Positions 1-64,000 of a DNA stretch of 64,000 nt are shown here, one piece after another. The position numbers and the translations under genes were made by a program. The notes under the pieces are model-generated. The model searched no databases. It was not told the origin of the DNA and worked only from the letters and a program-made list of their open reading frames with translations. The DNA lies in assembly GCA_945860545.1 (NCBI GenBank), contig CAMAQM010000005.1, positions 31,447 to 95,446 of the forward strand. The letters run 5' to 3'. This DNA is from Bifidobacterium breve (GTDB lineage: Bacteria > Actinomycetota > Acidimicrobiia > Acidimicrobiales > Acidimicrobilacustridaceae). Numbering within the stretch: position 1 is the first letter of the stretch; each line of letters begins with the position of its first letter.

Positions 1-771
1 CGTGCCCGACAGCCACCACGCCGCCAACGCACCAACGAACGGCGCCGTCGAGAAGATCACCTGCCCCCTCGCCGCACCGAGGTCACGCGCCCCCTGCACC
101 CACAGGGTGATCGACACCCCGTAGCCGAACGCCCCGACGGCGAGCGCGCCGATCACGGTGCCCGGTGCTGGAAGGGACCCGCCACCGACCACCAGCCCCA
201 GCACGAGATTGGCCGAACCCCCGACCAGACCCTTGGCGAGGGTCACATGCTGGGGGGAGATGCGGTCGAGGGTGGCCGTCACGTTGTTGTCGATCCCCCA
301 GCACACACACGCCATCGCCACGAGGACGGCCCCAGAACTCACTCCCGCCGACGGTGACCAGACGAGGGCCGTCCCAGCGAGCGTGATGAGCGCCACGGCG
401 ACGATCATGGACCGCCCCAGGTGCTCACGGAACAACACAGCGGCGATCACCACCGTGGCGACCAGCTCGAAGTTCAGCATCAACGATGCCGTCGCCGCGC
501 TGGTGTGTTGCAGCCCGACAACCAGCAACGCCGGGCCGAGCGCACCACCGACGACGACGGCGACTGCGACCGGGCGCCAACTCGCCTGCAGCGCAGAGCG
601 GCTGGGTGGAGCACGAAACGCCACGGGCGACACGGCGACGGCTGCTCCCAGATACAGCAACCCGGCGAGCACCAACGGGTTGACCTGCCCGACGAGTTCG
701 GCCGCCAACGGCGTCGAGACCCCAAAGAGCAGCGCCGCAACCGAACACCGGACCACGCCGCGTGTGTTCAT
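1..771 (-). CDS. DMT/EamA-family permease, 3' end outside window
   Basis: This gene is missing from the ORF track because its stop lies before base 1. The minus strand read from an ATG at 771 stays open for 257 codons. It gives a very hydrophobic protein with repeated helices, beginning MNTRGVVRCSVAALLFGVST and including the segment LQHTSAATASLMLNFE. That segment is typical of the first EamA repeat of drug/metabolite transporters, and a second half-repeat starts near residue 150. EamA proteins usually have 10 membrane helices and about 300 residues, so some 40 residues are missing. The substrate cannot be told. The plus-strand ORF at 158-913 is its shadow. Confidence 0.8.
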   Translation of the reverse strand, partial: MNTRGVVRCSVAALLFGVSTPLAAELVGQVNPLVLAGLLYLGAAVAVSPVAFRAPPSRSALQASWRPVAVAVVVGGALGPALLVVGLQHTSAATASLMLNFELVATVVIAAVLFREHLGRSMIVAVALITLAGTALVWSPSAGVSSGAVLVAMACVCWGIDNNVTATLDRISPQHVTLAKGLVGGSANLVLGLVVGGGSLPAPGTVIGALAVGAFGYGVSITLWVQGARDLGAARGQVIFSTAPFVGALAAWWLSGT

Positions 772-850
772 CGCCGTCGACTCCTCACCCCGTGAATGTG
801 TGGCTCACGTGCCGTTGTGGACCGACTGTTGCCGGGCAGGCCCACCATGG

Positions 851-924
851 TGGGCGCTGAGGGACTCGAACCCCCGACCCTCTCCTTGTAAGGGAGATGC
901 TCTAGCCAACTGAGCTAAGCGCCC
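851..924 (-). tRNA. tRNA-Val (anticodon UAC)
   Basis: The reverse complement folds as a full cloverleaf. The acceptor GGGCGCT pairs with AGCGCCC, the D stem is GCTC/GAGC, and the anticodon stem TCTCC/GGAGA encloses loop CTTACAA. The T arm is GGGGG-TTCGAGT-CCCTC. Anticodon UAC reads GUA, so this is Val. The discriminator is A and CCA is not encoded. Confidence 0.95.
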
Positions 925-955
925 CAGACCCGGCGCACCGGGCGGACCAGAGATC

Positions 956-1465
956 CTACCGCTGCGCCTGGACGTCACCGCCGAGGGCGTCGCGGTCCCT
1001 TCGGGCCAGCGCCACCAGTGCCGATGCGGTCTCCGGCTGCAACTCGGGCAACGCCACCGGATCGAACCATCCCACGGCCGCGATCTCGGCGGGGTCGGCC
1101 ACCGTGGCGTCGGGGTCAACCCCGGGACCCGGCCGGGCGCGGAACACCACGTCAACCCGGTGCAACCGTGACGCCACCACAACCGACGGCTCGCCCACGA
1201 GTTCGACCTCGATGCCGACCTCCTCGGCGACTTCGCGCCGGGCGCCATCGGCGGGATCCTCGTGGCGGGCCAACAGGCCGCCCGGGAGTCCCCACCCTTG
1301 TCGGTAGGTCTGGCGAATCAGCAGAATTCGCCCGTCGGTGCGTTCGACTCGACACATCGCCCCCACGGTGTACCCGGGGGTCCCTAGGCGCACCAGCCGA
1401 CGCCGCAACCCGCGAGGGAGACGACCGAACAGCTGCAGGGCGAGACGGTGGACGTGGGTGCGCAC
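956..1465 (-). CDS. NUDIX hydrolase
   Basis: The 169-residue product carries a complete Nudix box (G-x5-E-x7-REV-x-EEVG) at about residues 63-84, with the metal-binding glutamates in place. NUDIX enzymes hydrolyse a nucleoside diphosphate linked to another group; the specific substrate is not apparent. A basic N-terminal stretch (residues 1-30) precedes the domain and the length is ordinary for a single-domain member. The ORF starts at GTG with an SD-like GAGG immediately upstream, too close to be ideal, so the true start may be a little downstream. It stands alone between tRNA-Val and a phosphatase gene. Confidence 0.9.
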   Translation of the reverse strand: MRTHVHRLALQLFGRLPRGLRRRLVRLGTPGYTVGAMCRVERTDGRILLIRQTYRQGWGLPGGLLARHEDPADGARREVAEEVGIEVELVGEPSVVVASRLHRVDVVFRARPGPGVDPDATVADPAEIAAVGWFDPVALPELQPETASALVALARRDRDALGGDVQAQR

Positions 1466-1514
1466 ACCTCAAGCGTACGGTGAGGCGCCCACAGCGCGCC
1501 CACCGGTTCGGTCG

Positions 1515-2303
1515 CTAACGATTGGGCGGGGTCGTGAAGCCGGCGCGTGCGGCGACGAGCGCCGCCCCGAGCTCGCCAGTTCCGGCAGCGACGGGGGTGC
1601 GCCGGTCAGCGGGATCGAGGGTGACGAGCGGCCGCCCCTCGGCGTCGACGACGAACGCCCCCGCTTCGAGACACACCAGCATCCCACCGAGGTAGTCCCA
1701 CACCCCGTGGGCGTTCCACGAACAGTCGAGGTACCCGTCGAGCGTGCCGTCGGCCACCGCACACAGGTCGAGCGCGGCGGCGCCCATGGCCCGATACTGC
1801 TTCCACCCGAGGTAGTGCGGTGGGTAGCCGGACAGGCCGACCATGGCGGAACGCAACGTCGTCGCGGCCGACGGGGTGATCGGGACCCCGTCACGGGTGG
1901 CGCCGTGACCTGCCACGGCCTCGTAGCGCCGTCCGTGGGCGAGGTCGGCAACGAGTGCCACCCGGGCCTCGCCGTCCACCACAGCGCACAGGCTCGTGGC
2001 GAACCAGGGCACTCCCCGACTGGCGTTGGTCGAGCCGTCGAGGGGGTCGACGATCACCGTGACGCGCTGGTCGTCACGGGTGCGACCCGACTCCTCGCTC
2101 ACCACCCCGACTCCTGCGGCGGCGAGGACGCCGAGCGCCGCCTCGTCGGCCACCAGGTCGGCGGCGTACTGACCGCGCTCACGGTCCACCATCGACCAGT
2201 CGGTGACCCCGGCCACCGCGTCAGCCACGGCGTCGGCGACGTCACCGAGCAGGACGACGAGTTGGTCGTCGGACCAGGAACGGTCTGGATCGGTGTGGGT
2301 CAC
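1515..2303 (-). CDS. Inositol-monophosphatase-family phosphatase
   Basis: A Mg-dependent phosphatase of the IMPase/FBPase/CysQ fold. It shows the EESG motif near residue 70, DPLDGSTN near 86-93 (canonical DPxDGTxN, with Ser for Thr) and WDYLGG near the C terminus, all metal or phosphate ligands. The product from the chosen start is 262 residues, normal for the family. The track ORF begins at 2468, but its first 55 residues are low-complexity and run into the promoter of the divergent gene at 2379. The GTG at 2303 (VTHTDPD) is therefore preferred. Substrate could be inositol phosphate, histidinol phosphate or PAP; nothing here decides. Confidence 0.85.
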   Translation of the reverse strand: MTHTDPDRSWSDDQLVVLLGDVADAVADAVAGVTDWSMVDRERGQYAADLVADEAALGVLAAAGVGVVSEESGRTRDDQRVTVIVDPLDGSTNASRGVPWFATSLCAVVDGEARVALVADLAHGRRYEAVAGHGATRDGVPITPSAATTLRSAMVGLSGYPPHYLGWKQYRAMGAAALDLCAVADGTLDGYLDCSWNAHGVWDYLGGMLVCLEAGAFVVDAEGRPLVTLDPADRRTPVAAGTGELGAALVAARAGFTTPPNR

Positions 2304-2378
2304 ACGCCGACGGTACCGGGCGCCGGTACCCGGCGGCGACCACGGTGCGCCGGTGGGGCCGTGGCGTGGCAGGCTTGG

Positions 2379-2945
2379 GTGGTGGCCGTCATCGACATCC
2401 CCGGGTTCGTCGCCGACCTGAAGTCCCATGCCGTGGACCATGGGTTCCACGTGCACGACGAACGCCACTTCATCGAGACGTATTCACTGCGTCAGATGTG
2501 GGAAGTCGAACTGCATCCCGAACAGGCGTGCGGTGGCCCCCTCGACCTGCACCTCGCCCTCGAGGTGGACCCCAGAGCCCTGCTGCAGTTCGAGGACCGC
2601 GTCGTCGAACTCGACGAAACCGACGAACCACCCACCGGGTTCTGGTTCCCCCTCGCCTTCAACTGGGCGCTGCCTCCCCTGCCGGCGGGGCCTGACCTGT
2701 TGGTGCTCGCCACCGAACTCGCTGAGATCGGTGGAACCGAGTTGCCCCTTGAGGTCTCCGCCATCGACTCGTACGCCACCGCCCTCGACGCCCCGGAACG
2801 GTCGCTGAGCATCGTGGCCCGCATCCAGGTCCCCCTCGACCGAATCCTGTTGGGCCAGGAACAGTTGTGTGACGTGCTCGACCGGTGCCACGGGGTGAGC
2901 ATGTTTCTGTTGGACCGCGCCCCGATGTGGCTGGACGACCTGTGA
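2379..2945 (+). CDS. Hypothetical protein, first of a coupled pair
   Basis: Not recognised. The track ORF 1338-2945 is overextended through the phosphatase gene on the other strand. Realistic coding starts at one of two adjacent GTG codons (2379/2382; VVAVIDIPGF), giving about 188 residues. The protein is acidic, with no membrane segment or signal peptide, and mixes short alpha and beta stretches (LHLALEVDPRALL, LPLEVSAIDSYA). Its TGA overlaps the GTG of the next gene (GTGA), so the two are probably translationally coupled and work together. Confidence 0.7.
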   Translation: MVAVIDIPGFVADLKSHAVDHGFHVHDERHFIETYSLRQMWEVELHPEQACGGPLDLHLALEVDPRALLQFEDRVVELDETDEPPTGFWFPLAFNWALPPLPAGPDLLVLATELAEIGGTELPLEVSAIDSYATALDAPERSLSIVARIQVPLDRILLGQEQLCDVLDRCHGVSMFLLDRAPMWLDDL

Positions 2946-3418
2946 GCCGCAACATCGAACACATCGAGTTCACCTTCGATGAGCGTGACGCCGTGGTGGT
3001 GGCCATGGGAGAACTGGTGTCCCGCCACACCGGGTGGGTCAACATCCAACCCATCGTGGACCCTGAACGCCTGCCCGCTCCCCCTTCGGGGTTGATCTCG
3101 GGGTGGCTGACTGGGGGGCTCCCTCCGCTTCCGGTCGGTACGTTCATGGCGCCGGTGGTCAAGCGCGGCGAGTTGACCCACGGGTCGGTGGGCCTCGCCC
3201 ACAACGCCAACACCAAAGTCGCTCGTCGCCTCGTGGAGGCCGGGATCGTCGCTCCCGATGGTTGGCGGGCGGTGCAGGACAACGCCCGTCGAGGGGTGGT
3301 GATCCAGGTGCCACCCGACACCGACCCTGCCGTGGCGCTCGACTGGATCCTGCGATCCATTGAGGAACTGGCACGCGTCCCCACCGATCGGACCTACCGG
3401 GCCACCATCCACTCGTGA
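2942..3418 (+). CDS. Hypothetical protein, second of a coupled pair
   Basis: Not recognised. The 158-residue soluble protein starts at GTG 2942 (VSRNIEHIEF), which overlaps the preceding stop by four bases. The track start at 2885 lies inside the upstream gene and is rejected. The sequence has a central Gly/Pro-rich stretch (PAPPSGLISGWLTGGLPPLP) and a C-terminal segment PPDTDPAVALDWILRS that looks helical. No catalytic motif, signal peptide or transmembrane helix is visible. Confidence 0.7.
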   Translation: MSRNIEHIEFTFDERDAVVVAMGELVSRHTGWVNIQPIVDPERLPAPPSGLISGWLTGGLPPLPVGTFMAPVVKRGELTHGSVGLAHNANTKVARRLVEAGIVAPDGWRAVQDNARRGVVIQVPPDTDPAVALDWILRSIEELARVPTDRTYRATIHS

Positions 3419-3441
3419 TCGTCGGCCGCTAGGGTTCGGAC

Positions 3442-3678
3442 ATGCCCACGACCCAAGGCCGCAGCAACGACAAGTCCTCCCCGATCACCGCCCGTCGCGT
3501 GCTCGTGGCCCTCTTGGTGCTCGCCGCGTTGGCGTTCGTGGTGCAGAACACCAACACGGTGGACATCAAGTGGCTGATGTTCGGGTTCAGTGCACCGCAG
3601 TGGATGATGGCGGTGCTGCTGTTGGGTGTGGGGTTCGTGGTCGGCTGGTTCGTCGGCCGACCCAACCGCAAGGACTGA
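3442..3678 (+). CDS. LapA-domain (DUF1049) small membrane protein
   Basis: A 78-residue protein with two hydrophobic helices (about 18-36 and 52-72) and the signature FVVQNTNTVDIKWLMFGF between them. This is the arrangement of the lipopolysaccharide-assembly-protein-A-like (DUF1049) family, in which an N-terminal helix is followed by QN..V..ikfl. In actinobacteria the family has no established function. It ends with a short basic tail (GRPNRKD), suggesting the C terminus faces the cytoplasm. Confidence 0.8.
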   Translation: MPTTQGRSNDKSSPITARRVLVALLVLAALAFVVQNTNTVDIKWLMFGFSAPQWMMAVLLLGVGFVVGWFVGRPNRKD

Positions 3679-3728
3679 CGCTCAACACGACGTTGGGGAA
3701 CTCCGCTGACGGAGAGACTGCGTCGCCG

Positions 3729-5510
3729 CTAGTGCACCGGCTCGGCCGACGACGAACCCTCATCGACGTCACCGAGGACCAGTTGGGCGCCAACGCTCGG
3801 TTCGCCGCCGCTGGGATCGATGATCTCGCCGGTGAACAGGAAGTTCAACGCCTGGATCATGACGCCGGGTTCGGAACTGCCTGCGTCGTGCGGATCGAGC
3901 CCGTGGAGCCCGGGTGTGGGCGGAAGGTTCGTGGTGGGGGGTGCCGGGGTGCCGAAATCCCACACGGATAGCACCGAACGGGTGGTGGGCATGTCGCCCA
4001 CGTCGTCGATGCCCCACATGGGTTCGACATCGCTGGAACGACCGTCACGCAACGCCGGCCGGCGCACCGCGGCACCGATGGTGCGGGCCAGCACCTCGGT
4101 GGAGACGTTGGGGACCTGATGGTCACCGAACGCCTCGATGAGCAGCACCGTCTTGGGGCTGACCCCCGGGTAGGGGTCGGCGGTGAGGTGCTGGACGTAT
4201 CCGGCGTTCTCCCCCCGGTCCCACAGCAACTGGATGAGCTCAAGGGCCACCATGCGGTCTACGGGGTCCGGGTAGGCGCCGTGGAACACGTCTTCGAAGG
4301 CCAACCAGTTCACCGACCGGGGCAGCATCAGGTTGTAGGCGAGTCCCGGCACCCCGAACACGGCCCGCTGCCACTCGTCAGCCACGGCGCTCGCCACCCC
4401 ACCGAGGATGCCGCCCTGACTGTTGCCGACGAACACCGATCCGTCGACGGCCAGTCGGGACGCACCGTCGGGCCCCTGGAACACGGGGTGGGAGGCGAAC
4501 CCGTCGGGCCGGTTGGCGAGACGGGCCAAAAGGATGAACGCCAACTGGGACTGCTGGAGCCGGTCAGGGATGGACACGAAACGTGACAGGTCGCCGAGCA
4601 CATCGGCGACGTTGGGAACGTCCTCGGTACACATGCCCACCCAGTCGGTGCCGCACACGTTGAGGTTGCCCAACGAGCAGATGCCGTCAAGCGTGTACAC
4701 CTCGTCGCGACTCGACAGCAGACCGTGGCCGAACACCAGCGTGCCGCGTGCGGCGGGGTCCGAAGCGAACAGGAACGTGAACGGGGCGCGCCACGTCGGA
4801 TACTCGGGGTTGAGCGTGGGTGTTCCCTCGGCGTCGAGCAGCATGCGTCCGCCGGGGGACCCGTCGTTGTCGAGGTAGTTCGGCACGCTGAACGTGCCCT
4901 GCACCGACACCGGGTCGCCCGAGTCGTCGACGTCGGTGACCTCGAACTCAGGCATGTACCCCTCAGCTGCGGCGACCATTGCCCGCAACCGGCTCGACAA
5001 GGAGGTGCTCGACGCCACCGGGAACGACCACACCAGCGGAAGCTCCATGGGCACCGGTGCACCGGTGGCGGTGACCAACGGGTCGATCTCCACCTGGTAA
5101 CGGTGGCCTTCGGTGAGCGCCTTGGCCGGGTGGATCATCACCAGGTGGTGCCGCTCGGGGTCATAGGAGTTGAGCTCCGCCCAGTACGGCCAACGCTCCC
5201 CGGTGGTGAGGTCGGTGAGGCGCACTGCAACGTCGGCAGCCATCGACGCCCCGATGTTGGTGCTGTCGGGCACGCCGCTGCGGGTGAGATCCACCCCGGG
5301 CACGTGCACGAGGATGCGACTCGCCGGTGAGAAGCCGTCAGCAACGTTCTGCGCCGTGACGTCAATGGGGACCCCCGCCGAGTTGCGGGGGGTGGCCTCA
5401 GCGGGAATGGCGAGGCGCACCCCGGTGGGGGTGGTGGGGTCCGCAACGGTGAACCGCTCGTGGGGCCAGGGCAACAGTCCGCTCGACGGCGTCCAGATCT
5501 CATTTGTCAT
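3729..5510 (-). CDS. Alpha/beta-hydrolase-like protein
   Basis: A 593-residue product from the ATG at 5510 (MTNEIWTPSSG). The longer track start at 5606 would run through the start of the divergent oxidoreductase gene. Residues 1-170 look like beta-rich, Ig-like material. After that come FGHGLLSS (about 260-267), a possible oxyanion-hole region, and VGNSQGG (about 361-367), a nucleophile elbow of the G-x-S-x-G type with Ser364. FGDHQVPN further on could carry the catalytic Asp/His. No signal peptide is seen, which is odd for a protein with Ig-like character. Esterase or lipase activity is inferred from the elbow only. Confidence 0.65.
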   Translation of the reverse strand: MTNEIWTPSSGLLPWPHERFTVADPTTPTGVRLAIPAEATPRNSAGVPIDVTAQNVADGFSPASRILVHVPGVDLTRSGVPDSTNIGASMAADVAVRLTDLTTGERWPYWAELNSYDPERHHLVMIHPAKALTEGHRYQVEIDPLVTATGAPVPMELPLVWSFPVASSTSLSSRLRAMVAAAEGYMPEFEVTDVDDSGDPVSVQGTFSVPNYLDNDGSPGGRMLLDAEGTPTLNPEYPTWRAPFTFLFASDPAARGTLVFGHGLLSSRDEVYTLDGICSLGNLNVCGTDWVGMCTEDVPNVADVLGDLSRFVSIPDRLQQSQLAFILLARLANRPDGFASHPVFQGPDGASRLAVDGSVFVGNSQGGILGGVASAVADEWQRAVFGVPGLAYNLMLPRSVNWLAFEDVFHGAYPDPVDRMVALELIQLLWDRGENAGYVQHLTADPYPGVSPKTVLLIEAFGDHQVPNVSTEVLARTIGAAVRRPALRDGRSSDVEPMWGIDDVGDMPTTRSVLSVWDFGTPAPPTTNLPPTPGLHGLDPHDAGSSEPGVMIQALNFLFTGEIIDPSGGEPSVGAQLVLGDVDEGSSSAEPVH

Positions 5511-5588
5511 TCCGACAATCTCGCACATCTCGGTGACCGCCACCGACACTCCGGGCACCGCAACGACCGCTCCCCTACGCTTTGACCC

Positions 5589-7832
5589 GTGGAGGAGACA
5601 CACCACACGTTCTGTCGCATCTGCGAGTCACTGTGCGGACTTGAGGTCACCGTCGACAACGGGACCGTGACACGAATCCGGCCCGACGAGCACCACGTCG
5701 GCACCGCAGGGTTCGCCTGCATCAAAGGGGTCAAGCAGCACAAGCTGTACGCCTCGCCCGACCGGCTCGAGCACCCGATGCGTCGCGACGGCGAAACGTG
5801 GTCGGCGGTGAGTTGGCCCGAGGCCGAGGCCGACATCGGGCAGCGGGTACGGGCCATCGTCGATCAACACGGCCCCAACGCGGTGGCCATGTACGTCGGG
5901 ACCGCCGCAGGTTTCGGGGTGCTCCACCCGGTGTTCGCCCAAGGGTTCATGGACGGCATCGGGTCGGAATCCATGTTCGCCAGCGCCACCCAGGACTGTT
6001 CGAACAAGTTCGCCGCCGCCCGCGAGATCTACGGGTTCCCGTTCACCCAGCCGTTCCCCGACGTGGACCGCACCAACTGCCTCGTCGTCGTGGGGGCGAA
6101 CCCCGTGGTGTCGAAATGGTCGTTCCTCCAGGTGGCCGACCCCACCAAACGGCTCCGCGAGATCGCCGAACGAGGCGGCCGAGTCATCGTGGTGGACCCC
6201 CGGTTCACCGAAACGGCGCGGGCCGCCACCGACCACGTGTTCATCCGGCCCGACACCGACGTGTTCTTCTACCTGTCGTTCCTCAACGAGGTGCTCGCCA
6301 CGGGGCGCATCGACGAGGCACTGGTGGCGGACCACACCACCGGCATCGACGAGATCACCGAACTGGTGGCACCGTGGACACCGGAGCGCACCGCTGAGGT
6401 CACCGGCATCGAACCCGAGGTGCTGCGCAGCGTGGTCGCTGCCTACCTCGACGCCGACGGGGCGGCGCTCTACTCGTCCACCGGCGTCAACATGGGCTCC
6501 AATGGGGTACTGGCGTACTGGCTGCAAGAGGTCATCAACGCCGTGGCCGGCAACCTCGACCGCAGCGGCGGCACCCTGGTGGGCAAAGGCATTTTCGACT
6601 TCGCCAAGTTCGGCAAACGCACCGGCACACTCATGAGCGACGCCACGTCACGCATCGGCGGGTTCCGCAAGGTCAACGACGCGTTCCCCGGTGGCATCCT
6701 CGCCGATGAGATCCTCACGAACGGCCCCGGTCGCATCCGGGCGCTGTTCGTCACCGGGGGCAACCCGCTCATCACCATGGCCGACGCCGGCCGACTGCGC
6801 GAAGCGTTCGGTCAGCTCGAACTGCTCGTCACCGTCGACATCTACCGCAACGAGACCGGTTCACTGGCGCACTACACCCTGCCCGCCACCGACCCACTCC
6901 AGCGCGACGACCTGCCGTTCATCTTCCCGCTGGTGCTCGGCATGCAGTCAAGGCCCTACCTGCAGGCCACCCGGGCGGTCAGTGCCCCCCGGGGCGAACA
7001 ACGCGACGAGGCCTCGATCTACCTGGCGCTGGGCAAGGCGTGCAATGCGCCCATCTTCGGTTCGAGACGGGCGCAGCGAATGCTTGAGCGCATGGCTGCC
7101 CGCCACGCCCGCCGACACGGTCTCGCCCACCCCACCGTGCCGTCCGAGAAGTTGTTGAACCTGCTTTTGCGGGTCACCCGCCAACCCGGGTTCCGCAAAC
7201 TCCTCGGCCACCCGCACGGCCTCGCCCGTCCGCCGGCCCAACCCGGATCGTTCCTCGGGAAGCGCATCGTCACCGACGACCGCAGGGTGCATCTCGCCCC
7301 ACAGCGCCTCATGTCGGCCGCCGGACGTCTCGACGCGGCGTTCAGCGCCGCCCTCGACCGGGCTGACCGCATGCTCCTCATCACCAAGCGGCACACCAAA
7401 ACCCACAATTCGTGGACCCACAACCACCCCGAGATGGTGGCCAACGGGTTCACCACCAACCACCTCTACCTGCATCCCGCCGACGGGGAACGTCTCGGTC
7501 TCGGCGACGACGACCTCGCCGACGTGACGTCGGCGACCGCAACGGTCAGGGTCCCGGTCCGGCTCCACCACGAACTCATGGAAGGGGTGTGTGCCCTGCC
7601 CCACGGGTGGGGTCACCAGCACGCCACCGGACTGTCGGTGGCGTCGCGCACCACCGGGGTGAACGTGAACCTGCTCGCCGCGTCGGGACCCGACGCCATC
7701 GACCCCGTCTCGGGCATGTCGCACCTCACTGGGATCCCCGTCGACATCGCCCCAGCGACCGGTCCCCTCGACCCCGACTCGTGGTCGGGGATGCCCCCCG
7801 CCGAGACGCCGGTGGGTATCAGCTCACACTGA
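5589..7832 (+). CDS. Molybdopterin-dependent oxidoreductase (DMSO-reductase family), paralogue 1
   Basis: A 747-residue catalytic subunit starting at GTG, with GGAGGAG immediately inside the start. N-terminal cysteines C9, C12, C16 and C44 (C-x2-C-x3-C...C) bind a [4Fe-4S] cluster. Cys137 in the run ATQDCSNK sits where formate dehydrogenases and nitrate reductases carry the Mo ligand. The C-terminal domain has the molybdopterin-dinucleotide-binding stretch KTHNSWTHN and LPHGWGHQ. There is no Tat signal, so it is cytoplasmic, and no partner electron-transfer subunit is adjacent. A paralogue lies at 49804. The substrate is unknown; formate-dehydrogenase-like or a generic actinobacterial oxidoreductase are both possible. 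Confidence 0.85.
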   Translation: MEETHHTFCRICESLCGLEVTVDNGTVTRIRPDEHHVGTAGFACIKGVKQHKLYASPDRLEHPMRRDGETWSAVSWPEAEADIGQRVRAIVDQHGPNAVAMYVGTAAGFGVLHPVFAQGFMDGIGSESMFASATQDCSNKFAAAREIYGFPFTQPFPDVDRTNCLVVVGANPVVSKWSFLQVADPTKRLREIAERGGRVIVVDPRFTETARAATDHVFIRPDTDVFFYLSFLNEVLATGRIDEALVADHTTGIDEITELVAPWTPERTAEVTGIEPEVLRSVVAAYLDADGAALYSSTGVNMGSNGVLAYWLQEVINAVAGNLDRSGGTLVGKGIFDFAKFGKRTGTLMSDATSRIGGFRKVNDAFPGGILADEILTNGPGRIRALFVTGGNPLITMADAGRLREAFGQLELLVTVDIYRNETGSLAHYTLPATDPLQRDDLPFIFPLVLGMQSRPYLQATRAVSAPRGEQRDEASIYLALGKACNAPIFGSRRAQRMLERMAARHARRHGLAHPTVPSEKLLNLLLRVTRQPGFRKLLGHPHGLARPPAQPGSFLGKRIVTDDRRVHLAPQRLMSAAGRLDAAFSAALDRADRMLLITKRHTKTHNSWTHNHPEMVANGFTTNHLYLHPADGERLGLGDDDLADVTSATATVRVPVRLHHELMEGVCALPHGWGHQHATGLSVASRTTGVNVNLLAASGPDAIDPVSGMSHLTGIPVDIAPATGPLDPDSWSGMPPAETPVGISSH

Positions 7833-7846
7833 GGGTCGCGAGCGGG

Positions 7847-8299
7847 TCACTTGGCGGGCAACCCGGCGTCGGCGAAGGCCACACCCTTCCAGGTCCCGCC
7901 CTCGTCGACGAACACGTTGACCCGAGAGGTGGGGGTCTGGGCCACACCGTCCCTGTCGATCGATGCCCTGTAGGACACCACCAGTACGCCGGGCGCTGCG
8001 CTCACCGTGATGTCAGACACCTGTGGGTTCTCAAAGCACACCGACCCAATGACGTCGAGCACCTCGGACTTCGACTTGGCGCCGGTGGCGGTCACCGACT
8101 GGAACGCCGGGTCCAACAATGCGCCGTACCGCTCCACATCCCGCCCCTCGCAGTCGAGCGTGTCGTAGTACTCGTTCACCAACTGGGCACCAACCTGGTC
8201 GGCCGCCGCCTGATCGAGTGTCGGAGGCGTCGACGAGCACGCCGTGACCACGAGGGCAACAGTGGCGGCCAGAAGGGCAATGGGGCGGATGGTACGCAT
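7847..8299 (-). CDS. Lipoprotein with NTF2-like fold
   Basis: The 150-residue protein opens with MRTIRPIALLAATVALVVTAC, a positively charged n-region, hydrophobic core and lipobox VTAC. It is therefore a secreted lipid-anchored protein. The remainder (EYYDTLDCEGRDVERYGALL...) resembles SnoaL/NTF2-like small-domain proteins that form a cone-shaped pocket. An alternative ATG three codons upstream (8308) is equally possible. It lies convergent with oxidoreductase 1. No specific function. Confidence 0.75.
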   Translation of the reverse strand: MRTIRPIALLAATVALVVTACSSTPPTLDQAAADQVGAQLVNEYYDTLDCEGRDVERYGALLDPAFQSVTATGAKSKSEVLDVIGSVCFENPQVSDITVSAAPGVLVVSYRASIDRDGVAQTPTSRVNVFVDEGGTWKGVAFADAGLPAK

Positions 8300-8372
8300 C
8301 GGGTTCACCTCGGTGCTCGGGATCCGGAACTGCCGGCGAACCTAGTACGGCTGCGCCGGTGGGCAGTCGACC

Positions 8373-10040
8373 TCAGGTGGGGGTCAGACGCTCCCGGAGT
8401 TCGCGTTTGAGGATCTTCCCCGTCGCACCGCGTGGAAGCGGTTCATCGGTGAACACCACGACAGAAGGCACCTTGAATGGAGCGAGATGGGTTGACAGGT
8501 GATGGCGCAGGTCCTGCTCGGTCAGCGTCTGCCCGGCACGCACCATGATCGCGGCGGCGACCTCCTCGCCGAGACGATCATGGGGAACGCCGAACACGGC
8601 AGCCTCGTGGACGGCGGGGTGGGTGTAGATGGCCGCTTCCACTTCGGCGCCGTACACGTTCTCCCCACCACGCAGGATCATGTCCTTGGCCCGGTCCTCC
8701 ACGAACACGAACCCTTCGTCGTCGATACGGCCAATGTCACCGGTGCGCAACCAGCCGTCCACGATGGTCTCCGCCGTTGCCTCAGGACGGTTCCAGTAGC
8801 CACGGATGAGGTTCGGACCGCTGAACCAGATCTCCCCGACCTCGCCGGGGGGCAGGTCGTTTCCGTCGTCGTCACGCACCACCACCCCCATCACGGGCAG
8901 CACCCGGCCGGTCGAGCGCGGTTTGCGAAGGTAGTCATCAGCGGAGTTCTGCGGGCCGTAGGCGTTCGTCTCGGTCATGCCGTAACCGATGCCCGGGCGG
9001 CCGTTGCGAAATCCGCGCTCGACCCGGTCGACGAGTTCGGGTGGGGCGGGAGCGCCGCCACCGCCGACGGACAACAGCGAACTCGTGTCGGTTGAAGCGA
9101 ACGTGGAGGCCTCAAGCAGGTCCCAACTCATGGTGGGGACCCCCACGAAGTGGGTGACCCGTTCACGTTCGATGAGTTGCAACGCCCGCTCGGCGTCCCA
9201 CTTGTAGAGCATCACGAGTTTGCAGCCGCTGGCCACGCAGCTCAGCATCACCGGCACCAGTCCGGTCACGTGGAACAGCGGCACCACGAGAATGAACGTG
9301 GTCGTCCACGGGTGCGGTTCACGTGGCGGGTCCATGGCGGCGTTCACCCGGGCACGGGCCCCATACGACATGAGGGCGTGAACGACCGCCCGGTGGGTCG
9401 ACACCGCACCCTTGGGGTGACCGGTGGTGCCCGAGGTGTACAGGATTATGGCGTCGTCATCGGTGGTGGGCGCCTGGGCCGGGGGTCCGGCATTGGCCAC
9501 CACCACCTCGTCGAATGCGTCGACCCCGGGGAACGGATCTGACGCCGAGCGGACGACCACCCCGGTGATGCCAAGCACGTCAAGGGATCCGGCGGCGCGT
9601 TCGATGCGTTCGGTGTCCGCCACGAGCAGGCGAGCTCCCGAGTCCTCGAGCCCGTAGTGGAGCTCTTCGGCCACCCACCAGGCGTTCATGCACACGGCGA
9701 CGGCCCCAACGGACACGGTGGCGGCGAACGCCACGATCCACTCGGGGTAGTTGCGCATGGCGATCGCCACCCGGTCTCCCGGAGCGATCCCGTACCGTTC
9801 GACGAGGGCGGTGGCGAACCCGTCGATGCGGGCGAGTACCTCACCAATGGTGAACACCTCGTCTTCGAACACGAGGAACGCTGCGTCGGGGTCGCGTTGC
9901 CGCAACGAGCCGAACAGGTCCCGCAAGGTTGCTGGTGCCCGGGCGAAGACCCGTTCGGAGCGGCCGTTGCGCACGACCTCGACCGTTTCGTACGGACCAT
10001 CGGGCCCGAGAACCGCGGCCACGGCCTCATCCCACGTCAC
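8373..10040 (-). CDS. Acyl-CoA synthetase (AMP-dependent, class I adenylate-forming)
   Basis: 555 residues from the GTG at 10040 (VTWDEAVAAV). The 91 extra N-terminal codons of the track ORF overlap the YceI gene and are low-complexity. It shows the ATP/AMP-binding motif YTSGTTGHPKG, the A5-type YGMTETNAYG, the A7/A8 hinge RTGDIG...DRAKDMILRGGENV, and the C-terminal catalytic lysine in GKILKREL. It activates a carboxylic acid, probably a fatty acid, to acyl-AMP and then acyl-CoA in the cytoplasm. Chain-length preference cannot be read. Confidence 0.9.
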   Translation of the reverse strand: MTWDEAVAAVLGPDGPYETVEVVRNGRSERVFARAPATLRDLFGSLRQRDPDAAFLVFEDEVFTIGEVLARIDGFATALVERYGIAPGDRVAIAMRNYPEWIVAFAATVSVGAVAVCMNAWWVAEELHYGLEDSGARLLVADTERIERAAGSLDVLGITGVVVRSASDPFPGVDAFDEVVVANAGPPAQAPTTDDDAIILYTSGTTGHPKGAVSTHRAVVHALMSYGARARVNAAMDPPREPHPWTTTFILVVPLFHVTGLVPVMLSCVASGCKLVMLYKWDAERALQLIERERVTHFVGVPTMSWDLLEASTFASTDTSSLLSVGGGGAPAPPELVDRVERGFRNGRPGIGYGMTETNAYGPQNSADDYLRKPRSTGRVLPVMGVVVRDDDGNDLPPGEVGEIWFSGPNLIRGYWNRPEATAETIVDGWLRTGDIGRIDDEGFVFVEDRAKDMILRGGENVYGAEVEAAIYTHPAVHEAAVFGVPHDRLGEEVAAAIMVRAGQTLTEQDLRHHLSTHLAPFKVPSVVVFTDEPLPRGATGKILKRELRERLTPT

Positions 10041-10074
10041 ATTGCACCCCCCTGCACGCCCCTCGGGGCGGCGA

Positions 10075-10803
10075 CTAGTTCCTGACGAACAACAACTGGA
10101 ACTCCACGGTGGCGATGTCCGCAACCGACAACACGATCGGTGCCGATGGCGGCACGACGTTGTAGTCCGTGAAGGCGATGTCGAACGCTCCCACCACCAC
10201 GATGGTCCCATCCACAAGTTGGGCCTCGATGGGGACCTGCACCGGCCGGGTGACACCATGAGCGGTGAATTCGCCCTTGACGGTGACCGACACGGGTGAC
10301 CCCGCCGCTGCACCGGGGCCGAGGGTGACCGGTTCGGTCAGCGTGAACGTGGCGGCGGGGAACTGCTGGGTCTCGAGAGCCAGTTGCACCCGGTTGTCGC
10401 GGCGGGCCTCGTCGGTGGTGATCGAGGTCATGTCCACCGTGAACTCCGCTGCGGTCAACTCGTCACCGGCGATGGTGAGCGACCCGGTGACCTCTCCGGT
10501 GCGGCCCACAGCGGTGGTGGACCCGATGTTGGCAAGTTCCTCCTCGACCCGGAACCCGGCGAACGATCCGGTGGCGGACTGGAAGTCGAAGGTGCCCGTC
10601 TCGGTGTCAAGGGTCCAGGCCCCGTCAACCGAACCGGTCCCCGACACCGGGTCCACCGAACCGTTGGCTGCCTCCACCTGTTCGGTTGCCGTGGACAGGT
10701 TGACCTGTTCGGGTGCGTCGTCGCGAAGGAACCACCACAACGCTCCACCGACCACGACGACCGCCACAACAATGACCACGACGACCACGGACTTCTTTGA
10801 CAC
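10075..10803 (-). CDS. YceI-family lipid-binding-like protein, membrane anchored
   Basis: A 242-residue product starting at GTG 10803, preceded at good spacing by GGAGGT, which decides the start over the track call at 11166. The N terminus is a single strongly hydrophobic helix (VVVVVIVVAVVVVGGALWWF) acting as anchor or uncleaved signal. The rest is the YceI barrel with typical stretches FTVDMTSI, FPAATFTL and VKGEFTAHGVTRPV. YceI proteins bind polyisoprenoid-like molecules in the periplasm or at the cell surface. It lies just upstream of and in the same direction as the acyl-CoA synthetase. Confidence 0.88.
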   Translation of the reverse strand: MSKKSVVVVVIVVAVVVVGGALWWFLRDDAPEQVNLSTATEQVEAANGSVDPVSGTGSVDGAWTLDTETGTFDFQSATGSFAGFRVEEELANIGSTTAVGRTGEVTGSLTIAGDELTAAEFTVDMTSITTDEARRDNRVQLALETQQFPAATFTLTEPVTLGPGAAAGSPVSVTVKGEFTAHGVTRPVQVPIEAQLVDGTIVVVGAFDIAFTDYNVVPPSAPIVLSVADIATVEFQLLFVRN

Positions 10804-10983
10804 GACCGCACCTCCACCCAGCGGGTCCTCCCCGACTCCGGACCCGCAGGCTACCGGCCAGAACCAACCGACTGCTGCGGCAAGGTGGTTGCCGTCCGTT
10901 GATGACGGCGGCGAGCGTCCCGGGAGGACGTGTCGGGGTTGACCGGTCATCCCCCCTCGCCCGGCTGCGCTACGGTGGGCCGG

Positions 10984-11613
10984 GTGAGCCGGCCTATGAG
11001 CAGCGTGTTCTCGCTGATCGGCTTGCTCCTCGTCGCCGCCCCCTCGGCGGTGGCCGCCCACTGCAGCGGGTATGAACTCGTGAGCCGTTTCGAGTCGGTG
11101 CTGGGCCCGCTTGGTACTGACCCCCACGCTCACCACAGCGTCGGAACCGACGTCCACACCCAGCACCTCCCACTCATCCCGATCACGACCGGGGCGCTCC
11201 TGGTGGGGTCGCTGGCTCTTCTGACGGTCGTGCTCGCCGGACGTCGACTCGGCGGCTTGCCCCGCATTGACCTCACCGAACTCGTAGTCGCCCAGTTCGC
11301 CGTGGTCGCAACCATTGAACTCGGCGGACTAGCCACTGGCATGTCGCCTCGCGCCGCCCTGGTCATCGCCGGCATGCTCCTGCAGGTCCCCGTTGCCATC
11401 GCCATCTTCCACCTCGCACGCCACGTCCGACGTCTCGTGGCCCGCCTCATCGCCGGGCCTCGGCCGGCGCTCACCGCCGAAGCGCCTGAGACCTTCACAC
11501 CCGCACCTCTCACCCCGGTCCGGCGCATCGTCTGGGCCACCCCTGGCACCGTTCGGGGACCTCCTGTCAGCGCAGCCAGCCCAAACCGGCTGCGCACGTG
11601 CGTTGCCGGCTGA
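10984..11613 (+). CDS. Hypothetical membrane protein at head of copper cluster
   Basis: Starts at GTG 10984 (VSRPMSSVF) or the ATG four codons on; the track start 10930 is in poor sequence. About 209 residues with an N-terminal signal-like helix ending VAAHCSG, then three or four hydrophobic segments. Between helices 1 and 2 is a His-rich loop (DPHAHHSVGTDVHTQH) that could bind a metal outside the cell. It stops 34 bp before ycnI in the same direction. Neighbours suggest copper handling; the family is not recognised. Confidence 0.7.
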   Translation: MSRPMSSVFSLIGLLLVAAPSAVAAHCSGYELVSRFESVLGPLGTDPHAHHSVGTDVHTQHLPLIPITTGALLVGSLALLTVVLAGRRLGGLPRIDLTELVVAQFAVVATIELGGLATGMSPRAALVIAGMLLQVPVAIAIFHLARHVRRLVARLIAGPRPALTAEAPETFTPAPLTPVRRIVWATPGTVRGPPVSAASPNRLRTCVAG

Positions 11614-11647
11614 CCACTGACAACGATCAATCGACAGGAGTTCAATC

Positions 11648-12352
11648 ATGAATCGCAAGACTGTTGCGCGCGCCGCGCTCGGCGCGCTCGTCGCCATGGG
11701 CCTTCTCGCCGTGGCCAACCCCGCTGGGGCCCACACCACCGTGACCCCAAGCGAAGCCTCTGCAGGCGGGTACACCACGGTGTACTTCCAGGTTCCGCAC
11801 GGCTGTGACGGCGAACCCACCAACGTGGTGTCGGTCCAGCTGACCGAGGACATCCAGTCGGTCAAGGCCGAGATGGTTCCGGGGTGGACGGCGACCTACA
11901 CCAAGGCGCCGCTGTCCCAGCCGTTCGAGTCCTACGGCCGACAGATCACCGAGTACGTCTCGGCCATCACCTGGACTGCGGACGGGGCACCACTTCCCGA
12001 CGACCAGTTCATGCGCTTCGGCGTCTCGATGAAGGTGCCGGACGCCCCCGGCGAGCAGTTGCTGCTCCCGTCGGTGCAGACGTGCCCTTCAGGAGCCCAG
12101 GAAGCGTGGATCGACCCCAATCCTGACAGTGAGCACCCCGCTCCTCAACTGACGCTCACCGCAGCGTCGGGCGATGGTCATGGTGGCGGCTCGGGGATGG
12201 CCGATAACGCGTCGACCACTGAGACCGCAGCAGCGACGACGACCTCTGAATCGTCGAGCAGTCCCGCTGCACTCATCGTGGCGATCATCGCCCTGGTCGT
12301 GGCAGCCATTGCCGGAGTGGTGGCAATCGGAAACCGCAAGCAAGCCAGCTGA
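11648..12352 (+). CDS. ycnI: YcnI-family (DUF1775) copper-associated protein
   Basis: 234 residues with a cleavable signal peptide ending NPAGA, so that the mature chain begins with His29 (HTTVTPSEA). In YcnI proteins the N-terminal histidine forms part of the Cu(II)-binding brace. The DUF1775 core follows (TTVYFQVPHGCDGEPTN ... VPGWTATY), then a Ser/Thr-rich linker and a C-terminal membrane helix with basic tail, the standard arrangement. SD GACAGGAG precedes the ATG. Its downstream partner is a PCu(A)C-like gene, a frequent pairing for copper trafficking to membrane cuproenzymes. Confidence 0.92.
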   Translation: MNRKTVARAALGALVAMGLLAVANPAGAHTTVTPSEASAGGYTTVYFQVPHGCDGEPTNVVSVQLTEDIQSVKAEMVPGWTATYTKAPLSQPFESYGRQITEYVSAITWTADGAPLPDDQFMRFGVSMKVPDAPGEQLLLPSVQTCPSGAQEAWIDPNPDSEHPAPQLTLTAASGDGHGGGSGMADNASTTETAAATTTSESSSSPAALIVAIIALVVAAIAGVVAIGNRKQAS

Positions 12353-12372
12353 GAATGGGGAAGGAGACAGCC

Positions 12373-12993
12373 ATGGAAAACCACGAACCCCAATCCCGCT
12401 CACTGCGGACCCGACGAGGCTCCCGCCTCGTAAGTGCCGGAGTGATCGCCGGTGCACTGGTGGTTGGATCGGTGGCCTGCTCAAGCGGTGAGACGGCCAC
12501 CGAGACGAGCACCACGTCGGCTCCTTCGACGACCGCCGCAACCGCGGCGCTCGTCTCGGTGTCGGATCCGTGGGCCCGGCAATCACCGATGATGGCGAGC
12601 ATGGGGGCTGCCTACATGAACCTCGTCGGTGGAGACACCGACGATGCCCTCGTGAGCGCCAGCGTGCCCACCTCGGTGGCTGCGTCGGTGGAACTGCATG
12701 AGACCACCATGTCCGATGAGTCCGCCGGCGACAGTTCGATGGATGACTCCATGGATGACTCGATGGGCGATTCCATGAATGACTCCATGAACGGTGGCGG
12801 CATGATGACCATGAAGCAGGTGACGTCGATCCCGGTACCGGCAGGCCAGACGGTCAAGCTGGAGCCGGGCGGTTACCACGTCATGCTCATCGACCTCGCC
12901 GGTCCACTCACCCCGGGAACCACCCTTGAGCTCACCCTGACCTTCGCCAGCGGTGAAACCCTCACGGTGCCCACCGAGGTACGGGCCGCCTAG
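12373..12993 (+). CDS. PCu(A)C-like copper chaperone lipoprotein with Met/Asp-rich insert
   Basis: 206 residues from the ATG at 12373, which has AAGGAGAC before it; the track start 12355 lacks an SD. A twin-Arg-containing basic start and lipobox VGSVAC (Cys36) mark a lipoprotein. The PCu(A)C domain shows VELHETTM (His109, Met113) and GGYHVMLIDL (His169, Met171), matching the H-x(n)-M...H-x-M copper site. Between the two halves lies an unusual insert, residues 114-143, with SMDDSMDDSMGDSMNDSMN repeats that could bind extra Cu(I). It follows ycnI by 20 bp and is probably co-transcribed. Confidence 0.88.
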   Translation: MENHEPQSRSLRTRRGSRLVSAGVIAGALVVGSVACSSGETATETSTTSAPSTTAATAALVSVSDPWARQSPMMASMGAAYMNLVGGDTDDALVSASVPTSVAASVELHETTMSDESAGDSSMDDSMDDSMGDSMNDSMNGGGMMTMKQVTSIPVPAGQTVKLEPGGYHVMLIDLAGPLTPGTTLELTLTFASGETLTVPTEVRAA

Positions 12994-13004
12994 CCAATAC
13001 CCCG

Positions 13005-13048
13005 TGCGATGCGGCCCCGCTGGCACATGCCGGCGGGGCCGCATCGCA
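13005..13048. terminator. Strong 16-bp inverted repeat, probable bidirectional terminator
   Basis: TGCGATGCGGCCCCGC is matched perfectly by its reverse complement at 13033-13048, with a 12-base loop. It sits between the convergent PCu(A)C gene and the giant surface-protein gene. There is no U-run, as is common in high-GC actinobacteria. Confidence 0.8.
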
Positions 13049-13113
13049 CAATCAGGCCGCTCGGTCCCCTGACCATGTCGGTATCCACACGGCCTGAGCG
13101 CGTTGCGATCCTG

Positions 13114-16100
13114 CTACGCGGGGGCGCCCCGACGGCGCGCCGACCACAGGAGAACCACCCCGAGGCCTACGAGTCCCACAGCAAGCCACGCTGGACCGAA
13201 TCCTCCGAGGCCGGTTGCCGGCAGACCCCCCGCACCCGGCTCGTAGCGGTTGGTCACCACCACCCGGGTGGGTCCACTCACCGTGAACGCATCCGGTGTC
13301 TGACCACCGCTGACGACAATCTGTGTCGATACTGCGCCTCGTGCGTCGGGCTCAGTGACCGAACAGGTTGCCCCGACCGGAACCGCCACCTGAACCGACG
13401 CTCCAGCGGAGATCTCGAGGCGGGAGGAAGGATCGCCGGTCATGGCGAAGGGGGCACCACTACCCGAGAGGTTCAGGCGTGACGAGCCGACGGCGCAGTC
13501 GAGATTGATCACGAACGATCCACCGGGCCCGACGCCGTCGAGTTCCTTGGCGACCTCAACCACGGCGAGAGGGAACTCGTTGGTGGCCACCACGTCGACA
13601 GCCGGTTGGTCGACGGCGGGGATGGTTACGGTGCCCACCGCACGGGGCACGTCACCGTCCGCCGAACCGTCGTTGACCTCGGTCACGGTGCACACGGCAC
13701 CGACCGGGATCGGGTTCACGTACCCCACCAGTTGGTCGACGTCGAGCACCAACTCGGGGTACCCGGGCAGGTCATAGCCTGCCAGCGTGCACGTCGTGGC
13801 GAACCTGAACGGTCCTGTCGCCCAACGCACCCCGTCGCCAGCGAGCACCTTGGTGACCCGGATACCGGACTCGTCGGCGCCGGCCCGGCTGCCGCCGGGT
13901 TCGTAGGTGTTCGTGGCGGTGATCGTCACGTCCTGGTCCATAGCGTCGATGGTGACCTTGGCGTTCACCGTGGCGCTCACCGCCACCTCGGTGGCACCCA
14001 CCGTGTCGGTCTCCGTCGCCCAGCACCGCGACCCGAGCGGAACCGTGTCGTCGATGAGCGTCGACTCACCACCGGCGAGCACGACGGTCTCATCGATGAA
14101 CACCTGCGTCCCGTCACCGTTGACGAGGTCTCGTTCGCACTGGACCCGAAGAGTGAAAAGGGCGCCAGCCATTGGTGCCGCTGCGGATCCGTTGAGCACT
14201 TTGGCCACGCTGATCGATCCGGCCGGGTAGTCGTTGGTCACGGTGACCTCAACGGGTCCGGGCGGTTCCGGGTCGTAACTGGGAATGACGAACGATCCCG
14301 CCGGGGAGACGGTGGAGCCTGCGGCGTCGCCGGGGTTGGGCTCGGTGACCGTGCAGAGGTAGCCGGCGGGGATCGGGCTGACCGTGCCGGTCAGGTCGTC
14401 GGGCCACAGGGTGAGCTCTTCGATCACGGGATCGAGCCCACCGAGCGGGTCGGTGCACGCCACCCGAACGAGGTATGGGCCTTGAGCCCACTGTGATGCT
14501 GCCCCGTCGAGTTCCTTGGTGACCAGCACCCCACCGGTGGTGTACGTGTTGGTCACCTCAACCTCAGTGCCAGGAAGGGCCTGGGGGTTGTTGGGGTCGA
14601 ACTCGTCGACGAGCACCGTGACGGTCGTTCCCTCCTCGGTTGGAGCGTTGGAGGGGGCCATGGTCACCTCCATGGCCTCGCGGGTCTCGGTCTCGGTCAC
14701 GTCACAGGTGGTTCCCACCGGCAGGTCACCGATGGTGGCCGACTCGCCGTCGTTGAGTGCCAGCTGTTGGGGGAACCCGGGCAACAGGTCCGACGGCCCG
14801 GGGAACGCACAACTCACATCGAAAAGGTACGGCCCGGGAATCGGCACCGGCTGCACGTCGTCCCACACGACCGCCTTGGACACGGTGAGCGCTCCGGTGT
14901 CGAACTCGTTGATCACCGCCACGGGTGCGGGGTCGTTGGCGTTGATACCGACGACTGCAGCGCTCTCCTCGCCCGCCATGTTCGACTGCCCGCCCTGGGA
15001 GTTCGTCTCCCACACCCGACACGTCGCGGCATCAGGCACCAACGGACCGGTGTAGCTGCCGCCGTCGACGAGGGTGAACGTCCCTGACGCCACCTCGGTC
15101 ACCACCTCGTCGGGGGTGGTGACCTCACAGATGTAGGCCATCTGGAATGGCTCAAGCGGCACTCCCGGGGGGAGTCCTTCGACGGTCTTGTTGGCGACGA
15201 AGGTCCCCAGTGGCATCCCCACGCCGACCTTGAGTGGTTCGGTGGCGGGGAGCACCGTGGTCTGGCCGCCGGGCAGACGGAAACTTGGACGGTAGGCGAA
15301 CGAGTTCCACGCCACAGGCTCACCCAGCGACGACGTGAGGTCGATCGGCGCCCGCATCGACCACACCAGTGAGAACGACTCACCGGGGTCCAACAGGTCG
15401 TTGGCGGGGAACGACATGGTGGTCCGGAACCCGGTGACGCTCGCCCCGAACGGGGCGTTGAACGCCGACGGCGGGCACGTATCCGCCGGCGGTCGGGCCA
15501 GGTTCGCCGTGCAGAAGGCCGAACTGGGGAAACCGGCGGTGGTGTAGCCGGTGGTCACGCCCGGGTAGTCCTCAACGTTGGTGACTCCGCTGAGCATGGT
15601 GGGGCGCTGGTTCCATTGGGTGCCGCGGGCCTGTCCCGACAACAACACCCCGACGTCACCCTGCACCGGGAGTCCATCGACGAGGACGATCTCCGTTGCG
15701 GGGTTGGTGCCGCTGTTCACGCCACGGATCAGGTAGTCGATGGTGCCCCCGGCGGGGACCCGGGCCGTGCACGGGTAACGGGTGTAGACCCGGTCGTCGT
15801 TGACGTAGCGCGGGCAGCTCGGATCGTCGGGGGACACGATCTGGCCTGCAGCGTTGCGCAACCCGAGACCAGGATCGGCGGCAATCCACTTCTCGGCGAT
15901 GAAGTCGTCGCCCGCCAGCGTCGTCACCGTGGTCGCCCCGGTGCAGAACCGGCCCTGGCCGTAGAGGGCATTGTTCACCACCGACGTTCCTGCGCAACCA
16001 AGGTCGGGATCGGAACCGCTGGCGCCGGCGGTGTTGGTCAGGACCTCACCGGCGAGCACCCCAGGGGTCAGCACCACGTTGAACTGCAGTTCGATGCGAC

Positions 16101-19100
16101 CGCCGGGAGGCAAGCTCCAGTTCGGGAACGACCACGACAGACGGCACACCCGGTTCACGTCGGTGCAGCCCGGCACCGGCGGGGACACCGGACTGCCGAC
16201 CTCGGGAGTGAACACCACCGATGACGGTGGGTTCACCCCGGCGGGCAGCACGTAGTTGATCAGGTAGGGCGCGCCCGGGCTGCCCCCGGTGATAGTGGGG
16301 TCGAAGGTCAGCCCGGCGGGGAGTGGATCGACGACGACAGGGTTGGTGACGTTGTCGGTACCGGTGTTGGTGGTGACCAAACTGATGGGTGCGACGTCGC
16401 CGGGACCGATGCGGCTCTCGGGGCCCTTCGACAGCGACAGCGTCGGGGTGCCCTCGGTGACGGTCACGGTGGCTGACGCCGGCGGAATGGCGAACGTCGT
16501 GCCAGAAGGCTGCAACTGGGATTCACCAGCGGCGTCGGAAGTGTTGAGCAAACTCGCCGGGATCGGGGAAGCGGGGTTTGAAGCCAATGTCTGGCGAACC
16601 TTGACACGGAAACACACCGTGGCGTTCGGGCATCCGCCACTCGTCGGGTAGTTCGGTGACGGCAACAACTCGTACCCGTTGTTCGAGTTGGTGAACGTGA
16701 ATCGCAGACCCTTCACTGATGCGGGCAGCACGCCTGACGGCAGGCCTGGGGTGGCCGAGGCGGTGCGGGTGCCGACCACCCAGATCCCGTTGGTGCAGTT
16801 CGCCACCGACGTGCAGGCATCCACCTGCACCCTGTTGGCTCCGACAGGGAAATTCACCCGGATCTGCCCGGAGTAGTCGACAGCGTCGAAGAAGTCCGTG
16901 TCGACGTCGGTGACCACGAGACGCTTGAGGTTCAGGGTGCCCGTGTTGGTGACCCGGTGACGCACGTCCATGATCTGGTCGGCGAGGCCCGGTTTGGGTC
17001 GGACGACCGTGGACGGCACCAGGCTCTTGTTGAACGACCCACCCGAACTCGGAGGGGCCGCCGAGATGGTCGGACCACAGAAGGTCTGTGATGGGGTGTC
17101 GATCCCGACCGCAGCACAGTTTCGGAACGTGGCGGACGGGGACACACCGTCACGGAGACGCACGGAGTACGCCACCCGGAACGTGTCCCCCACCCCGAGG
17201 TTGCCGGTGACACGAACCCGGATCCCGGTGGCTCGGGCCAGGAGCGCCGTGTCGGTGCCGACGTAGGGCACGTAGTCAGCGACCGTGGGGTCGTAGACCT
17301 CGAGATCGCTGGCCGGTGAGGCCGTCACGGCACGCAGGCTGGTGAGTCGCACCACCCCGAACGGGTTGGCTGACGCCGACGGGTCCGGCGGGTCGACGAG
17401 CACCACGTTGGTCACCGGCACGTTGCCCGAGTTGCGGAACGAAAGATTGAAGGTCAGGTCCTGGCCGGGGGTCATGGTTGTGACCCCGTTGGTCGACTTC
17501 GTGCCACTGCCCACCGCAGGGTTCGGAGCGACCACGGCCACCGACGCACAGGCGTCGCTGGTGGCCGACCCGGTGCCGTCCACCTCGGACGACAGCGTCA
17601 CCTCGGCACAGTTGGTCAGTCCCCCATCGGTGACATCCGCCATCGCCGCACCCGGGGCGGTGCCGTGCAACTCGAGGATGCCCGCAGCCCCCGGCGCGAT
17701 GACGGCGGTCTGCCCACCGGACACGCCGGTGAACGTGACGCTGACCGATGCGGCGGCCACCCCGGCGGTACAACCGAGGTCAGCCAGGTTCACGAGGTCG
17801 CCGGACGCCGGGCGGGCAAGGATCTGCGGTGCGGGATCGGCACCGCTGCGGCAGTCCACGGCCACCTCGGCTGAGGTCGCCCCCGCCGGGAAGGTGATGC
17901 GACCCCGGGTGACATCGACCTTGGCGAAGTCGGTCACGGCGCTCGGGCTCGGTTCGCGCAGTCGCATCACCGAAACCGGGAACGCCGAGTCGTTGGTGGC
18001 GGTTATCCGCATCGACACCCCGGAGTCCTGCCCCGCAACCACATTCCCGTCGGCGCGGTAATCGCCGTTGCTGTCAGCGAAGAACGCCTTGTTCGCCGTG
18101 ACCCGAACGTCACCGGGCTGAATGGCGTAGGTGGCACACACGTCGGTGCCCGCCGTGCTCGCCCCACCAACGGCCCGCACCGAAGGGGCAGCGCAGTTCG
18201 TCACCAGCTCGGTGGTGGTGGGTTCGAGCGGCGCTCCGCTGGTCCGATAGGTGGAGCGCAGCACGACGGGGACCCGCACGGCCGACGGCGTGGGGCTGTA
18301 GGGAAGCAGCGCCCCCCCGCTGTCAGTGAACCGGTAGCGGATACCGGTCACGTCGGCGGCGGCGACCCCACCGGGCAACACCAACGCCGGTCCGGCCTGC
18401 GCAAGGGATGCCACCCAGTCCGAGTCGGTGCACGCAGTTCCCACGGGAAGCTGACACGTCTCAACCACGACCCGGTTGGCACCATCGGGGAAGCTGTCCA
18501 CGACCCCGACACCCGTGAGATCGAACCGTTCGAATGTTGCTGCCGTCGTGTCGGCAACTCTGACCTCGTTCACCGGGGACGAACTCGTAGACGTGTTGCG
18601 CACTCCGAGAATGATCTCGCTCGGTGCCGCCGACCCGGCCAGGCCACTGTCGGGCGACCACGACTTGGTGGCCACCGCGTCGTAACGGACCGGGATGACG
18701 GCGGTGACGTCCGCTGTGTCCTGCGCCGGTTCGGCGAGATCGGCGGTGGCGGTTGCCGTGTTGGTGATGACCTGGCCGTCGATGACCGCCGTCTCCGACG
18801 GGAGGCGCATCCCGATGGCGATGGCCTGTGACGACCCGGCGGGGAGACCCACCTGTCCGCCTCCGAGGGGCACCACGAAGGTCACGCGCAACAGCCGGGT
18901 TGCCGGGTTCCAATCCACGGTCCTCTGACTGTTCGAGGTGGGTAGCGACGTCACGTCGAATTCAGCGGGCAGGACATCCTCGACGACGAGGTTGGCGCAC
19001 GGCACCTCAAGTGATGAACACGACACGACCACACGGAATTCGGTCTCCTGGCCGGGAGCGAGAGTGTCGGGGCTGGCCTGCTTGTCGAGACCCACCACCG

Positions 19101-19257
19101 CCGTGCCGTTCGCTGGCGCAACCGTGACCTCGCTGGTTGACGTCGGGTCGTCGGTGGACGCCGCCACCGTCGGCACGGTTGGAAGACCGAGCAGAAGCGT
19201 GGCCACCACCACGAGAGCGGCGGCGAATGATGCGCTACGTCGACGAGGAGCGAGCAT
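13114..19257 (-). CDS. Giant LPXTG-anchored surface protein with DUF11 and DUF5979-type repeats
   Basis: About 2,047 residues from ATG 19257; a GTG five codons upstream is the alternative. A signal peptide (MLAPRRRSASFAAALVVVATLLLGLP) is followed by about 1,300 residues of conserved-repeat, DUF11-like beta domains (NTGTLNLKRLVVTDVD, FRNSGNVPVTNVVLVDPP). Six DUF5979-like repeats then begin near residues 1350, 1459, 1579, 1682, 1799 and 1899 (for example VLVTKELDG, IRVTKVLAGDG), each ending in a CxVTE motif. The C terminus is LPATG, a membrane helix and SARRRG, a sortase sorting signal. It is probably covalently attached to the cell wall as a stalk or adhesin. No sortase gene is in the window. 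Confidence 0.88.
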   Translation of the reverse strand: MLAPRRRSASFAAALVVVATLLLGLPTVPTVAASTDDPTSTSEVTVAPANGTAVVGLDKQASPDTLAPGQETEFRVVVSCSSLEVPCANLVVEDVLPAEFDVTSLPTSNSQRTVDWNPATRLLRVTFVVPLGGGQVGLPAGSSQAIAIGMRLPSETAVIDGQVITNTATATADLAEPAQDTADVTAVIPVRYDAVATKSWSPDSGLAGSAAPSEIILGVRNTSTSSSPVNEVRVADTTAATFERFDLTGVGVVDSFPDGANRVVVETCQLPVGTACTDSDWVASLAQAGPALVLPGGVAAADVTGIRYRFTDSGGALLPYSPTPSAVRVPVVLRSTYRTSGAPLEPTTTELVTNCAAPSVRAVGGASTAGTDVCATYAIQPGDVRVTANKAFFADSNGDYRADGNVVAGQDSGVSMRITATNDSAFPVSVMRLREPSPSAVTDFAKVDVTRGRITFPAGATSAEVAVDCRSGADPAPQILARPASGDLVNLADLGCTAGVAAASVSVTFTGVSGGQTAVIAPGAAGILELHGTAPGAAMADVTDGGLTNCAEVTLSSEVDGTGSATSDACASVAVVAPNPAVGSGTKSTNGVTTMTPGQDLTFNLSFRNSGNVPVTNVVLVDPPDPSASANPFGVVRLTSLRAVTASPASDLEVYDPTVADYVPYVGTDTALLARATGIRVRVTGNLGVGDTFRVAYSVRLRDGVSPSATFRNCAAVGIDTPSQTFCGPTISAAPPSSGGSFNKSLVPSTVVRPKPGLADQIMDVRHRVTNTGTLNLKRLVVTDVDTDFFDAVDYSGQIRVNFPVGANRVQVDACTSVANCTNGIWVVGTRTASATPGLPSGVLPASVKGLRFTFTNSNNGYELLPSPNYPTSGGCPNATVCFRVKVRQTLASNPASPIPASLLNTSDAAGESQLQPSGTTFAIPPASATVTVTEGTPTLSLSKGPESRIGPGDVAPISLVTTNTGTDNVTNPVVVDPLPAGLTFDPTITGGSPGAPYLINYVLPAGVNPPSSVVFTPEVGSPVSPPVPGCTDVNRVCRLSWSFPNWSLPPGGRIELQFNVVLTPGVLAGEVLTNTAGASGSDPDLGCAGTSVVNNALYGQGRFCTGATTVTTLAGDDFIAEKWIAADPGLGLRNAAGQIVSPDDPSCPRYVNDDRVYTRYPCTARVPAGGTIDYLIRGVNSGTNPATEIVLVDGLPVQGDVGVLLSGQARGTQWNQRPTMLSGVTNVEDYPGVTTGYTTAGFPSSAFCTANLARPPADTCPPSAFNAPFGASVTGFRTTMSFPANDLLDPGESFSLVWSMRAPIDLTSSLGEPVAWNSFAYRPSFRLPGGQTTVLPATEPLKVGVGMPLGTFVANKTVEGLPPGVPLEPFQMAYICEVTTPDEVVTEVASGTFTLVDGGSYTGPLVPDAATCRVWETNSQGGQSNMAGEESAAVVGINANDPAPVAVINEFDTGALTVSKAVVWDDVQPVPIPGPYLFDVSCAFPGPSDLLPGFPQQLALNDGESATIGDLPVGTTCDVTETETREAMEVTMAPSNAPTEEGTTVTVLVDEFDPNNPQALPGTEVEVTNTYTTGGVLVTKELDGAASQWAQGPYLVRVACTDPLGGLDPVIEELTLWPDDLTGTVSPIPAGYLCTVTEPNPGDAAGSTVSPAGSFVIPSYDPEPPGPVEVTVTNDYPAGSISVAKVLNGSAAAPMAGALFTLRVQCERDLVNGDGTQVFIDETVVLAGGESTLIDDTVPLGSRCWATETDTVGATEVAVSATVNAKVTIDAMDQDVTITATNTYEPGGSRAGADESGIRVTKVLAGDGVRWATGPFRFATTCTLAGYDLPGYPELVLDVDQLVGYVNPIPVGAVCTVTEVNDGSADGDVPRAVGTVTIPAVDQPAVDVVATNEFPLAVVEVAKELDGVGPGGSFVINLDCAVGSSRLNLSGSGAPFAMTGDPSSRLEISAGASVQVAVPVGATCSVTEPDARGAVSTQIVVSGGQTPDAFTVSGPTRVVVTNRYEPGAGGLPATGLGGFGPAWLAVGLVGLGVVLLWSARRRGAPA

Positions 19258-19353
19258 GTCGTAAACCTTCACGTCAGCGGGAGACCGCTGCTGAACATGC
19301 GGACTCGGGGACCGCCAGAGTGTAGGTGGCGGCCCCCGTTGGCGCGAAGCGAG

Positions 19354-19397
19354 GTGGGCCAGGGTGGGATCGAACCACCGACCGAGCGATCATGAGT
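19354..19397. repeat. attL-like direct repeat: displaced 3' half of tRNA(CAU)
   Basis: These 44 bases repeat 20656-20699 with one mismatch (C at 19391 against T at 20693). They correspond to the T arm, variable region and anticodon side of the intact tRNA gene, on the same strand. After base 19397 similarity ends and no D arm or 5' acceptor exists, so it is not a tRNA gene. A displaced tRNA 3' end separated from the intact gene by foreign sequence is the usual footprint of tyrosine-recombinase integration. Confidence 0.8.
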
Positions 19398-19459
19398 GCC
19401 GCAAACCCTGTCCGCCCAGTCCATCAGGTGCGGAATCATGCAGTTGTGTGCGGTTCGAC

Positions 19460-19508
19460 CATCCCACCAGTCCGATGATTCCGGCCTGTCCGATGTGTTG
19501 GTGGGATG
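19460..19508. repeat. Inverted and direct repeats beside the attL-like site
   Basis: CATCCCACCA (19460-19469) and TGGTGGGATG (19499-19508) form a perfect 10-bp inverted repeat. Between them GTCCGATG occurs twice (19470-19477 and 19488-19495), 18 bp apart. The array lies just inside the element's left boundary and upstream of the gene at 19577. It may be arm-type recombinase sites or an operator; neither is proven. Confidence 0.5.
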
Positions 19509-19576
19509 AGTCTGTGGGATGACGTCTGGGGCAGGAGCACCGGCGATCCGCGGGTCGCGCTTGGTACCGTTCCCCC

Positions 19577-20239
19577 ATGAGACAGCGTTCCTCACCGCCT
19601 GTCAGCTGGGTTGTGCCCGACGGCAAGCAGGACTGGCTTGTCGGGACCGGTGCCACACCCGCCGAACGAACCCTGATGTGGGCTGCGTCGCTCGGCGGGG
19701 TCGCGCTCTACGGATGGGCGTGGACCACGGACCAGTACCAGTGGGGATGGTGGCAGTACCTGCTCGCCATGGTCGTGGCCGCCGACCTCTTCGGCGGTGC
19801 GGTCGCCAACGCCACGAACTCCGCCAAGCGCCAGTACTTCGGCCCGCTGTCGCCCGACGCCGGTCCGGCTGGTCGCCTCGTCCACCGACAGCTGCTGTTT
19901 GCCGCAATCCACGTGTACCCATTCCTCGTGGTCGGCCTGTTCCCCGGAGGAACCTGGCTCTGGGCCATCGGCTTCTACGGCGGCATGCTGGCGTCGGTGA
20001 CCCTCCTCGACCGATGGTGTCCGGTCTATCTACAACGGCCCGTTGCGGTGCTCGTCCTCGTCGCCGCCGTTGTCGGCAACGCCCTCGTTGCCGCTCCCGA
20101 AGGCTGGGCGTGGTTCATCCCGGTGTTCGTGGCGAAACTCGTCGTTGGGCACGCTGTCCGCGAGGAGCCCTATCGGCCAGCGGAGACTGATTTCCCGGCT
20201 GACCGGCCTGCGGGACGTGGCGCCGGGCGAGGAGCATGA
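19577..20239 (+). CDS. Hypothetical multi-pass membrane protein in tRNA-bounded element
   Basis: Not recognised. 220 residues with about five or six hydrophobic helices (for example MWAASLGGVALYGWAW, YLLAMVVAADLFGG, HVYPFLVVGLFPGG) and a charged, Arg/Gly-rich C-terminal tail. An aromatic-rich loop (TTDQYQWGWWQY) follows the first helix. It is the first of two genes inside the 1.3-kb segment flanked by the tRNA repeat and overlaps the next by four bases (ATGA). It is therefore cargo of that segment. Function unknown. Confidence 0.7.
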   Translation: MRQRSSPPVSWVVPDGKQDWLVGTGATPAERTLMWAASLGGVALYGWAWTTDQYQWGWWQYLLAMVVAADLFGGAVANATNSAKRQYFGPLSPDAGPAGRLVHRQLLFAAIHVYPFLVVGLFPGGTWLWAIGFYGGMLASVTLLDRWCPVYLQRPVAVLVLVAAVVGNALVAAPEGWAWFIPVFVAKLVVGHAVREEPYRPAETDFPADRPAGRGAGRGA

Positions 20240-20643
20240 TGCCGCCCACCTGGCATGAGAAGCTGAACCGCCCTCAGGACCCGAAACGGAAGCGGCTCGA
20301 CAAGGCCTTCGCCGGCATTCCTGCCGGCGAGATGCTCTACATCTCGACGCCGCGTGAGATCGACGGCCTCATCGGCACGATTCCCGAAGGGGAGACACTC
20401 GACGTTCACGAGTTGCGTCGACGACTGGCCGAGGCCAACGACGCCGATGCCACCTGCCCGACAACGACGGCCATCTTCCTCCGGATCGTGGCGGAGGCAG
20501 CACTCGACGAGATCGCAGATGGAGCCGACTGGGCCGACGTCACGCCCTTCTGGCGCGTCATCGACCCCGACGGGCCGATCGCAGACCGGCTCTCATGCGG
20601 ACGCGAGACGGTGCGGGACCTCCGGCTCCAGGAGGCCGGCTGA
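20236..20643 (+). CDS. Small protein resembling alkyltransferase-like (MGMT-family) proteins
   Basis: 135 residues, ATG overlapping the upstream stop (ATGA). The pattern STPREIDGLIGTIPEG...TCPTTTAIFLRIVAEAALDE...VTPFWRVIDPDGPI resembles a family often labelled MGMT family, related to the winged-helix half of O6-alkylguanine transferases. That half includes the W-R-V strand. The PCHR active-site cysteine motif is absent, so no methyl transfer is expected. A role in recognising damaged DNA is a guess from the resemblance. Second and last gene of the tRNA-bounded segment. Confidence 0.55.
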   Translation: MMPPTWHEKLNRPQDPKRKRLDKAFAGIPAGEMLYISTPREIDGLIGTIPEGETLDVHELRRRLAEANDADATCPTTTAIFLRIVAEAALDEIADGADWADVTPFWRVIDPDGPIADRLSCGRETVRDLRLQEAG

Positions 20644-20655
20644 CCCAGCCGGAGA

Positions 20656-20699
20656 GTGGGCCAGGGTGGGATCGAACCACCGACCGAGCGATTATGAGT
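20656..20699. repeat. attR-like copy of the 44-bp repeat, inside intact tRNA
   Basis: The partner of 19354-19397. It comprises the 3' half of the tRNA(CAU) gene, so the tRNA remains functional. The repeat-to-repeat distance is 1,302 bp. Confidence 0.8.
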
Positions 20700-20729
20700 C
20701 GCCTGCTCTAACCACTGAGCTACTGGCCC
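20657..20729 (-). tRNA. tRNA with CAU anticodon (Met, or Ile2 if modified)
   Basis: The reverse complement folds as GGGCCAG/CTGGCCC acceptor, GCTC/GAGC D stem, GGCGA/TCGCT anticodon stem with loop CTCATAA, and GGTGG-TTCGATC-CCACC T arm, discriminator A. Anticodon CAU means elongator Met, or Ile2 if C34 becomes lysidine; sequence alone does not settle which. Pairing at acceptor position 1 argues against initiator Met. Confidence 0.92.
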
Positions 20730-20755
20730 CGTGGCAACGGTATACGGTGCCCGCC

Positions 20756-22036
20756 ATGGCAACCCATGACAACGCCGGGACGACTCCCCCGCTCACGATC
20801 ACCGACGTGACGCTCGACGGCACCCCCACCGCACTGCGGTGCGTCAACGGACTCATTGATGCCATCGGGCCGGAGGTGACGGCCCAGCCCGGCGACGACG
20901 TGATCAACGGGTCCGGTATGGCGGTCATGCCCGGTCTCGTCAACGCCCACACGCACGCCGCCATGACGCTGCTGCGCGGTTACGGCGACGACCTGCCACT
21001 CATGGAGTGGCTCCAGACCCGCATCTGGCCGGCGGAGGCATCACTCGAACCCGACGACGTCTACTGGGGGACGCGACTAGCAACCATTGAGATGCTGCGG
21101 TCGGGCACCACCGGGTTCGTCGACATGTACTGGCACGGCCCGTCGGTCGCCCGTGCGGTGGCCGACTCGGGTATGCGGGCGGTGGTGTCGAGCGTATTCA
21201 TCGACGGTGGCGACCCAGCCCGAGGTGCCGCGCAGCGATCCGCTGTGATCGACGACGTCGAGGCCATCGGATCGTACGGCCCACTCATCACGCCAGCGCT
21301 CGGACCGCACGCCATGTACACCGTCAGCCCCGAATCACTCGAGTGGATGGGAGGCGTCGCCGCCGAGCGGGGTCTGCCGGTGCACATCCACCTGTCGGAG
21401 ACTCAAGGCGAGGTGAACGACTGTGTGGCTGCCCACGGGGTTCGCCCACCGGCGCTGCTGGATCGTTGCGGTCTGCTCGGGGCGAGCACGGTGTGCGCCC
21501 ACGGCAACTGGCTGAACCACGACGAACTCGACCTGCTCGCCGAGCGGGGGGTGACCGTGGCCACCAACCCGGTGTCGAACCTGAAGTTGGCGACCGGACA
21601 GATTTTCGATCATCCCGAGGCGCGACGGCGGGGGGTGCATGTTGGGCTCGGCACCGACGGCACGGCGTCGAACAACAGTCTCGACCTGCTCGACGACGTC
21701 AAGGTGTTCGCCCTGTGGCACAAAAACGCAACCGGTGATCCCGCTGTCCTGCCCGCCGACGAGGCGTTGGCCGTCGCGTCGGGCGCATGTTCTCCGCTGC
21801 TCGGTGGCGGACCGATCGAGGTGGGGCGTCGGGCTGACCTGGTGCTGGTACGCACCGACTCCGTTGAAATGACCCCGTCACCGCTGCCGGCCGCCCTCGT
21901 CTACGGAGCCACCGGACACCTGGTGGACACGGCGGTGGTGGCGGGCCGGGTGGTCATGGCGAACCGTGTCGTGCCGGGCACCGATGAGGTGCTCGCCGAG
22001 GTGCGTACACGAGCCGCCCGACTACGGACGCACTGA
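20756..22036 (+). CDS. 5-methylthioadenosine/S-adenosylhomocysteine deaminase-type amidohydrolase
   Basis: 426 residues from ATG 20756; the track start at 20354 runs through the tRNA and is wrong. Metal ligands are visible: HTH (65-67) in VNAHTHAAMTLLRG, HLSET, the histidine in VCAHGNWL and the aspartate in GLGTDGTASNNSLDLL. These are the TrzN/MtaD subfamily motifs, in which GTDG..SNN is characteristic. It deaminates an adenosine derivative (MTA, SAH) to the inosine form. A chlorohydrolase-type relative cannot be excluded. It starts only 27 bp after the divergently oriented tRNA. Confidence 0.87.
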   Translation: MATHDNAGTTPPLTITDVTLDGTPTALRCVNGLIDAIGPEVTAQPGDDVINGSGMAVMPGLVNAHTHAAMTLLRGYGDDLPLMEWLQTRIWPAEASLEPDDVYWGTRLATIEMLRSGTTGFVDMYWHGPSVARAVADSGMRAVVSSVFIDGGDPARGAAQRSAVIDDVEAIGSYGPLITPALGPHAMYTVSPESLEWMGGVAAERGLPVHIHLSETQGEVNDCVAAHGVRPPALLDRCGLLGASTVCAHGNWLNHDELDLLAERGVTVATNPVSNLKLATGQIFDHPEARRRGVHVGLGTDGTASNNSLDLLDDVKVFALWHKNATGDPAVLPADEALAVASGACSPLLGGGPIEVGRRADLVLVRTDSVEMTPSPLPAALVYGATGHLVDTAVVAGRVVMANRVVPGTDEVLAEVRTRAARLRTH

Positions 22037-22063
22037 GCGGCACCGAACTGGTCCACGATGTGG

Positions 22064-22136
22064 CTCCGGGGGTGGGGCTCGAACCCACGACCTAGCGGTT
22101 AACAGCCGCTTGCTCTGCCAGCTGAGCTACCCCGGA
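22064..22136 (-). tRNA. tRNA-Asn (anticodon GUU)
   Basis: Complete cloverleaf on the reverse strand: acceptor TCCGGGG/CCCCGGA, anticodon stem AGCGG/CCGCT with loop CTGTTAA, T arm GTGGG-TTCGAGC-CCCAC, discriminator G. Located downstream of rpoD and on the same strand. Confidence 0.95.
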
Positions 22137-22169
22137 AAGCGCTTCCGACCCTAGCAGCGGCAGGGCTGC

Positions 22170-23333
22170 TCACTCACCTTCGAAATAGTCCCGGAGTTTC
22201 TGGCTGCGGTTCGGATTCCGAAGCTTCGCCAGGGTCTTGGATTCGATCTGGCGGATCCGTTCTCTGGTCACCCCGAAGTGACGACCCACCTCCTCAAGGG
22301 TGTGGGGCTGGCCGTCGTCGAGACCGAACCGCATCCGGACGACTTCCTGTTCACGTTCGGAGAGTTCGGCGAGGGTTTCGGCCAACGTGTCATTGAGCAT
22401 GCGCCGGGCGGCGGACTCGGCGGGGGCTTCACTGTCCACGTCGGCGATGAAGTCCGACAGGCTCACCCCGTCGGACTCGCCCACGCTCTGGTCGAGCGAG
22501 AGCGGATCTTGGGCCATGCGCAACATGTCGCGGACCCTCTCCGGTGGCAGGTCCACCACTGCGGCCACCTCTTCAATGCTGGGTTCCCGCTCGAGGTCCT
22601 GGGACAACTGTCGTTGCACCAGCAACACCCGGTTGATCGCTTCCACCATGTGGACGGGGATCCGGATGGTGCGGCCCTGGTCGGCGATCGCACGGGTCAC
22701 CGCCTGGCGGATCCACCAGGTGGCATAGGTGGAGAACTTGAAACCCTTGGAGTAGTCGAACTTCTCGACCGCCCGCATCAACCCGAGGTTCCCCTCCTGG
22801 ATGAGGTCGAGCAACGGCAGGCCCCGGTTGGCGTACCGCTTGGCGATGGAGACCACCAGCCGCAGGTTGGCCTGGGTGAGGTGAGCGCGGGCGTCCTTGC
22901 CGTCTCGAACCACCGCAGCGAGGTGGCGTCGCTGATCGGGCGCCATGGACTCGAGCGTGCCCGCCGTGCGGGCGTCGAGCAGTTCTCCGGCGGCGAGACA
23001 TCCGGCTTCGATGCGTTGGGCGAGTGCCACCTCCTCAGGCCGGGTGAGGAGTGGGACCCGCGAGATCTCCTTGAGGTAGAGCCGGACCGAATCGGCCGAC
23101 AGGGCGGCGTCGGGCGAGACCGAGCGGTACGAGTCGCGGGTCACCCCACGACGGCGCACCACGCTGAGCGTGCCCGGGCTCGACGACTCGAGCTGTCGCA
23201 ACATCCGTTCGTCGACGAGGTCCAACAGCAGTCGCGCCGGCGGCCGGACCGCACCGGGGGTGGCCTGATCGTCGGGGTCGGCGGGAGCGCCGTCGGGAAC
23301 GTTCGGTTCGGGTTGTCGTCGGGGGGCGGTCAT
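22170..23333 (-). CDS. rpoD: RNA polymerase sigma-70 factor RpoD/SigA
   Basis: 387 residues. Region 1.2 is at about 81-109 ([14 protein letters not shown]) and region 2 at about 150-215, including [20 protein letters not shown] and the -10-reading [15 protein letters not shown]. Region 3 follows, then region 4 with the helix-turn-helix [20 protein letters not shown]. Region 1.1 is short and Pro-rich. This is the pattern of a primary sigma factor, though a second HrdB-like copy could exist elsewhere. Its ATG overlaps the dnaG stop (ATGA), so primase and sigma are coupled, as in the classical macromolecular-synthesis operon but without rpsU. Confidence 0.95.
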
Positions 23334-25129
23334 GTCCGTCCCTCGTGCCGGTCAATGAGCCAACCCAGAAGCACCGGTGCGGCGTCGGGGGCGGTGCGCG
23401 GGTCCCGCAGGGCTTCAAGGAGGGGTTTCAGCCACGCCACCACCCCGGCCAACTCGAGGGCCCGCTCATCGCCGGACATGCGGGCCTCGTTGCCCAGCAC
23501 CGCGAGTTGCCGCTGGCCGGCTGCCTCGGCGAGTCGTTCGATGACCTCGGCCGGTTCGGACACGGGTTGTTCCACCCCGAGGCGCTGGAGCAACGCCAGG
23601 ACCTCATCTGAGGTGTCGGCGAGCTGGCCGACCCGCCACTGGGCGTCTCGCAGTGACCGGTAGGCGTCGAGACACAGCGGGTCGGCGAACAGGGCGTCGT
23701 GGAGGGATTCGGCGAGATCCTCGGGCTGGGCCAGCACCAGACGCAACGCCTCGAGTTCTGGTGAGTCGTGCAGCACCGCCACGGTCGCCACGGCGGCGCG
23801 CTCCTCCCCCGCCGCACCGGACTGGCCGCGATCGGGGCGAGCGCCTGCGGCCCGACCACGCCCGGCGAGACGGGTGCGCAACTCGTCGGGCGGGAGACGC
23901 AGGCGGTCGGCGAGGTCCATCACGTACTGGTCGCGCACCAGCGGATCGGGGTGCGAACCGATGACCTCGAGTGCGGCGGTGGCGGCGCGGGCCCGGGCTT
24001 CGGCGGTGGCGAGGTCCCGGCCGGCGAGGACCCGCTCCACTCGAAACCGCAGGAACGGGATGGCGTTGGTGACAGCGGCGCGCAACGCGTCGGGGTCGGT
24101 ACGGGCAAGGTCCCCCGGATCGCTGCCGGCGGGCATGGCCGCCACCGAAACCTCAAGGCCGTGGCGCTGTTCCCATTCATGGAAGCGTTCGGCGGCGTTC
24201 TGGCCGGCGGCGTCAGCGTCGAAGGCCAGAACGACCCGCGAGGCGTAACTGCGCAGGGTGCGCACGTGGTCCTCGGTCAGGGCGGTCCCACAGGTCGCCA
24301 CCGCCCGGCCCACTCCCACTGCGGCGAACCCGATGACGTCGGTGTACCCCTCGCACACGATGGCCTCATCGGCGTTGACGATCTCGGCCTTGGCCCAGTT
24401 CAGCCCGTAGAGCACCCGTGACTTGTCGTAGATGGGACTGCCCGACGAGTTCTTGTACTTGGGTCCCTCGTTACCGGGCATGAGTCGGCCGCCGAAGGCC
24501 ACCGGGTCGCCGTTGGCGTTGAAGATGGGGAACAGCACCCGACCCCGAAAGGCGTCGGTGGGGCGCCCCCGCTGGTTCATGAATGCCAGGCCCGCCTCGA
24601 CCAGCAACTCCTTGGGTTGGGGCAAGGCCCGCACCAGGGTGTCCCATGCGTCGGGCGCCCAGCCGAGGCGGTAGTGACGGACCTCGTCGCCGCTGAAGCC
24701 GCGGCTGCGCAGGTACTTGCGGGCGGCGGCGGCGTCGGGTGATTCGAGAAGTCGCTGATGGTAGAAGTCGACGGCGGCTTCCATGGCCTCCACGAGCCGC
24801 GACCGCCGCTTGCGATTCTCCCCGTCGCGTGCGTCGGTATAACGCAGCGTGATGTTGGACCGCGCCGCGAGGCGTTCGACTGCTGCGGCGAAGTCGAGGT
24901 GTTCGGCCTCACGGACGAACGTGATCACGTCACCCTTGGCTCCGCACCCGAAGCAGTAGTAGAGACCCTGTTCGGCGTTGACCGAGAACGACGGTGACTT
25001 CTCAGCGTGGAACGGGCACAGTCCCGACCACCGGCGACCGACGCGCTTGAGCTGCACGTGTTCGCTCACCACGGCCACGATGTCGCTGGCATCGCGCACC
25101 TGGGCGATGTCGTCATCGACAATTCCCAC
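23330..25129 (-). CDS. dnaG: DNA primase DnaG
   Basis: 599 residues from GTG 25129 ([11 protein letters not shown]) with GGGAGG upstream; the track's extra 45 residues run through the Zur-like promoter and are rejected. The N-terminal CHC2 zinc finger uses C38, H41, C59 and C62 ([11 protein letters not shown]...[10 protein letters not shown]). A TOPRIM domain follows with the catalytic Glu in [11 protein letters not shown] and the DxD in LAFDADAAG. The C-terminal helicase-binding part is divergent, as usual. It synthesises RNA primers at the replication fork. Confidence 0.95.
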
Positions 25130-25243
25130 CCCGCTCCAACCTCCCGCCCTGACGCTACCAGCGACAAGCCGGGACCGGTCCCGCGCCCCGATCCTCGTGG
25201 GGAGGGTCGGCCCGCTGGTTTCAACGGAGCGCCTCCTCGTGGC

Positions 25244-25249
25244 TATAAT
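25244..25249 (+). promoter_or_regulatory. -10 hexamer TATAAT overlapping the Zur-like box
   Basis: A perfect TATAAT lies 53 bp before the ATG of the His-rich peptide and shares bases with the palindrome at 25246-25266. Repressor binding there would block polymerase. A convincing -35 is not seen; TTTCAA at 25219 has a 19-bp spacer. Confidence 0.6.
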
Positions 25250-25266
25250 AGGAATGATTCCCATTA
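25246..25266. promoter_or_regulatory. Zur-like operator, near-perfect 21-bp palindrome
   Basis: The core ATAGGAATGATTCCCA lies in a 21-bp inverted repeat centred on G25256; 9 of 10 pairs match. The form xGAATGATTCx agrees with Fur-superfamily sites and with actinobacterial Zur boxes (GAAAATGATTTTC type). The same 16-bp core with one change occurs at 53438-53453 ahead of zinc-free ribosomal protein genes, which is what identifies Zur rather than Fur. That assignment is inference. Confidence 0.7.
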
Positions 25267-25301
25267 AGTGACGACGCTCGTCGTCCGTTCAGAGGAGCAC
25301 C

Positions 25302-25478
25302 ATGTCCACATCAACCACCCGTCGCATCGTTGCCGCCACCGTGGCTGCCCTGATGGCCCTCGGCCTCGCAGCAGGGACGTCGACCGCCGCAGAGGACCAT
25401 GACCACGACCACGACCACGGCCACGATCACGATCACGACCACCGTGCGACCAACACCTCGCCGACCTACACCGGTTGA
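25302..25478 (+). CDS. Small secreted His/Asp-rich peptide, candidate zinc-binding
   Basis: Too short for the ORF track. ATG 25302 is preceded by AGAGGAG at good spacing. The 58-residue product has a signal peptide (TTRRIVAATVAALMALGLAA) with likely cleavage after STAA. The mature part is only about 28 residues, dominated by alternating Asp and His (DHDHDHDHGHDHDHDH, eight His) and ending RATNTSPTYTG. Such a chain would bind Zn(II) or similar ions outside the membrane. Promoter and Zur-like box lie directly upstream and a hairpin terminator directly downstream, making a self-contained transcription unit. No family is recognised. A role as zinc scavenger or chaperone under zinc starvation is inference. 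Confidence 0.78.
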   Translation: MSTSTTRRIVAATVAALMALGLAAGTSTAAEDHDHDHDHGHDHDHDHRATNTSPTYTG

Positions 25479-25489
25479 ACAATCGCCCT

Positions 25490-25532
25490 CCGGGGGTCCG
25501 ATCCCGTTTCCCCCTCGGGGTCGGACCTCCGG
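25490..25532. terminator. Hairpin between His-rich peptide gene and glyS
   Basis: Arms 25490-25506 and 25516-25532 are complementary over 17 bp with two mismatches, loop TTTCCCCCT. It lies between convergent stop codons and could end both transcripts. Confidence 0.65.
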
Positions 25533-25537
25533 TGGCG

Positions 25538-26851
25538 TCAGACCAAGCGGTCCGTGAGGTACGCGACCAGGCCCTCGATGGGCACCCGGTCCTGAGCCAT
25601 GGAATCGCGTTCGCGCACGGTGACGGCGCCGTCATTGAGCGTGTCGAAGTCAATGGTGACGCAGTAAGGCGTCCCGAGTTCATCCTGCCGCCGGTAACGA
25701 CGCCCGATGGCCTGGGTCTCGTCGTAGTCACACATCCAGTGCGGCTGGAGCGCCTCGAGCACCCGCTGGGCGGGACCCACCAACTCGTCCTTGCGAGACA
25801 ACGGGAGCACCGCCACGGTGTAGGGGGCGATGCGATGGTGGAGACGCAGCACCGTGCGGGTCTCACCGCGCACCTCCTCCTCGTCGTAGGCGGCGATGAG
25901 GAACGCCATCATGGCCCGAGTGGCCCCCGCTGCGGGCTCGATCACGTGCGGCACGTACCGCGAGTTCGTGGCCTGATCGAAGTACTCGAGCCGCTCACCG
26001 GAGTGCTGTGCGTGCTGGGTCAGGTCGTAGTCGCCCCGATTGGCAACCCCTTCAAGCTCACCCCATCCCCACGGGAAGGCGAACTCCACATCGGAGGTAC
26101 CCGACGAGTAGTGCGACAACTCGTCGGCGTCGTGGGGCCGCATCCGCAGCAACGAGGGATCGATCCCGTGGTCCACGTACCACTGGTAGCGCTCGTTGCA
26201 CCAGTACTCGTACCACTTCCCCGCCTCGTCGGGCGGGACGAAAAACTCAAGTTCCATCTGTTCGAACTCCCGGGTACGGAACACGAAGTTCCCCGGGGTG
26301 ATCTCGTTGCGGAACGACTTGCCGATCTGGGCGATACCGAACGGGGGCCGCTTGCGACTGGCGGTGAGCACGTTGGCGAAATTGATGAACATGCCCTGGG
26401 CCGTCTCGGGTCGCAGGTAGGCCACCGCTCCGGCGTCCTCCACCGGGCCGGCGTGGGTCTTGAACATAAGGTTGAACGACCGGGCCTCGGTCAGGGTCCC
26501 CACCGCCCCACACGTCGGACAAGTGGAGGGGTCATCGAGATGATCGGCGCGGTGACGGGCCTTGCACGACCGGCAGTCGACGAGCGGGTCGGTGAAGTTG
26601 GCCAGATGCCCCGACGCCTCCCACACCGCAGGTGGCCCGAGGATGGCGGCGTCGAGACCGACGACGTCGGTGCGCATCTGCACCATCGAACGCCACCAGG
26701 AGTCCTTGACGTTGCGCAGCATCAACACACCGACCGGGCCGTAGTCGTAGGTGGATCGAAACCCGCCGTAGATCTCGGCGGAGGGGAACACGAACCCGCG
26801 GCGCTTGCACAGGTTCACCACCTTGTCCATCAGGTCCTCGACATCAGGCAT
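25538..26851 (-). CDS. glyS: Glycyl-tRNA synthetase (class II, alpha2 type)
   Basis: 437 residues from ATG 26851 (MPDVEDLMDKVVNLC); the track adds ten weak residues. The N-terminal FVFPSAEIYGGFRSTYDYGPVG is diagnostic of the single-chain eukaryote-like glycyl enzyme. A zinc-binding stretch CRSC...CPTCG follows at about 93-115. Class II motif 2 appears as GKSFRNEITP...RTREFEQMELEFF, and the glycine-recognising region as ATRAMMAFLIAAY. The C terminus holds the anticodon-binding domain. It charges tRNA-Gly. Confidence 0.95.
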   Translation of the reverse strand: MPDVEDLMDKVVNLCKRRGFVFPSAEIYGGFRSTYDYGPVGVLMLRNVKDSWWRSMVQMRTDVVGLDAAILGPPAVWEASGHLANFTDPLVDCRSCKARHRADHLDDPSTCPTCGAVGTLTEARSFNLMFKTHAGPVEDAGAVAYLRPETAQGMFINFANVLTASRKRPPFGIAQIGKSFRNEITPGNFVFRTREFEQMELEFFVPPDEAGKWYEYWCNERYQWYVDHGIDPSLLRMRPHDADELSHYSSGTSDVEFAFPWGWGELEGVANRGDYDLTQHAQHSGERLEYFDQATNSRYVPHVIEPAAGATRAMMAFLIAAYDEEEVRGETRTVLRLHHRIAPYTVAVLPLSRKDELVGPAQRVLEALQPHWMCDYDETQAIGRRYRRQDELGTPYCVTIDFDTLNDGAVTVRERDSMAQDRVPIEGLVAYLTDRLV

Positions 26852-26909
26852 GGCGACAACCCTAACCAACCGCCCCGACACGCCGACCCACCGTTAGCCC
26901 ACAGCCCGC

Positions 26910-27626
26910 TCAGTTCCCTTCGAGTACCGACGGTGATCGCAGACGACGTTCGAGGTGGTGCTCCATGGCGGCGATGGCGATGCGGTCCACCTCACTGGTC
27001 ACCGGCGACGCCGGCAACGCCAACGCAGCACCGAGGTTTCCCCCGAGGATCTGGGCCAACACCGCTGCGGCATCGGCTGACACGGGCAGACCCAGGCGGT
27101 GCGGGCCGCACAACATCCCGCCGCGATCAGGGTCGAACGCCACGAGTGGGCCATCACTGCCACACACCACGCACTCGTCCACCATCGGCCCAAACCCGGT
27201 CTGGGTCAACGCCTTGAAGAAGAATCCCGCCACCACGAGCGGCGGGTCGTCATCGGCAAGGACCCGCAGAGCCCCAGTCAACATGCGGAACAGTTGCGGG
27301 TCGGGTTCGCCTTCCTGGGCGAGCTGGTCCACGACCTCGAGCATGGACACGCCACGGGCGAGACGGTCGAGGTCCTCGCGCACGCTGCGATAGTTCTCAA
27401 CCGTCTCAGCCTGGGTGATGATGTCGAGATTGCGCCCCTCGTGGAGCTGCAACGCAACCTGGGTGGGCGGTTCGAGACGGGCGCCGAACTTCGACCGGGT
27501 GCGCCGCACCCCTTTGGCCACCGCCCGAACCTTGCCGTGGTGTTCGGTGAACAGCACCACGATGCGGTCCGCCTCACCGAGCTTCCACGTCCGCAACACC
27601 ACGCCCGTGTCGCGGTACTGGCTCAC
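26910..27626 (-). CDS. recO: DNA repair protein RecO
   Basis: 238 residues. The N-terminal OB-fold begins YRDTGVVLRTWKLGEADRIVVLFT, the family signature, followed by GKVRAVAKGVRRTRSKFG. The central helical domain is followed by a zinc-finger-like CVVCGSDG...GMLCGPH. RecO loads RecA onto SSB-coated single-stranded DNA with RecR. Its GTG start overlaps the uppS stop by four bases (GTGA), and it sits in the conserved phoH-to-glyS cluster. Confidence 0.93.
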   Translation of the reverse strand: MSQYRDTGVVLRTWKLGEADRIVVLFTEHHGKVRAVAKGVRRTRSKFGARLEPPTQVALQLHEGRNLDIITQAETVENYRSVREDLDRLARGVSMLEVVDQLAQEGEPDPQLFRMLTGALRVLADDDPPLVVAGFFFKALTQTGFGPMVDECVVCGSDGPLVAFDPDRGGMLCGPHRLGLPVSADAAAVLAQILGGNLGAALALPASPVTSEVDRIAIAAMEHHLERRLRSPSVLEGN

Positions 27627-28363
27627 CTCGTCGGTCCCTCGTCCCCGCCGGCAAGACCGCCGTAACGCCGCTCACGCGACTGGTACTCGCGGATGGCGTC
27701 GAACAGGTTCTCTTTGCGGAAATCGGGCCACAACACATCGGTGAACACGAGTTCGCTGTAGGCGAGTTCCCACAACAAGAAGTTCGAGATCCGGTACTCC
27801 CCTGAGGTGCGCACCACCAGGTCCGGTTCGGGCATGTCAGGGTCGTAGAGGTTGCGGGCGATCATGCGCTCGGTCACCTTCGAGGCGGAAACGCCGGCTT
27901 CCATGATGCGCTTCACGGCGTCCACGATCTCGGCCCGACCGCCGTAGTTGAACGCAATGGTGAACGTCATGCCGGTGTTGTCGCGGGTCATCTCGACGGT
28001 CTCGTCCATGAGACGGATGAGTCGCCGGGGCACCCGCCAGTCCCGCCGGCCGAGCACCCGGATACGGACGTTGCGTTCATTGAGTTCGTCGCGGTGGCCC
28101 AACAGGATCTTCTCGTTGAACCCCATGAGGTAGCGCACCTCATCAGCGGGTCGCCGCCAGTTCTCCGTCGAGAAGGCGTAGACGGTGAACCACCCGAGAC
28201 CCACATCGATGGCACCGTCGACGGTGTCGAACAGTGCCTCTTCCCCTGCAGCGTGTCCCTCGGTCCGCTTGAGGCCCCGGTTGCGGGCCCAACGCCCGTT
28301 GCCGTCCATGACACAGGCCACGTGGTTGGGGACGCTGGAGAGATCGATACCGGTGAACTCCAC
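27623..28363 (-). CDS. uppS: Isoprenyl transferase (undecaprenyl/decaprenyl diphosphate synthase)
   Basis: 246 residues of the cis-prenyltransferase family. It shows CVMDGNGRWARNRG with catalytic Asp20, AFSTENWRRP, and the C-terminal RTSGEYRISNFLLWELAYSE followed by LWPDF. It extends an allylic diphosphate with IPP in cis to make the lipid carrier for peptidoglycan and polysaccharide synthesis. Chain length and whether it is the main enzyme are not deducible. recO follows with a four-base overlap. Confidence 0.93.
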   Translation of the reverse strand: MEFTGIDLSSVPNHVACVMDGNGRWARNRGLKRTEGHAAGEEALFDTVDGAIDVGLGWFTVYAFSTENWRRPADEVRYLMGFNEKILLGHRDELNERNVRIRVLGRRDWRVPRRLIRLMDETVEMTRDNTGMTFTIAFNYGGRAEIVDAVKRIMEAGVSASKVTERMIARNLYDPDMPEPDLVVRTSGEYRISNFLLWELAYSELVFTDVLWPDFRKENLFDAIREYQSRERRYGGLAGGDEGPTR

Positions 28364-28428
28364 GTCCGGACCCTACCCGCTGCCCTCGACAACCCTGCGA
28401 CCCCACGCACCCCGGCGCGCACCGCAGC

Positions 28429-29283
28429 TCAGTACCCGAGACGCTCCAGTGCCTTGGGCCGACGCTGCCAGTCCTTGTCGACGGTGACGTGCAACTCGAG
28501 GAACATCCGCTCGTCGAATTCGGCCCGCACCGCCGTCCCGACGGCCTTGAGCACCGCACCCTTGCGACCGATGACGATGCCTTTTTGCGAGTCGCGTTCC
28601 ACGAGGATCTCGCACCGCACACGGGGCCACTCCCATTCGGTGACCCGGGTCGCCACCGAGTGCGGCACCTCGTCACGCAGCACGGCGAGGAGCTGTTCAC
28701 GCACCAACTCGGCCACCCAGAAGGCTTCGGGGACGTCGGTGACCATGTCCTCGGGGTAGTACGGCGGGCCCTGGGGAAGGCGGTCCACGAGATGTTCGAC
28801 AAGGGCGGCCACTCCCTCACCGGTGGTGGCCGACACCGGGAAGCACGCCTCCATGGTCAACTGCTCAGCCGCCCGGGCGAGTTGTACCAGCACCTCGTCG
28901 GCGGTGGCGAGATCGATCTTGTTGACCACCACCACCGTGTCGGGCGGACAGCGCTGCGCCACGAACCGGTCGCCTGGGCCGATGGCGCCGGTGGCGTCCA
29001 CCACCAGACACACCACATCCACGTCACCGATGGTTTCCGCCGCGGTGGCGTTGAGGTGTTCCCCGAGCGGCCCGCGGGGACGATGGATGCCGGGGGTGTC
29101 AACGAACACGATCTGCGCACCGGGCCGGTGCAGGACCCCGCGCACCTGAGTACGGGTGGTTTGGGGTTTGTCCGACACGATGGACACCTTGCGGCCCAAC
29201 ATGGCGTTGAGCAGCGTGGACTTCCCGACGTTGGGCCGCCCCACCAGCGTCACGAACCCGCTGTGGAGTTCCCCGTCACCCAC
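28429..29283 (-). CDS. era: GTPase Era
   Basis: 284 residues from GTG 29283 (VGDGELHSGFV); the track start lies inside the CorC gene and is rejected. G1 is GRPNVGKS (15-22), switch-region text KPQTTRTQVRGVL, G3 DTPGIH, G4 NKID. The C-terminal KH domain includes GIVIGRKGAVLKAVG. Era binds the 3' end of 16S rRNA and aids 30S assembly. Its start overlaps the corC stop by eight bases, showing operon organisation with ybeY, which acts in the same 16S maturation. Confidence 0.95.
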   Translation of the reverse strand: MGDGELHSGFVTLVGRPNVGKSTLLNAMLGRKVSIVSDKPQTTRTQVRGVLHRPGAQIVFVDTPGIHRPRGPLGEHLNATAAETIGDVDVVCLVVDATGAIGPGDRFVAQRCPPDTVVVVNKIDLATADEVLVQLARAAEQLTMEACFPVSATTGEGVAALVEHLVDRLPQGPPYYPEDMVTDVPEAFWVAELVREQLLAVLRDEVPHSVATRVTEWEWPRVRCEILVERDSQKGIVIGRKGAVLKAVGTAVRAEFDERMFLELHVTVDKDWQRRPKALERLGY

Positions 29284-30565
29284 CGGTCGCCCCACCGTCG
29301 GCGGAGGGCAGGGCACACGAGGCGGGCTGGACCACGATGCGGTTGATGCGTCGGCCTGCCACCCGGTCGGCGACCAGCAACCATCCGTCGCTCGCCGCCC
29401 AGTCCCCCACCGACGGCACCCGGCCCAACAGGTGGAACAACAGCCCACCCACGGTGTCCCAGTCCCCTTCGGGCAGCGACGAGCCGAGCACCTCGTTGAG
29501 TTCGTCGACAGGGATGCGGGCGTTCACCCGGACCCGACCGCCGAGCACCCGTTCCACCATGGGTTCCTCGCGGTCGTACTCGTCGACGATCTCGCCGACG
29601 AGTTCCTCGATGATGTCCTCGAGGGTGACGAGGCCGGCGGTGCCGCCGTACTCGTCGACGACGACCGCCATGTGGAACTGTTCGGCCTGCATCTCGCGCA
29701 ACAACTCGCTGATGCGTTTGGTTTCGGGCACGAACCTGGCAGCGCGCAGCACCTCGTTGACGCTGCGTTCGGCCTCCCCGTCGCGTTCGGCACGCATGAG
29801 GTCCTTGGCGTAGACGAGACCCGTGATGTCGTCGATGTCGCCCTCGGTGGCGGGCAGACGCGAGTACCCGTGGAGGATGGCGACCTCCATGGCGTCAGCC
29901 ACCCGCAGGTTGACCGGCACCGTGACCATGTCGGGCCGGGGCACCATGACCTCGCGCACCACCGTGTCCCCGAAGTCGATGATCTGACCAATCAGTTCCC
30001 GCTCACCGCTCTCGATGACGTCTTCTTCCACGGCGGCGTCGACGAGGGCGAGCAGTTCTTCCTCGGACACGAACGGGCCTTCCTTGAGGCCCTTGCCCGG
30101 GAGAATCACGTTGGTGAGTCCGATGAGCGCCTGGGACAGCAGCCGCAACGGCCACAGCCGGGCCAGTGCCGCCACCGGTCCGGCCGACAGCAGCGCCGAA
30201 CGTTCCGGGTTCTGGATGGCCCACGTCTTGGGGGCGGCCTCAGCGAGGACGAACACCAACACGACGTTGATGAACGTCGCCACCACCACACCCCAGGCGC
30301 CGAACAACTGGTCGGCGAGGATGCCGGTGAGGGTGGCCTGCACCAGTTGACACACCAGCACCACCAACAGCACCACGTTGAGGAACCGTTCGGGGTGGGC
30401 CACCAGCCACCCGAGGGTTGCCGATCCGCGGCGACCGTCTTCGGCGAGCGCCTGCGCCTTGGCCTTGGTCATGCGGGTCAACGACGTCTCGGCCAACGCC
30501 AAAAACATCGACAGGACGAGCATCACGACGATGACGACCGCCATGAGGGTCTGCGAACCGGTCAC
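29276..30565 (-). CDS. CNNM/CorC-family transporter-like protein with CBS pair
   Basis: 429 residues. A DUF21 (CNNM) membrane domain with three or four helices covers the first ~180 (ALAETSLTRMTKAKA). Two CBS domains follow at ~200-320 (VMVPRPDMVTV; VVDEYGGTAGLVTLEDIIEELVGEI). The end is a CorC_HlyC domain (RINRIVV). Such proteins are linked to Mg/Co efflux or metal homeostasis; haemolysin labels are historical. The GTG at 30565 overlaps the ybeY stop (GTGA) and is preferred over the GTG four codons upstream. Confidence 0.9.
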   Translation of the reverse strand: MTGSQTLMAVVIVVMLVLSMFLALAETSLTRMTKAKAQALAEDGRRGSATLGWLVAHPERFLNVVLLVVLVCQLVQATLTGILADQLFGAWGVVVATFINVVLVFVLAEAAPKTWAIQNPERSALLSAGPVAALARLWPLRLLSQALIGLTNVILPGKGLKEGPFVSEEELLALVDAAVEEDVIESGERELIGQIIDFGDTVVREVMVPRPDMVTVPVNLRVADAMEVAILHGYSRLPATEGDIDDITGLVYAKDLMRAERDGEAERSVNEVLRAARFVPETKRISELLREMQAEQFHMAVVVDEYGGTAGLVTLEDIIEELVGEIVDEYDREEPMVERVLGGRVRVNARIPVDELNEVLGSSLPEGDWDTVGGLLFHLLGRVPSVGDWAASDGWLLVADRVAGRRINRIVVQPASCALPSADGGATGG

Positions 30566-31146
30566 GGGTTCCCCCACGGGTCACGGGCCGGTAGCCGCCA
30601 GAAGGCGAGAAGATGCTCACGCTCACGCGCCTGCATGGCAACCCGTTGCTCGTCGGTGGCGTGATCCATTCCCAACACGTGCAACACACCGTGCACCACC
30701 AACAGGGCGAACTCGTCGTCGGCGTCGCCGGCGTGGTCGGGGGCGTTGCGGATCGCCACCTCCGGACAGATCACGACGTCTCCGAGCAGCAACGGCAACT
30801 CGTCGGGCCCGAGCGGGTCACGGTCAGGACCGCTCGAACCGCCGTCGGGGTGCCGACCGGGGTCGACGGGTCCGGCGTCGATGGGGAACGCCAGCACATC
30901 GGTCGGGCCCTCCACCCCCATGAACCCGGCGTTGAGCGTGGCCATGGCGGTGGCATCAATGAACAGCAACGACAACTCGGCTTCTCCGCTGACCCCTTCG
31001 GCGGCGAGCACGTCGGTGGCGAGCCGTTCCCAGCGCGGCAGGTCGACGGGATGCACCGACTGTTCGTCGGCGGCGTAGACCGAGACCGTTCCGTCCGACG
31101 GGCCTCGTCGGCGGCGGCCCCGACGGGGCGGGCGGGGCGTCCTCAC
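30562..31146 (-). CDS. ybeY: Endoribonuclease YbeY
   Basis: 194 residues carrying the zinc-binding HGVLHVLGMDH (His152, His156, His162), the defining motif of this single-strand RNase needed for 16S rRNA 3' maturation. The first 20 residues are Arg/Pro-rich and probably disordered; GTG at 31146 overlaps the phoH stop (GTGA), but a start at VSVYAADEQ is possible. Compared with E. coli YbeY there is an insert of about 25 residues (DAGPVDPGRHPDGGSSGPDR) after the PTDVLAFP strand. Confidence 0.93.
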   Translation of the reverse strand: MRTPRPPRRGRRRRGPSDGTVSVYAADEQSVHPVDLPRWERLATDVLAAEGVSGEAELSLLFIDATAMATLNAGFMGVEGPTDVLAFPIDAGPVDPGRHPDGGSSGPDRDPLGPDELPLLLGDVVICPEVAIRNAPDHAGDADDEFALLVVHGVLHVLGMDHATDEQRVAMQAREREHLLAFWRLPARDPWGNP

Positions 31147-32123
31147 GGACCCTGAACCGGAGCGGACCCCGATGGGCCTGGTTCCGCCGTGCGTTCGTAG
31201 GCGTCGACGATGTCGGCCACGATGCGGTGCCGCACCACGTCGCGCGACCCGAGGTGGACGAACTCGAGACCCTCGATGTTGACGAGTCGCTGTTCAAGAC
31301 CGGTGAGCCCCGAACGGCCCCCGGCGACGTCGACCTGGGTGACGTCACCGGTGACGACACATTTCGAACCGAACCCGATGCGGGTCAGGAACATCTTCAT
31401 CTGTTCGGGGGTGGTGTTCTGTGCCTCGTCGAGAATGATGAAACTCGAGTTCAGGGTGCGCCCACGCATGAACGCCAACGGCGCCACCTCCACGGCGTTG
31501 CGCTCCAACAGACGCGCCGCGCCGTCGGTACCGACCATGTCGTGGAGTGCGTCGTAGAGGGGACGCAGGTACGGGTCGACCTTGGCCATGAGGTCCCCGG
31601 GGAGGAACCCGAGTCGTTCCCCGGCCTCCACCGCCGGGCGGGTCAGGATGATGCGGTCAACCTGTTTGGCCTGCAGGGCGCGCACCGCCATCGCCACCGC
31701 CAGCCACGACTTTCCGGTGCCCGCAGGGCCGACACCGAACGTCACGATGTTGCGTTCGATGGCATCGACGTACCGCTTCTGGCCCGCCGATTTCGGCCGG
31801 ACGACGGTGCCGCGGCCGGGCCGGAACACCTCGGCGGTGAACACCTCCGAGGGGCGTTCGTCGGCCTTGACCATGTCGATGCTGCGGAGCACGCCGGCCG
31901 GTTCGAGAGCGTGACCTCCCTTGACCAACGCCACGAGTTCGTCGAACACCCGTCCCACCTGGTCGGCGGCAGGGCCGTCCACGGTGATGTGGTTGCCGCG
32001 CACCAGCACCGCAGTGTCGGGGAAGGCGCGTTCAACCAGGCGGAGGAGTTCGTCGTGCTGGCCCAACAGGCCCACCATGAGCTCGTTACCTGGGACGTCG
32101 ATGTGCACCGGGGCGGAGGACAA
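31143..32123 (-). CDS. phoH: PhoH-family ATPase
   Basis: 326 residues. The P-loop GVGPAGTGKS is at 130-139, Walker B is FIILDEAQNTT, and a glycine-rich strand VTGDVTQVD follows. The N-terminal part contains a KH-like segment. PhoH proteins are predicted RNA-associated ATPases and are typically adjacent to ybeY, as here. The start is TTG at 32123 with GGGGAG upstream; GTG at 32108 (VHIDVPGNE) is the alternative. Confidence 0.92.
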   Translation of the reverse strand: MSSAPVHIDVPGNELMVGLLGQHDELLRLVERAFPDTAVLVRGNHITVDGPAADQVGRVFDELVALVKGGHALEPAGVLRSIDMVKADERPSEVFTAEVFRPGRGTVVRPKSAGQKRYVDAIERNIVTFGVGPAGTGKSWLAVAMAVRALQAKQVDRIILTRPAVEAGERLGFLPGDLMAKVDPYLRPLYDALHDMVGTDGAARLLERNAVEVAPLAFMRGRTLNSSFIILDEAQNTTPEQMKMFLTRIGFGSKCVVTGDVTQVDVAGGRSGLTGLEQRLVNIEGLEFVHLGSRDVVRHRIVADIVDAYERTAEPGPSGSAPVQGP

Positions 32124-32295
32124 CTAGCGGGGACTCCCCGGGGCGGGTGCGGCGCATGGGGAACCCGTCCCGACAACGCCTGTGGTGGCCTGCATCACGC
32201 CCGTGATGGTAGCGGGTGAGGCCCCGCCGGCCACGAGCGGGCGCCCGTTGCGCCGGGGGCCGCCCACAACCTGCCCGATAGGCTCGCCACGTTCC

Positions 32296-33588
32296 ATGAC
32301 CTCCGCAACCCCACCTCCCGACCCCCGCACCGGCGACGCCGCCGATCGCGGCGGGCGGCAACGGCGGTGGGGTGCGCCGGGAACGGCGGGAGCGGCGCTG
32401 TCACACCGCACGTTCCGGGAGATCTTCCTCGGCGGGTTGGTATCCAACACCGGCACCTGGATGCAGAACGTCACCCTGGCGGCGTGGGCGTTCGCCCTGA
32501 CCGGGTCCGAGACGTTCGTGAGCCTCGTGGTGTTCTGCCAGTTGGGACCGATGCTGTTGTTCACCGTCATCGGTGGGCACCTCGCCGACCTCGTCGACCG
32601 GCGCCGCCTCCTGCTCGTCGTCGGGGTGCAACAGGCCCTGTTCTCGGTTCTTCTCGCCGTACTCGCCTTTCAGGAGTCGCCGAGCCTGGTCGGGATCCTC
32701 GCCTGTGTGCTCGCCATCGGGATCGGCCAGTCCGTCAACGGCCCCACGTTCAACTCGGTCATGCCGACGCTCGTTCCCCGTCACGACATGCCCGGGGCCA
32801 TCTCACTGCAGTCGGTGAATCTCAACGCCTCACGAGTCATCGGCCCCGCCATCGGTGGCATCATCTTGGGCCTGTCAGGACCGAGCGCCGTGTTCCTGGT
32901 GAACGCTGCGTCGTTCGGCGCCATCCTCTTTGTGGTGTGGCGGCTCACGTTGCCCCCCGCCAAGGTCGACCCCAACGCCGAGGCCGGCCTGCGACGCCTC
33001 CTCGGTGGGTTCCGTGCCGCCCGCCGCGACCCGGTGGTGGCCCGATCGCTGATCGTCATGGCGACGTTCTCGTTGTTCTGTCTGCCCTTCGTCACCCAGA
33101 TGCCCGCCGTCGCCGACCGAAACCTTGGCATCAACCCCGAGAGCGCCACCTACGGGGCGCTATACGCCACGTTCGCACTGGGTGCGCTGCTCGGGGCGCT
33201 GAGTGTGGGCACGGTCTTCACCTACCGTTCGCGCCCCATGCTGGTGCGAGCGGGTCTCGCCGGGTTCGCCGTGGCCATGGCGGCGTTCGCCGCCATCCGC
33301 CAGCCAGCGGCGGGGTTCGTGGCGGTGGCGGTCGTCGGGTTCTTCTACTTCCTCACCGTCACGTCCCTGTCGACCATCGTGCAGTCACGCATCGCCGACA
33401 AGGAACGGGGCCGGGTCATGGCGTTGTGGATGATGGCGTTCGGCGGCACGGTTCCGGTGGGCGGATTGATCTTCGGCCCCATGATGCAAGCCACCTCGGT
33501 CACCTTGGTGCTCGCTGTCGCGTCGGTGGTCGCTGCGGGTCTGGTGGCCGTCGCCCACCTCAACCGGCCCGCACCCGCCGTGGCCTGA
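32296..33588 (+). CDS. MFS exporter (MFS_3/EntS-like)
   Basis: 430 residues from ATG 32296 (MTSATPPPDPR). The N-terminal ~35 residues are a hydrophilic tail, followed by 12 predicted helices. The segment FREIFLGGLVSNTGTWMQNVTLAAWA and the loop GGHLADLVDRRRLLL (MFS motif A variant) are typical of the DHA3/enterobactin-exporter-like MFS_3 group. Such proteins export drugs, siderophores or macrolides; substrate unknown. It is convergent with murF, leaving almost no gap. Confidence 0.85.
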   Translation: MTSATPPPDPRTGDAADRGGRQRRWGAPGTAGAALSHRTFREIFLGGLVSNTGTWMQNVTLAAWAFALTGSETFVSLVVFCQLGPMLLFTVIGGHLADLVDRRRLLLVVGVQQALFSVLLAVLAFQESPSLVGILACVLAIGIGQSVNGPTFNSVMPTLVPRHDMPGAISLQSVNLNASRVIGPAIGGIILGLSGPSAVFLVNAASFGAILFVVWRLTLPPAKVDPNAEAGLRRLLGGFRAARRDPVVARSLIVMATFSLFCLPFVTQMPAVADRNLGINPESATYGALYATFALGALLGALSVGTVFTYRSRPMLVRAGLAGFAVAMAAFAAIRQPAAGFVAVAVVGFFYFLTVTSLSTIVQSRIADKERGRVMALWMMAFGGTVPVGGLIFGPMMQATSVTLVLAVASVVAAGLVAVAHLNRPAPAVA

Positions 33589-33589
33589 C

Positions 33590-34894
33590 TCAGTCGGCCA
33601 CCAGCGCCGCAGCGAGGCGCTCGAGGCCAGCAGACCGACTGGCCTTGACGAGCACGGCGTCTCCCGGCCCGAGCGGGCCGATCACCTCGATCGCCTCGTC
33701 GGGATCGGAGGCGTTCTCCGCCGCCGCGTACGCCGGTTCCGCCACCGCCACGAGTCGCACCCCGAGCGCGGCGGCGACCTCGGCGATGCGGCGATGCTCG
33801 ACCTCGCTGTGCACCCCGAGGTCGGCCATGGTGCCGAGCGCGGCGATGTGCCGGTGGGCGGGGACCGCCACCAGTGACCGCAACGCCGCCTCCGCCGCGG
33901 TCGGGTTGGCGTTGTAGGCGTCGTTGATGATGAGGGCCCCACCGGGGGCGCAGGTCATCTCCATCCGCCACGGAGACAACTCGGCGGAGGCGAGACCTTC
34001 GGCCACCCCGGCGAGGTCCACCCCCCACAACAACCCGACGGTCGCCGCGGCGAGCGCGTTGTGCACCTGGTGCACCCCGCGGGCGGCCACCTCGACGTCC
34101 ACCGATCCCCAGTCCGACACGAGTCGGAACCGGGGACGCAGATCGTCGCCCAACGTCACCTCGTCGCAGCTGACGTGACCGCCCGAACCAAAGGTCACCA
34201 CCCGGGCGTCGGTGGCCGGCGCCATGGCCGCCACACGCGGGTCGTCGGCGTTCAACACGGCGTACCCCGACACCGGCAGGTGTTCGACGAGTTCCTGTTT
34301 GGCCCGCTGCACCCCGTCGAGATCACCAACGGCAGAGGTGTGCACCAGCGCCACCGCCGTCACCACCCCCACGGTGGGACGGGCCACTTCGCACAACTCG
34401 GCAATGTGACCGAATCCGGCCATCCCCATCTCCACGACGGTGGCTTCGGTGCCCGATGGTGCGCCGAGCAGGGTCAGTGGGACCCCGAGTTCGTTGTTGA
34501 ACGACCGCTTGTTCGCCCACGTGGCGTACCAGGTGCCCAGCACCGACGCCGCGAGGTCCTTGGTGGAGGTCTTGCCGACACTGCCGGTGATCCCCACCAC
34601 CCGGTCCCCGAGCAGCGCGCGGGCGTGGGCGCCGAGTTGGCGCAACGCCACCGCCGTGTCAGGCACCACGACGCACACCGGGGCGTCAACGGGATGGTCG
34701 CACAGACAACCCGTCGCCCCGGCCGCCACGGCGTCCCCGACGAACCCGTGACCGTCACGGCCTGCCCGCAATGCCACGAACAGACTTCCCGGCGCGCTCA
34801 GACGGCTGTCGATACTGACCGCTGCGAACACGACGTCGTCCCCGATGAGGGTCCCACCTGTGGCCCGGGCCACCTCCGACGCACGCAACTGCAC
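33590..34894 (-). CDS. murF: UDP-MurNAc-tripeptide--D-Ala-D-Ala ligase MurF
   Basis: 434 residues from GTG 34894 (VQLRASEVARATGG); GTG 34903 is an alternative and the track start 34939 adds unlikely residues. Mur-ligase ATP-binding GITGSVGKTSTKD, then NKRSFNNELGVPLTLL and EMGMAGFGHI, typical of MurF rather than MurC/D/E. The C-terminal domain has LIINDAYNANP, another MurF hallmark. It adds D-Ala-D-Ala to the peptidoglycan precursor in the cytoplasm. The divergent neighbour ddl makes its dipeptide substrate. Confidence 0.95.
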   Translation of the reverse strand: MQLRASEVARATGGTLIGDDVVFAAVSIDSRLSAPGSLFVALRAGRDGHGFVGDAVAAGATGCLCDHPVDAPVCVVVPDTAVALRQLGAHARALLGDRVVGITGSVGKTSTKDLAASVLGTWYATWANKRSFNNELGVPLTLLGAPSGTEATVVEMGMAGFGHIAELCEVARPTVGVVTAVALVHTSAVGDLDGVQRAKQELVEHLPVSGYAVLNADDPRVAAMAPATDARVVTFGSGGHVSCDEVTLGDDLRPRFRLVSDWGSVDVEVAARGVHQVHNALAAATVGLLWGVDLAGVAEGLASAELSPWRMEMTCAPGGALIINDAYNANPTAAEAALRSLVAVPAHRHIAALGTMADLGVHSEVEHRRIAEVAAALGVRLVAVAEPAYAAAENASDPDEAIEVIGPLGPGDAVLVKASRSAGLERLAAALVAD

Positions 34895-34959
34895 AGTCCG
34901 AACCGTAACGGACCGGTGCACGCCGTCGGCGCCCACCACCCACCACTACAGTTCGATCA

Positions 34960-36075
34960 ATGCCGAACGCCGTAACCGACCCCCGAACCCCGACGACTCC
35001 GGCCCCCGGCGAGGTGCGTCTCGTGCTGGTGTTCGGCGGCCGTTCCGCCGAGCACGACGTGTCGTGCGTGTCGTCGAGAGCGGTGCTGGCCGCTGCGGTG
35101 GCGGCCGGCCTCGACGTGCACCCTGTGGCCATCACCCGCGACGGCGAGTGGCGAACCGCCACCGGCGCCGCAGCCCTCATCGGCACCGACCCCGACACCT
35201 GGCCCAAGGCCCTCCCCACCTCCGGGGAGCCTGCAAGCCCGATCGATCTGCTGGCCCGCCCAGACGGGGGTCAGCCGGTCGTGGTATTCCCCATGTTGCA
35301 CGGTCCGATGGGCGAGGACGGCACCGTGCAGGGCCTGTGCGAACTCCTTGACGTGCCCTACGTCGGGTGCGGGGTGTTGTCGTCGTCGCTGTGCATGGAC
35401 AAGGTCATGGCCAAAGAGGTCGTCGCCGCCGCCGGCATCGCCCAGGCCAACCACGTCAGCGTGCACCGCAGCACCGGACTCGCCGACCCTTCAGAACTGC
35501 TCGAGCGGCTCGGCGGCTCGGTGTTCGTCAAACCCTCCAACCTCGGCTCGTCGGTGGGGGTGTCGCGCGCCGACACCGTCGATGGCCTCGTCGACGCAGT
35601 GCGCCTAGCGTTCACCTACGACGAGTGGGTGCTCGTCGAGGAACGCATTGAGGGACGCGAGATCGAGTGCGCCGTGCTCGGCTCGGCGGACGACCCCCGG
35701 GCGTCGGTGCCCGGGGAGGCCATCCCCGGAGCGGTGTACCGGCACTACTCCGACAAGTACGTCAACGGCGTGGCCCAGATGATCGTGCCCGCCGACCTGC
35801 CCGCTGACGTCGTCGCCGACGTGCAAGCCGCCGCCGTGCAGTGCTTTCGAACGCTTCGGTGTGAAGGCATGGCACGCGTCGACTTCTTCCTCGAACCGAC
35901 CCGCGGCCTGCTGCTCAACGAGGTCAACACCCTCCCCGGTTTCACCCCGTTCTCCATGTACCCCTCCATGTGGGCGGCGTCTGGTCTCCCCTACCCCGAT
36001 CTCGTGACCGAACTGGTCCGACTGGCGCTGGTTCGTCACGCCCGCCGCCAGATCCGCACCGACCTCCACGACTGA
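34960..36075 (+). CDS. ddl: D-alanine--D-alanine ligase
   Basis: 371 residues of the ATP-grasp ligase. N-terminal VLVFGGRSAEHDVSCVSS, then PMLHGPMGEDGTVQGL, VKPSNLGSSVGVSR and the metal-binding C-terminal MARVDFFLE...NEVNTLPGFTPFSMYP. The Tyr of the K-Y-V segment (SDKYVNG) is present where D-Ala-D-Lac enzymes would carry Phe, so normal D-Ala-D-Ala product is expected. Divergent from murF with a 65-bp shared promoter region. Confidence 0.95.
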   Translation: MPNAVTDPRTPTTPAPGEVRLVLVFGGRSAEHDVSCVSSRAVLAAAVAAGLDVHPVAITRDGEWRTATGAAALIGTDPDTWPKALPTSGEPASPIDLLARPDGGQPVVVFPMLHGPMGEDGTVQGLCELLDVPYVGCGVLSSSLCMDKVMAKEVVAAAGIAQANHVSVHRSTGLADPSELLERLGGSVFVKPSNLGSSVGVSRADTVDGLVDAVRLAFTYDEWVLVEERIEGREIECAVLGSADDPRASVPGEAIPGAVYRHYSDKYVNGVAQMIVPADLPADVVADVQAAAVQCFRTLRCEGMARVDFFLEPTRGLLLNEVNTLPGFTPFSMYPSMWAASGLPYPDLVTELVRLALVRHARRQIRTDLHD

Positions 36076-36117
36076 GGCTGATGTGACCTCGGCACCCGTG
36101 GGTGGGTCTAAGCCCCG

Positions 36118-38571
36118 ATGAGTTCCGCCGCGAATCCTGCGCGCCCCCGAGGCGGTACGGCCCCCGACATCGCCGGGGCGTTGGCGGGCAAACGGATCCT
36201 CGTCACCGGCGCGACCGGGTTCCTCGGCACGAACATCGTGGAACGTCTGCTGCGCAGCGTCCCCGGCTGCGAGGTGGCGTTGCTCATCCGGCCGGGGCGG
36301 CGTTCAAGTGTCGAGCAGCGTCTGCGACGCGAGGTGCTGCGCAACGACGCCTTCGACCGACTGCGCACCGAACTCGGCACCGACGGGTTCGACACCATGT
36401 GCGCAGCCCGGGTGCGCGCCGTTGCCGGTGACGTCACCAGTGACGGTCTTGGCCTCAACGACGAAGGACGCACCGTCGTGGCGTCGTGCGACGTCGTGAT
36501 CCACTCCGCCGCCGCGGTGTCGTTCGACTCACCGCTCGACGCCGCCGTGGAGGTGAACCTGCTCGGCCCCACCCGCATCGTCGAGACCCTCCACACCCTC
36601 GGGGTGACCCCTCACCTGGTGTCGGTGTCGACGTGTTACGTGGCGGGCAGTCGTCGCGGTGCCGCCCCCGAACAACACGTGGCCGACAGCCCCTGGTTCG
36701 TTGACGTGGACTGGCGGGCCGAGGTCGATGCGGCGCGGCGCGCCCGACGCGATGCCGAGGCCGACAGCCGCACCCCCGAGAGGCTTGAGGGTTTCCGTTC
36801 CGATGCCCGGCGCGAACTCGGGGCGGCCGGCACTCCGCTGTTGGCGTCGCGGACCGAACAGAACCGGGCCCGCTGGGTGGCGGACCGCATGGTCGAGGCC
36901 GGCCGGGCGCGCGCCGCGTCGGTGGGGTGGCCCGACGCCTACGCCTTCACCAAGGCGCTCGGAGAACGGGCCCTGCTTGAGAACCGCGGTGACGTGCCGG
37001 TCAGCATCGTGCGGCCATCCATCATCGAGTCGGCACTCGCCGAACCGTTCCCCGGGTGGATCCGCGGGTTCCGCATGGCCGAGCCCATCATCCTTTCCTA
37101 CGCCCGTGGGCTCCTCAAGGAGTTCCCCGGTGTCCCCGAAGGCGTCGTCGACGTCATCCCCGTCGATCTGGTCACCGCCGCCATCCTCACCGTGGCCGCC
37201 CGTGGACCGCTCCCCGAACCCGATGTGGTCCAGGTGGCGTCGGGGGTGGCCAATCCGTTGCGGTACCGGCGCCTCGTGGATCTCGTCAGCGGCTACTTCG
37301 CCGAACACCCCCTCTACGACCGCAAGGGGCAGCCCATCGTGGTGCCCACCTGGTCCTTCCCGGGCCGGGGTCGGGTGCAGGCCCAACTCAAACGGGCCAA
37401 CGACGTGTTGGGGCGCGCCGAGAAGGCGTTGTCGGCGTTGCCGTTGCGGGGCCGTCAGGCCCAGTGGTCCGCTGACGTGGAGACCCGACGTGAAGACGTG
37501 GAACGGGCGCTCGGCTACGTCGAGCTGTACGGCGCGTACGCCGAGTGCGAGGCGCTGTACGAGGTCGACAACCTCATGGTGCTCGTCGACGCCCAATCGT
37601 CCACCGACCGCGACACGTTCTGTTGTGATCCGACCGTGGTGGTGTGGGACGACTACGTGCGCACCATCCACCTGCCGTCGGTGGTGACCCACGCCCGAGT
37701 GCGCACCACCGCCGGTGCCGACCGGGGCCCGGACCGCACCGAACGACTCCGGCGTCAGGTGCTCGCCCCCGAGCGACACCTCGCGGCGTTCGACCTTGAG
37801 AACACCCTCATCGCCTCCAACGTGGTGTCGTCGTACCTGTGGTTGGCCAGCCGTCACCTCACCGGCACCGACCGTCTGCGACTCGTCGCCGACGCGCTGC
37901 GCAGCGCGCCGGGTTGGCTGTCGATGGACCGTCGGGACCGCAGCGACTTCCTCCGCTACTTCTACCGCCGTTACGACGGTGCGCCGCTCGACCAGTTGCG
38001 CACCGACGCCGACGGGCTCATGAGCGACCTGTTGTTGGCCCGGGCGTTCCCCGGCGCCATCCGCCGGGTGCGTGAACACCGACGGCTCGGTCACCGGACC
38101 GTGCTCATCACCGGCGCCCTCGACGTGGTCGTCGAACCGTTGCGGCCGCTGTTCGACGACGTGATCGCCACCGAGTTGGGCACCAGCGGCGGCCGTCTCA
38201 CCGGCGAGTTGCTCGCTGCACCACCCACCGGGGAGACCCGGGCCCAGGTGCTGATGGACTACGCCGCCGACCACGGGTGCGATCTCGCCGAGTCGGTGGC
38301 CTACGCCGATTCCACGAGCGACCTCCCGATGCTCGAAGTCGTCGGGTTCCCTGTGGCGGTGAACCCTGAGACCCGCCTGTCGGCACTGGCCCGCAAACGT
38401 GGCTGGCTGGTGGAGAACTGGGAGCGGGCCAACGGCGCGCCGAGCCCCACGCTGCCCCTCGGTGGCCGGTGGTCGGACAACCGTGGCCGCACCCCACTGC
38501 TCGAACGTCTGGTGAACGCCTCACCCGCCGGGGTGGCTGCACCCGACCGACCGAAGGGGGCGAGGCGATGA
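36118..38571 (+). CDS. Fusion of fatty acyl-CoA reductase (extended SDR) and HAD-IB-like domain
   Basis: 817 residues. The Rossmann motif TGATGFLG (30-37), VSVSTCYVAG and Y275-x3-K279 (YAFTKALGE) define an extended SDR of the NAD-binding_4 (fatty acyl-CoA reductase) type; a sterile-like region lies around 430-520. From about 550 a HAD domain begins with AFDLENTL and later LITGALDV and ADSTSD. The usual second acidic residue of DxD is Glu561 (DLENT). The reductase would make a fatty aldehyde or alcohol from acyl-CoA. The HAD part may be a phosphatase or structural. First gene of a four-gene operon. Confidence 0.85.
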   Translation: MSSAANPARPRGGTAPDIAGALAGKRILVTGATGFLGTNIVERLLRSVPGCEVALLIRPGRRSSVEQRLRREVLRNDAFDRLRTELGTDGFDTMCAARVRAVAGDVTSDGLGLNDEGRTVVASCDVVIHSAAAVSFDSPLDAAVEVNLLGPTRIVETLHTLGVTPHLVSVSTCYVAGSRRGAAPEQHVADSPWFVDVDWRAEVDAARRARRDAEADSRTPERLEGFRSDARRELGAAGTPLLASRTEQNRARWVADRMVEAGRARAASVGWPDAYAFTKALGERALLENRGDVPVSIVRPSIIESALAEPFPGWIRGFRMAEPIILSYARGLLKEFPGVPEGVVDVIPVDLVTAAILTVAARGPLPEPDVVQVASGVANPLRYRRLVDLVSGYFAEHPLYDRKGQPIVVPTWSFPGRGRVQAQLKRANDVLGRAEKALSALPLRGRQAQWSADVETRREDVERALGYVELYGAYAECEALYEVDNLMVLVDAQSSTDRDTFCCDPTVVVWDDYVRTIHLPSVVTHARVRTTAGADRGPDRTERLRRQVLAPERHLAAFDLENTLIASNVVSSYLWLASRHLTGTDRLRLVADALRSAPGWLSMDRRDRSDFLRYFYRRYDGAPLDQLRTDADGLMSDLLLARAFPGAIRRVREHRRLGHRTVLITGALDVVVEPLRPLFDDVIATELGTSGGRLTGELLAAPPTGETRAQVLMDYAADHGCDLAESVAYADSTSDLPMLEVVGFPVAVNPETRLSALARKRGWLVENWERANGAPSPTLPLGGRWSDNRGRTPLLERLVNASPAGVAAPDRPKGARR

Positions 38572-39818
38572 GGGCGCTGGTGTTCCGCCGCAAACCGGTG
38601 CGGTTCGCCGCCGCGGTGGCCGCCGGCCGTCTGGCCCCGGGCGGGGGCGCCAGCGTGGGCCCGCTCCGCCACGAGGACCTTGACCCGCCGGCACTTCCCG
38701 GACCGGGGTGGGTGCACATCTCGCCACGTCTGGCCGGCATCTGTGGTTCGGATCTGGCCACGGTCGACGGTCGCAGTTCGCGCTGGTTCGAACCGGTCGT
38801 GTCGTTCCCGTTCGTGCCCGGCCACGAGGTGGTGGCCGACGTTGCGGACCCCGCCGCCGCCGAGGCGGCCGGCGCCCCCGGCGGCCGGGTGGTGCTCGAA
38901 CCCGTGCTCGGGTGTGTGGCCCGCGCCATCAACCCGGTGTGTCCGGCGTGCGCCCGAGGCGATCTCGGCAACTGTGAACGGATCACCTTCGGGGCGATCG
39001 CTCCCGGTCTTCAGTCGGGGTTCTGTTGTGACACCGGCGGGGGCTGGTCGACGTCGATGGTGGCCCACGCCTCGCAGTTGCACGCCGTGCCCGACACCAT
39101 GACCGACGAGGACGCCGTGATGGTGGAACCCACGGCGTGCGCCGTGCATGCCGTGCTCGCCACCCCCATCGCCCCGGGAGCCACCGTGGTGGTGCTCGGG
39201 GCGGGAACCCTCGGGTTGTTGTGCGTGGCCGCCGTGCGCCAACTCACCTCGGCGGGTCGTATCGTGGCGGTGGCCAAACACCCCACGCAGCGTCGCTGGG
39301 CCGCAGATCTCGGTGCCGACGTGGTGGCTGAACCCCATGAGCTGGCCCGGGCCGTGCGTCGGGTCACGGGCACCCTCGCCGTCGGTGACGGGGACATCGA
39401 CCGACTCGCCGGTGGCGCCGACGTGCTGTTCGACTGCGTTGGGTCGTCGGAAAGCCTCACCGGGGCGTTGGGGGTCACTCGCCCGCGTGGTCGCATCACG
39501 TTGGTGGGCATGGCCGGCCACACCCGGGTGGATCTCACCGGGTTGTGGCAGCGGGAGATCGAGTTGGTCGGGGCGTACGCCTACGGCACCGAGACGCTGG
39601 CCGACGGCACCCGGCGCCGCACGTTCGACGTGGCGTTCGAACTGGTGGCCGCCGCGGGTCTGGGCCGCCTCGTGAGTGCCACGTACCCGCTGGAGCGTTA
39701 CCGCGAAGCCATTTCCCATGCCGCAGAGGCGGGGTCACGTGGGGCGGTGAAGGTCGCCTTCGACCTCCGTCGCCGTCCCCCCGCACCGATTCCGCCCACC
39801 GAACCAGGAGCCCCCTGA
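38568..39818 (+). CDS. Zinc-dependent alcohol dehydrogenase (MDR)
   Basis: 416 residues from ATG 38568, which overlaps the preceding stop (ATGA); the track start 38469 is too early. The catalytic zinc cysteine is C59 in GICGSD, with GHE at 85-87. The structural zinc cysteines are C116, C125, C128 and C136 (spacing 9-3-8). The nucleotide-binding motif is VLGAGTLGLLC. A C-terminal Pro-rich tail is unusual. Within the operon it probably interconverts an alcohol and a carbonyl produced or used by the reductase. Confidence 0.88.
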   Translation: MRALVFRRKPVRFAAAVAAGRLAPGGGASVGPLRHEDLDPPALPGPGWVHISPRLAGICGSDLATVDGRSSRWFEPVVSFPFVPGHEVVADVADPAAAEAAGAPGGRVVLEPVLGCVARAINPVCPACARGDLGNCERITFGAIAPGLQSGFCCDTGGGWSTSMVAHASQLHAVPDTMTDEDAVMVEPTACAVHAVLATPIAPGATVVVLGAGTLGLLCVAAVRQLTSAGRIVAVAKHPTQRRWAADLGADVVAEPHELARAVRRVTGTLAVGDGDIDRLAGGADVLFDCVGSSESLTGALGVTRPRGRITLVGMAGHTRVDLTGLWQREIELVGAYAYGTETLADGTRRRTFDVAFELVAAAGLGRLVSATYPLERYREAISHAAEAGSRGAVKVAFDLRRRPPAPIPPTEPGAP

Positions 39819-41413
39819 TGCCCCGCCCCGGACTCGTTCTTGACGTGGACCGTTCCACCCCTGCCGTGCTGTTCAACCACGGCGAACAATTGCGTCTCGA
39901 GAAGCTGCCCGCCGGCCGCAGCCGCATCATCTATCCGGCTGAACCGCTCGAACCCCTCGCCGACCCCGATGGTGCGATCGCCCACGCGCTGGCCAACCCC
40001 ATTGGAGACAGCGAACCGCTGGCTGCCCTGTTGCGCCCCGGCATGAAACTCACCATCGCCTTCGACGACATCTCGTTGCCGCTGCCGCCCATGCGCTCCC
40101 CCGACATCCGCCAGCGCGTCATCGAGGCCGTGTTGGACCTCGCCGCCGCGGCGGGGGTGGACGACGTGATGCTGATCGCGGCTTTGGCGCTGCATCGGCG
40201 CATGACTGAAGACGAGTTGCGCCACGCCGTGGGCGACCGGGTCTACGACGCCTTCGCCCCCCACGGCCTGCTCGTCAACCACGATGCCGAGGACCCCGAC
40301 AACCTGTTGGAGATCGGCACCACCCGTCACGGTGAGGTGGTGGAGATCAACCGTCGGGCGGCGGAGAGCGACCTCATCGTGTACGTCAACATCAATCTCG
40401 TGGCCATGGACGGCGGATGGAAGTCCACGGCCACCGGGTTGTCGTCGTACCGCAGTCTGCGCCACCACCACAACGTGGAGACGATGGAGCACTCCCGGTC
40501 GTTCATGGATCGACACAACTCCGAGTTGCACCGGTCCAACTGGCGGATGGGCGAGGTGTTGCGCAACGCCGGCATCAAGGTGTTCCAGATCGAGACGACG
40601 ATGAACAACGACGTGTTCGGCACCACCGGCCCGCTCGCCGTGCTGCAAAAGCGCGAGTGGGAATGGTCGGCGCGTGACCGGGTGGCGGTGCACGCCATGA
40701 AGACGGGCCTTGACCGGATGCCGGCGCGCACCCGTCGCAACGTGTTCCACTCGTGGCGGGCCCCTCACGCCATGACCTCGGTGCAGGCCGGTGAGGTGGA
40801 GGCGGTGCATGAGGTCACCACCGCCAACGTGTACGCCCAGCACCTCGTGCCCGTCGAGGGCCAGACCGACATCCTCACCATGGGCCTGCCCTACATCGGC
40901 CCCTACAACGTGAATTCGGTCATGAACCCGATCCTGGTGATGTGTCTGGGACTGGGGTACTTCTTCAACCTGTACCGGGGGAAGCCGTTGGTGCGCGAAG
41001 GCGGCGTGATCATCATGAGTCACCCCACCCCGTGGGATTTCCACCCGGTGCACCACCCGTCCTACATCGACTTCTTCGAACAGGTCCTCGCCGACACCAC
41101 CGACCCGCGGGTCATCGAGGAACGCTACGAGCGGCAGTTCGCCGAGGACGAGTGGTACCGCCACCTGTACCGCACCAGTCACGCCTACCACGGGGTGCAC
41201 CCGTTCTACATGTGGTACTGGGGCGCGCACGCGCTGTCGCACGTGGGGCGGGTCATCATCGTGGGCGGGGACCGTGCCGCCGTTCATCGACTCGGGTTCA
41301 CCCCGGCGTCGTCACTGTCCGACGCACTCGAGATGGCGTCGGACACCGTGGGACCCCACGCCACCATCACCCATCTGCACAACCCGCCGATCCTCATGGC
41401 CGACGTGACGTGA
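39818..41413 (+). CDS. LarA-like protein (lactate racemase N-terminal domain, DUF2088)
   Basis: 531 residues; ATG shares one base with the previous stop (TGATG). The N-terminal half matches the LarA fold: FDDISLPLPP corresponds to the DxTRP loop, LALHRRMTEDEL to the conserved H-R-x-MT-E/D-E-E-L (His126), and DGGWKS may supply the pincer-cofactor lysine (Lys202). The DxTR arginine and one of the nickel histidines seem absent. The C-terminal half is not obviously LarA-like and contains HPTPWDFHPVHHPS, rich in His and Trp. Racemase or epimerase of a hydroxyacid-like lipid intermediate is speculative. Confidence 0.75.
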   Translation: MPRPGLVLDVDRSTPAVLFNHGEQLRLEKLPAGRSRIIYPAEPLEPLADPDGAIAHALANPIGDSEPLAALLRPGMKLTIAFDDISLPLPPMRSPDIRQRVIEAVLDLAAAAGVDDVMLIAALALHRRMTEDELRHAVGDRVYDAFAPHGLLVNHDAEDPDNLLEIGTTRHGEVVEINRRAAESDLIVYVNINLVAMDGGWKSTATGLSSYRSLRHHHNVETMEHSRSFMDRHNSELHRSNWRMGEVLRNAGIKVFQIETTMNNDVFGTTGPLAVLQKREWEWSARDRVAVHAMKTGLDRMPARTRRNVFHSWRAPHAMTSVQAGEVEAVHEVTTANVYAQHLVPVEGQTDILTMGLPYIGPYNVNSVMNPILVMCLGLGYFFNLYRGKPLVREGGVIIMSHPTPWDFHPVHHPSYIDFFEQVLADTTDPRVIEERYERQFAEDEWYRHLYRTSHAYHGVHPFYMWYWGAHALSHVGRVIIVGGDRAAVHRLGFTPASSLSDALEMASDTVGPHATITHLHNPPILMADVT

Positions 41414-42405
41414 CGACCCGACCCGACCCGACCCGGCGACGACTCCCCGTCAACGGCGTGGACCTGGCCCAGCGCGCTCGCACCGTGGCGCGCAACGCCA
41501 ACCGCCGGGTTCGGGGGGCGTTGCGTGCCGTGCCGGGCCTGCGTCCAACCCCGGTGCCGGCCGGTGTGGCCCCGGTGCGCAGGCGACGCAACGTCGGCGC
41601 CGACTACGACACGTCGTGGGCGAGGGCGTGGCCGGCACGCATGACCCGGGCGCTGTTGGTCGAGGGCCTCGTTCGCCCGATGATGGGGGCTCTGGCGTCC
41701 CCCACCATCGTCGGTCTTGACCGTCTGGCGGGACGCAGCGGACCGATGGTGTTCGCCGCCAACCACCACAGTCATCTCGACACCCCGCTGTTGGTGTCAG
41801 CCATTCCCGAACCGTGGCGTCACCACCTCGTCGTCGGCGCCGCCGCCGACTACTTCTTCGCCAACCGCCTCACCTCACCGCTGTCGGCACTGGTGGTGGG
41901 GGCCATCCCCATCGAACGTCAGAAGGTGGCGCGGCGCAGCGCCGACCTTGCCGCCGAACTGATCGAGGACGGGTGGAGCGTGCTCATCTTCCCCGAGGGT
42001 GGGCGCAGTCCTGACGGGTGGGGCCAACCGTTTCGGGGTGGCGCTGCGTACCTGGCGTTGCGGTGCGGGGTCCCGGTGGTTCCCGTCCACGTGGAAGGAA
42101 CCGGGCGCCTCCTGCCCAAGGGGGCCAAGTTCCCCCGCCGCGCTTCGACGACGGTGACGTTCGGGCCGCCGCTGGTTGCTCCCGACGGTGAGGACGCCCG
42201 GCGGTTCGCCAAGCGCATCGAAGCGGCCGTGGCCGCACTGGCCGACGAACACTCGACCGACTGGTGGCAGGCCCGTCGCCGCGCCCACGCCGGCACCACC
42301 CCGTCGCTACAGGCCCCTCCCGATGGGGCGTGGCGGCGCACCTGGGCGCTCGGAGGAGAGACCGAACGGAAGCGGGAACGCTGGCCGTTGCGTTCCTCGG
42401 ACTGA
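41410..42405 (+). CDS. Lysophospholipid acyltransferase (PlsC family)
   Basis: 331 residues from GTG 41410 overlapping the LarA-like stop (GTGA); the track start 40942 lies inside that gene. The catalytic H-x4-D is AANHHSHLD (His119-Asp124), followed by block II/III FPEGGRSPDG and PVHVEGTGR. The first 60 residues are basic and may bind membrane. It transfers an acyl group from acyl-CoA or ACP to a lysolipid-type acceptor. Last gene of the operon; a hydrophilic, Trp/Arg-rich C-terminal tail extends beyond the domain. Confidence 0.87.
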   Translation: MTTRPDPTRRRLPVNGVDLAQRARTVARNANRRVRGALRAVPGLRPTPVPAGVAPVRRRRNVGADYDTSWARAWPARMTRALLVEGLVRPMMGALASPTIVGLDRLAGRSGPMVFAANHHSHLDTPLLVSAIPEPWRHHLVVGAAADYFFANRLTSPLSALVVGAIPIERQKVARRSADLAAELIEDGWSVLIFPEGGRSPDGWGQPFRGGAAYLALRCGVPVVPVHVEGTGRLLPKGAKFPRRASTTVTFGPPLVAPDGEDARRFAKRIEAAVAALADEHSTDWWQARRRAHAGTTPSLQAPPDGAWRRTWALGGETERKRERWPLRSSD

Positions 42406-42428
42406 ACGTCGGCGTTGGCCCCGGGGCC

Positions 42429-42839
42429 TCAGCCGCCGCTCGTGGCGGTGGGGTCCTCCACCGGTTCGAGTTCGATCTCGACCGATTCCTCGGGGGCGAT
42501 CGTCACCGATCGGTCCCCGACGAGGGCGACCGGGTCGATGCCGCAGTCCCGCAAGGCGGTGAGCGTGGCGTCCGACGAGGCGTCATCGGTGGGTTCGTAG
42601 GTCTCCGGGTCGTCGACGAACCGTTGCATCTCCTCGGTCCCGTAGATCTCGATCATCTGGCCGGCGAGGCAATCCGACTGGGGTTCGTCGAGGGGCAGGA
42701 TGGATCGGAACTGGATAGCCACCGAGGCTTGCAGCGCACCGTCGTCACCCCCGCCGCAGGCAACCCCACCAACGCCAAGCACGCCGACCATCCCGAGGAC
42801 CGCCAGACGGTTCACACCCGTTCGTCGCCTCTGACCCAT
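42429..42839 (-). CDS. Small lipoprotein, hypothetical
   Basis: 136 residues. N-terminal RRRTGVNRLAVLGMVGVLGVGGVAC is a lipoprotein signal with lipobox GGVAC, followed by GGGDDG. The mature part is strongly acidic (VEIELEPVEDP at the end) with two further cysteines that could form a disulphide. No family recognised. It is convergent with the lipid operon and divergent from the DUF4190-like gene. Confidence 0.72.
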   Translation of the reverse strand: MGQRRRTGVNRLAVLGMVGVLGVGGVACGGGDDGALQASVAIQFRSILPLDEPQSDCLAGQMIEIYGTEEMQRFVDDPETYEPTDDASSDATLTALRDCGIDPVALVGDRSVTIAPEESVEIELEPVEDPTATSGG

Positions 42840-42981
42840 GTGACTACCTCCCTGCGTGGCGCCTTGACGCGCGCCTTTAGTCTGTCGTGTCCGACGACCT
42901 CAGCGGTGCGCGGCCCCTAAAACCCCGCAATGGCGCCAGCGGAGACGGAGCCCCACACGACGGGGCGGTACGCTGGCACTC

Positions 42982-43425
42982 GTGGAACAACCACCGACCG
43001 ACCCGTGGGGGAACCCGCTGCCTCCGGCACCACCGGCACCATCGCTGCCGCCTGCGCCCCCCGGTGTTCGCCCGACGGCGAGTGGATCGTGGTGGGGTGA
43101 CGGAACCGAGGCGGCACCCGCCGCCACCGATCCATGGGGAGTCGCCGCGCCGCCGGCGCCCACCAAGACCCCCGGCGCGGCGATCGGCGGGCTGATCGCG
43201 TCTCTGGTGGGGATCGTGGTGTGTGGCGTGGTGCTGTGCCCCGTCGGGGTCGCACTCGGCTTCGCCGCCCGCTCCACCATCCGACGCACCGGTGCCCCCG
43301 GTGACGGGCTCGCCATCGCCGCCATCGTGGTGGGCGTGGTTGGTTTCATTCTCAACGTGGTGATGATCATCGCCCTGTTCACCAATCCCGACCTCATGGA
43401 TCAACTCAACGACACCGGCGTCTGA
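42982..43425 (+). CDS. DUF4190-type small membrane protein
   Basis: 147 residues, GTG start. The first ~60 are Pro/Ala-rich and contain two DPWG repeats (TDPWGNPL, TDPWGVAA). Two membrane helices follow with the DUF4190 pattern GGLIASLVGIVVCGVVLCPVG ... GLAIAAIVVGVVGFILN. Function unknown in the family. It precedes aconitase by 63 bp but is probably a separate unit. Confidence 0.75.
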   Translation: MEQPPTDPWGNPLPPAPPAPSLPPAPPGVRPTASGSWWGDGTEAAPAATDPWGVAAPPAPTKTPGAAIGGLIASLVGIVVCGVVLCPVGVALGFAARSTIRRTGAPGDGLAIAAIVVGVVGFILNVVMIIALFTNPDLMDQLNDTGV

Positions 43426-43488
43426 GCACCCCCGGACGCCGGAACCCAACGAACAACGACCGACAACGCAGCAACAACTGGAGCACCA

Positions 43489-45765
43489 ATGGCAGTCGAA
43501 CCCACCACCCCCCTTGAGCTTGTGACCGGCGTGTACGCCCGGCTCGGTGAACGGGTGGCACTCGCCCGTGAGGTGCTCGGCCGCCCGGTGACCTTCGCCG
43601 AGAAGGTGCTGTTCGGCCACCTGCGCAACCCGCAGAACCAGACGTTCGAGCGGGCCGTCACCTACAACGACCTCGATCCCGACCGGGTCGCCATGCAGGA
43701 CGCCACCGCCCAGATGGCGCTGTTGCAGTTCATGACGGCAGGGCTGCCTGAGGCGGCCGTGCCTTCCACCGTGCACTGCGACCACCTGATCCAGGCCCGC
43801 ACCGACGGCCACGTGGACCTGCTCGCCGCACTCGACACCAACGCCGAGGTGTACGACTTCCTCGAGTCCGTGTCGGCCAAGTACGGCATCGGGTTCTGGA
43901 AGCCGGGGTCGGGCATCATCCACCAGGTCGTGTTGGAGCAGTACGCCTTCCCCGGCGGGATGATGATCGGCACCGACAGCCACACCCCCAACGCCGGGGG
44001 CCTCGGCATGGTGGCGATCGGGGTCGGCGGCGCCGACGCCGTCGACGTCATGACCGGCTACCCGTTCAACGTGCGTTGGCCCAAGCTCATCGGCGTCGAA
44101 CTCACCGGCGAACTGACCGGCTGGGCGGCGCCCAAGGACGTCATCTTGAAGGTGGCCGAACTGTTGACCGTCAAGGGCGGCACCGGCGCCATCGTGGAGT
44201 ACTTCGGCCCCGGGGCGCGGTCGCTGTCAGCCACCGGCAAGGCCACCATCTGCAACATGGGTGCCGAGATCGGCGCCACCACCTCGTTGTTCGCCTACGA
44301 CGAGGCGATGGGCCGCTACCTGCGGGCCACCGGCCGGGCCGGCATCGCCGACGCTGCTGACGGCGTTGCCGAGCTGTTGCGCTCCGACGACGAGGTGGAG
44401 GCCGACCCGGATCGCTTCTACGACGAGGTGGTCCGCATCGACCTTTCCTCCCTCGAACCGCTCATCAACGGCCCCCACACCCCCGACCGTGCCCGGCCGG
44501 TGTCGGCACTTGGCGCCGAAGCGGCTGCCGAGGGTTGGCCCGAGACCATCAGTGCGGCCCTGGTGGGTTCGTGCACCAACTCGTCGTACGAGGACATCTC
44601 GCGGGCGGCGAGCATCGCTCGCGTGGCCGCGGCGGCGGGCCTGACGGCGCGGACCAAGTTGATGGTCACCCCCGGGTCCGAACGAGTGCGGGCCACCATT
44701 GAACGCGACGGCCTGCTCGCCGACCTTGAGAGCATCGGGGCGGTGGTGCTGGCCAACGCCTGTGGCCCCTGCATCGGGCAGTGGTCACGCAGCGACGTCA
44801 GCGAGGGTGACGTCAACGTCATCGTGAACTCCTACAACCGCAACTTCCCCAAGCGCAACGACGGCCTGGCGTCCACGCTGTCGTTCGTCACGTCACCTGA
44901 GACGGTGGTGGCGCTCGCCCTCGCCGGTCGACTCGACTTCGACCCGCGCACCGACACCCTGACCAACGAGGCCGGCGAACAGATCCACCTCAGCGTCAGC
45001 GAGGGCGACGAGTTGCCCGCCTCGGGATTCGTCCCCGCCGACGAAGGGTTCGTCGCCCCGCCCGCCGACGGGTCGTCGGTGGTCGTCAAGGTGGACCCGG
45101 CCTCTGAGCGCCTGCAGTTGCTCGAACCGTTCCCGGCGTGGGACGGCAACGATTTCGTCGACCTGCCGGTGCTGGTCAAGGCCCGCGGCAAGTGCACCAC
45201 CGACCACATCTCCGCTGCGGGTCCGTGGCTGAAGTACCGGGGTCACCTCGAGAACATCTCGGGGAACCTGTTCCTCGGGGCGGTCAACGCCTTCACCGAC
45301 GAGACGGGGACCGGCGTGGACCAGATCGACGGCGAGGTCCGTTCCCTGCCTGAGATCGCCAAGCGCTACCACGAGGCCGGCATGGGTTGGGTGGCCATTG
45401 GGGACGAGAACTACGGCGAGGGTTCGTCACGTGAGCACGCCGCCATGGAACCCCGCCATCGCGGGTGCCGGGCGGTGCTGAGCCGTTCGTTCGCCCGCAT
45501 CGCCGAGACCAACCTGAAAAAGCAGGGGGTGCTGCCGTTGACGTTCGCCGACCCGTCCACTTGGGAGGCCATCGGCCCCGACGACCGCATCTCCATCCTC
45601 GGTCTCGCCGACCTCGCTGCGGACACGCCGGTGCGTTGCCGGGTCACCAAAGCCGACGGCACCTCGGTGGACTTCGAGTGCAACCACTCCATGTCCGCCG
45701 AGCAGATCGGATGGTTCCGCGCCGGCGGGGCGCTCAACATCATCCGCGCCGCCCAGGCCGGCTGA
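43489..45765 (+). CDS. acn: Aconitate hydratase
   Basis: 758 residues of the mitochondrial-like aconitase type, shorter than the ~900-residue AcnA. [4Fe-4S] cysteines lie in [14 protein letters not shown] and [10 protein letters not shown]. Substrate-binding stretches include [22 protein letters not shown] and the C-terminal swivel [15 protein letters not shown]. It isomerises citrate to isocitrate in the TCA cycle. AACTGGAG serves as SD. Citrate synthase lies 3 kb downstream on the same strand, separated by two genes. Confidence 0.95.
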
Positions 45766-45775
45766 GGCGAGCCAC

Positions 45776-45792
45776 CGCCCCGCCTCGGGGCG
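45776..45792. terminator. Short hairpin between convergent acn and HAD-PlsC genes
   Basis: CGCCCCG and CGGGGCG pair perfectly over 7 bp around a CCT loop, in the 28-bp gap between the two stop codons. Confidence 0.5.
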
Positions 45793-45793
45793 A

Positions 45794-47227
45794 TCAGTCG
45801 GTGCCGGGTCGCCGGTGCGACTCGTGTTCGGTGTCGCCGTCGGGGTCGGTGGTGTGCCCTGATGGGGTGGCCAACGCCAGTTCTTCAGCGGTGGGTTCCC
45901 GGTGTCGCCGCGCCTCGGCGGGTAGCAGCGTGACGATGGCCGCCATGATTCTCTGCGTGTCGGCGTCGGGGTCCACGCCACCGAGTTCGACGGCGGGACC
46001 AACGGTGACCGACACCGAGGGCGGGTCGACGATGTTGAGGAGGTTGGGCAGCCGGCTGCTGCGCGGCCAGACCTTCTCGGTGCCCCACAGCCCGATCGGG
46101 ACGACGGGGGCGCCGGTCATCGCCGCCAGGCGGGCCGTGCCCCACCGCCCCTGCAGTTCAGGGTCGAAGAACGCCCGGCCGCGCGGAATGGTTCCCTGCG
46201 GCATCACGACGACCATCTCACCGGCGCTGAGTGCGGCGGCGGCCTCCTCGAGGGGTGCGTCGGACCCGCTGCCGCGCTCGACCCGGATGCCGCCCACCGC
46301 CCGGGCGATGTCGCCGATCACGGGGGCGTCGAACACCTCCTTCTTGCCGAGGAAACGCGCCGGGCGACCCACCCGCGCCACGGCCATGCCGACCGCCACA
46401 GGATCGAAGTAGCTGCGGTGGTTGGCGGCGAGAATCACCGGTCCGGTGGTGGGGATGTGTTCGGTGCCGTGCACGCTGAGACGCACGAACGGCAACAGTT
46501 CGGGGCGCACGAACGGAAACAGGAGTTTCTGCGGTTCGAGACCGGCAAGCTTGGGCACCCCCGGGGGCACGTCCAGCCACGTCACCGGCCAGCGACGCAC
46601 CACGGCATACAGCGCCAGGCGCGGATCGGGGTTCACCGCCACGGGGTGGCCAACGGCGCCGAGCAACGGCACGTCGTACCACGAGTCGGAGTAGGCGTGA
46701 CTGGCGGCGAGGTCGGCGTCGTTGGCCTCCGCCCATGTCCGCACCGCCTCGAGTTTCCCGTCGTTCCACACGAACGGTCCGTCAATCTCCCCGGTGTAGT
46801 GCCCGTCGGCTGACGCCCAACGGGTGGCGACCACGGCGTCGAGGCCGAGACGGGCGGCGAGGGGTGCCACGAGTGGGTGGGGTGTGGTGGTGGCGACCAC
46901 CACACGGTTGCCTTCGGCGCGGTGGCCGTCGATGAGGATGCGGGCGTAGGGCTGCACGAGCGGCTCGAGCTCGTCGGCGGCCATCTCTCCGGCGCGGGCC
47001 ACTGCCTCGACCGACCAGCCTGACGCGGCACGGGCCATCTGCCGGGCCGCCATCATGGCCGGCCGGTTCTCCCCCACCAGATCGAACAGTCCGAACAGCA
47101 GGCTCTCGCCAGGGATGGAGCGATCCGGCAACAGTCCCACGGCCCGCAACGCCCGGGAGATCGCCGGACCCGACGCGCCGCGAAGCAGCGTGCGGTCGAG
47201 GTCGAAGAAGGCGACGGGTGTGGGCAT
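45794..47227 (-). CDS. HAD-IB hydrolase fused to PlsC-type acyltransferase
   Basis: 477 residues from ATG 47227; the track adds seven residues. The HAD domain (1-215) has AFFDLDRTLL (Asp9, Asp11), VVATTTPHP and DSWYD at 181-185. The PlsC domain (about 235-440) has AANHRSYFD (His270-Asp275) and MPQGTIPRG. This two-domain order is known in actinobacteria, where such proteins are thought to acylate lysophosphatidate and perhaps dephosphorylate a lipid or serine phosphate. A hydrophilic Asp/Glu/His-rich tail ends the protein. It complements the lipid operon 3.4 kb upstream. Confidence 0.88.
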   Translation of the reverse strand: MPTPVAFFDLDRTLLRGASGPAISRALRAVGLLPDRSIPGESLLFGLFDLVGENRPAMMAARQMARAASGWSVEAVARAGEMAADELEPLVQPYARILIDGHRAEGNRVVVATTTPHPLVAPLAARLGLDAVVATRWASADGHYTGEIDGPFVWNDGKLEAVRTWAEANDADLAASHAYSDSWYDVPLLGAVGHPVAVNPDPRLALYAVVRRWPVTWLDVPPGVPKLAGLEPQKLLFPFVRPELLPFVRLSVHGTEHIPTTGPVILAANHRSYFDPVAVGMAVARVGRPARFLGKKEVFDAPVIGDIARAVGGIRVERGSGSDAPLEEAAAALSAGEMVVVMPQGTIPRGRAFFDPELQGRWGTARLAAMTGAPVVPIGLWGTEKVWPRSSRLPNLLNIVDPPSVSVTVGPAVELGGVDPDADTQRIMAAIVTLLPAEARRHREPTAEELALATPSGHTTDPDGDTEHESHRRPGTD

Positions 47228-47285
47228 CGGGGAAACGCTAGGCCCCAACGCCTCCCGACGGAAAGGCCAGCGTCTCGGAATCAGA

Positions 47286-47305
47286 CGTTGTGGGCGGCCA
47301 CAACG
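47286..47305. repeat. 8-bp hairpin CGTTGTGG/CCACAACG
   Basis: Perfect inverted repeat with a GCGG loop, directly preceding a second hairpin at 47308. Both lie upstream of the HAD-PlsC start on the minus strand and of lysR on the plus strand. Confidence 0.5.
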
Positions 47306-47307
47306 AA

Positions 47308-47339
47308 AAGGAGCAGGCCACCGAAGTGACCTGCTCCTT
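47308..47339. terminator. 10-bp hairpin in divergent intergenic region
   Basis: AAGGAGCAGG pairs perfectly with CCTGCTCCTT around a 12-base loop. The flanking genes diverge, so it terminates neither; it may be an attenuator or may close an unseen short transcript. Labelled terminator by structure only. Confidence 0.45.
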
Positions 47340-47483
47340 GGGGTTCCGGGGCACCGGGGGGGACGGCACCAGCGAAACCGGCTCGAGGGATCTCCGGGGG
47401 GAGGAGATCTTTCCTCGGCGTATGTGAGAGTCAGTATGCCGATCCCCCGCTCATCTGTCTACTAGCAATTTGAGATGTTACCC

Positions 47484-47498
47484 ATCGGTATTTCCGAT
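47484..47498. promoter_or_regulatory. LysR-type operator ATC-N9-GAT
   Basis: ATCGGTATTTCCGAT, a perfect 5-bp inverted repeat around TATTT, lies 12 bp before the GTG of the lysR gene. LysR-type regulators recognise T-N11-A or ATC-N9-GAT sites, so autoregulation is likely. Confidence 0.6.
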
Positions 47499-47509
47499 AG
47501 GGTGGAGGC

Positions 47510-48427
47510 GTGGACCTCCGCCAACTCAATGCGCTGCTCGCCGTGGCCGACCACGGCACGTTCTCAGCCGCCGCCAAGGCCCTCCACACCGTGCAGTCCA
47601 ACGTGTCCAACCACGTCGGCCGCCTCGAACGGGAACTCGGCGTCACCCTCGTTGACCGCTCCTCGGGTCAACTCACCGCCGAAGGCGAGGTTGTCGCCGC
47701 CGGAGCGCGACGCATCAACGGCGAACTCGACGGCGTCGCCGCCGACGTGGCCGCCCTGCGCGCCGAAGTCAGCGGCTCGGTGCGGCTCGGCATGATCGGG
47801 ACCACCGCCCGGTGGCTGGCCCCGGCACTCATGGAGGAAATGGCTGAGCGCTACCCCAAGGTGCACCTCATCGTCACCGACGCCACCACCACCTCACTGC
47901 TCCCCCAGCTGCTCGCCGGCAACCTCGATCTCGCCGTGGTCAACCTGCCCATCGACGACCCCGAGGTCACGACCGAACTGCTCTTCACCGAGGACACCAT
48001 CCTCCTCACCCCCGCCGACCACCCCTTCGCCCACCGCGCCGAGGTCGATTTCACCGAACTCGACGGGATGCCTCTCCTGCTCGAACCCGCCGGCACCTCG
48101 TTCCGTCGGGTGCTCGACGCCCGAGCCGCCGACGCCGGCATCACCCTGGTGGCCAAAGCCGAGGTGGACGGCATGCGCCTGCTGGCCTCTCTGGCGTTCC
48201 AACGGTTCGGTGCCAGCGTGGTCCCCTCCAGCGCCGCACCGGCCTGGTTGGAGGGCGACTGGCGACGGATCCGCCTCACCGGCCTCGAGGGGCGCAGCGT
48301 CGGCCTCGCCCGGCGACGCCGGGGCGCCCCCGCTGCGCCATCACGTGCCTTGCGCGAAGTCCTCTCGGGGGTGGTGGCGGCCGAAGCCCCAACCCAGCCC
48401 GGCATCACTCCGGTCAACGCCGCGTGA
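47510..48427 (+). CDS. LysR-family transcriptional regulator
   Basis: 305 residues, GTG start with GGTGGAGG upstream. The N-terminal winged helix MDLRQLNALLAVADHGTFSAAAKALHTVQSNVSNHVGRLE is canonical. The effector domain starts near residue 90 (GSVRLGMIGTTARWLAPALM) with LLPQLLAGNLDLAVV and a possible ligand loop. It probably binds the ATC-N9-GAT palindrome just upstream. The next gene downstream, citrate synthase, is a possible target because only 100 bp separate them, but this is inference. Confidence 0.9.
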   Translation: MDLRQLNALLAVADHGTFSAAAKALHTVQSNVSNHVGRLERELGVTLVDRSSGQLTAEGEVVAAGARRINGELDGVAADVAALRAEVSGSVRLGMIGTTARWLAPALMEEMAERYPKVHLIVTDATTTSLLPQLLAGNLDLAVVNLPIDDPEVTTELLFTEDTILLTPADHPFAHRAEVDFTELDGMPLLLEPAGTSFRRVLDARAADAGITLVAKAEVDGMRLLASLAFQRFGASVVPSSAAPAWLEGDWRRIRLTGLEGRSVGLARRRRGAPAAPSRALREVLSGVVAAEAPTQPGITPVNAA

Positions 48428-48527
48428 ACAACCGGCGAAAGCGCTCCTGGCCGACGGCACGACGGCACCGGGTGACTAGGCTGGGCATGCAGACCCATCT
48501 CACGACGACGACTCCCAGGGCAGGCCA

Positions 48528-49799
48528 GTGACCGATTCAGTGACCATCACCGACAACCGCACCGGCGAGAGCATCGAGATCCCGATCGACAACGGAGGTG
48601 TGGACGCCCGCCAGTGGTCCAAACTCCTCCCCGGCACCTGGTTCTTCGACCCGTCGTTCTCCACCACCGCCGCAGCAGAGAGCGCCATCACCGAACTCGA
48701 CGGTGAGAACGGCATCCTGCGCTACCGGGGGTACCCCATTGAGGACCTGGCGGAGAACTCGACCTACCTCGAGGTGGCCTACCTGCTCATCCACGGTGAA
48801 CTGCCCACCCAAACCCAGTTCGACGAGTGGGTGCACGAAATCACCTACCACACGTTCATCCACGAGAACGTCCGCAAGCGGTTCATGGAGGGCTTCCACC
48901 ACGACGCCCACCCCATGGGCATCCTCGTGTCGACGCTGGCGGCGCTGAGCACCTTCTACCCCGACGCCAAGAACATCTTCGACCCGGACTCACGCCACAA
49001 GCAGATCATCCGGCTCATCGCCAAGATGCCCACCATCGCCGCCGGCGCGCACCGCCACAGCGTCGGGATGCCTTTCGTCTACCCCGACAACTCCCTCGAC
49101 TTCTGTTCGAACTTCCTGTCGATGATGTGGAAGGTGGCCGAACCCCACTACCAGCCCGACCCGGTGCTGGTCCGGGCCCTCGAGGTGTTGTTCATCCTCC
49201 ACGCCGACCACGAACAGAACTGCTCCACCACGGCCATGCGCGTGGTCGGTTCCGCTCACGCCGACCCGTACTCGGCTGCTGCTGCGGCCACCAGTGCGCT
49301 GTATGGACCACGTCACGGCGGCGCCAACGAGGCCGTGATCCGGATGCTCGGTGCCATCGGCAGCCTCGACAACGTCGACGACTACATCAAGCGGGTCAAG
49401 GCCGGCGAGGTACGACTGCAGGGCTTCGGTCACCGGGTGTACAAGAACTACGACCCCCGCGCCACCATCATCAAGCGCACGGCGTACGAGGTGTTCGAAG
49501 TCACCGGCCACAACGACTTGTTGGACATCGCCCTCAAGCTCGAGGAAGTGGCGCTCGCCGACGACTACTTCGTGAGCCGCAAGCTGTACCCCAACGTGGA
49601 CTTCTACTCGGGTCTCATCTACCAGGCCATGGGGTTCTCCACCGAGATGTTCCCGGTCCTGTTCGCCATCCCCCGCACCGCCGGGTGGTTGGCCCACTGG
49701 CTCGAGATGCTCGACCAGGACTCCCGCATCGCCCGGCCCCGACAGCTCTACACCGGGCCCGAGGTTCGGGCCTACGCCCCCATCGACGCCCGGAGCTGA
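48528..49799 (+). CDS. gltA: Citrate synthase (hexameric-type GltA)
   Basis: 423 residues, GTG start. It includes the N-terminal extension with DPSFSTTAAAESAITELDGENGILRYRGYPI and the catalytic residues in YGPRHGGANEAV (His) and GFGHRVYKNYDPRA (His). The Asp lies in the segment VDFYSGLIYQAMG. Full length and motif order match the Gram-negative-type GltA used by many actinobacteria. It condenses acetyl-CoA and oxaloacetate. It is followed at 4 bp by oxidoreductase 2, so probably co-transcribed with it. Confidence 0.95.
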   Translation: MTDSVTITDNRTGESIEIPIDNGGVDARQWSKLLPGTWFFDPSFSTTAAAESAITELDGENGILRYRGYPIEDLAENSTYLEVAYLLIHGELPTQTQFDEWVHEITYHTFIHENVRKRFMEGFHHDAHPMGILVSTLAALSTFYPDAKNIFDPDSRHKQIIRLIAKMPTIAAGAHRHSVGMPFVYPDNSLDFCSNFLSMMWKVAEPHYQPDPVLVRALEVLFILHADHEQNCSTTAMRVVGSAHADPYSAAAAATSALYGPRHGGANEAVIRMLGAIGSLDNVDDYIKRVKAGEVRLQGFGHRVYKNYDPRATIIKRTAYEVFEVTGHNDLLDIALKLEEVALADDYFVSRKLYPNVDFYSGLIYQAMGFSTEMFPVLFAIPRTAGWLAHWLEMLDQDSRIARPRQLYTGPEVRAYAPIDARS

Positions 49800-49803
49800 C
49801 CCG

Positions 49804-52104
49804 GTGCCGTCGGGGGGGACCGGAGCTGGCGAGGACACCGGGCCGCTGGCGGGCACCACGACGCACGTTCGCACCTGCCCCTTGTGTGAGGCCACGTGCG
49901 GGCTCGAGTTGGCCGTCGCCCACGACGGAAACGGTGGCGGCGAGGTGGTGCGGGTCCGCGGTGATCGCCACGACGTGTTTTCGGCCGGCTACCTGTGCGC
50001 CAAGGGCAGCGCCATCGGACGACTCCACGCCGACCCCGACCGCCTGCGTCAACCACTGATCCGCCGAGGCACCCCCGACGACCCGCAATTCGAGGCGGTG
50101 TCGTGGGACGACGCGTTCGCCGAGGTGGAACGACTGCTCACCGCCGCCATCGACACCCACGGTCGAACCGCCACCGCCGTGTACCTCGGCAACCCCAACG
50201 TCCACAACCCCGGTGCAGCGCTGTACACGCGCCCCCTGGTGCGGGCGCTCGGCACCCCCAACATCTTCTCGGCGTCCACCGTGGACCAGATGCCACGACA
50301 CGTCTCGTCGGGGTTGATGTTCGGTCACCCCGACGCCATTGCGGTGCCCGACCTCGACCGCACCGACTACCTCTTGATGCTGGGGGCCAACCCGCTCGAG
50401 TCGAACGGCAGCCTGTGCACCGCACCTGACTTCGGTGGCCGGCTCGAAGCCATCTCAGCGCGCGGTGGCCGGGTGGTGGTGGTCGACCCCCGCCGCACCC
50501 GCACCGCCGAGTTGGCTGACGAGCACCTGTTCATCCGTCCCGGCACCGACGCCGTGTTCCTCGCCGGGCTGATCCGCGAGCTGTTCGCCACGGACCGCGT
50601 CGACCTTGCCCATCTTGACCAGCACGTGGCGGGCCTCGACGAACTCGAGTCGCATGTGGCGGCGTTCACCCCCGAGCACGTCGAGTCGGTGACCGGCATC
50701 GCGGCGGACACGATGCGTCGCATCGCGGTGGAGTTGGCTGACGCTCCCACCGCCGTCGTGTACGGCCGCATCGGCACCAACACCGTGGCGTTCGGGACGG
50801 TGGCGTCGTGGGCCACCGACGTACTCGGCGTGCTCACCGGCAACCTCGACGCACCGGGGGGCGCCATGTTCCCCCTCGCCGCCCACAACCTCCCCGGGAA
50901 CGGTACGCCGGGGCGCGGGTTCACCATGGGTCGCCGCCGCAGCCGGGTCCGCAACCACCCCGAGGTGCGCGGCGAGTTCCCTGTCGCCACCCTCGCCGAG
51001 GAGATCACCACCCCAGGCGACGGCCAGATCCGGGCGTTGGTGACCGTGGCCGGCAACCCCGTGCTGTCCACACCCGACAGCGACCGGCTGGCATCCGCGC
51101 TTGCCACGCTTGAGTGCATGGTGAGCGTGGACCCGTATCTCAACGAGACGACCCGGTTCGCCCACGTGGTCCTGCCACCCCCCTCGGCGCTCGAGCGTTG
51201 CCACTACGACCTGGCGTTCACCGGTCTGTCGGTGCGAAACGTGGCCAACTTCTCCCCTGCACTGTTCGAACCCACCGGACCCGGCGAACACGAGATCCTG
51301 GCCCGCCTCGCACTCATCGCCGCCGGACAGGGCGCCGGTGCCGATCCGTCCACCATCGACGAGTTGGTCCTCGGCACCCTGCTGGGTCGGGCGAGCGCAC
51401 CTGGTGCCCCCACGGCGGGCCGCGACCCGGCCGAGTTGGCCGCCATGATCACCGGTACGACCCCCGTGGAACGGGCGCTCGACGTCATGGTGCGCACCGG
51501 TGCCTACGGCGACTGGTTCGGGGAGGTTCCCGGAGGCCTGTCGCTCCAGCACCTCCTCGACCACCCCCACGGTGTTGACCTTGGGGCCCTGCAACCCCGC
51601 ATCCCCGAGGTGTTGCGCACCCCGTCGGGCAAGGTCGAACTCGCTCCCGACGCCATCGTCGCCGACCTGGCGCGGCTCGCGTCGCTGGAGGGTCCCACCG
51701 ACGGGGACGAGGCGTTGATGCTGATCGGACGGCGTCACGTGCGGTCCAACAATTCGTGGATGCACAACGTGGAGATCCTGGTGAAGGGCCGGGAGCGCTG
51801 CACGCTGTTGATGCACCCCGACGACGCCAGCCAGCGGGGTCTCGGTGACGGGGACCGGGCGGTGGTGCGATCCCGGGTCGGGGAAGTGACCGCACGGGTG
51901 GAGGTGACCGACACGGTGATGCCGGGGGTGGTGAGCCTGCCCCACGGATGGGGCCACGACGACCCGCACACCTCACTGGCGGTGGCGGCGGCACGCCCCG
52001 GGGTGAACGCCAACGTCCTCACCGACGCCGAGGCGCTCGACCCGTTGTCAGGCACCTCGGTGCTCAACGGCATCCCGGTGACCGTGGGCGCCACGAACGG
52101 CTGA
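49804..52104 (+). CDS. Molybdopterin-dependent oxidoreductase, paralogue 2 lacking the Mo-ligand cysteine
   Basis: 766 residues, GTG start four bases after the gltA stop. [4Fe-4S] cysteines C25, C28, C32 and C65. Where paralogue 1 has ATQDCSNK, this protein has STVDQMPR, so Gln162 replaces the Mo-coordinating Cys. The C-terminal MGD-binding domain has VRSNNSWMHN and LPHGWGHDD, near-identical in layout to paralogue 1. No Tat signal. As in arsenite oxidase, loss of a protein ligand need not abolish activity. Substrate unknown; the tight link to citrate synthase is unusual. Confidence 0.83.
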   Translation: MPSGGTGAGEDTGPLAGTTTHVRTCPLCEATCGLELAVAHDGNGGGEVVRVRGDRHDVFSAGYLCAKGSAIGRLHADPDRLRQPLIRRGTPDDPQFEAVSWDDAFAEVERLLTAAIDTHGRTATAVYLGNPNVHNPGAALYTRPLVRALGTPNIFSASTVDQMPRHVSSGLMFGHPDAIAVPDLDRTDYLLMLGANPLESNGSLCTAPDFGGRLEAISARGGRVVVVDPRRTRTAELADEHLFIRPGTDAVFLAGLIRELFATDRVDLAHLDQHVAGLDELESHVAAFTPEHVESVTGIAADTMRRIAVELADAPTAVVYGRIGTNTVAFGTVASWATDVLGVLTGNLDAPGGAMFPLAAHNLPGNGTPGRGFTMGRRRSRVRNHPEVRGEFPVATLAEEITTPGDGQIRALVTVAGNPVLSTPDSDRLASALATLECMVSVDPYLNETTRFAHVVLPPPSALERCHYDLAFTGLSVRNVANFSPALFEPTGPGEHEILARLALIAAGQGAGADPSTIDELVLGTLLGRASAPGAPTAGRDPAELAAMITGTTPVERALDVMVRTGAYGDWFGEVPGGLSLQHLLDHPHGVDLGALQPRIPEVLRTPSGKVELAPDAIVADLARLASLEGPTDGDEALMLIGRRHVRSNNSWMHNVEILVKGRERCTLLMHPDDASQRGLGDGDRAVVRSRVGEVTARVEVTDTVMPGVVSLPHGWGHDDPHTSLAVAAARPGVNANVLTDAEALDPLSGTSVLNGIPVTVGATNG

Positions 52105-52106
52105 TC

Positions 52107-52235
52107 TCAGGGCGGCATCGGCGGTCCCGTGCCACCCACCCACCACATGGCTGCGCTGACCGCCACCACCAGCGCGAACCACACCGAGCCGCGTCGGTAC
52201 CACACCCCCGGTCGATAGGGCTCGGCGTCGTCCAT
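52107..52235 (-). CDS. Small single-pass membrane protein (42 aa)
   Basis: The track ORF starts at 52334, overlapping the start of the gene at 52335; the internal ATG at 52235 is more plausible. The 42-residue product MDDAEPYRPGVWYRRG... has one membrane helix (SVWFALVVAVSAAMWWVGG) and ends GPPMPP. It is convergent with oxidoreductase 2 by two bases. No clear SD. Unknown function. Confidence 0.5.
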   Translation of the reverse strand: MDDAEPYRPGVWYRRGSVWFALVVAVSAAMWWVGGTGPPMPP

Positions 52236-52334
52236 GTGGCCATCGTGCCCGATGCCACGCCAACCCCAACCGGGCCCGACTCTCGGTGACGGGGTGACGC
52301 CACCGGTGACACGCCACCCCCTACCCTGAGCCAC

Positions 52335-52757
52335 ATGGAGGTTCGGGTTGGTCCGGTGTCAGCGGCGAGCGTGACCGTGTGGGTCGCCTACGCCCAGGAG
52401 GTGCTCGCAACACCCGGGGAGCATGACGTTCTCCACGTTGACGCGGTCGCCCTCGAGGCGTTCAACCGCTACCTGTCCGAATGGGCGATGTTGGCCCGTG
52501 TCGCCGACCCGTTCCTGTGGGTCGGCGAGGTTCACCCCGAGCGCCTCGAGTACCTCGCTCACAGTTTCGCCCGCATCGTTGAACACCTCGCCGCCCTCGC
52601 CGATCACCGCGGACTTGCGGGCGCCCCTGCCGAAGGCGAGGAGTTCTATCAGGCACTCGTGGCGTCAATCATCGGCGCGCTCCGCTCCGAACACGGTTCA
52701 GCGTCGACGTTCTCCGAACAGCTCCGGGATCGGTGGCCTGGGCTTCGCTCCGGATAG
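52335..52757 (+). CDS. Hypothetical soluble protein
   Basis: Not recognised. 140 residues, ATG start. Predominantly helical (AVALEAFNRYLSEWAMLARVADPF; LEYLAHSFARIVEHLAAL) with a His/Glu-rich middle. No signal peptide or membrane helix. Convergent with the zinc-responsive ribosomal operon, with a hairpin between. Confidence 0.65.
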   Translation: MEVRVGPVSAASVTVWVAYAQEVLATPGEHDVLHVDAVALEAFNRYLSEWAMLARVADPFLWVGEVHPERLEYLAHSFARIVEHLAALADHRGLAGAPAEGEEFYQALVASIIGALRSEHGSASTFSEQLRDRWPGLRSG

Positions 52758-52760
52758 CCA

Positions 52761-52789
52761 CGCCGGGGTGACGACTGAGGTCCCCGGCG
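52761..52789. terminator. Hairpin between convergent units
   Basis: CGCCGGGG (52761-52768) pairs perfectly with CCCCGGCG (52782-52789), loop 13 bases, in the gap between the stop at 52757 and the end of the 71-residue ORF at 52794. Confidence 0.6.
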
Positions 52790-52793
52790 GTCG

Positions 52794-53009
52794 CTAGGCG
52801 CGGGCGAGTTGGGCTGCGGCCTCGTACAAGGTGTCAGGCACCACCGCTCCGGGGGTCAACGCCGTGCGACGACGTGGGTCCACCACCACCTCGCCGACGC
52901 CATGGGTGCGGATGCGCACCGATCCATCGATCTGCAAGGTGAGTGTGTGCGTGACCCGTCCCGTGCAATCGAAGACCTCAACGGACTCAAGGTACTGATC
53001 GAGTTCCAC
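52794..53009 (-). CDS. Hypothetical 71-residue protein, third gene of Zur-like operon
   Basis: Not recognised. It starts four bases after the rpmG stop, so it belongs to the rpmB-rpmG transcription unit. Predicted beta-rich (VTHTLTLQIDGSVRIRTHG) with a helical C terminus (LYEAAAQLARA). One cysteine and two histidines, no metal motif. Position suggests expression under zinc limitation. Confidence 0.62.
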   Translation of the reverse strand: MELDQYLESVEVFDCTGRVTHTLTLQIDGSVRIRTHGVGEVVVDPRRRTALTPGAVVPDTLYEAAAQLARA

Positions 53010-53013
53010 AGCC

Positions 53014-53184
53014 TCAACGGTCCTCGCGGAACAGCACGTGGCGGCGAACTTTCGGGTCGTACTTCATGAGCTCGAGACGCTCACGGGTGGTGATCTTGTT
53101 CTTGCGGGTGTAATAGGTGAAGCCGGTGCCTGCGGTGCTCCGCAGCTTGACCAGCACCCGGCGATCCCGTGACTTGCCCGCCAT
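53014..53184 (-). CDS. rpmG: 50S ribosomal protein L33, zinc-free (C-minus) form
   Basis: Too short for the track. 56 residues: [20 protein letters not shown], then the L33 signature TYYTRKNK and [18 protein letters not shown]. The two CxxC pairs of the zinc-ribbon form are absent; there is no cysteine at all. ATG shares one base with the rpmB stop. In actinobacteria C-minus L33 paralogues replace zinc-binding ones when zinc is scarce. If no other copy exists this could be the only L33. Confidence 0.93.
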
Positions 53185-53420
53185 CAGATCCGATGCCCCT
53201 GCGCTCGGATGCGGGCGACGACCGACTCGATGCCGTCACGATCGATGGTCTTGATGGCCCTCGTTGACAGCGTCAACCTCACCCAGCGCCGCTCACTCGG
53301 CAGGTAGTAGCGCTTGCGCTGGATGTTTGGGTTCCAGCGACGATTGGTGCGCCGATGCGAGTGGGACACGGACTTCCCGAACGATGGTTTGGTGCCCAGC
53401 AACTGACAGACCCGTGACAT
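53184..53420 (-). CDS. rpmB: 50S ribosomal protein L28, zinc-free form
   Basis: 78 residues: [32 protein letters not shown] is the classic L28 start, with one cysteine only and no CxxC pairs, as in the zinc-independent type. The C-terminal [20 protein letters not shown] is also typical. First gene of a unit with rpmG and a 71-residue ORF. A Zur-like box lies 18 bp before the ATG, consistent with control by zinc. Confidence 0.93.
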
Positions 53421-53437
53421 GAAGCCAGAGTAGCAAA

Positions 53438-53453
53438 ATAGGAACGATTCCCA
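53438..53453. promoter_or_regulatory. Second Zur-like operator, upstream of rpmB-rpmG
   Basis: ATAGGAACGATTCCCA matches the box at 25247-25262 in 15 of 16 bases. The inner GGAA/TTCC half-sites are intact, while the outer pairs are weaker. On the minus strand it precedes rpmB closely enough to overlap the promoter. Confidence 0.7.
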
Positions 53454-53507
53454 AACCCGGGATGGGCAAGAGACCCGGGGCTCCTACCCACCACCTAGGG
53501 TGGCGGC

Positions 53508-53915
53508 ATGGGACCGTGGACCGACCAGCAGCGCAACACCGCAGCCGTCATCATGGGGGGGCTCGTCAGCTTCGCCGGCGTCATGCACTTCGTGAACCCG
53601 CAGTTCTTCGACGACATCGTGCCGCCGGCGCTACCAGGGGGCCAGCGCTTTTGGACCTACGCCAGTGGTGTCGCCGAACTGGTGGTGGGTCCCATGTTGT
53701 TGGTCCCCCGTTGGCGACGCGCCGGCGGATGGGCGGCCATCGTGCTGTTCATCGCCGTCTACCCCGCCAACCTGTACATGGCGTGGGACTGGCGGGATCG
53801 TCCGCTGGGAGAACGCGTCGTGTCATGGGTGCGTCTGCCCCTGCAGTTCGTGTTCGTCTGGGTGGCGTGGCAGATCGCCCGACGCTCCCTGGCGCCGGCG
53901 GCCCGGCGCGACTGA
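53508..53915 (+). CDS. DoxX-like small membrane protein
   Basis: 135 residues with four hydrophobic helices. The stretches AGVMHFVNPQFFDDIVPPALPGG and ASGVAELVVGPMLLVP match the DoxX family, whose members are linked to quinone or thiol redox chemistry in membranes. The C terminus is basic. It is convergent with the cupin gene, nearly abutting it. Confidence 0.8.
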   Translation: MGPWTDQQRNTAAVIMGGLVSFAGVMHFVNPQFFDDIVPPALPGGQRFWTYASGVAELVVGPMLLVPRWRRAGGWAAIVLFIAVYPANLYMAWDWRDRPLGERVVSWVRLPLQFVFVWVAWQIARRSLAPAARRD

Positions 53916-53917
53916 CC

Positions 53918-54385
53918 TCAGGCGCCGATGACGTTGGGCCGGGGAAGTCCCTGGGCCTCGCACAACAAGAAGTAGCCGTCTCGCACCGTGCCCGCATCGA
54001 TGACGGAGGTGACGTTGCCGTCCTCGTCGAGGTTCAGGTTGGCCCCGTAGATGGCGAACCAGGCGTCGGTGAGACCCTCGTTCTCCGCCGGCACCATCAA
54101 CGTGTGCTGGCTGCCCGCCGGTTCGAACAGGAACGATCCCGCCACGTTCACCTCGGGACCCTCCACGTACTTCCATGCACCCGAGAGCGTGAAGGCGTAC
54201 ACGGGGCCGGTGTGCTTGTGGGTGGGAACGATCGTGCCCGGCTCGAAGCGGGTGCGAATGACCCACAGGCCCTGTTCGATGTCGACCTGCAACAACTGCA
54301 GGTGCGTTCCGTCACCGACGGCGACGAAGGGGAGTTCCTCTTCGCCCCGGTGGATGGCACTGGGGATGGTGTCAAGGATGCTCAT
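53918..54385 (-). CDS. Cupin protein, 2,4'-dihydroxyacetophenone dioxygenase-like
   Basis: 155 residues from ATG 54385 (MSILDTIPSAIHRG). The cupin metal motif is visible as PTHKHTGPVYAFTLSGAW (two His, then spacing to Glu in EGPEV) and PAGSQHTLMV supplies the second-motif His. The layout FVAVGDGTHLQLLQVD resembles cupins annotated as 2,4'-dihydroxyacetophenone dioxygenase. Actual substrate unknown. Confidence 0.75.
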   Translation of the reverse strand: MSILDTIPSAIHRGEEELPFVAVGDGTHLQLLQVDIEQGLWVIRTRFEPGTIVPTHKHTGPVYAFTLSGAWKYVEGPEVNVAGSFLFEPAGSQHTLMVPAENEGLTDAWFAIYGANLNLDEDGNVTSVIDAGTVRDGYFLLCEAQGLPRPNVIGA

Positions 54386-54699
54386 GTCCCCTATTGGACC
54401 ACGCTGGCGCCGCTTGGGCCACTCATGGGGAAGAACCATCTCCGGACCGTGCGCCGCAGTAGGCGACTCCCAGCGGCTCTCGGCGCTGCGGAGTCGCAGG
54501 TGTCGAGGCCTCGCTGGAGAACCAATACCTCACTCCGCGTGGGGACCTCATGCCGGTTCGAGGAGGCCTCGGTACTGTCGCCGCCGGGGCTCTACCCCCT
54601 GCACCCACAAGCCGCGTCGGGTGTCGTCATGACAAGCGGAACTTATGACCACTAAAGAGGTAACTTGAGGAGAAAAGTAATCATAGGGGTAAGCAGATC
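54386..54699. other. 314-bp gap without a gene
   Basis: No coding potential is convincing on either strand. The last 60 bases are AT-rich by local standards (TAACTTGAGGAGAAAAGTAA) and probably hold the promoter and SD of the toxin-antitoxin genes. Confidence 0.5.
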
Positions 54700-55326
54700 A
54701 TGGACTTCCGTTCACCGATAGCAACGGTCATCCCGGGGGCACGCGGCGAGGTGCTGGGCATCTTGGCGGCGACGACTGCCCCGCTTACCGGTCGCGGTAT
54801 TGCGGAACTTGCATCCGGAGCCGTCTCCCAATCAGGCGTGAGCAAGGCACTCGCCCCCCTCGTCGCCTCGGGACTCGTGACCTGCGAACGGGCGGGTGCC
54901 GCCAACCTCTACCGACTGAACCGGGACCACGTTGCGGCCGACGCCGTCCTCAGCGCCGCCCGCGCCCACCTCGAACTCCTCGACCGGATCGCCACCACCG
55001 TCGATTCGTGGACACCCCGACCCGTCGCCGTGTGGATGTTCGGGTCCGCTGCCCGAGGTCGCGCCACCCCATCGAGCGATGTCGACATCCTCATCGTGCG
55101 ACCTGACGGCATCGACGACACCGACCACCCTTGGGACACCAACGTGTTACGGCTCGTCGATGCGGTCCATCGTTGGTCGGGCAACGCCTGTGAGTGCCTT
55201 GAGTACTCGTCGTCGGAGTTCGCAAGCCTCGTGAAAACCGGCGACCCCCTCATTGCGTCGTTGCGCCGCGACGGCATCGTCATCGCCGGGGGCTCGCCAC
55301 GTGAGCTCACCACCGCCGAGGGGTGA
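54700..55326 (+). CDS. Winged-helix plus nucleotidyltransferase (MNT-type antitoxin)
   Basis: 208 residues. Residues 15-75 form a winged helix (TGRGIAELASGAVSQSGVSKAL...LVASGLV). Residues 105-200 are a minimal nucleotidyltransferase with the catalytic GSAARGRATPSSDVD (Gly115-Ser116, Asp127, Asp129). In HEPN/MNT modules the MNT antitoxin inactivates the HEPN RNase, in studied cases by AMPylation. The fused DNA-binding domain suggests autoregulation. The following HEPN gene overlaps by four bases (GTGA). Confidence 0.85.
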   Translation: MDFRSPIATVIPGARGEVLGILAATTAPLTGRGIAELASGAVSQSGVSKALAPLVASGLVTCERAGAANLYRLNRDHVAADAVLSAARAHLELLDRIATTVDSWTPRPVAVWMFGSAARGRATPSSDVDILIVRPDGIDDTDHPWDTNVLRLVDAVHRWSGNACECLEYSSSEFASLVKTGDPLIASLRRDGIVIAGGSPRELTTAEG

Positions 55327-55700
55327 ACGCCCGAGAGCGATCACGCGCCCACCTGGCCAATGCATGCGAATTTCTCGAATCCGCTGAGACCAACCTCACT
55401 GCGCACCGATGGAACGCCGCAGCTGCGGACGCCGTGGTGTGTGGCATCAACGCCAAGGACGCCATCTGCCTGTCGCTCACCGGCACCACCCGGAAATCCG
55501 ACAACCACGCCGCCGCACTCGCCGAGCTTCGGGCGGCGGGAAGAACCGGTGCTGACGTTGAACCGACGCTGCGTCGGCTCCTCAACCTCAAGACCCGCGC
55601 CCAGTACCAGACCGACACGATCACCCATCAGCAGGCCCAGCGTGCGGTGGAATGGGCAGGGCGCCTCTGCGTCGCGGCGCGATCGGTCGTGGTCAGCTGA
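55323..55700 (+). CDS. HEPN-domain toxin (putative RNase)
   Basis: 125 residues, GTG start overlapping the antitoxin stop. An all-helical HEPN fold (RAHLANACEFLESAETNLTAHRWNAAAADAVVCGINAKDAI) with the R-x4-H motif RKSDNH (Arg57-His62), the RNase active site of HEPN toxins. The small size and pairing with a MNT protein are as expected for a type VII-like toxin-antitoxin system. Confidence 0.82.
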   Translation: MNARERSRAHLANACEFLESAETNLTAHRWNAAAADAVVCGINAKDAICLSLTGTTRKSDNHAAALAELRAAGRTGADVEPTLRRLLNLKTRAQYQTDTITHQQAQRAVEWAGRLCVAARSVVVS

Positions 55701-55777
55701 GTGCGCCCGCAATCAAGCGGAGATGCGCCAACAACCCAGCCGGCAGACGCGAATCTGGCGCAGAGTAGAGTCACGTC

Positions 55778-56674
55778 ATGGCAATGGCGACCCTGAGGAT
55801 GAGCCGTGACGCTCGGGCTGCTGAGCCGATTCGGGTCACCCGGGGAACCATGGGGATCGCCGCAGCGGGCTTCGGCCTGTGGGGTGTGGCGTGGGTGATG
55901 CTCTGGCTCGTCCAGACCCAGAGCAAGCTGGAGTGGGCGTTGCTGACCATCGGCGCCCTGCTCATCGTCGTTGCGGTCCTCACCCACGTCGCCCACCTTC
56001 GGGCACGCTTCGGGTTGGGCGCACTCGTGGTCCTGACGCTTGCCTGCGCCCTCCCGGTCGCACTCTTCTTTCCGTTCGCAATCCGTCTGGACGCCAACCT
56101 GCGGACGTATGCCTATGCGATGTGGGGAGCCACCTGGCTCACGGCTTCGCTGGGAGTGTTTCTCGTGCTGGCCCGCAAGGAGGCGCGACTTGTGCAGCGG
56201 GACCGCTCACCACGGACCGAAATCCATGCGTCCTTCTCGCAGTTGACGCTCGTGGCGGTCGGCACATTGATCTACGGCATCAGCTTTCTGGGCCTCATCG
56301 CAGATCAGGACAGCTACCTGATGGGCTGGCTGAGCCTCATCGGACCCTCGATGATCGCGGTGGCCATCATCTCCCACATCGAGCACCTCTCCTTGCGGGT
56401 GGGACGACCTGCGGTCGTCCTCGCCATCGTCGGGGTGTCGATCTGGGCGGGCAAGAACATCACCCGGGCAACCACCGACCTGATGAGCGACCCTGACTGG
56501 TCGGCCTTCCTCGTCAACGGCCTCCAGGGCATCAGCATGCTCCTCGGGGCGATGGCGTGCCTGTTGGTCGTGGCGCACAAGCGGGCCTGGGCGGCATCCG
56601 CCGTGGCGGCGCAGTCCGAAGCGCAGGTCACGATGATGTACGACGTCCTCGACGACGTCCGCAACCAGGACTGA
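55778..56674 (+). CDS. Hypothetical eight-helix membrane protein
   Basis: Not recognised. 298 residues with about eight hydrophobic segments arranged as two similar halves: GIAAAGFGLWGVAWVMLWLV pairs loosely with TLVAVGTLIYGISFLGLIA, and each half has a short ISHIEHL or LTHVAHL helix end. The repeat suggests internal duplication. The C terminus is hydrophilic (QVTMMYDVLDDVRNQD). It may start at ATG 55778 or 55784. Confidence 0.7.
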   Translation: MAMATLRMSRDARAAEPIRVTRGTMGIAAAGFGLWGVAWVMLWLVQTQSKLEWALLTIGALLIVVAVLTHVAHLRARFGLGALVVLTLACALPVALFFPFAIRLDANLRTYAYAMWGATWLTASLGVFLVLARKEARLVQRDRSPRTEIHASFSQLTLVAVGTLIYGISFLGLIADQDSYLMGWLSLIGPSMIAVAIISHIEHLSLRVGRPAVVLAIVGVSIWAGKNITRATTDLMSDPDWSAFLVNGLQGISMLLGAMACLLVVAHKRAWAASAVAAQSEAQVTMMYDVLDDVRNQD

Positions 56675-56816
56675 GACCCACTCGTCGCTGCGTCGATCCG
56701 GCCGACCAATCGACCGCACGTGACGTTGCCGACGCCCGACGTGCTCCTGAGCGTTCGGGAGGCGGGAATCAGGTCCCCCGCGATGCTTTGTGCGGCCAAT
56801 CTCCCGGGGAACGAAC

Positions 56817-56855
56817 AAGGGCAGGCCCGAGGATTGTGTCCTCTGACCTGCCCTT
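56817..56855. terminator. Two-tier hairpin downstream of tRNA-Val(GAC)
   Basis: AAGGGCAGG (56817-56825) pairs with CCTGCCCTT (56847-56855); AGGA/TCCT pairs inside. On the minus strand it follows the tRNA by six bases and is followed by TTGTTCGTT. Confidence 0.75.
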
Positions 56856-56861
56856 TGCTTG

Positions 56862-56935
56862 TGGACCCGACTGGACTCGAACCAGCGACCCCTTCCGTGT
56901 CGAGGAAGTGCTCTAGCCAACTGAGCTACGGGTCC
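56862..56935 (-). tRNA. tRNA-Val (anticodon GAC) with unusual C33
   Basis: The reverse complement folds as GGACCCG/CGGGTCC acceptor, GCTC/GAGC, anticodon stem CTTCC/GGAAG, loop TCGACAC, and T arm GCTGG-TTCGAGT-CCAGT. Bases 34-36 are GAC (Val). Base 33, nearly always U, is C here, with U at 32. Confidence 0.88.
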
Positions 56936-57045
56936 AAGGCCTTCTGACCTTACCAGCCGCCACCACCCCACCTCACGCCGACCAACCCGCCCCGGCCCGA
57001 ACCGAACGGCACAATGGTCGCTGGCTGCCGCCGTACGCTGGCCCG

Positions 57046-58077
57046 GTGAGCACCCACGAAACGGAACTCGTTGCACCGGTGGACCTCACCACCGCCGATG
57101 GCCGCACGTTGAATCCGGCGGCACGGGGCTGGTCCCGTGTGCCGCTGCACACCGCTCGACTGTCGGGCCCGTGGGGACGCCGCAAACGATGGGACTACTG
57201 GGCGATCCTCGCCGGGAACGTCGTGGTCAGTGGTGTGGTGGCGAACATCGACTACCTCGGCCTGTCCGACGTGTGGTGGTGCGACCTTGCGTCACAGACG
57301 CACGGCGGCCGGGGGATGATCACCCCCGGTGGCCGTGGCGTGCATCTCCCCGACCGGTTCGGGTCCGTGCCGGTCAACGTCGCCGGCCGTCACTACCGGT
57401 GCACGCTGCGCGACTCCCCCGACGGCGCCATGCACATCGAGGCGCACTGGACGGAACGATCCGGGGCACCGGCGCACCTTGACGCCACCATTTCCTTGCC
57501 CGACGGCCACGAGTCGCTCAACGTCGTGATCCCCTGGAACGACCGGATGTTCCAGTACACGTCGAAACACCAGGCCCGGCCGGCGAGTGGCACGTTGAGC
57601 GTCGGTGACGACCGGTGGATGATCGGCGACGGGCGCGAAGCGTGGGGGGTCCTCGACATCGGTCGTGGACGCTGGCCGATGACGACACACTGGAACTGGG
57701 GTGGTGGGGCGGGTCGCACCACCACCGGTGCGGTGGTGGGCCTGCAGTTCGGGGCGAAGTGGACCGAGGGCACCGGTTTCACCGAGAACGGGGTGACGAT
57801 CAACGGGCGTCTCACCAAGATCGGTCGGGAACTCGAATGGGCGTACCGCTGGGACGACCCGATGGCACCGTGGCGGGTGCGTGACCCCGGTGGCCAACTC
57901 GACGTGACGCTCAGCACCCGGTACGACAAGCACACCAAGGTGAACGCCGTGGCCCTCCGCCAGGAAGTCCACCAGGTGTTTGGCCGCTGGTCGGGGTGGG
58001 TGACCGACGACGACGGGGTGCGCCACGAATTCGAAGGAATCGACGGTTTCGCCGAGGAGTGCCGGGCACGCTGGTAG
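57046..58077 (+). CDS. DUF2804 domain protein
   Basis: 343 residues, GTG start. The sequence shows the family signature: GRRKRWDYWAILAGNVVVSGVVANIDYLG near the N terminus, then WTERSGAPAHLDATI, the Trp-rich THWNWGGGAGRTTTGAVVGLQFGAKWTEGTGFTENG, and a C-terminal beta-rich part. DUF2804 proteins have no known activity; the beta-rich, lipocalin-like make-up suggests ligand binding. No signal peptide. Confidence 0.88.
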   Translation: MSTHETELVAPVDLTTADGRTLNPAARGWSRVPLHTARLSGPWGRRKRWDYWAILAGNVVVSGVVANIDYLGLSDVWWCDLASQTHGGRGMITPGGRGVHLPDRFGSVPVNVAGRHYRCTLRDSPDGAMHIEAHWTERSGAPAHLDATISLPDGHESLNVVIPWNDRMFQYTSKHQARPASGTLSVGDDRWMIGDGREAWGVLDIGRGRWPMTTHWNWGGGAGRTTTGAVVGLQFGAKWTEGTGFTENGVTINGRLTKIGRELEWAYRWDDPMAPWRVRDPGGQLDVTLSTRYDKHTKVNAVALRQEVHQVFGRWSGWVTDDDGVRHEFEGIDGFAEECRARW

Positions 58078-58117
58078 CCGTGGTCCGACCCGCTGGTGGT
58101 CGTGACAGACTGCGGGC

Positions 58118-58486
58118 ATGGATCACCGCCAGAACCTCCGTTTCATCGCTGCAGGCCGCATCGCCATCGGCATCGCCATGCTGTTCGCCCCCCGCCGTGC
58201 CACCCGGGGGTGGCTGGGTGACCGGAACATCGGAAAGAGCGTGAGTCTGCTCAGCCGGGCGTTCGGCGCACGTGAGGTGGCGCTCGGGGCGGGCACGTTG
58301 CAGGCGCTCGCGTCGGGAGGCCCGGTGCGGCCGTGGGTGATGGCCGGCATCGTCAGCGACGGCCTCGACGCCACCGCCTCGCTGCTCGCCGCCCCCCAGA
58401 TCGGTGTGGGTCGCGCCCTGATGAACGGCGCCGTGGCGTCGAGCGCCACCGCGGCGGGCATCGCCGCACTCGAGCACGTCGACTGA
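58118..58486 (+). CDS. Small membrane protein, hypothetical
   Basis: 122 residues, ATG start. About three weak hydrophobic segments (GRIAIGIAMLFAP, AREVALGAGTLQALAS, AVASSATAAGIAAL) and a conserved-looking RNIGKSVSLLSRAFGAREVALG. It resembles DUF4267-like actinobacterial proteins by pattern. It follows the DUF2804 gene by 40 bp in the same direction. Confidence 0.65.
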   Translation: MDHRQNLRFIAAGRIAIGIAMLFAPRRATRGWLGDRNIGKSVSLLSRAFGAREVALGAGTLQALASGGPVRPWVMAGIVSDGLDATASLLAAPQIGVGRALMNGAVASSATAAGIAALEHVD

Positions 58487-58570
58487 GCGGCACATGGTGT
58501 GCACCGATGTTCAGTCGGCGTTCACCGACCTGCCCGGTGGCCGACACCACCGGGGACTAGGTTTCGCACC

Positions 58571-60058
58571 ATGACCGCAGGACTGTCGCGACGTTCGTTT
58601 CTCACCCGCACCGGCCTCGGTGGGGCCACCCTGGCCCTTGCCGGGGTGTTGCGGGCCACCGGTGCGGCTGCCACACCGTTGTCGGTGGGTGCCGGCCCCT
58701 ACGGCCCCCTCGGGGCACCCGACGCCCTCGGGTTGCGACTCCCCCCCGGGTTCACCGCACGGGTGGTGGCCACCTCGTTGCAGCCGGTGCCCGGCACCGG
58801 CCACACCTGGCACTACTTCCCTGACGGCGGCGCCACCTTCGCCACCGAGGACGGCGGGTGGATCTACGTATCGAACTCGGAGTTCCCCGGGTCGGGTGGC
58901 GTGAGCGCGCTGCGCTTCGCCCCTGACGGCACGGTGGTGGACGCCTACCCGATTCTCGCCAACACGTCGGTGAACTGTGCGGGTGGGACAACCCCGTGGA
59001 ACACGTGGTTGTCGTGCGAGGAGTTCGACCTCCACGGCGAGAGCCAGTCACTCATCGACCAGGCCGGCGCCATCGCCGGGCGGGTGTGGGAGTGCGACCC
59101 GCTCGGTTCCGGTCAGGGCACGCCGCTGCCCGCCCTCGGATTGTTCCAGCACGAAGCAGCGGTGATCGACCCCGACGTCGGGGTGGTGTACCTGACCGAG
59201 GACAAGGGCGACAGCCTCTTCTACCGGTTCACCCCCGACGCCTACCCGGACCTGTCGTCAGGCACGTTGGAGGCGGCCCGCGTCGACGGTTCGAGCATCA
59301 CCTGGGTGGAGGTGCCCGACCCGAGTGCGGCCACCACGCGCACAGCCCTGCAGCTCACCGACGACCAGATCACCCGGTTCCGCGGTGGCGAAGGGATGTG
59401 GTGGCATCAGGGGGTCGTGTACTTCACCACCAAGGGCGACAACCGGGTGCACGCACTCGAGTGCGCCACCGACAACTACGAGGTCATCTACGACGCCGCC
59501 GACTTCGGGGGTGCGAACGCACCGCTGCGGGGGGTGGACAACATCGTGGTGGCTGACGTGTCGGGCGACATCTACGTGGCTGAAGACGGCGGCAACATGG
59601 AGATCGTGTTGCTGTCCACCGACGGGGTCATCGCTCCGTTCGTGCAGGTCGTCGGACAGAACTCATCGGAGATGACCGGCCCGGCGTTCAGCCCGGACGG
59701 GGCCCGCATGTACTTCTCCAGCCAGCGCGGCGTGGTGGCCGGGGTCACCTACGAGGTGACCGGGCCGTTCCGTGGGGCACGCCCCGTTGCGGTGACCCCT
59801 CCCTCAACCCCGTCGGGGACCGGTGCCGCCCCCGCCCCGGTGGGCCCGGCGTTCACCGGTGGCCGCGACCGGATCCCCGGCGACATCGCCACCTCGTTCC
59901 GTGCCCTGTCGTCTCCCGCCAACGACGCCAACGTGGCCATCGGGGCACTCGGCGGATTGACGGTGGCCGCAGCGGGGGCAGCAGCGGTGCTGGCGCTACG
60001 CAACCGCATGCAGGGTCGGCCCGCCGACGAGGACACGGCGCCCGCAGCGACCGACTGA
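58571..60058 (+). CDS. Tat-exported DUF839 (PhoX-like) protein
   Basis: 495 residues from ATG 58571; the track start adds 24 unlikely residues. A Tat signal SRRSFLTRTGLGGATLALAG is clear. The DUF839 beta-propeller region has GGWIYVSNSEFPG, TPWNTWLSCEE, LFQHEAAVIDPDVGVVYLTEDKGDSLFYRF and VYFTTKGDNRVHALE. PhoX alkaline phosphatases belong here and use Ca/Fe, but many DUF839 proteins are uncharacterised. A C-terminal helix (LGGLTVAAAGAAAVLALRNR) may anchor it to the membrane. Confidence 0.87.
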   Translation: MTAGLSRRSFLTRTGLGGATLALAGVLRATGAAATPLSVGAGPYGPLGAPDALGLRLPPGFTARVVATSLQPVPGTGHTWHYFPDGGATFATEDGGWIYVSNSEFPGSGGVSALRFAPDGTVVDAYPILANTSVNCAGGTTPWNTWLSCEEFDLHGESQSLIDQAGAIAGRVWECDPLGSGQGTPLPALGLFQHEAAVIDPDVGVVYLTEDKGDSLFYRFTPDAYPDLSSGTLEAARVDGSSITWVEVPDPSAATTRTALQLTDDQITRFRGGEGMWWHQGVVYFTTKGDNRVHALECATDNYEVIYDAADFGGANAPLRGVDNIVVADVSGDIYVAEDGGNMEIVLLSTDGVIAPFVQVVGQNSSEMTGPAFSPDGARMYFSSQRGVVAGVTYEVTGPFRGARPVAVTPPSTPSGTGAAPAPVGPAFTGGRDRIPGDIATSFRALSSPANDANVAIGALGGLTVAAAGAAAVLALRNRMQGRPADEDTAPAATD

Positions 60059-60095
60059 GACCCCTGCGGCAGCGAGCCTCACCGCAACCGGTCAG

Positions 60096-60512
60096 TCAGT
60101 TGAGGGGTTCAACTCCGAGTTCCCCGAGCAGGCGTTCAACCCGGGCCCGGATCTCGTCACGGACGGTGCGCACGAACGTGGCGTCCTGTCCGGCCGGGTC
60201 GTCGAGGGCCCAGTCCTCGTAACGGGTGCCGGGGTAGTACGGGCACGTGTCCCCACACCCCATGGTGACCACCACGTCGGACGCCTCGACCATGGCATCC
60301 TCGAGTCGTTTGGGGGTGGCGCCCGCACCGATCACGTCGATGCCGACCTCGGCCATGACCTCGATGACCGCAGGGTTGATCGTCTCGGCCGGTGCGGTGC
60401 CCGCCGAGCGCACCACCACGGCGTCACCGGCGAGGTGGGCGAGCCACGCTGCGGCCATCTGGGAACGTCCGGCGTTGTGGACGCAGACGAAGAGAACCTC
60501 GGGTCGGTGCAT
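60096..60512 (-). CDS. arsC: Arsenate reductase, mycothiol-type ArsC (LMW phosphatase fold)
   Basis: 138 residues from ATG 60512 (MHRPEVLFVC). The P-loop is C10-VHNAG-R16. TMGCGDTCPYYPG (C86, C90) followed by RYEDWALDDPAGQ matches the actinobacterial ArsC1/2 type that uses mycothiol and mycoredoxin. It reduces arsenate to arsenite for export by the neighbouring Acr3. It starts 16 bp after arsR. The track start lies within arsR. Confidence 0.92.
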   Translation of the reverse strand: MHRPEVLFVCVHNAGRSQMAAAWLAHLAGDAVVVRSAGTAPAETINPAVIEVMAEVGIDVIGAGATPKRLEDAMVEASDVVVTMGCGDTCPYYPGTRYEDWALDDPAGQDATFVRTVRDEIRARVERLLGELGVEPLN

Positions 60513-60528
60513 GGGGAGTACCTCGGGG

Positions 60529-60864
60529 TCAGGGGGCCAGGGCGTCGCGCAGCAGGGCCAGGCGTTCGGGCACCACCCGGTACCAGGCCCACTTGCCACG
60601 TCGTTCACGGGTCAGCAGTCCGGCGTCCACCAGCATCGTCAGGTGGTGGGAGACGGTGGGCTGGGACCGGCCGAGGGGCAGTACGAGATCACAGGCGCAC
60701 GCCTCCCCTGCGGGGGCGGTCGCCACCATGGACAACAGCCGAAGGCGGACCGGGTCGGCGAGCACCTTGAACGCCGCAGCGAGTTCGCCCGCCGCGCCCT
60801 CGTCCAAGGCGGTGTCGGTGACGCTCCCACAGCACCCGGCGAAGGGTGTGACGTCAATGGCCAT
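60529..60864 (-). CDS. arsR: ArsR-family metalloregulator
   Basis: 111 residues from ATG 60864 (MAIDVTPFAGCC); the track start five codons upstream would invade the operator. It has an ArsR winged helix with recognition helix RSQPTVSHHLTMLVDAGLL. Cysteines C11-C12 and the CAC at 56-58 reproduce the As(III) site of the Corynebacterium glutamicum type (two N-terminal Cys plus one mid-protein Cys) rather than the CxC alone of E. coli. It probably represses both divergent units. Confidence 0.93.
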   Translation of the reverse strand: MAIDVTPFAGCCGSVTDTALDEGAAGELAAAFKVLADPVRLRLLSMVATAPAGEACACDLVLPLGRSQPTVSHHLTMLVDAGLLTRERRGKWAWYRVVPERLALLRDALAP

Positions 60865-60877
60865 GGCGACACTATAC

Positions 60878-60893
60878 ATTGATGATCATCAAT
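60878..60893. promoter_or_regulatory. ArsR operator, perfect 16-bp palindrome
   Basis: ATTGATGATCATCAAT lies 14 bp before arsR and 77 bp before cadI. It overlaps a TATAGT-like -10 for arsR on the minus strand. ArsR/SmtB sites typically contain TTGAT/ATCAA half-sites, present here. Confidence 0.78.
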
Positions 60894-60970
60894 ACGTTGC
60901 TACCGTGTGGTCCTCGACCTGGACCCACCTGTGACGACCCGGTCGCACCGCCACCACCCAAGGAGTCCCC

Positions 60971-61441
60971 ATGTCCCGAGTCCAGCTCGCCCTCAACGTC
61001 ACCAACCTCGACGAGGCCGTCGAGTTCTACTCGCGTCTGTTCGGCGCCGAGCCGGCCAAGCGCAAGGCGGGGTACGCCAACTTCGCCATCGCCGACCCAC
61101 CCCTCAAGCTCGTGTTGTTCGAAGGGGCCGGGGGCGGGTCCATCAACCATCTCGGAGTGGAGACCGACGGCGCCAACGAGGTCGAAGCCGCCGATGCCCG
61201 CCTCAGCGGTGTAGGACTCACCACCACCGGCATCGACGACACCATCTGCTGTTACGCCGAGAAGGTCGAGACGTGGGTGGTGGACCCCGACGGGCTGCGG
61301 TGGGAGTGGTACGTCAAGACCGCCGACGCCGAGGACATGGGCGACGGCGGGAACAACGACACCGCCATGTGCTGTGCGCCCGAACCAGTCGCCTTGAGCA
61401 CCCCCGCCACAGCCGCCACCCCCGACAGCGGCTGCTGCTGA
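60971..61441 (+). CDS. cadI: CadI/ArsI-family metalloenzyme
   Basis: 156 residues. MSRVQLALNVTNLDEAVEFYSRLFG and GYANFAIADPPLKLVLFEGAG closely recall mycobacterial CadI (cadmium-inducible, glyoxalase/VOC fold). Vicinal Cys93-Cys94, His60 and Glu112 match ArsI-type residues, though the N-terminal metal His of ArsI is Gln5. Two extra CC pairs at the C terminus (134-135, 155-156) could hold soft metals. ArsI cleaves the C-As bond of trivalent organoarsenicals; whether this protein does so is unknown. Divergent from arsR, four bases before acr3. Confidence 0.88.
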   Translation: MSRVQLALNVTNLDEAVEFYSRLFGAEPAKRKAGYANFAIADPPLKLVLFEGAGGGSINHLGVETDGANEVEAADARLSGVGLTTTGIDDTICCYAEKVETWVVDPDGLRWEWYVKTADAEDMGDGGNNDTAMCCAPEPVALSTPATAATPDSGCC

Positions 61442-61445
61442 CCTG

Positions 61446-62543
61446 ATGACCGAACCAGCGAACACCACGGCGGTCAGCGCCCGACTCAGCACCCTCGACC
61501 GCTTCCTCCCGTTGTGGATCGGGTTGGCCATGGTGGGGGGCCTGGCCCTGGGCCGGATCGTTCCCGACCTCAACAGCACCCTCGGGGCGGTCAAGATCGA
61601 CACCGTCTCGTTGCCCATCGCCATTGGGTTGCTCGCCATGATGTACCCGGTGCTGGCCAAGGTCCGTTACACCCGGGTGCGCGCCGAACTTTCGGACCGC
61701 CGGGCACTGGTGTTTTCCCTGGTGGCGAACTGGGTGGTGGGCCCTGCGCTCATGTTCGCCCTGGCGTGGATCTTCCTTGCGGACCTCCCCGAGTTGCGCA
61801 CCGGGCTCATCATCGTCGGTCTCGCCCGATGCATCGCCATGGTGCTCATCTGGAACGACCTGGCGTCGGGCAACCGCGAACTCGCCGCGGTGCTCGTGGC
61901 GGTGAACTCGTTGTTCCAGATCGTCATGTACTCGGTCCTCGGCTGGTTCTACCTGTCCGTGTTACCCGGCTGGCTGGGTCTCGACACCGCCGGGTTGGAC
62001 ATCAGTCTGTGGGACATCGCCAAATCGGTCCTGATCTTTTTGGGCCTGCCACTGGCGGCGGGGTTCCTGACCCGGACCGTGCTCGAACGCCGGCGGGGAA
62101 CCCAGTGGTACGAGGGGCGGTTCCTGCCCCGCATCGGTCCGGTGGCGCTCTACGGGCTGCTGTTCACCATCGTGGTGCTGTTCGCCCTCCAGGGCGAACA
62201 GATCACGAGCCGACCCCTCGACGTGGTGCAGGTGGCGGTCCCGTTGCTCATCTACTTCGCGCTGATGTGGGGCGGATCGTTCTTCGCCGGGTACCGACTC
62301 GGGTTCCCCTACGACCGCAACACCTCGATCGCCTTCACTGCGGCGGGCAACAACTTCGAACTCGCCATCGCCGTGTCGATCGCCGTGTTCGGCGTCACGT
62401 CAGGCGAAGCACTGGCGGGCACCATCGGGCCGCTCATCGAGGTCCCCGCCCTCATCGCCCTCGTGTACGTCGCCTTGTGGCTCGGCAAGCGCTGGTATCC
62501 CGACGACCAGGCCGTGCTCGACACCCGAACCCCGACGGGGTGA
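61446..62543 (+). CDS. acr3: Arsenite efflux permease Acr3
   Basis: 365 residues, ten predicted helices. The signatures are FLPLWIGLAMVGGLALGRIVP at the start, GLARCIAMVLIWNDLASG with the catalytic cysteine (RCIAMV), and FTAAGNNFELAIAVSIAVFG. This is the Acr3 BASS-family exporter for As(III). It follows cadI by four bases and shares its transcript. The order cadI-acr3 opposite arsR recalls the mycobacterial cadI-arsR-acr3 locus. Confidence 0.95.
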   Translation: MTEPANTTAVSARLSTLDRFLPLWIGLAMVGGLALGRIVPDLNSTLGAVKIDTVSLPIAIGLLAMMYPVLAKVRYTRVRAELSDRRALVFSLVANWVVGPALMFALAWIFLADLPELRTGLIIVGLARCIAMVLIWNDLASGNRELAAVLVAVNSLFQIVMYSVLGWFYLSVLPGWLGLDTAGLDISLWDIAKSVLIFLGLPLAAGFLTRTVLERRRGTQWYEGRFLPRIGPVALYGLLFTIVVLFALQGEQITSRPLDVVQVAVPLLIYFALMWGGSFFAGYRLGFPYDRNTSIAFTAAGNNFELAIAVSIAVFGVTSGEALAGTIGPLIEVPALIALVYVALWLGKRWYPDDQAVLDTRTPTG

Positions 62544-62844
62544 TCAGCCTCTGACGACCGGCACGGGGCTATCGGCGTTGACCGTCCCGTCGGCGTGCGC
62601 CTCAACGGTCACGAACCCGTGCGGGGTCGGCACCGTGGCGCGCGCCCACGCAAGGTCCCCGAGGGCGGGAGCGACCCGCACTGGCATGCACCCCTGGCCG
62701 CTCATCGCCGGGGTTCCACGCCGTGATGACGTGCAACGTCGCTCCGGCGTCAAGGTCGATCTCCCTGAGGGCGCGCAGTTCGCCATCGTGTTCCACCGTG
62801 ATGTGGGTGGCGAGGTAGATGGCGGCGAGATCTGCGTCAGTCAT
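62544..62844 (-). pseudogene. Chimeric/degenerate ORF: DUF3293-like start and glycosidase-like end
   Basis: From ATG 62844 (GAGGGG upstream) the reading frame gives MTDADLAAIYLATHITV...HVITAWNPGDERP, reminiscent of DUF3293 proteins, then drifts into low-complexity sequence until 62602. In another frame, from about 62700 to the stop at 62544, the text ARATVPTPHGFVTVEA...VNADSPVPV looks like the C-terminal end of an alpha-L-rhamnosidase-type protein. No frame spans both, so this is a decayed junction, or a sequencing frameshift in a single gene. Confidence 0.4.
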
Positions 62845-62933
62845 CGACCGCCCCCTCGCAGGCGTGCGCACCGCACCGGATGAGACCGTACCCACGATCA
62901 CCCATTGCGCTCCCCTGTCCGACAACGACGAAA

Positions 62934-62970
62934 GCCCGGTGACCCGGGACGTAGTCCAGGGCCACCGGGC
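62934..62970. terminator. Terminator for the lipoprotein gene
   Basis: GCCCGGTG (62934-62941) and CACCGGGC (62963-62970) pair perfectly; CCC/GGG extends the stem. Minus-strand transcription continues into TTTCGTCGTT. Confidence 0.7.
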
Positions 62971-62985
62971 CGTCCGTTCATCGAA

Positions 62986-63402
62986 TCACTCGACGGTGAT
63001 GGTGAACGTGGTGGGTGCGCCCACCCCGTTGGTGGAGCCGAAGAACTGCACGGTCACCTCAGCGGTACCGGCTGCGACCGCCTTCCCACCGGCGTTGGTG
63101 GTGTAGGAGCCCTCCGTCTTGCCTTCACCCTCGACCTTGAACACGGCAGCGTCGGAACTCTCCGCCACGAAACGCCCCTCACCGGGGTCACCGAGGTCGA
63201 ACACCACGGTGGTGCCGACGCTGACCGTGGTCGACGTTTCCGATTCGCTGAGCACCACCGGGGGAAGCACGTTGCCAATCACCTCAGAAGTCGTCGGCGC
63301 TGCGGTCGTCGATGAGCTGGATTCACTGTTGGACGAACACGACATGGCGGTCAGGGCGAGGACGGCGGCGAGACCACCGATGACGACGGGACGGATACGC
63401 AT
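62986..63402 (-). CDS. Lipoprotein, hypothetical beta-rich
   Basis: 138 residues from ATG 63402 (MRIRPVVIGGLAAVLALTAMSC), which gives a proper lipoprotein signal and lipobox; the track start 63519 is excluded. A Ser/Thr linker follows, then an Ig-like beta domain (ETSTTVSVGTTVVFDLGDPG ... AAGTAEVTVQFFGS). It resembles proteinase-inhibitor or chagasin-like folds by pattern only. The SD is AGGAGAG. Confidence 0.72.
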   Translation of the reverse strand: MRIRPVVIGGLAAVLALTAMSCSSNSESSSSTTAAPTTSEVIGNVLPPVVLSESETSTTVSVGTTVVFDLGDPGEGRFVAESSDAAVFKVEGEGKTEGSYTTNAGGKAVAAGTAEVTVQFFGSTNGVGAPTTFTITVE

Positions 63403-63658
63403 GCGACTCTCCTGGGGTGAGGCTCGGTTCGCAACCGTCGGCTGACGCCACGACCGGGCAACGGGTTGTGGTCTCCCAGAGGCGGCGCCATGCACTCGGG
63501 CCGCTTGTGGAGATGTCACATCATGGCCGATAGGGCGGGCGAGGTGGGGTCACCCGAGTCCTGCACGCCACCTGCCCAGCCAATGGTCGCTTGCCACCCC
63601 GCCGTGTGCGGGGTGGCGCCTCACAGGGATGCAGCAGACCGGGCGGTAACGTGCGGAC
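63403..63658. other. Divergent intergenic region
   Basis: No gene is visible in 256 bp. It holds the lipoprotein promoter on the left and a perfect hairpin on the right. Confidence 0.5.
63593..63617. repeat. 10-bp perfect hairpin before the GNAT gene
   Basis: GCCACCCCGC and GCGGGGTGGC around CGTGT, 41 bp upstream of the GTG at 63659. It would lie in the 5' leader or promoter. Confidence 0.55.
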
Positions 63659-64000
63659 GTGGATCGCCAACACGCCGCCGGTCACCAGCCTCGGGTCGCC
63701 GACCGCAGTGACCTCGATGCCCTCAGTCGTTCGTTGGCTGCAGCGTTCGCCGACGACCCGGTGTGGGAGTGGCTGATGCCCGCAGGCCGCAACGGCGGAC
63801 CCAGCGCGGAACGGATCTTCGCGTGGATCGTGGCGGGCCACCTCGGTGACGGCACGGTGTGGACGCTGCCGGACGCAACCGCCAATGCCGTGTGGGCCCC
63901 TCCAGGCAAACACCGCACGCCAACGACGAAGGTGCTCACCGCACTCCCCTGGCTCTTGGGAGCACTTGGTCTCGCCGGGTTCGGCCGTTTCGCCCGGCTC
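63659..64000 (+). CDS. GNAT-family acetyltransferase, 3' end outside window
   Basis: Absent from the track because no stop occurs before the end. From GTG 63659 the frame is open for 114 codons: VDRQHAAGHQPRVADRSDLD... then ALSRSLAAAFADDPVWEWLMP and IVAGHLGDGTVWTLPDATANAVWAPPGKH. The AFxDDPxWxWLxP start and the xAVWxPPGKH strand are typical of actinobacterial GNAT N-acetyltransferases. The acetyl-CoA loop lies beyond the window. Confidence 0.75.
   Translation, partial: MDRQHAAGHQPRVADRSDLDALSRSLAAAFADDPVWEWLMPAGRNGGPSAERIFAWIVAGHLGDGTVWTLPDATANAVWAPPGKHRTPTTKVLTALPWLLGALGLAGFGRFARL

What the first reader, a model, noticed from the sequence alone, without database searches (positions are those of the whole stretch)
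13114..19257. Two-thousand-residue LPATG-anchored repeat protein
A single gene of 6.1 kb encodes a wall-anchored stalk with DUF11-like domains and six DUF5979-like repeats. LPXTG proteins of this size are uncommon outside pathogens and oral actinomycetes and suggest surface attachment or floc formation.
Basis: partly seen in the sequence, partly recalled or inferred. Interest (0 to 1): 0.5.

Follow-up and report, generated by a model that had tools for sequence, protein, structure and literature searches.

The report
Sortase-anchored isopeptide-locked surface stalk protein
This gene encodes a long bead-on-a-string surface protein that a free-living Acidimicrobiales bacterium very probably bolts to its cell wall and stiffens with built-in chemical cross-links; it is a real and well-conserved example of a known kind of bacterial surface fibre, with many and often larger cousins in the same order.

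Summary
One intact minus-strand ORF, 13114-19257, encodes 2047 aa: signal peptide, seven DUF11-like (CnaA-like) domains, six DUF5979 domains, then LPATG, hydrophobic stretch and RRR tail. It is under purifying selection (dN/dS about 0.15 against a 79% identical orthologue). A 56% identical homologue has seven DUF5979 copies, so copy number varies. Most likely function: a wall-anchored stalk whose domains are each locked covalently. In 26 aligned DUF5979 repeats the only invariant residues are Lys, Cys, Cys, Glu and Asn; in 281 repeats from 19 further proteins they are 97.5-100% conserved. Lys/Glu/Asn is the CnaB intramolecular isopeptide triad, and DUF5979 is a published isopeptide family (PMC12617251). 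The Cys pair implies a second lock. AlphaFold2 (pLDDT 95) and Foldseek place a repeat beside pilin CnaB domains. The claim of rarity outside pathogens is not supported: 28 of 298 Acidimicrobiales genomes have DUF5979 proteins, with open frames up to about 3800 aa. Ligand, adhesion and floc formation are untested, and no head domain was found. New member of a known kind.

The parts
13114..19257 (-). Whole gene, 2047-aa sortase-anchored stalk protein (13-domain chain)
19159..19257 (-). Signal peptide region (residues 1-33): RRR then hydrophobic core, AXA-like end
   Evidence: Sequence; mean hydropathy 1.85 over residues 8-33
18688..19104 (-). D1, DUF11 domain (K59, D94, N166; Cys 80/87)
   Evidence: Pfam DUF11 E 8.4e-6; residues conserved in homologues
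18112..18687 (-). D2, inferred CnaA-like domain (K198, D236, N354; 4 Cys)
   Evidence: No significant Pfam hit; candidate K/D/N pattern and spacing; AF2 failed
17521..18111 (-). D3, inferred domain (K390, E435 in place of Asp, N549; 4 Cys)
   Evidence: No Pfam hit; conserved in three proteins; AF2 failed
17050..17520 (-). D4, DUF7927/DUF7507-like domain (K587, D622, N713; Cys 714/727)
   Evidence: Pfam DUF7927 34.3 bits, above its cut-off
16450..17049 (-). D5, DUF11-like domain (K744, D784, N at about 905 replaced by D in both homologues; 4 Cys)
15913..16449 (-). D6, DUF11-like domain (K944, D977, N1075; 4 Cys)
   Evidence: Pfam DUF11 E 5.9e-5, 23.8 bits against cut-off 24.6
15211..15912 (-). 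D7, DUF11/DUF7619-like domain (K1123, D1194, N1318; 4 Cys), the longest domain (234 aa)
   Evidence: Weak Pfam hits; conserved in homologues
14899..15210 (-). R1, DUF5979 repeat (K1357, E1417, N1450; Cys 1377/1413)
14536..14898 (-). R2, DUF5979 repeat (K1461, E1522, N1570; Cys 1483/1518)
14221..14538 (-). R3, DUF5979 repeat (K1581, E1639, N1675; Cys 1601/1635); AF2 model pLDDT 95.1
13897..14223 (-). R4, DUF5979 repeat (K1686, E1749, N1783; Cys 1707/1745)
13570..13872 (-). R5, DUF5979 repeat (K1803, E1860, N1893; Cys 1823/1856)
13237..13569 (-). R6, DUF5979 repeat (K1904, E1969, N2003; Cys 1921/1965)
13210..13224 (-). LPATG sorting pentapeptide
   Evidence: Sequence
13117..13209 (-). Hydrophobic stretch and RRR tail that complete the sorting signal
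   Evidence: Sequence; hydropathy 1.72 over residues 2017-2040
13004..13049 (.). 22-bp inverted repeat (95%, 2-nt loop) between the convergent stalk and PCuAC genes, probably a two-way terminator (no T-run)
   Evidence: not flagged by the terminator scan

Best explanation
The gene encodes a secreted surface stalk. After export, each domain folds. In the six DUF5979 (CnaB-like) domains, and in most of the seven DUF11-like (CnaA-like) domains, a Lys near the domain start forms an autocatalytic isopeptide bond to an Asn near its end, helped by a Glu (CnaB) or Asp (CnaA). A conserved Cys pair in each DUF5979 domain adds a disulfide between strands. A class E-like housekeeping sortase then cleaves LPATG and links the C-terminus to the wall, leaving a chain of 13 locked domains (roughly 50-60 nm if fully extended, an estimate) pointing outward. 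Shown by computation: gene, domains, residue conservation, fold of one repeat, sorting signal and the presence of a sortase. Inferred: bond formation, anchoring by this sortase, and a role in attachment or aggregation.
For: Domain hits. Lys, Cys, Cys, Glu and Asn are the only invariant columns in 26 DUF5979 repeats from five proteins, whose identity to R3 is mostly 19-42%. In 281 repeats from 19 further proteins: K 99.3%, Cys 97.5% and 100%, Glu 97.9%, Asn 100% of the 208 that reach it; the next best columns are Phe/Tyr and Pro/Gly of the core. DUF5979 is listed as a CnaB-like isopeptide family with PDB 4BUG as example (Lys610/Glu680/Asn715), and DUF11 as a crystallographically proven one (PMC12617251). 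Profile search of the PDB hits pilin and Cpa CnaB domains (5u5o 3.7e-7, 4bug 2.7e-4), with K, E and N aligned to K, E and N in 8f70. AF2 model of R3 has pLDDT 95.1, with Lys in the first strand and Asn in the last; Foldseek best hits are PitA 7vcr and Cpa 4bug. All 36 Cys and all 13 domain-start Lys are kept in homologues at 79% and 56% identity. Each of the 13 domains holds an even number of Cys, a pattern met in 39 of 200,000 random scatters. Sortase L001 has GHR, LMGC and QRIVV motifs.
Against: No bond was observed, and no coordinates were available to measure the Lys-Asn distance. The AF2 model of D2-D3 failed (pLDDT 44), so the fold of those domains is not shown. D3 has Glu where Asp is expected, and D5's Asn is Asp in both homologues. 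The sortase falls just under the NCBIfam class E cut-off (151.6 against 160 bits), and class E enzymes usually prefer LAXTG. No VKOR or Thioredoxin_4 oxidase was found in this 89.6% complete genome, although two DsbA-family hits were.
Confidence: 0.83

Rival explanations
1. It is a fibrillar adhesin in the strict sense: one of the unplaced N-terminal domains (D1-D3, or D7) is the ligand-binding head and the rest is stalk, giving attachment to particles or neighbouring cells.
For: The domain order (signal peptide, varied N-terminal domains, repeated stalk, sorting signal) matches fibrillar adhesins as described in PMC12617251. D2 and D3 match no Pfam family.
Against: No known adhesive domain was found. 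The N-terminal domains are among the better conserved parts (70-93% identity per 100 residues over 101-1300, against 60-78% over 1501-2000), whereas binding heads often diverge faster.
Confidence: 0.35
2. It is a sortase-polymerised pilin or pilus tip protein.
For: Its CnaB domains are most like those of Gram-positive pilins.
Against: No class C pilus sortase: only two sortase-family genes were found, both scoring best as class E-like, and one lacks its Cys. The gene stands alone, flanked by a tRNA gene and genes unrelated to pili. A 2047-aa subunit would be very large.
Confidence: 0.05
3. The C-terminus is simply a membrane anchor, and the protein stays in the membrane or is shed without sortase.
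For: The hydrophobic stretch with RRR tail could serve as a membrane anchor. The homologue L024 has LSFTG in place of LPATG, and sortase substrate choice is untested.
Against: An active-looking sortase is present here and in 38 of 41 relatives. Other genes in the genome end in LPSTG or LPATG plus hydrophobic stretch plus Arg-rich tail (L009, L010). Related giants end in LAxTG or LAFSG type signals.
Confidence: 0.12

Closest known systems
DUF5979 (PF19407), CnaB-like isopeptide domain family; structural example Cpa/Spy0125 of Streptococcus pyogenes, PDB 4BUG
   Same: Profile match far above cut-off, same Lys/Glu/Asn triad, same fold class
   Different: Here a conserved Cys pair between strands is invariant as well; arrays of 6-7 repeats (up to 31 in cousins) in a free-living actinobacterium
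DUF11/CLIPPER (PF01345) and CLIPPER_2 (DUF7507), CnaA-like isopeptide domains
   Same: D1 and D6 match DUF11 and D4 matches DUF7927/DUF7507; candidate K/D/N residues
   Different: D2, D3, D5 and D7 are at or below detection; D3 has Glu for Asp
Fibrillar adhesins with isopeptide stalks (PMC12617251)
   Same: Long, signal peptide, tandem isopeptide domains, LPXTG-type anchor
   Different: No recognised adhesive head; ligand unknown
Class E sortase, e.g. SrtE1 of Streptomyces coelicolor (PDB 5cuw, PMC5148588)
   Same: Best NCBIfam class is E; H/C/R present; stands alone and is order-wide, as a housekeeping enzyme
   Different: Scores 151.6 against the 160-bit cut-off; substrates here carry LPxTG rather than LAXTG, although the paper says SrtE1 can take Ala or Pro

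Membership tests
DUF5979 (PF19407) | Profile score above the curated cut-off | tested here: met
   224 bits over the protein against cut-off 25; six copies of 41.8-60.3 bits each
DUF5979 (PF19407) | Lys/Glu/Asn isopeptide triad (as in 4BUG) | tested here: met
   Invariant in all six repeats and in 26 repeats of five proteins; 97.9-100% in 281 repeats
CnaB-like intramolecular isopeptide domain | Transthyretin/CnaB beta-sandwich with Lys on first and Asn on last strand | tested here: met
   AF2 pLDDT 95.1; Foldseek to PitA and Cpa, prob 1.00, E about 1e-3
CnaB-like intramolecular isopeptide domain | Covalent Lys-Asn bond | not testable with these tools
   Needs mass spectrometry or a crystal structure
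DUF11/CLIPPER | Profile match above cut-off with K/D/N | tested here: inconclusive
   D1 26.5 bits (cut-off 24.6); D6 23.8 bits just below; others lower
Sortase-anchored (LPXTG) wall protein | Signal peptide, LPXTG, hydrophobic stretch, positive tail | tested here: met
Sortase-anchored (LPXTG) wall protein | Sortase with intact His/Cys/Arg in the same genome | tested here: met
   L001, G000:C17:8329-9252
Sortase-anchored (LPXTG) wall protein | Covalent attachment to the wall | not testable with these tools
   Needs fractionation and a sortase mutant
Class E sortase (L001) | NCBIfam NF033747 score at least 160 | tested here: not met
   151.6 bits, best of all classes; hence called class E-like
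Fibrillar adhesin | Repeated stalk domains with surface anchor | tested here: met
Fibrillar adhesin | Adhesive (ligand-binding) domain | tested here: inconclusive
   None found by Pfam; D2-D3 model failed
Sortase-assembled pilin | Class C pilus sortase, usually next to the pilin | tested here: not met
   Only two sortase-family genes, both nearest class E, neither near the gene

The most novel reading that the evidence does not exclude
In this order, DUF5979 repeats form a doubly locked domain (isopeptide plus disulfide), strung in arrays of up to about 31 in open frames of up to about 3800 aa by free-living bacteria: a common but undescribed class of environmental surface fibre with an adhesive or colony-holding role.
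Probability: 0.4. Interest if true: 0.4.

Novelty: new member of a known kind. Interest (0 to 1): 0.27.

Why it matters
It gives a well-conserved, testable isopeptide stalk from an uncultured free-living actinobacterial lineage, and shows that such stalks, often larger than this one, recur in the order. The Lys/Cys/Cys/Glu/Asn pattern over hundreds of repeats predicts a doubly cross-linked domain that might be useful as a mechanically or thermally stable scaffold. It does not change current understanding of these proteins.

Tried and rejected
Direct DNA repeats in the gene: only weak pairs of about 30 nt, so the domains are old duplications, not recent copies. Pairwise-repeat alignment for AF2 went out of register and was replaced by single repeats. 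AF2 of D2-D3 with three sequences gave no usable model. phmmer of the whole protein against the PDB: no hit. No relatives found in viral contigs or plasmids. No sigma-70-like promoter found. Literature on Acidimicrobiia with sortase, or Acidimicrobiales with fibrillar adhesin: none held. Pilin reading rejected for lack of a class C sortase.

Full report
The ORF is real. It runs on the minus strand from 19257 (ATG; a GTG at 19272 would add five residues) to 13114 and encodes 2047 residues. The nearest orthologue, in a same-genus genome (G002; its contig has the same length, 22,443 bases, as JALRFT010000203.1, titled Acidimicrobiales bacterium isolate LJ.14), is 79% identical over the whole length with only single-residue internal gaps and dN/dS of about 0.15. 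A third protein, L024 from an uncultured actinobacterium MAG, is 56% identical. Matches at E 1e-10 or better were found in only 4 of 61 relatives including itself, and not in the other same-genus genome, so the gene is patchy.

Anatomy. Residues 1-33 form a signal peptide; 52-1349 form seven domains of DUF11 or related type; 1350-2009 hold six DUF5979 domains; 2012-2016 are LPATG, followed by a hydrophobic stretch and RRR. D1, D4 and D6 are supported by Pfam (D6 just under the cut-off); D2 and D3 are not recognised; D5 and D7 only weakly. Thirteen of the protein's 20 lysines lie at domain starts, and all 13 are kept in both homologues, as are all 36 cysteines. Every domain holds an even number of cysteines, which random scattering gave in 39 of 200,000 trials.

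Mechanism. In 26 DUF5979 repeats from five proteins the only invariant columns are Lys, Cys, Cys, Glu and Asn. A profile built from these found 281 repeats in 19 further protein frames of the order (one of them overlapping a protein already in the profile), with Lys 99.3%, Cys 97.5%, Cys 100%, Glu 97.9% and Asn 100% of the 208 that reach it. The profile search selects for conserved residues, so these figures are somewhat inflated. The Lys/Glu/Asn set is the known isopeptide triad of CnaB domains, and the literature lists DUF5979 as such a family with PDB 4BUG (PMC12617251). A profile search of the PDB returned pilin and Cpa domains with these residues in register. The AlphaFold2 model of R3 (pLDDT 95.1) has Lys in the first strand, Glu four residues after the second Cys in one strand, and Asn in the last strand; Foldseek returned streptococcal PitA and Cpa. 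The isopeptide bond is thus strongly predicted but not shown. The conserved Cys pair predicts a disulfide; the genome has two DsbA-family matches but no VKOR or Thioredoxin_4 match, so how disulfides are made is open.

Anchoring. The genome has two sortase-family genes. L001 keeps His, Cys and Arg, scores best as class E (151.6 bits against a 160 cut-off) and has matches in 38 of 41 relatives. Class E sortases usually prefer LAXTG, but SrtE1 is reported to accept Ala or Pro at that position (PMC5148588), and a Bifidobacterium class E enzyme presumably takes [L/I/V][S/A/P]XTG (PMC8603203). Other genes of this genome also carry LPxTG-type ends. No class C pilus sortase was found, so a pilin is unlikely.

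Context. Of 298 genomes sampled from the order, 28 (21 of 172 genera) have DUF5979 matches, in open frames up to 3804 aa; one 3732-aa frame holds 31 repeats and ends in an LAFSG signal. Repeat number does vary between homologues: 6, 6 and 7.

Function. A rigid, wall-linked stalk for attachment or cell-cell contact is the usual role of such proteins, but no binding head was recognised, the D2-D3 model failed, and nothing computed here tests adhesion or flocs. That the organism is free-living is inferred from its relatives' record titles (lake-type MAGs) and not shown.

Noticed in passing
L002:1126-2121 (G000:C12:30270-31262) and homologues L034-L043, L050, L053, L058: A sortase-fold paralogue next to a PstS-like gene has Ser in place of the catalytic Cys (LVTS). 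Homologues across several Acidimicrobiales families mostly have Ser, Ala or another residue there, and several also lose the active-site His: a retained Cys-less sortase family, possibly non-catalytic or re-purposed.
   Followed up: partly
L083-L092 (e.g. L084, 3732-aa open frame; L083, 3804-aa open frame): Giant DUF5979 proteins with 18-31 recognised repeats, mostly ending in LAFTG/LAFSG/LALTG-type signals, in several other Acidimicrobiales families.
   Followed up: partly
window 19353-19431 and L025 425-1627: The stalk gene starts just downstream of tRNA-Arg here, but in the same-genus genome G002 it follows tRNA-Met and tRNA-Thr, while G002's tRNA-Arg region lies on another contig; the downstream acyl-CoA synthetase/YceI block stays linked. 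Possibly a tRNA-bounded rearrangement.
   Followed up: partly
window 10.9-13.1 kb: The DUF1775 (YcnI-like) and PCu(A)C copper chaperone gene pair lies between the stalk gene and the YceI gene here, but is missing from that place in G002.
   Followed up: no
L022 (G042:C1:4763878-4769949), near 4695-6072: An open frame with a vWA-like MIDAS motif lies just downstream of a 2341-aa DUF5979 protein ending in LPPTG, a possible adhesin partner.
   Followed up: no
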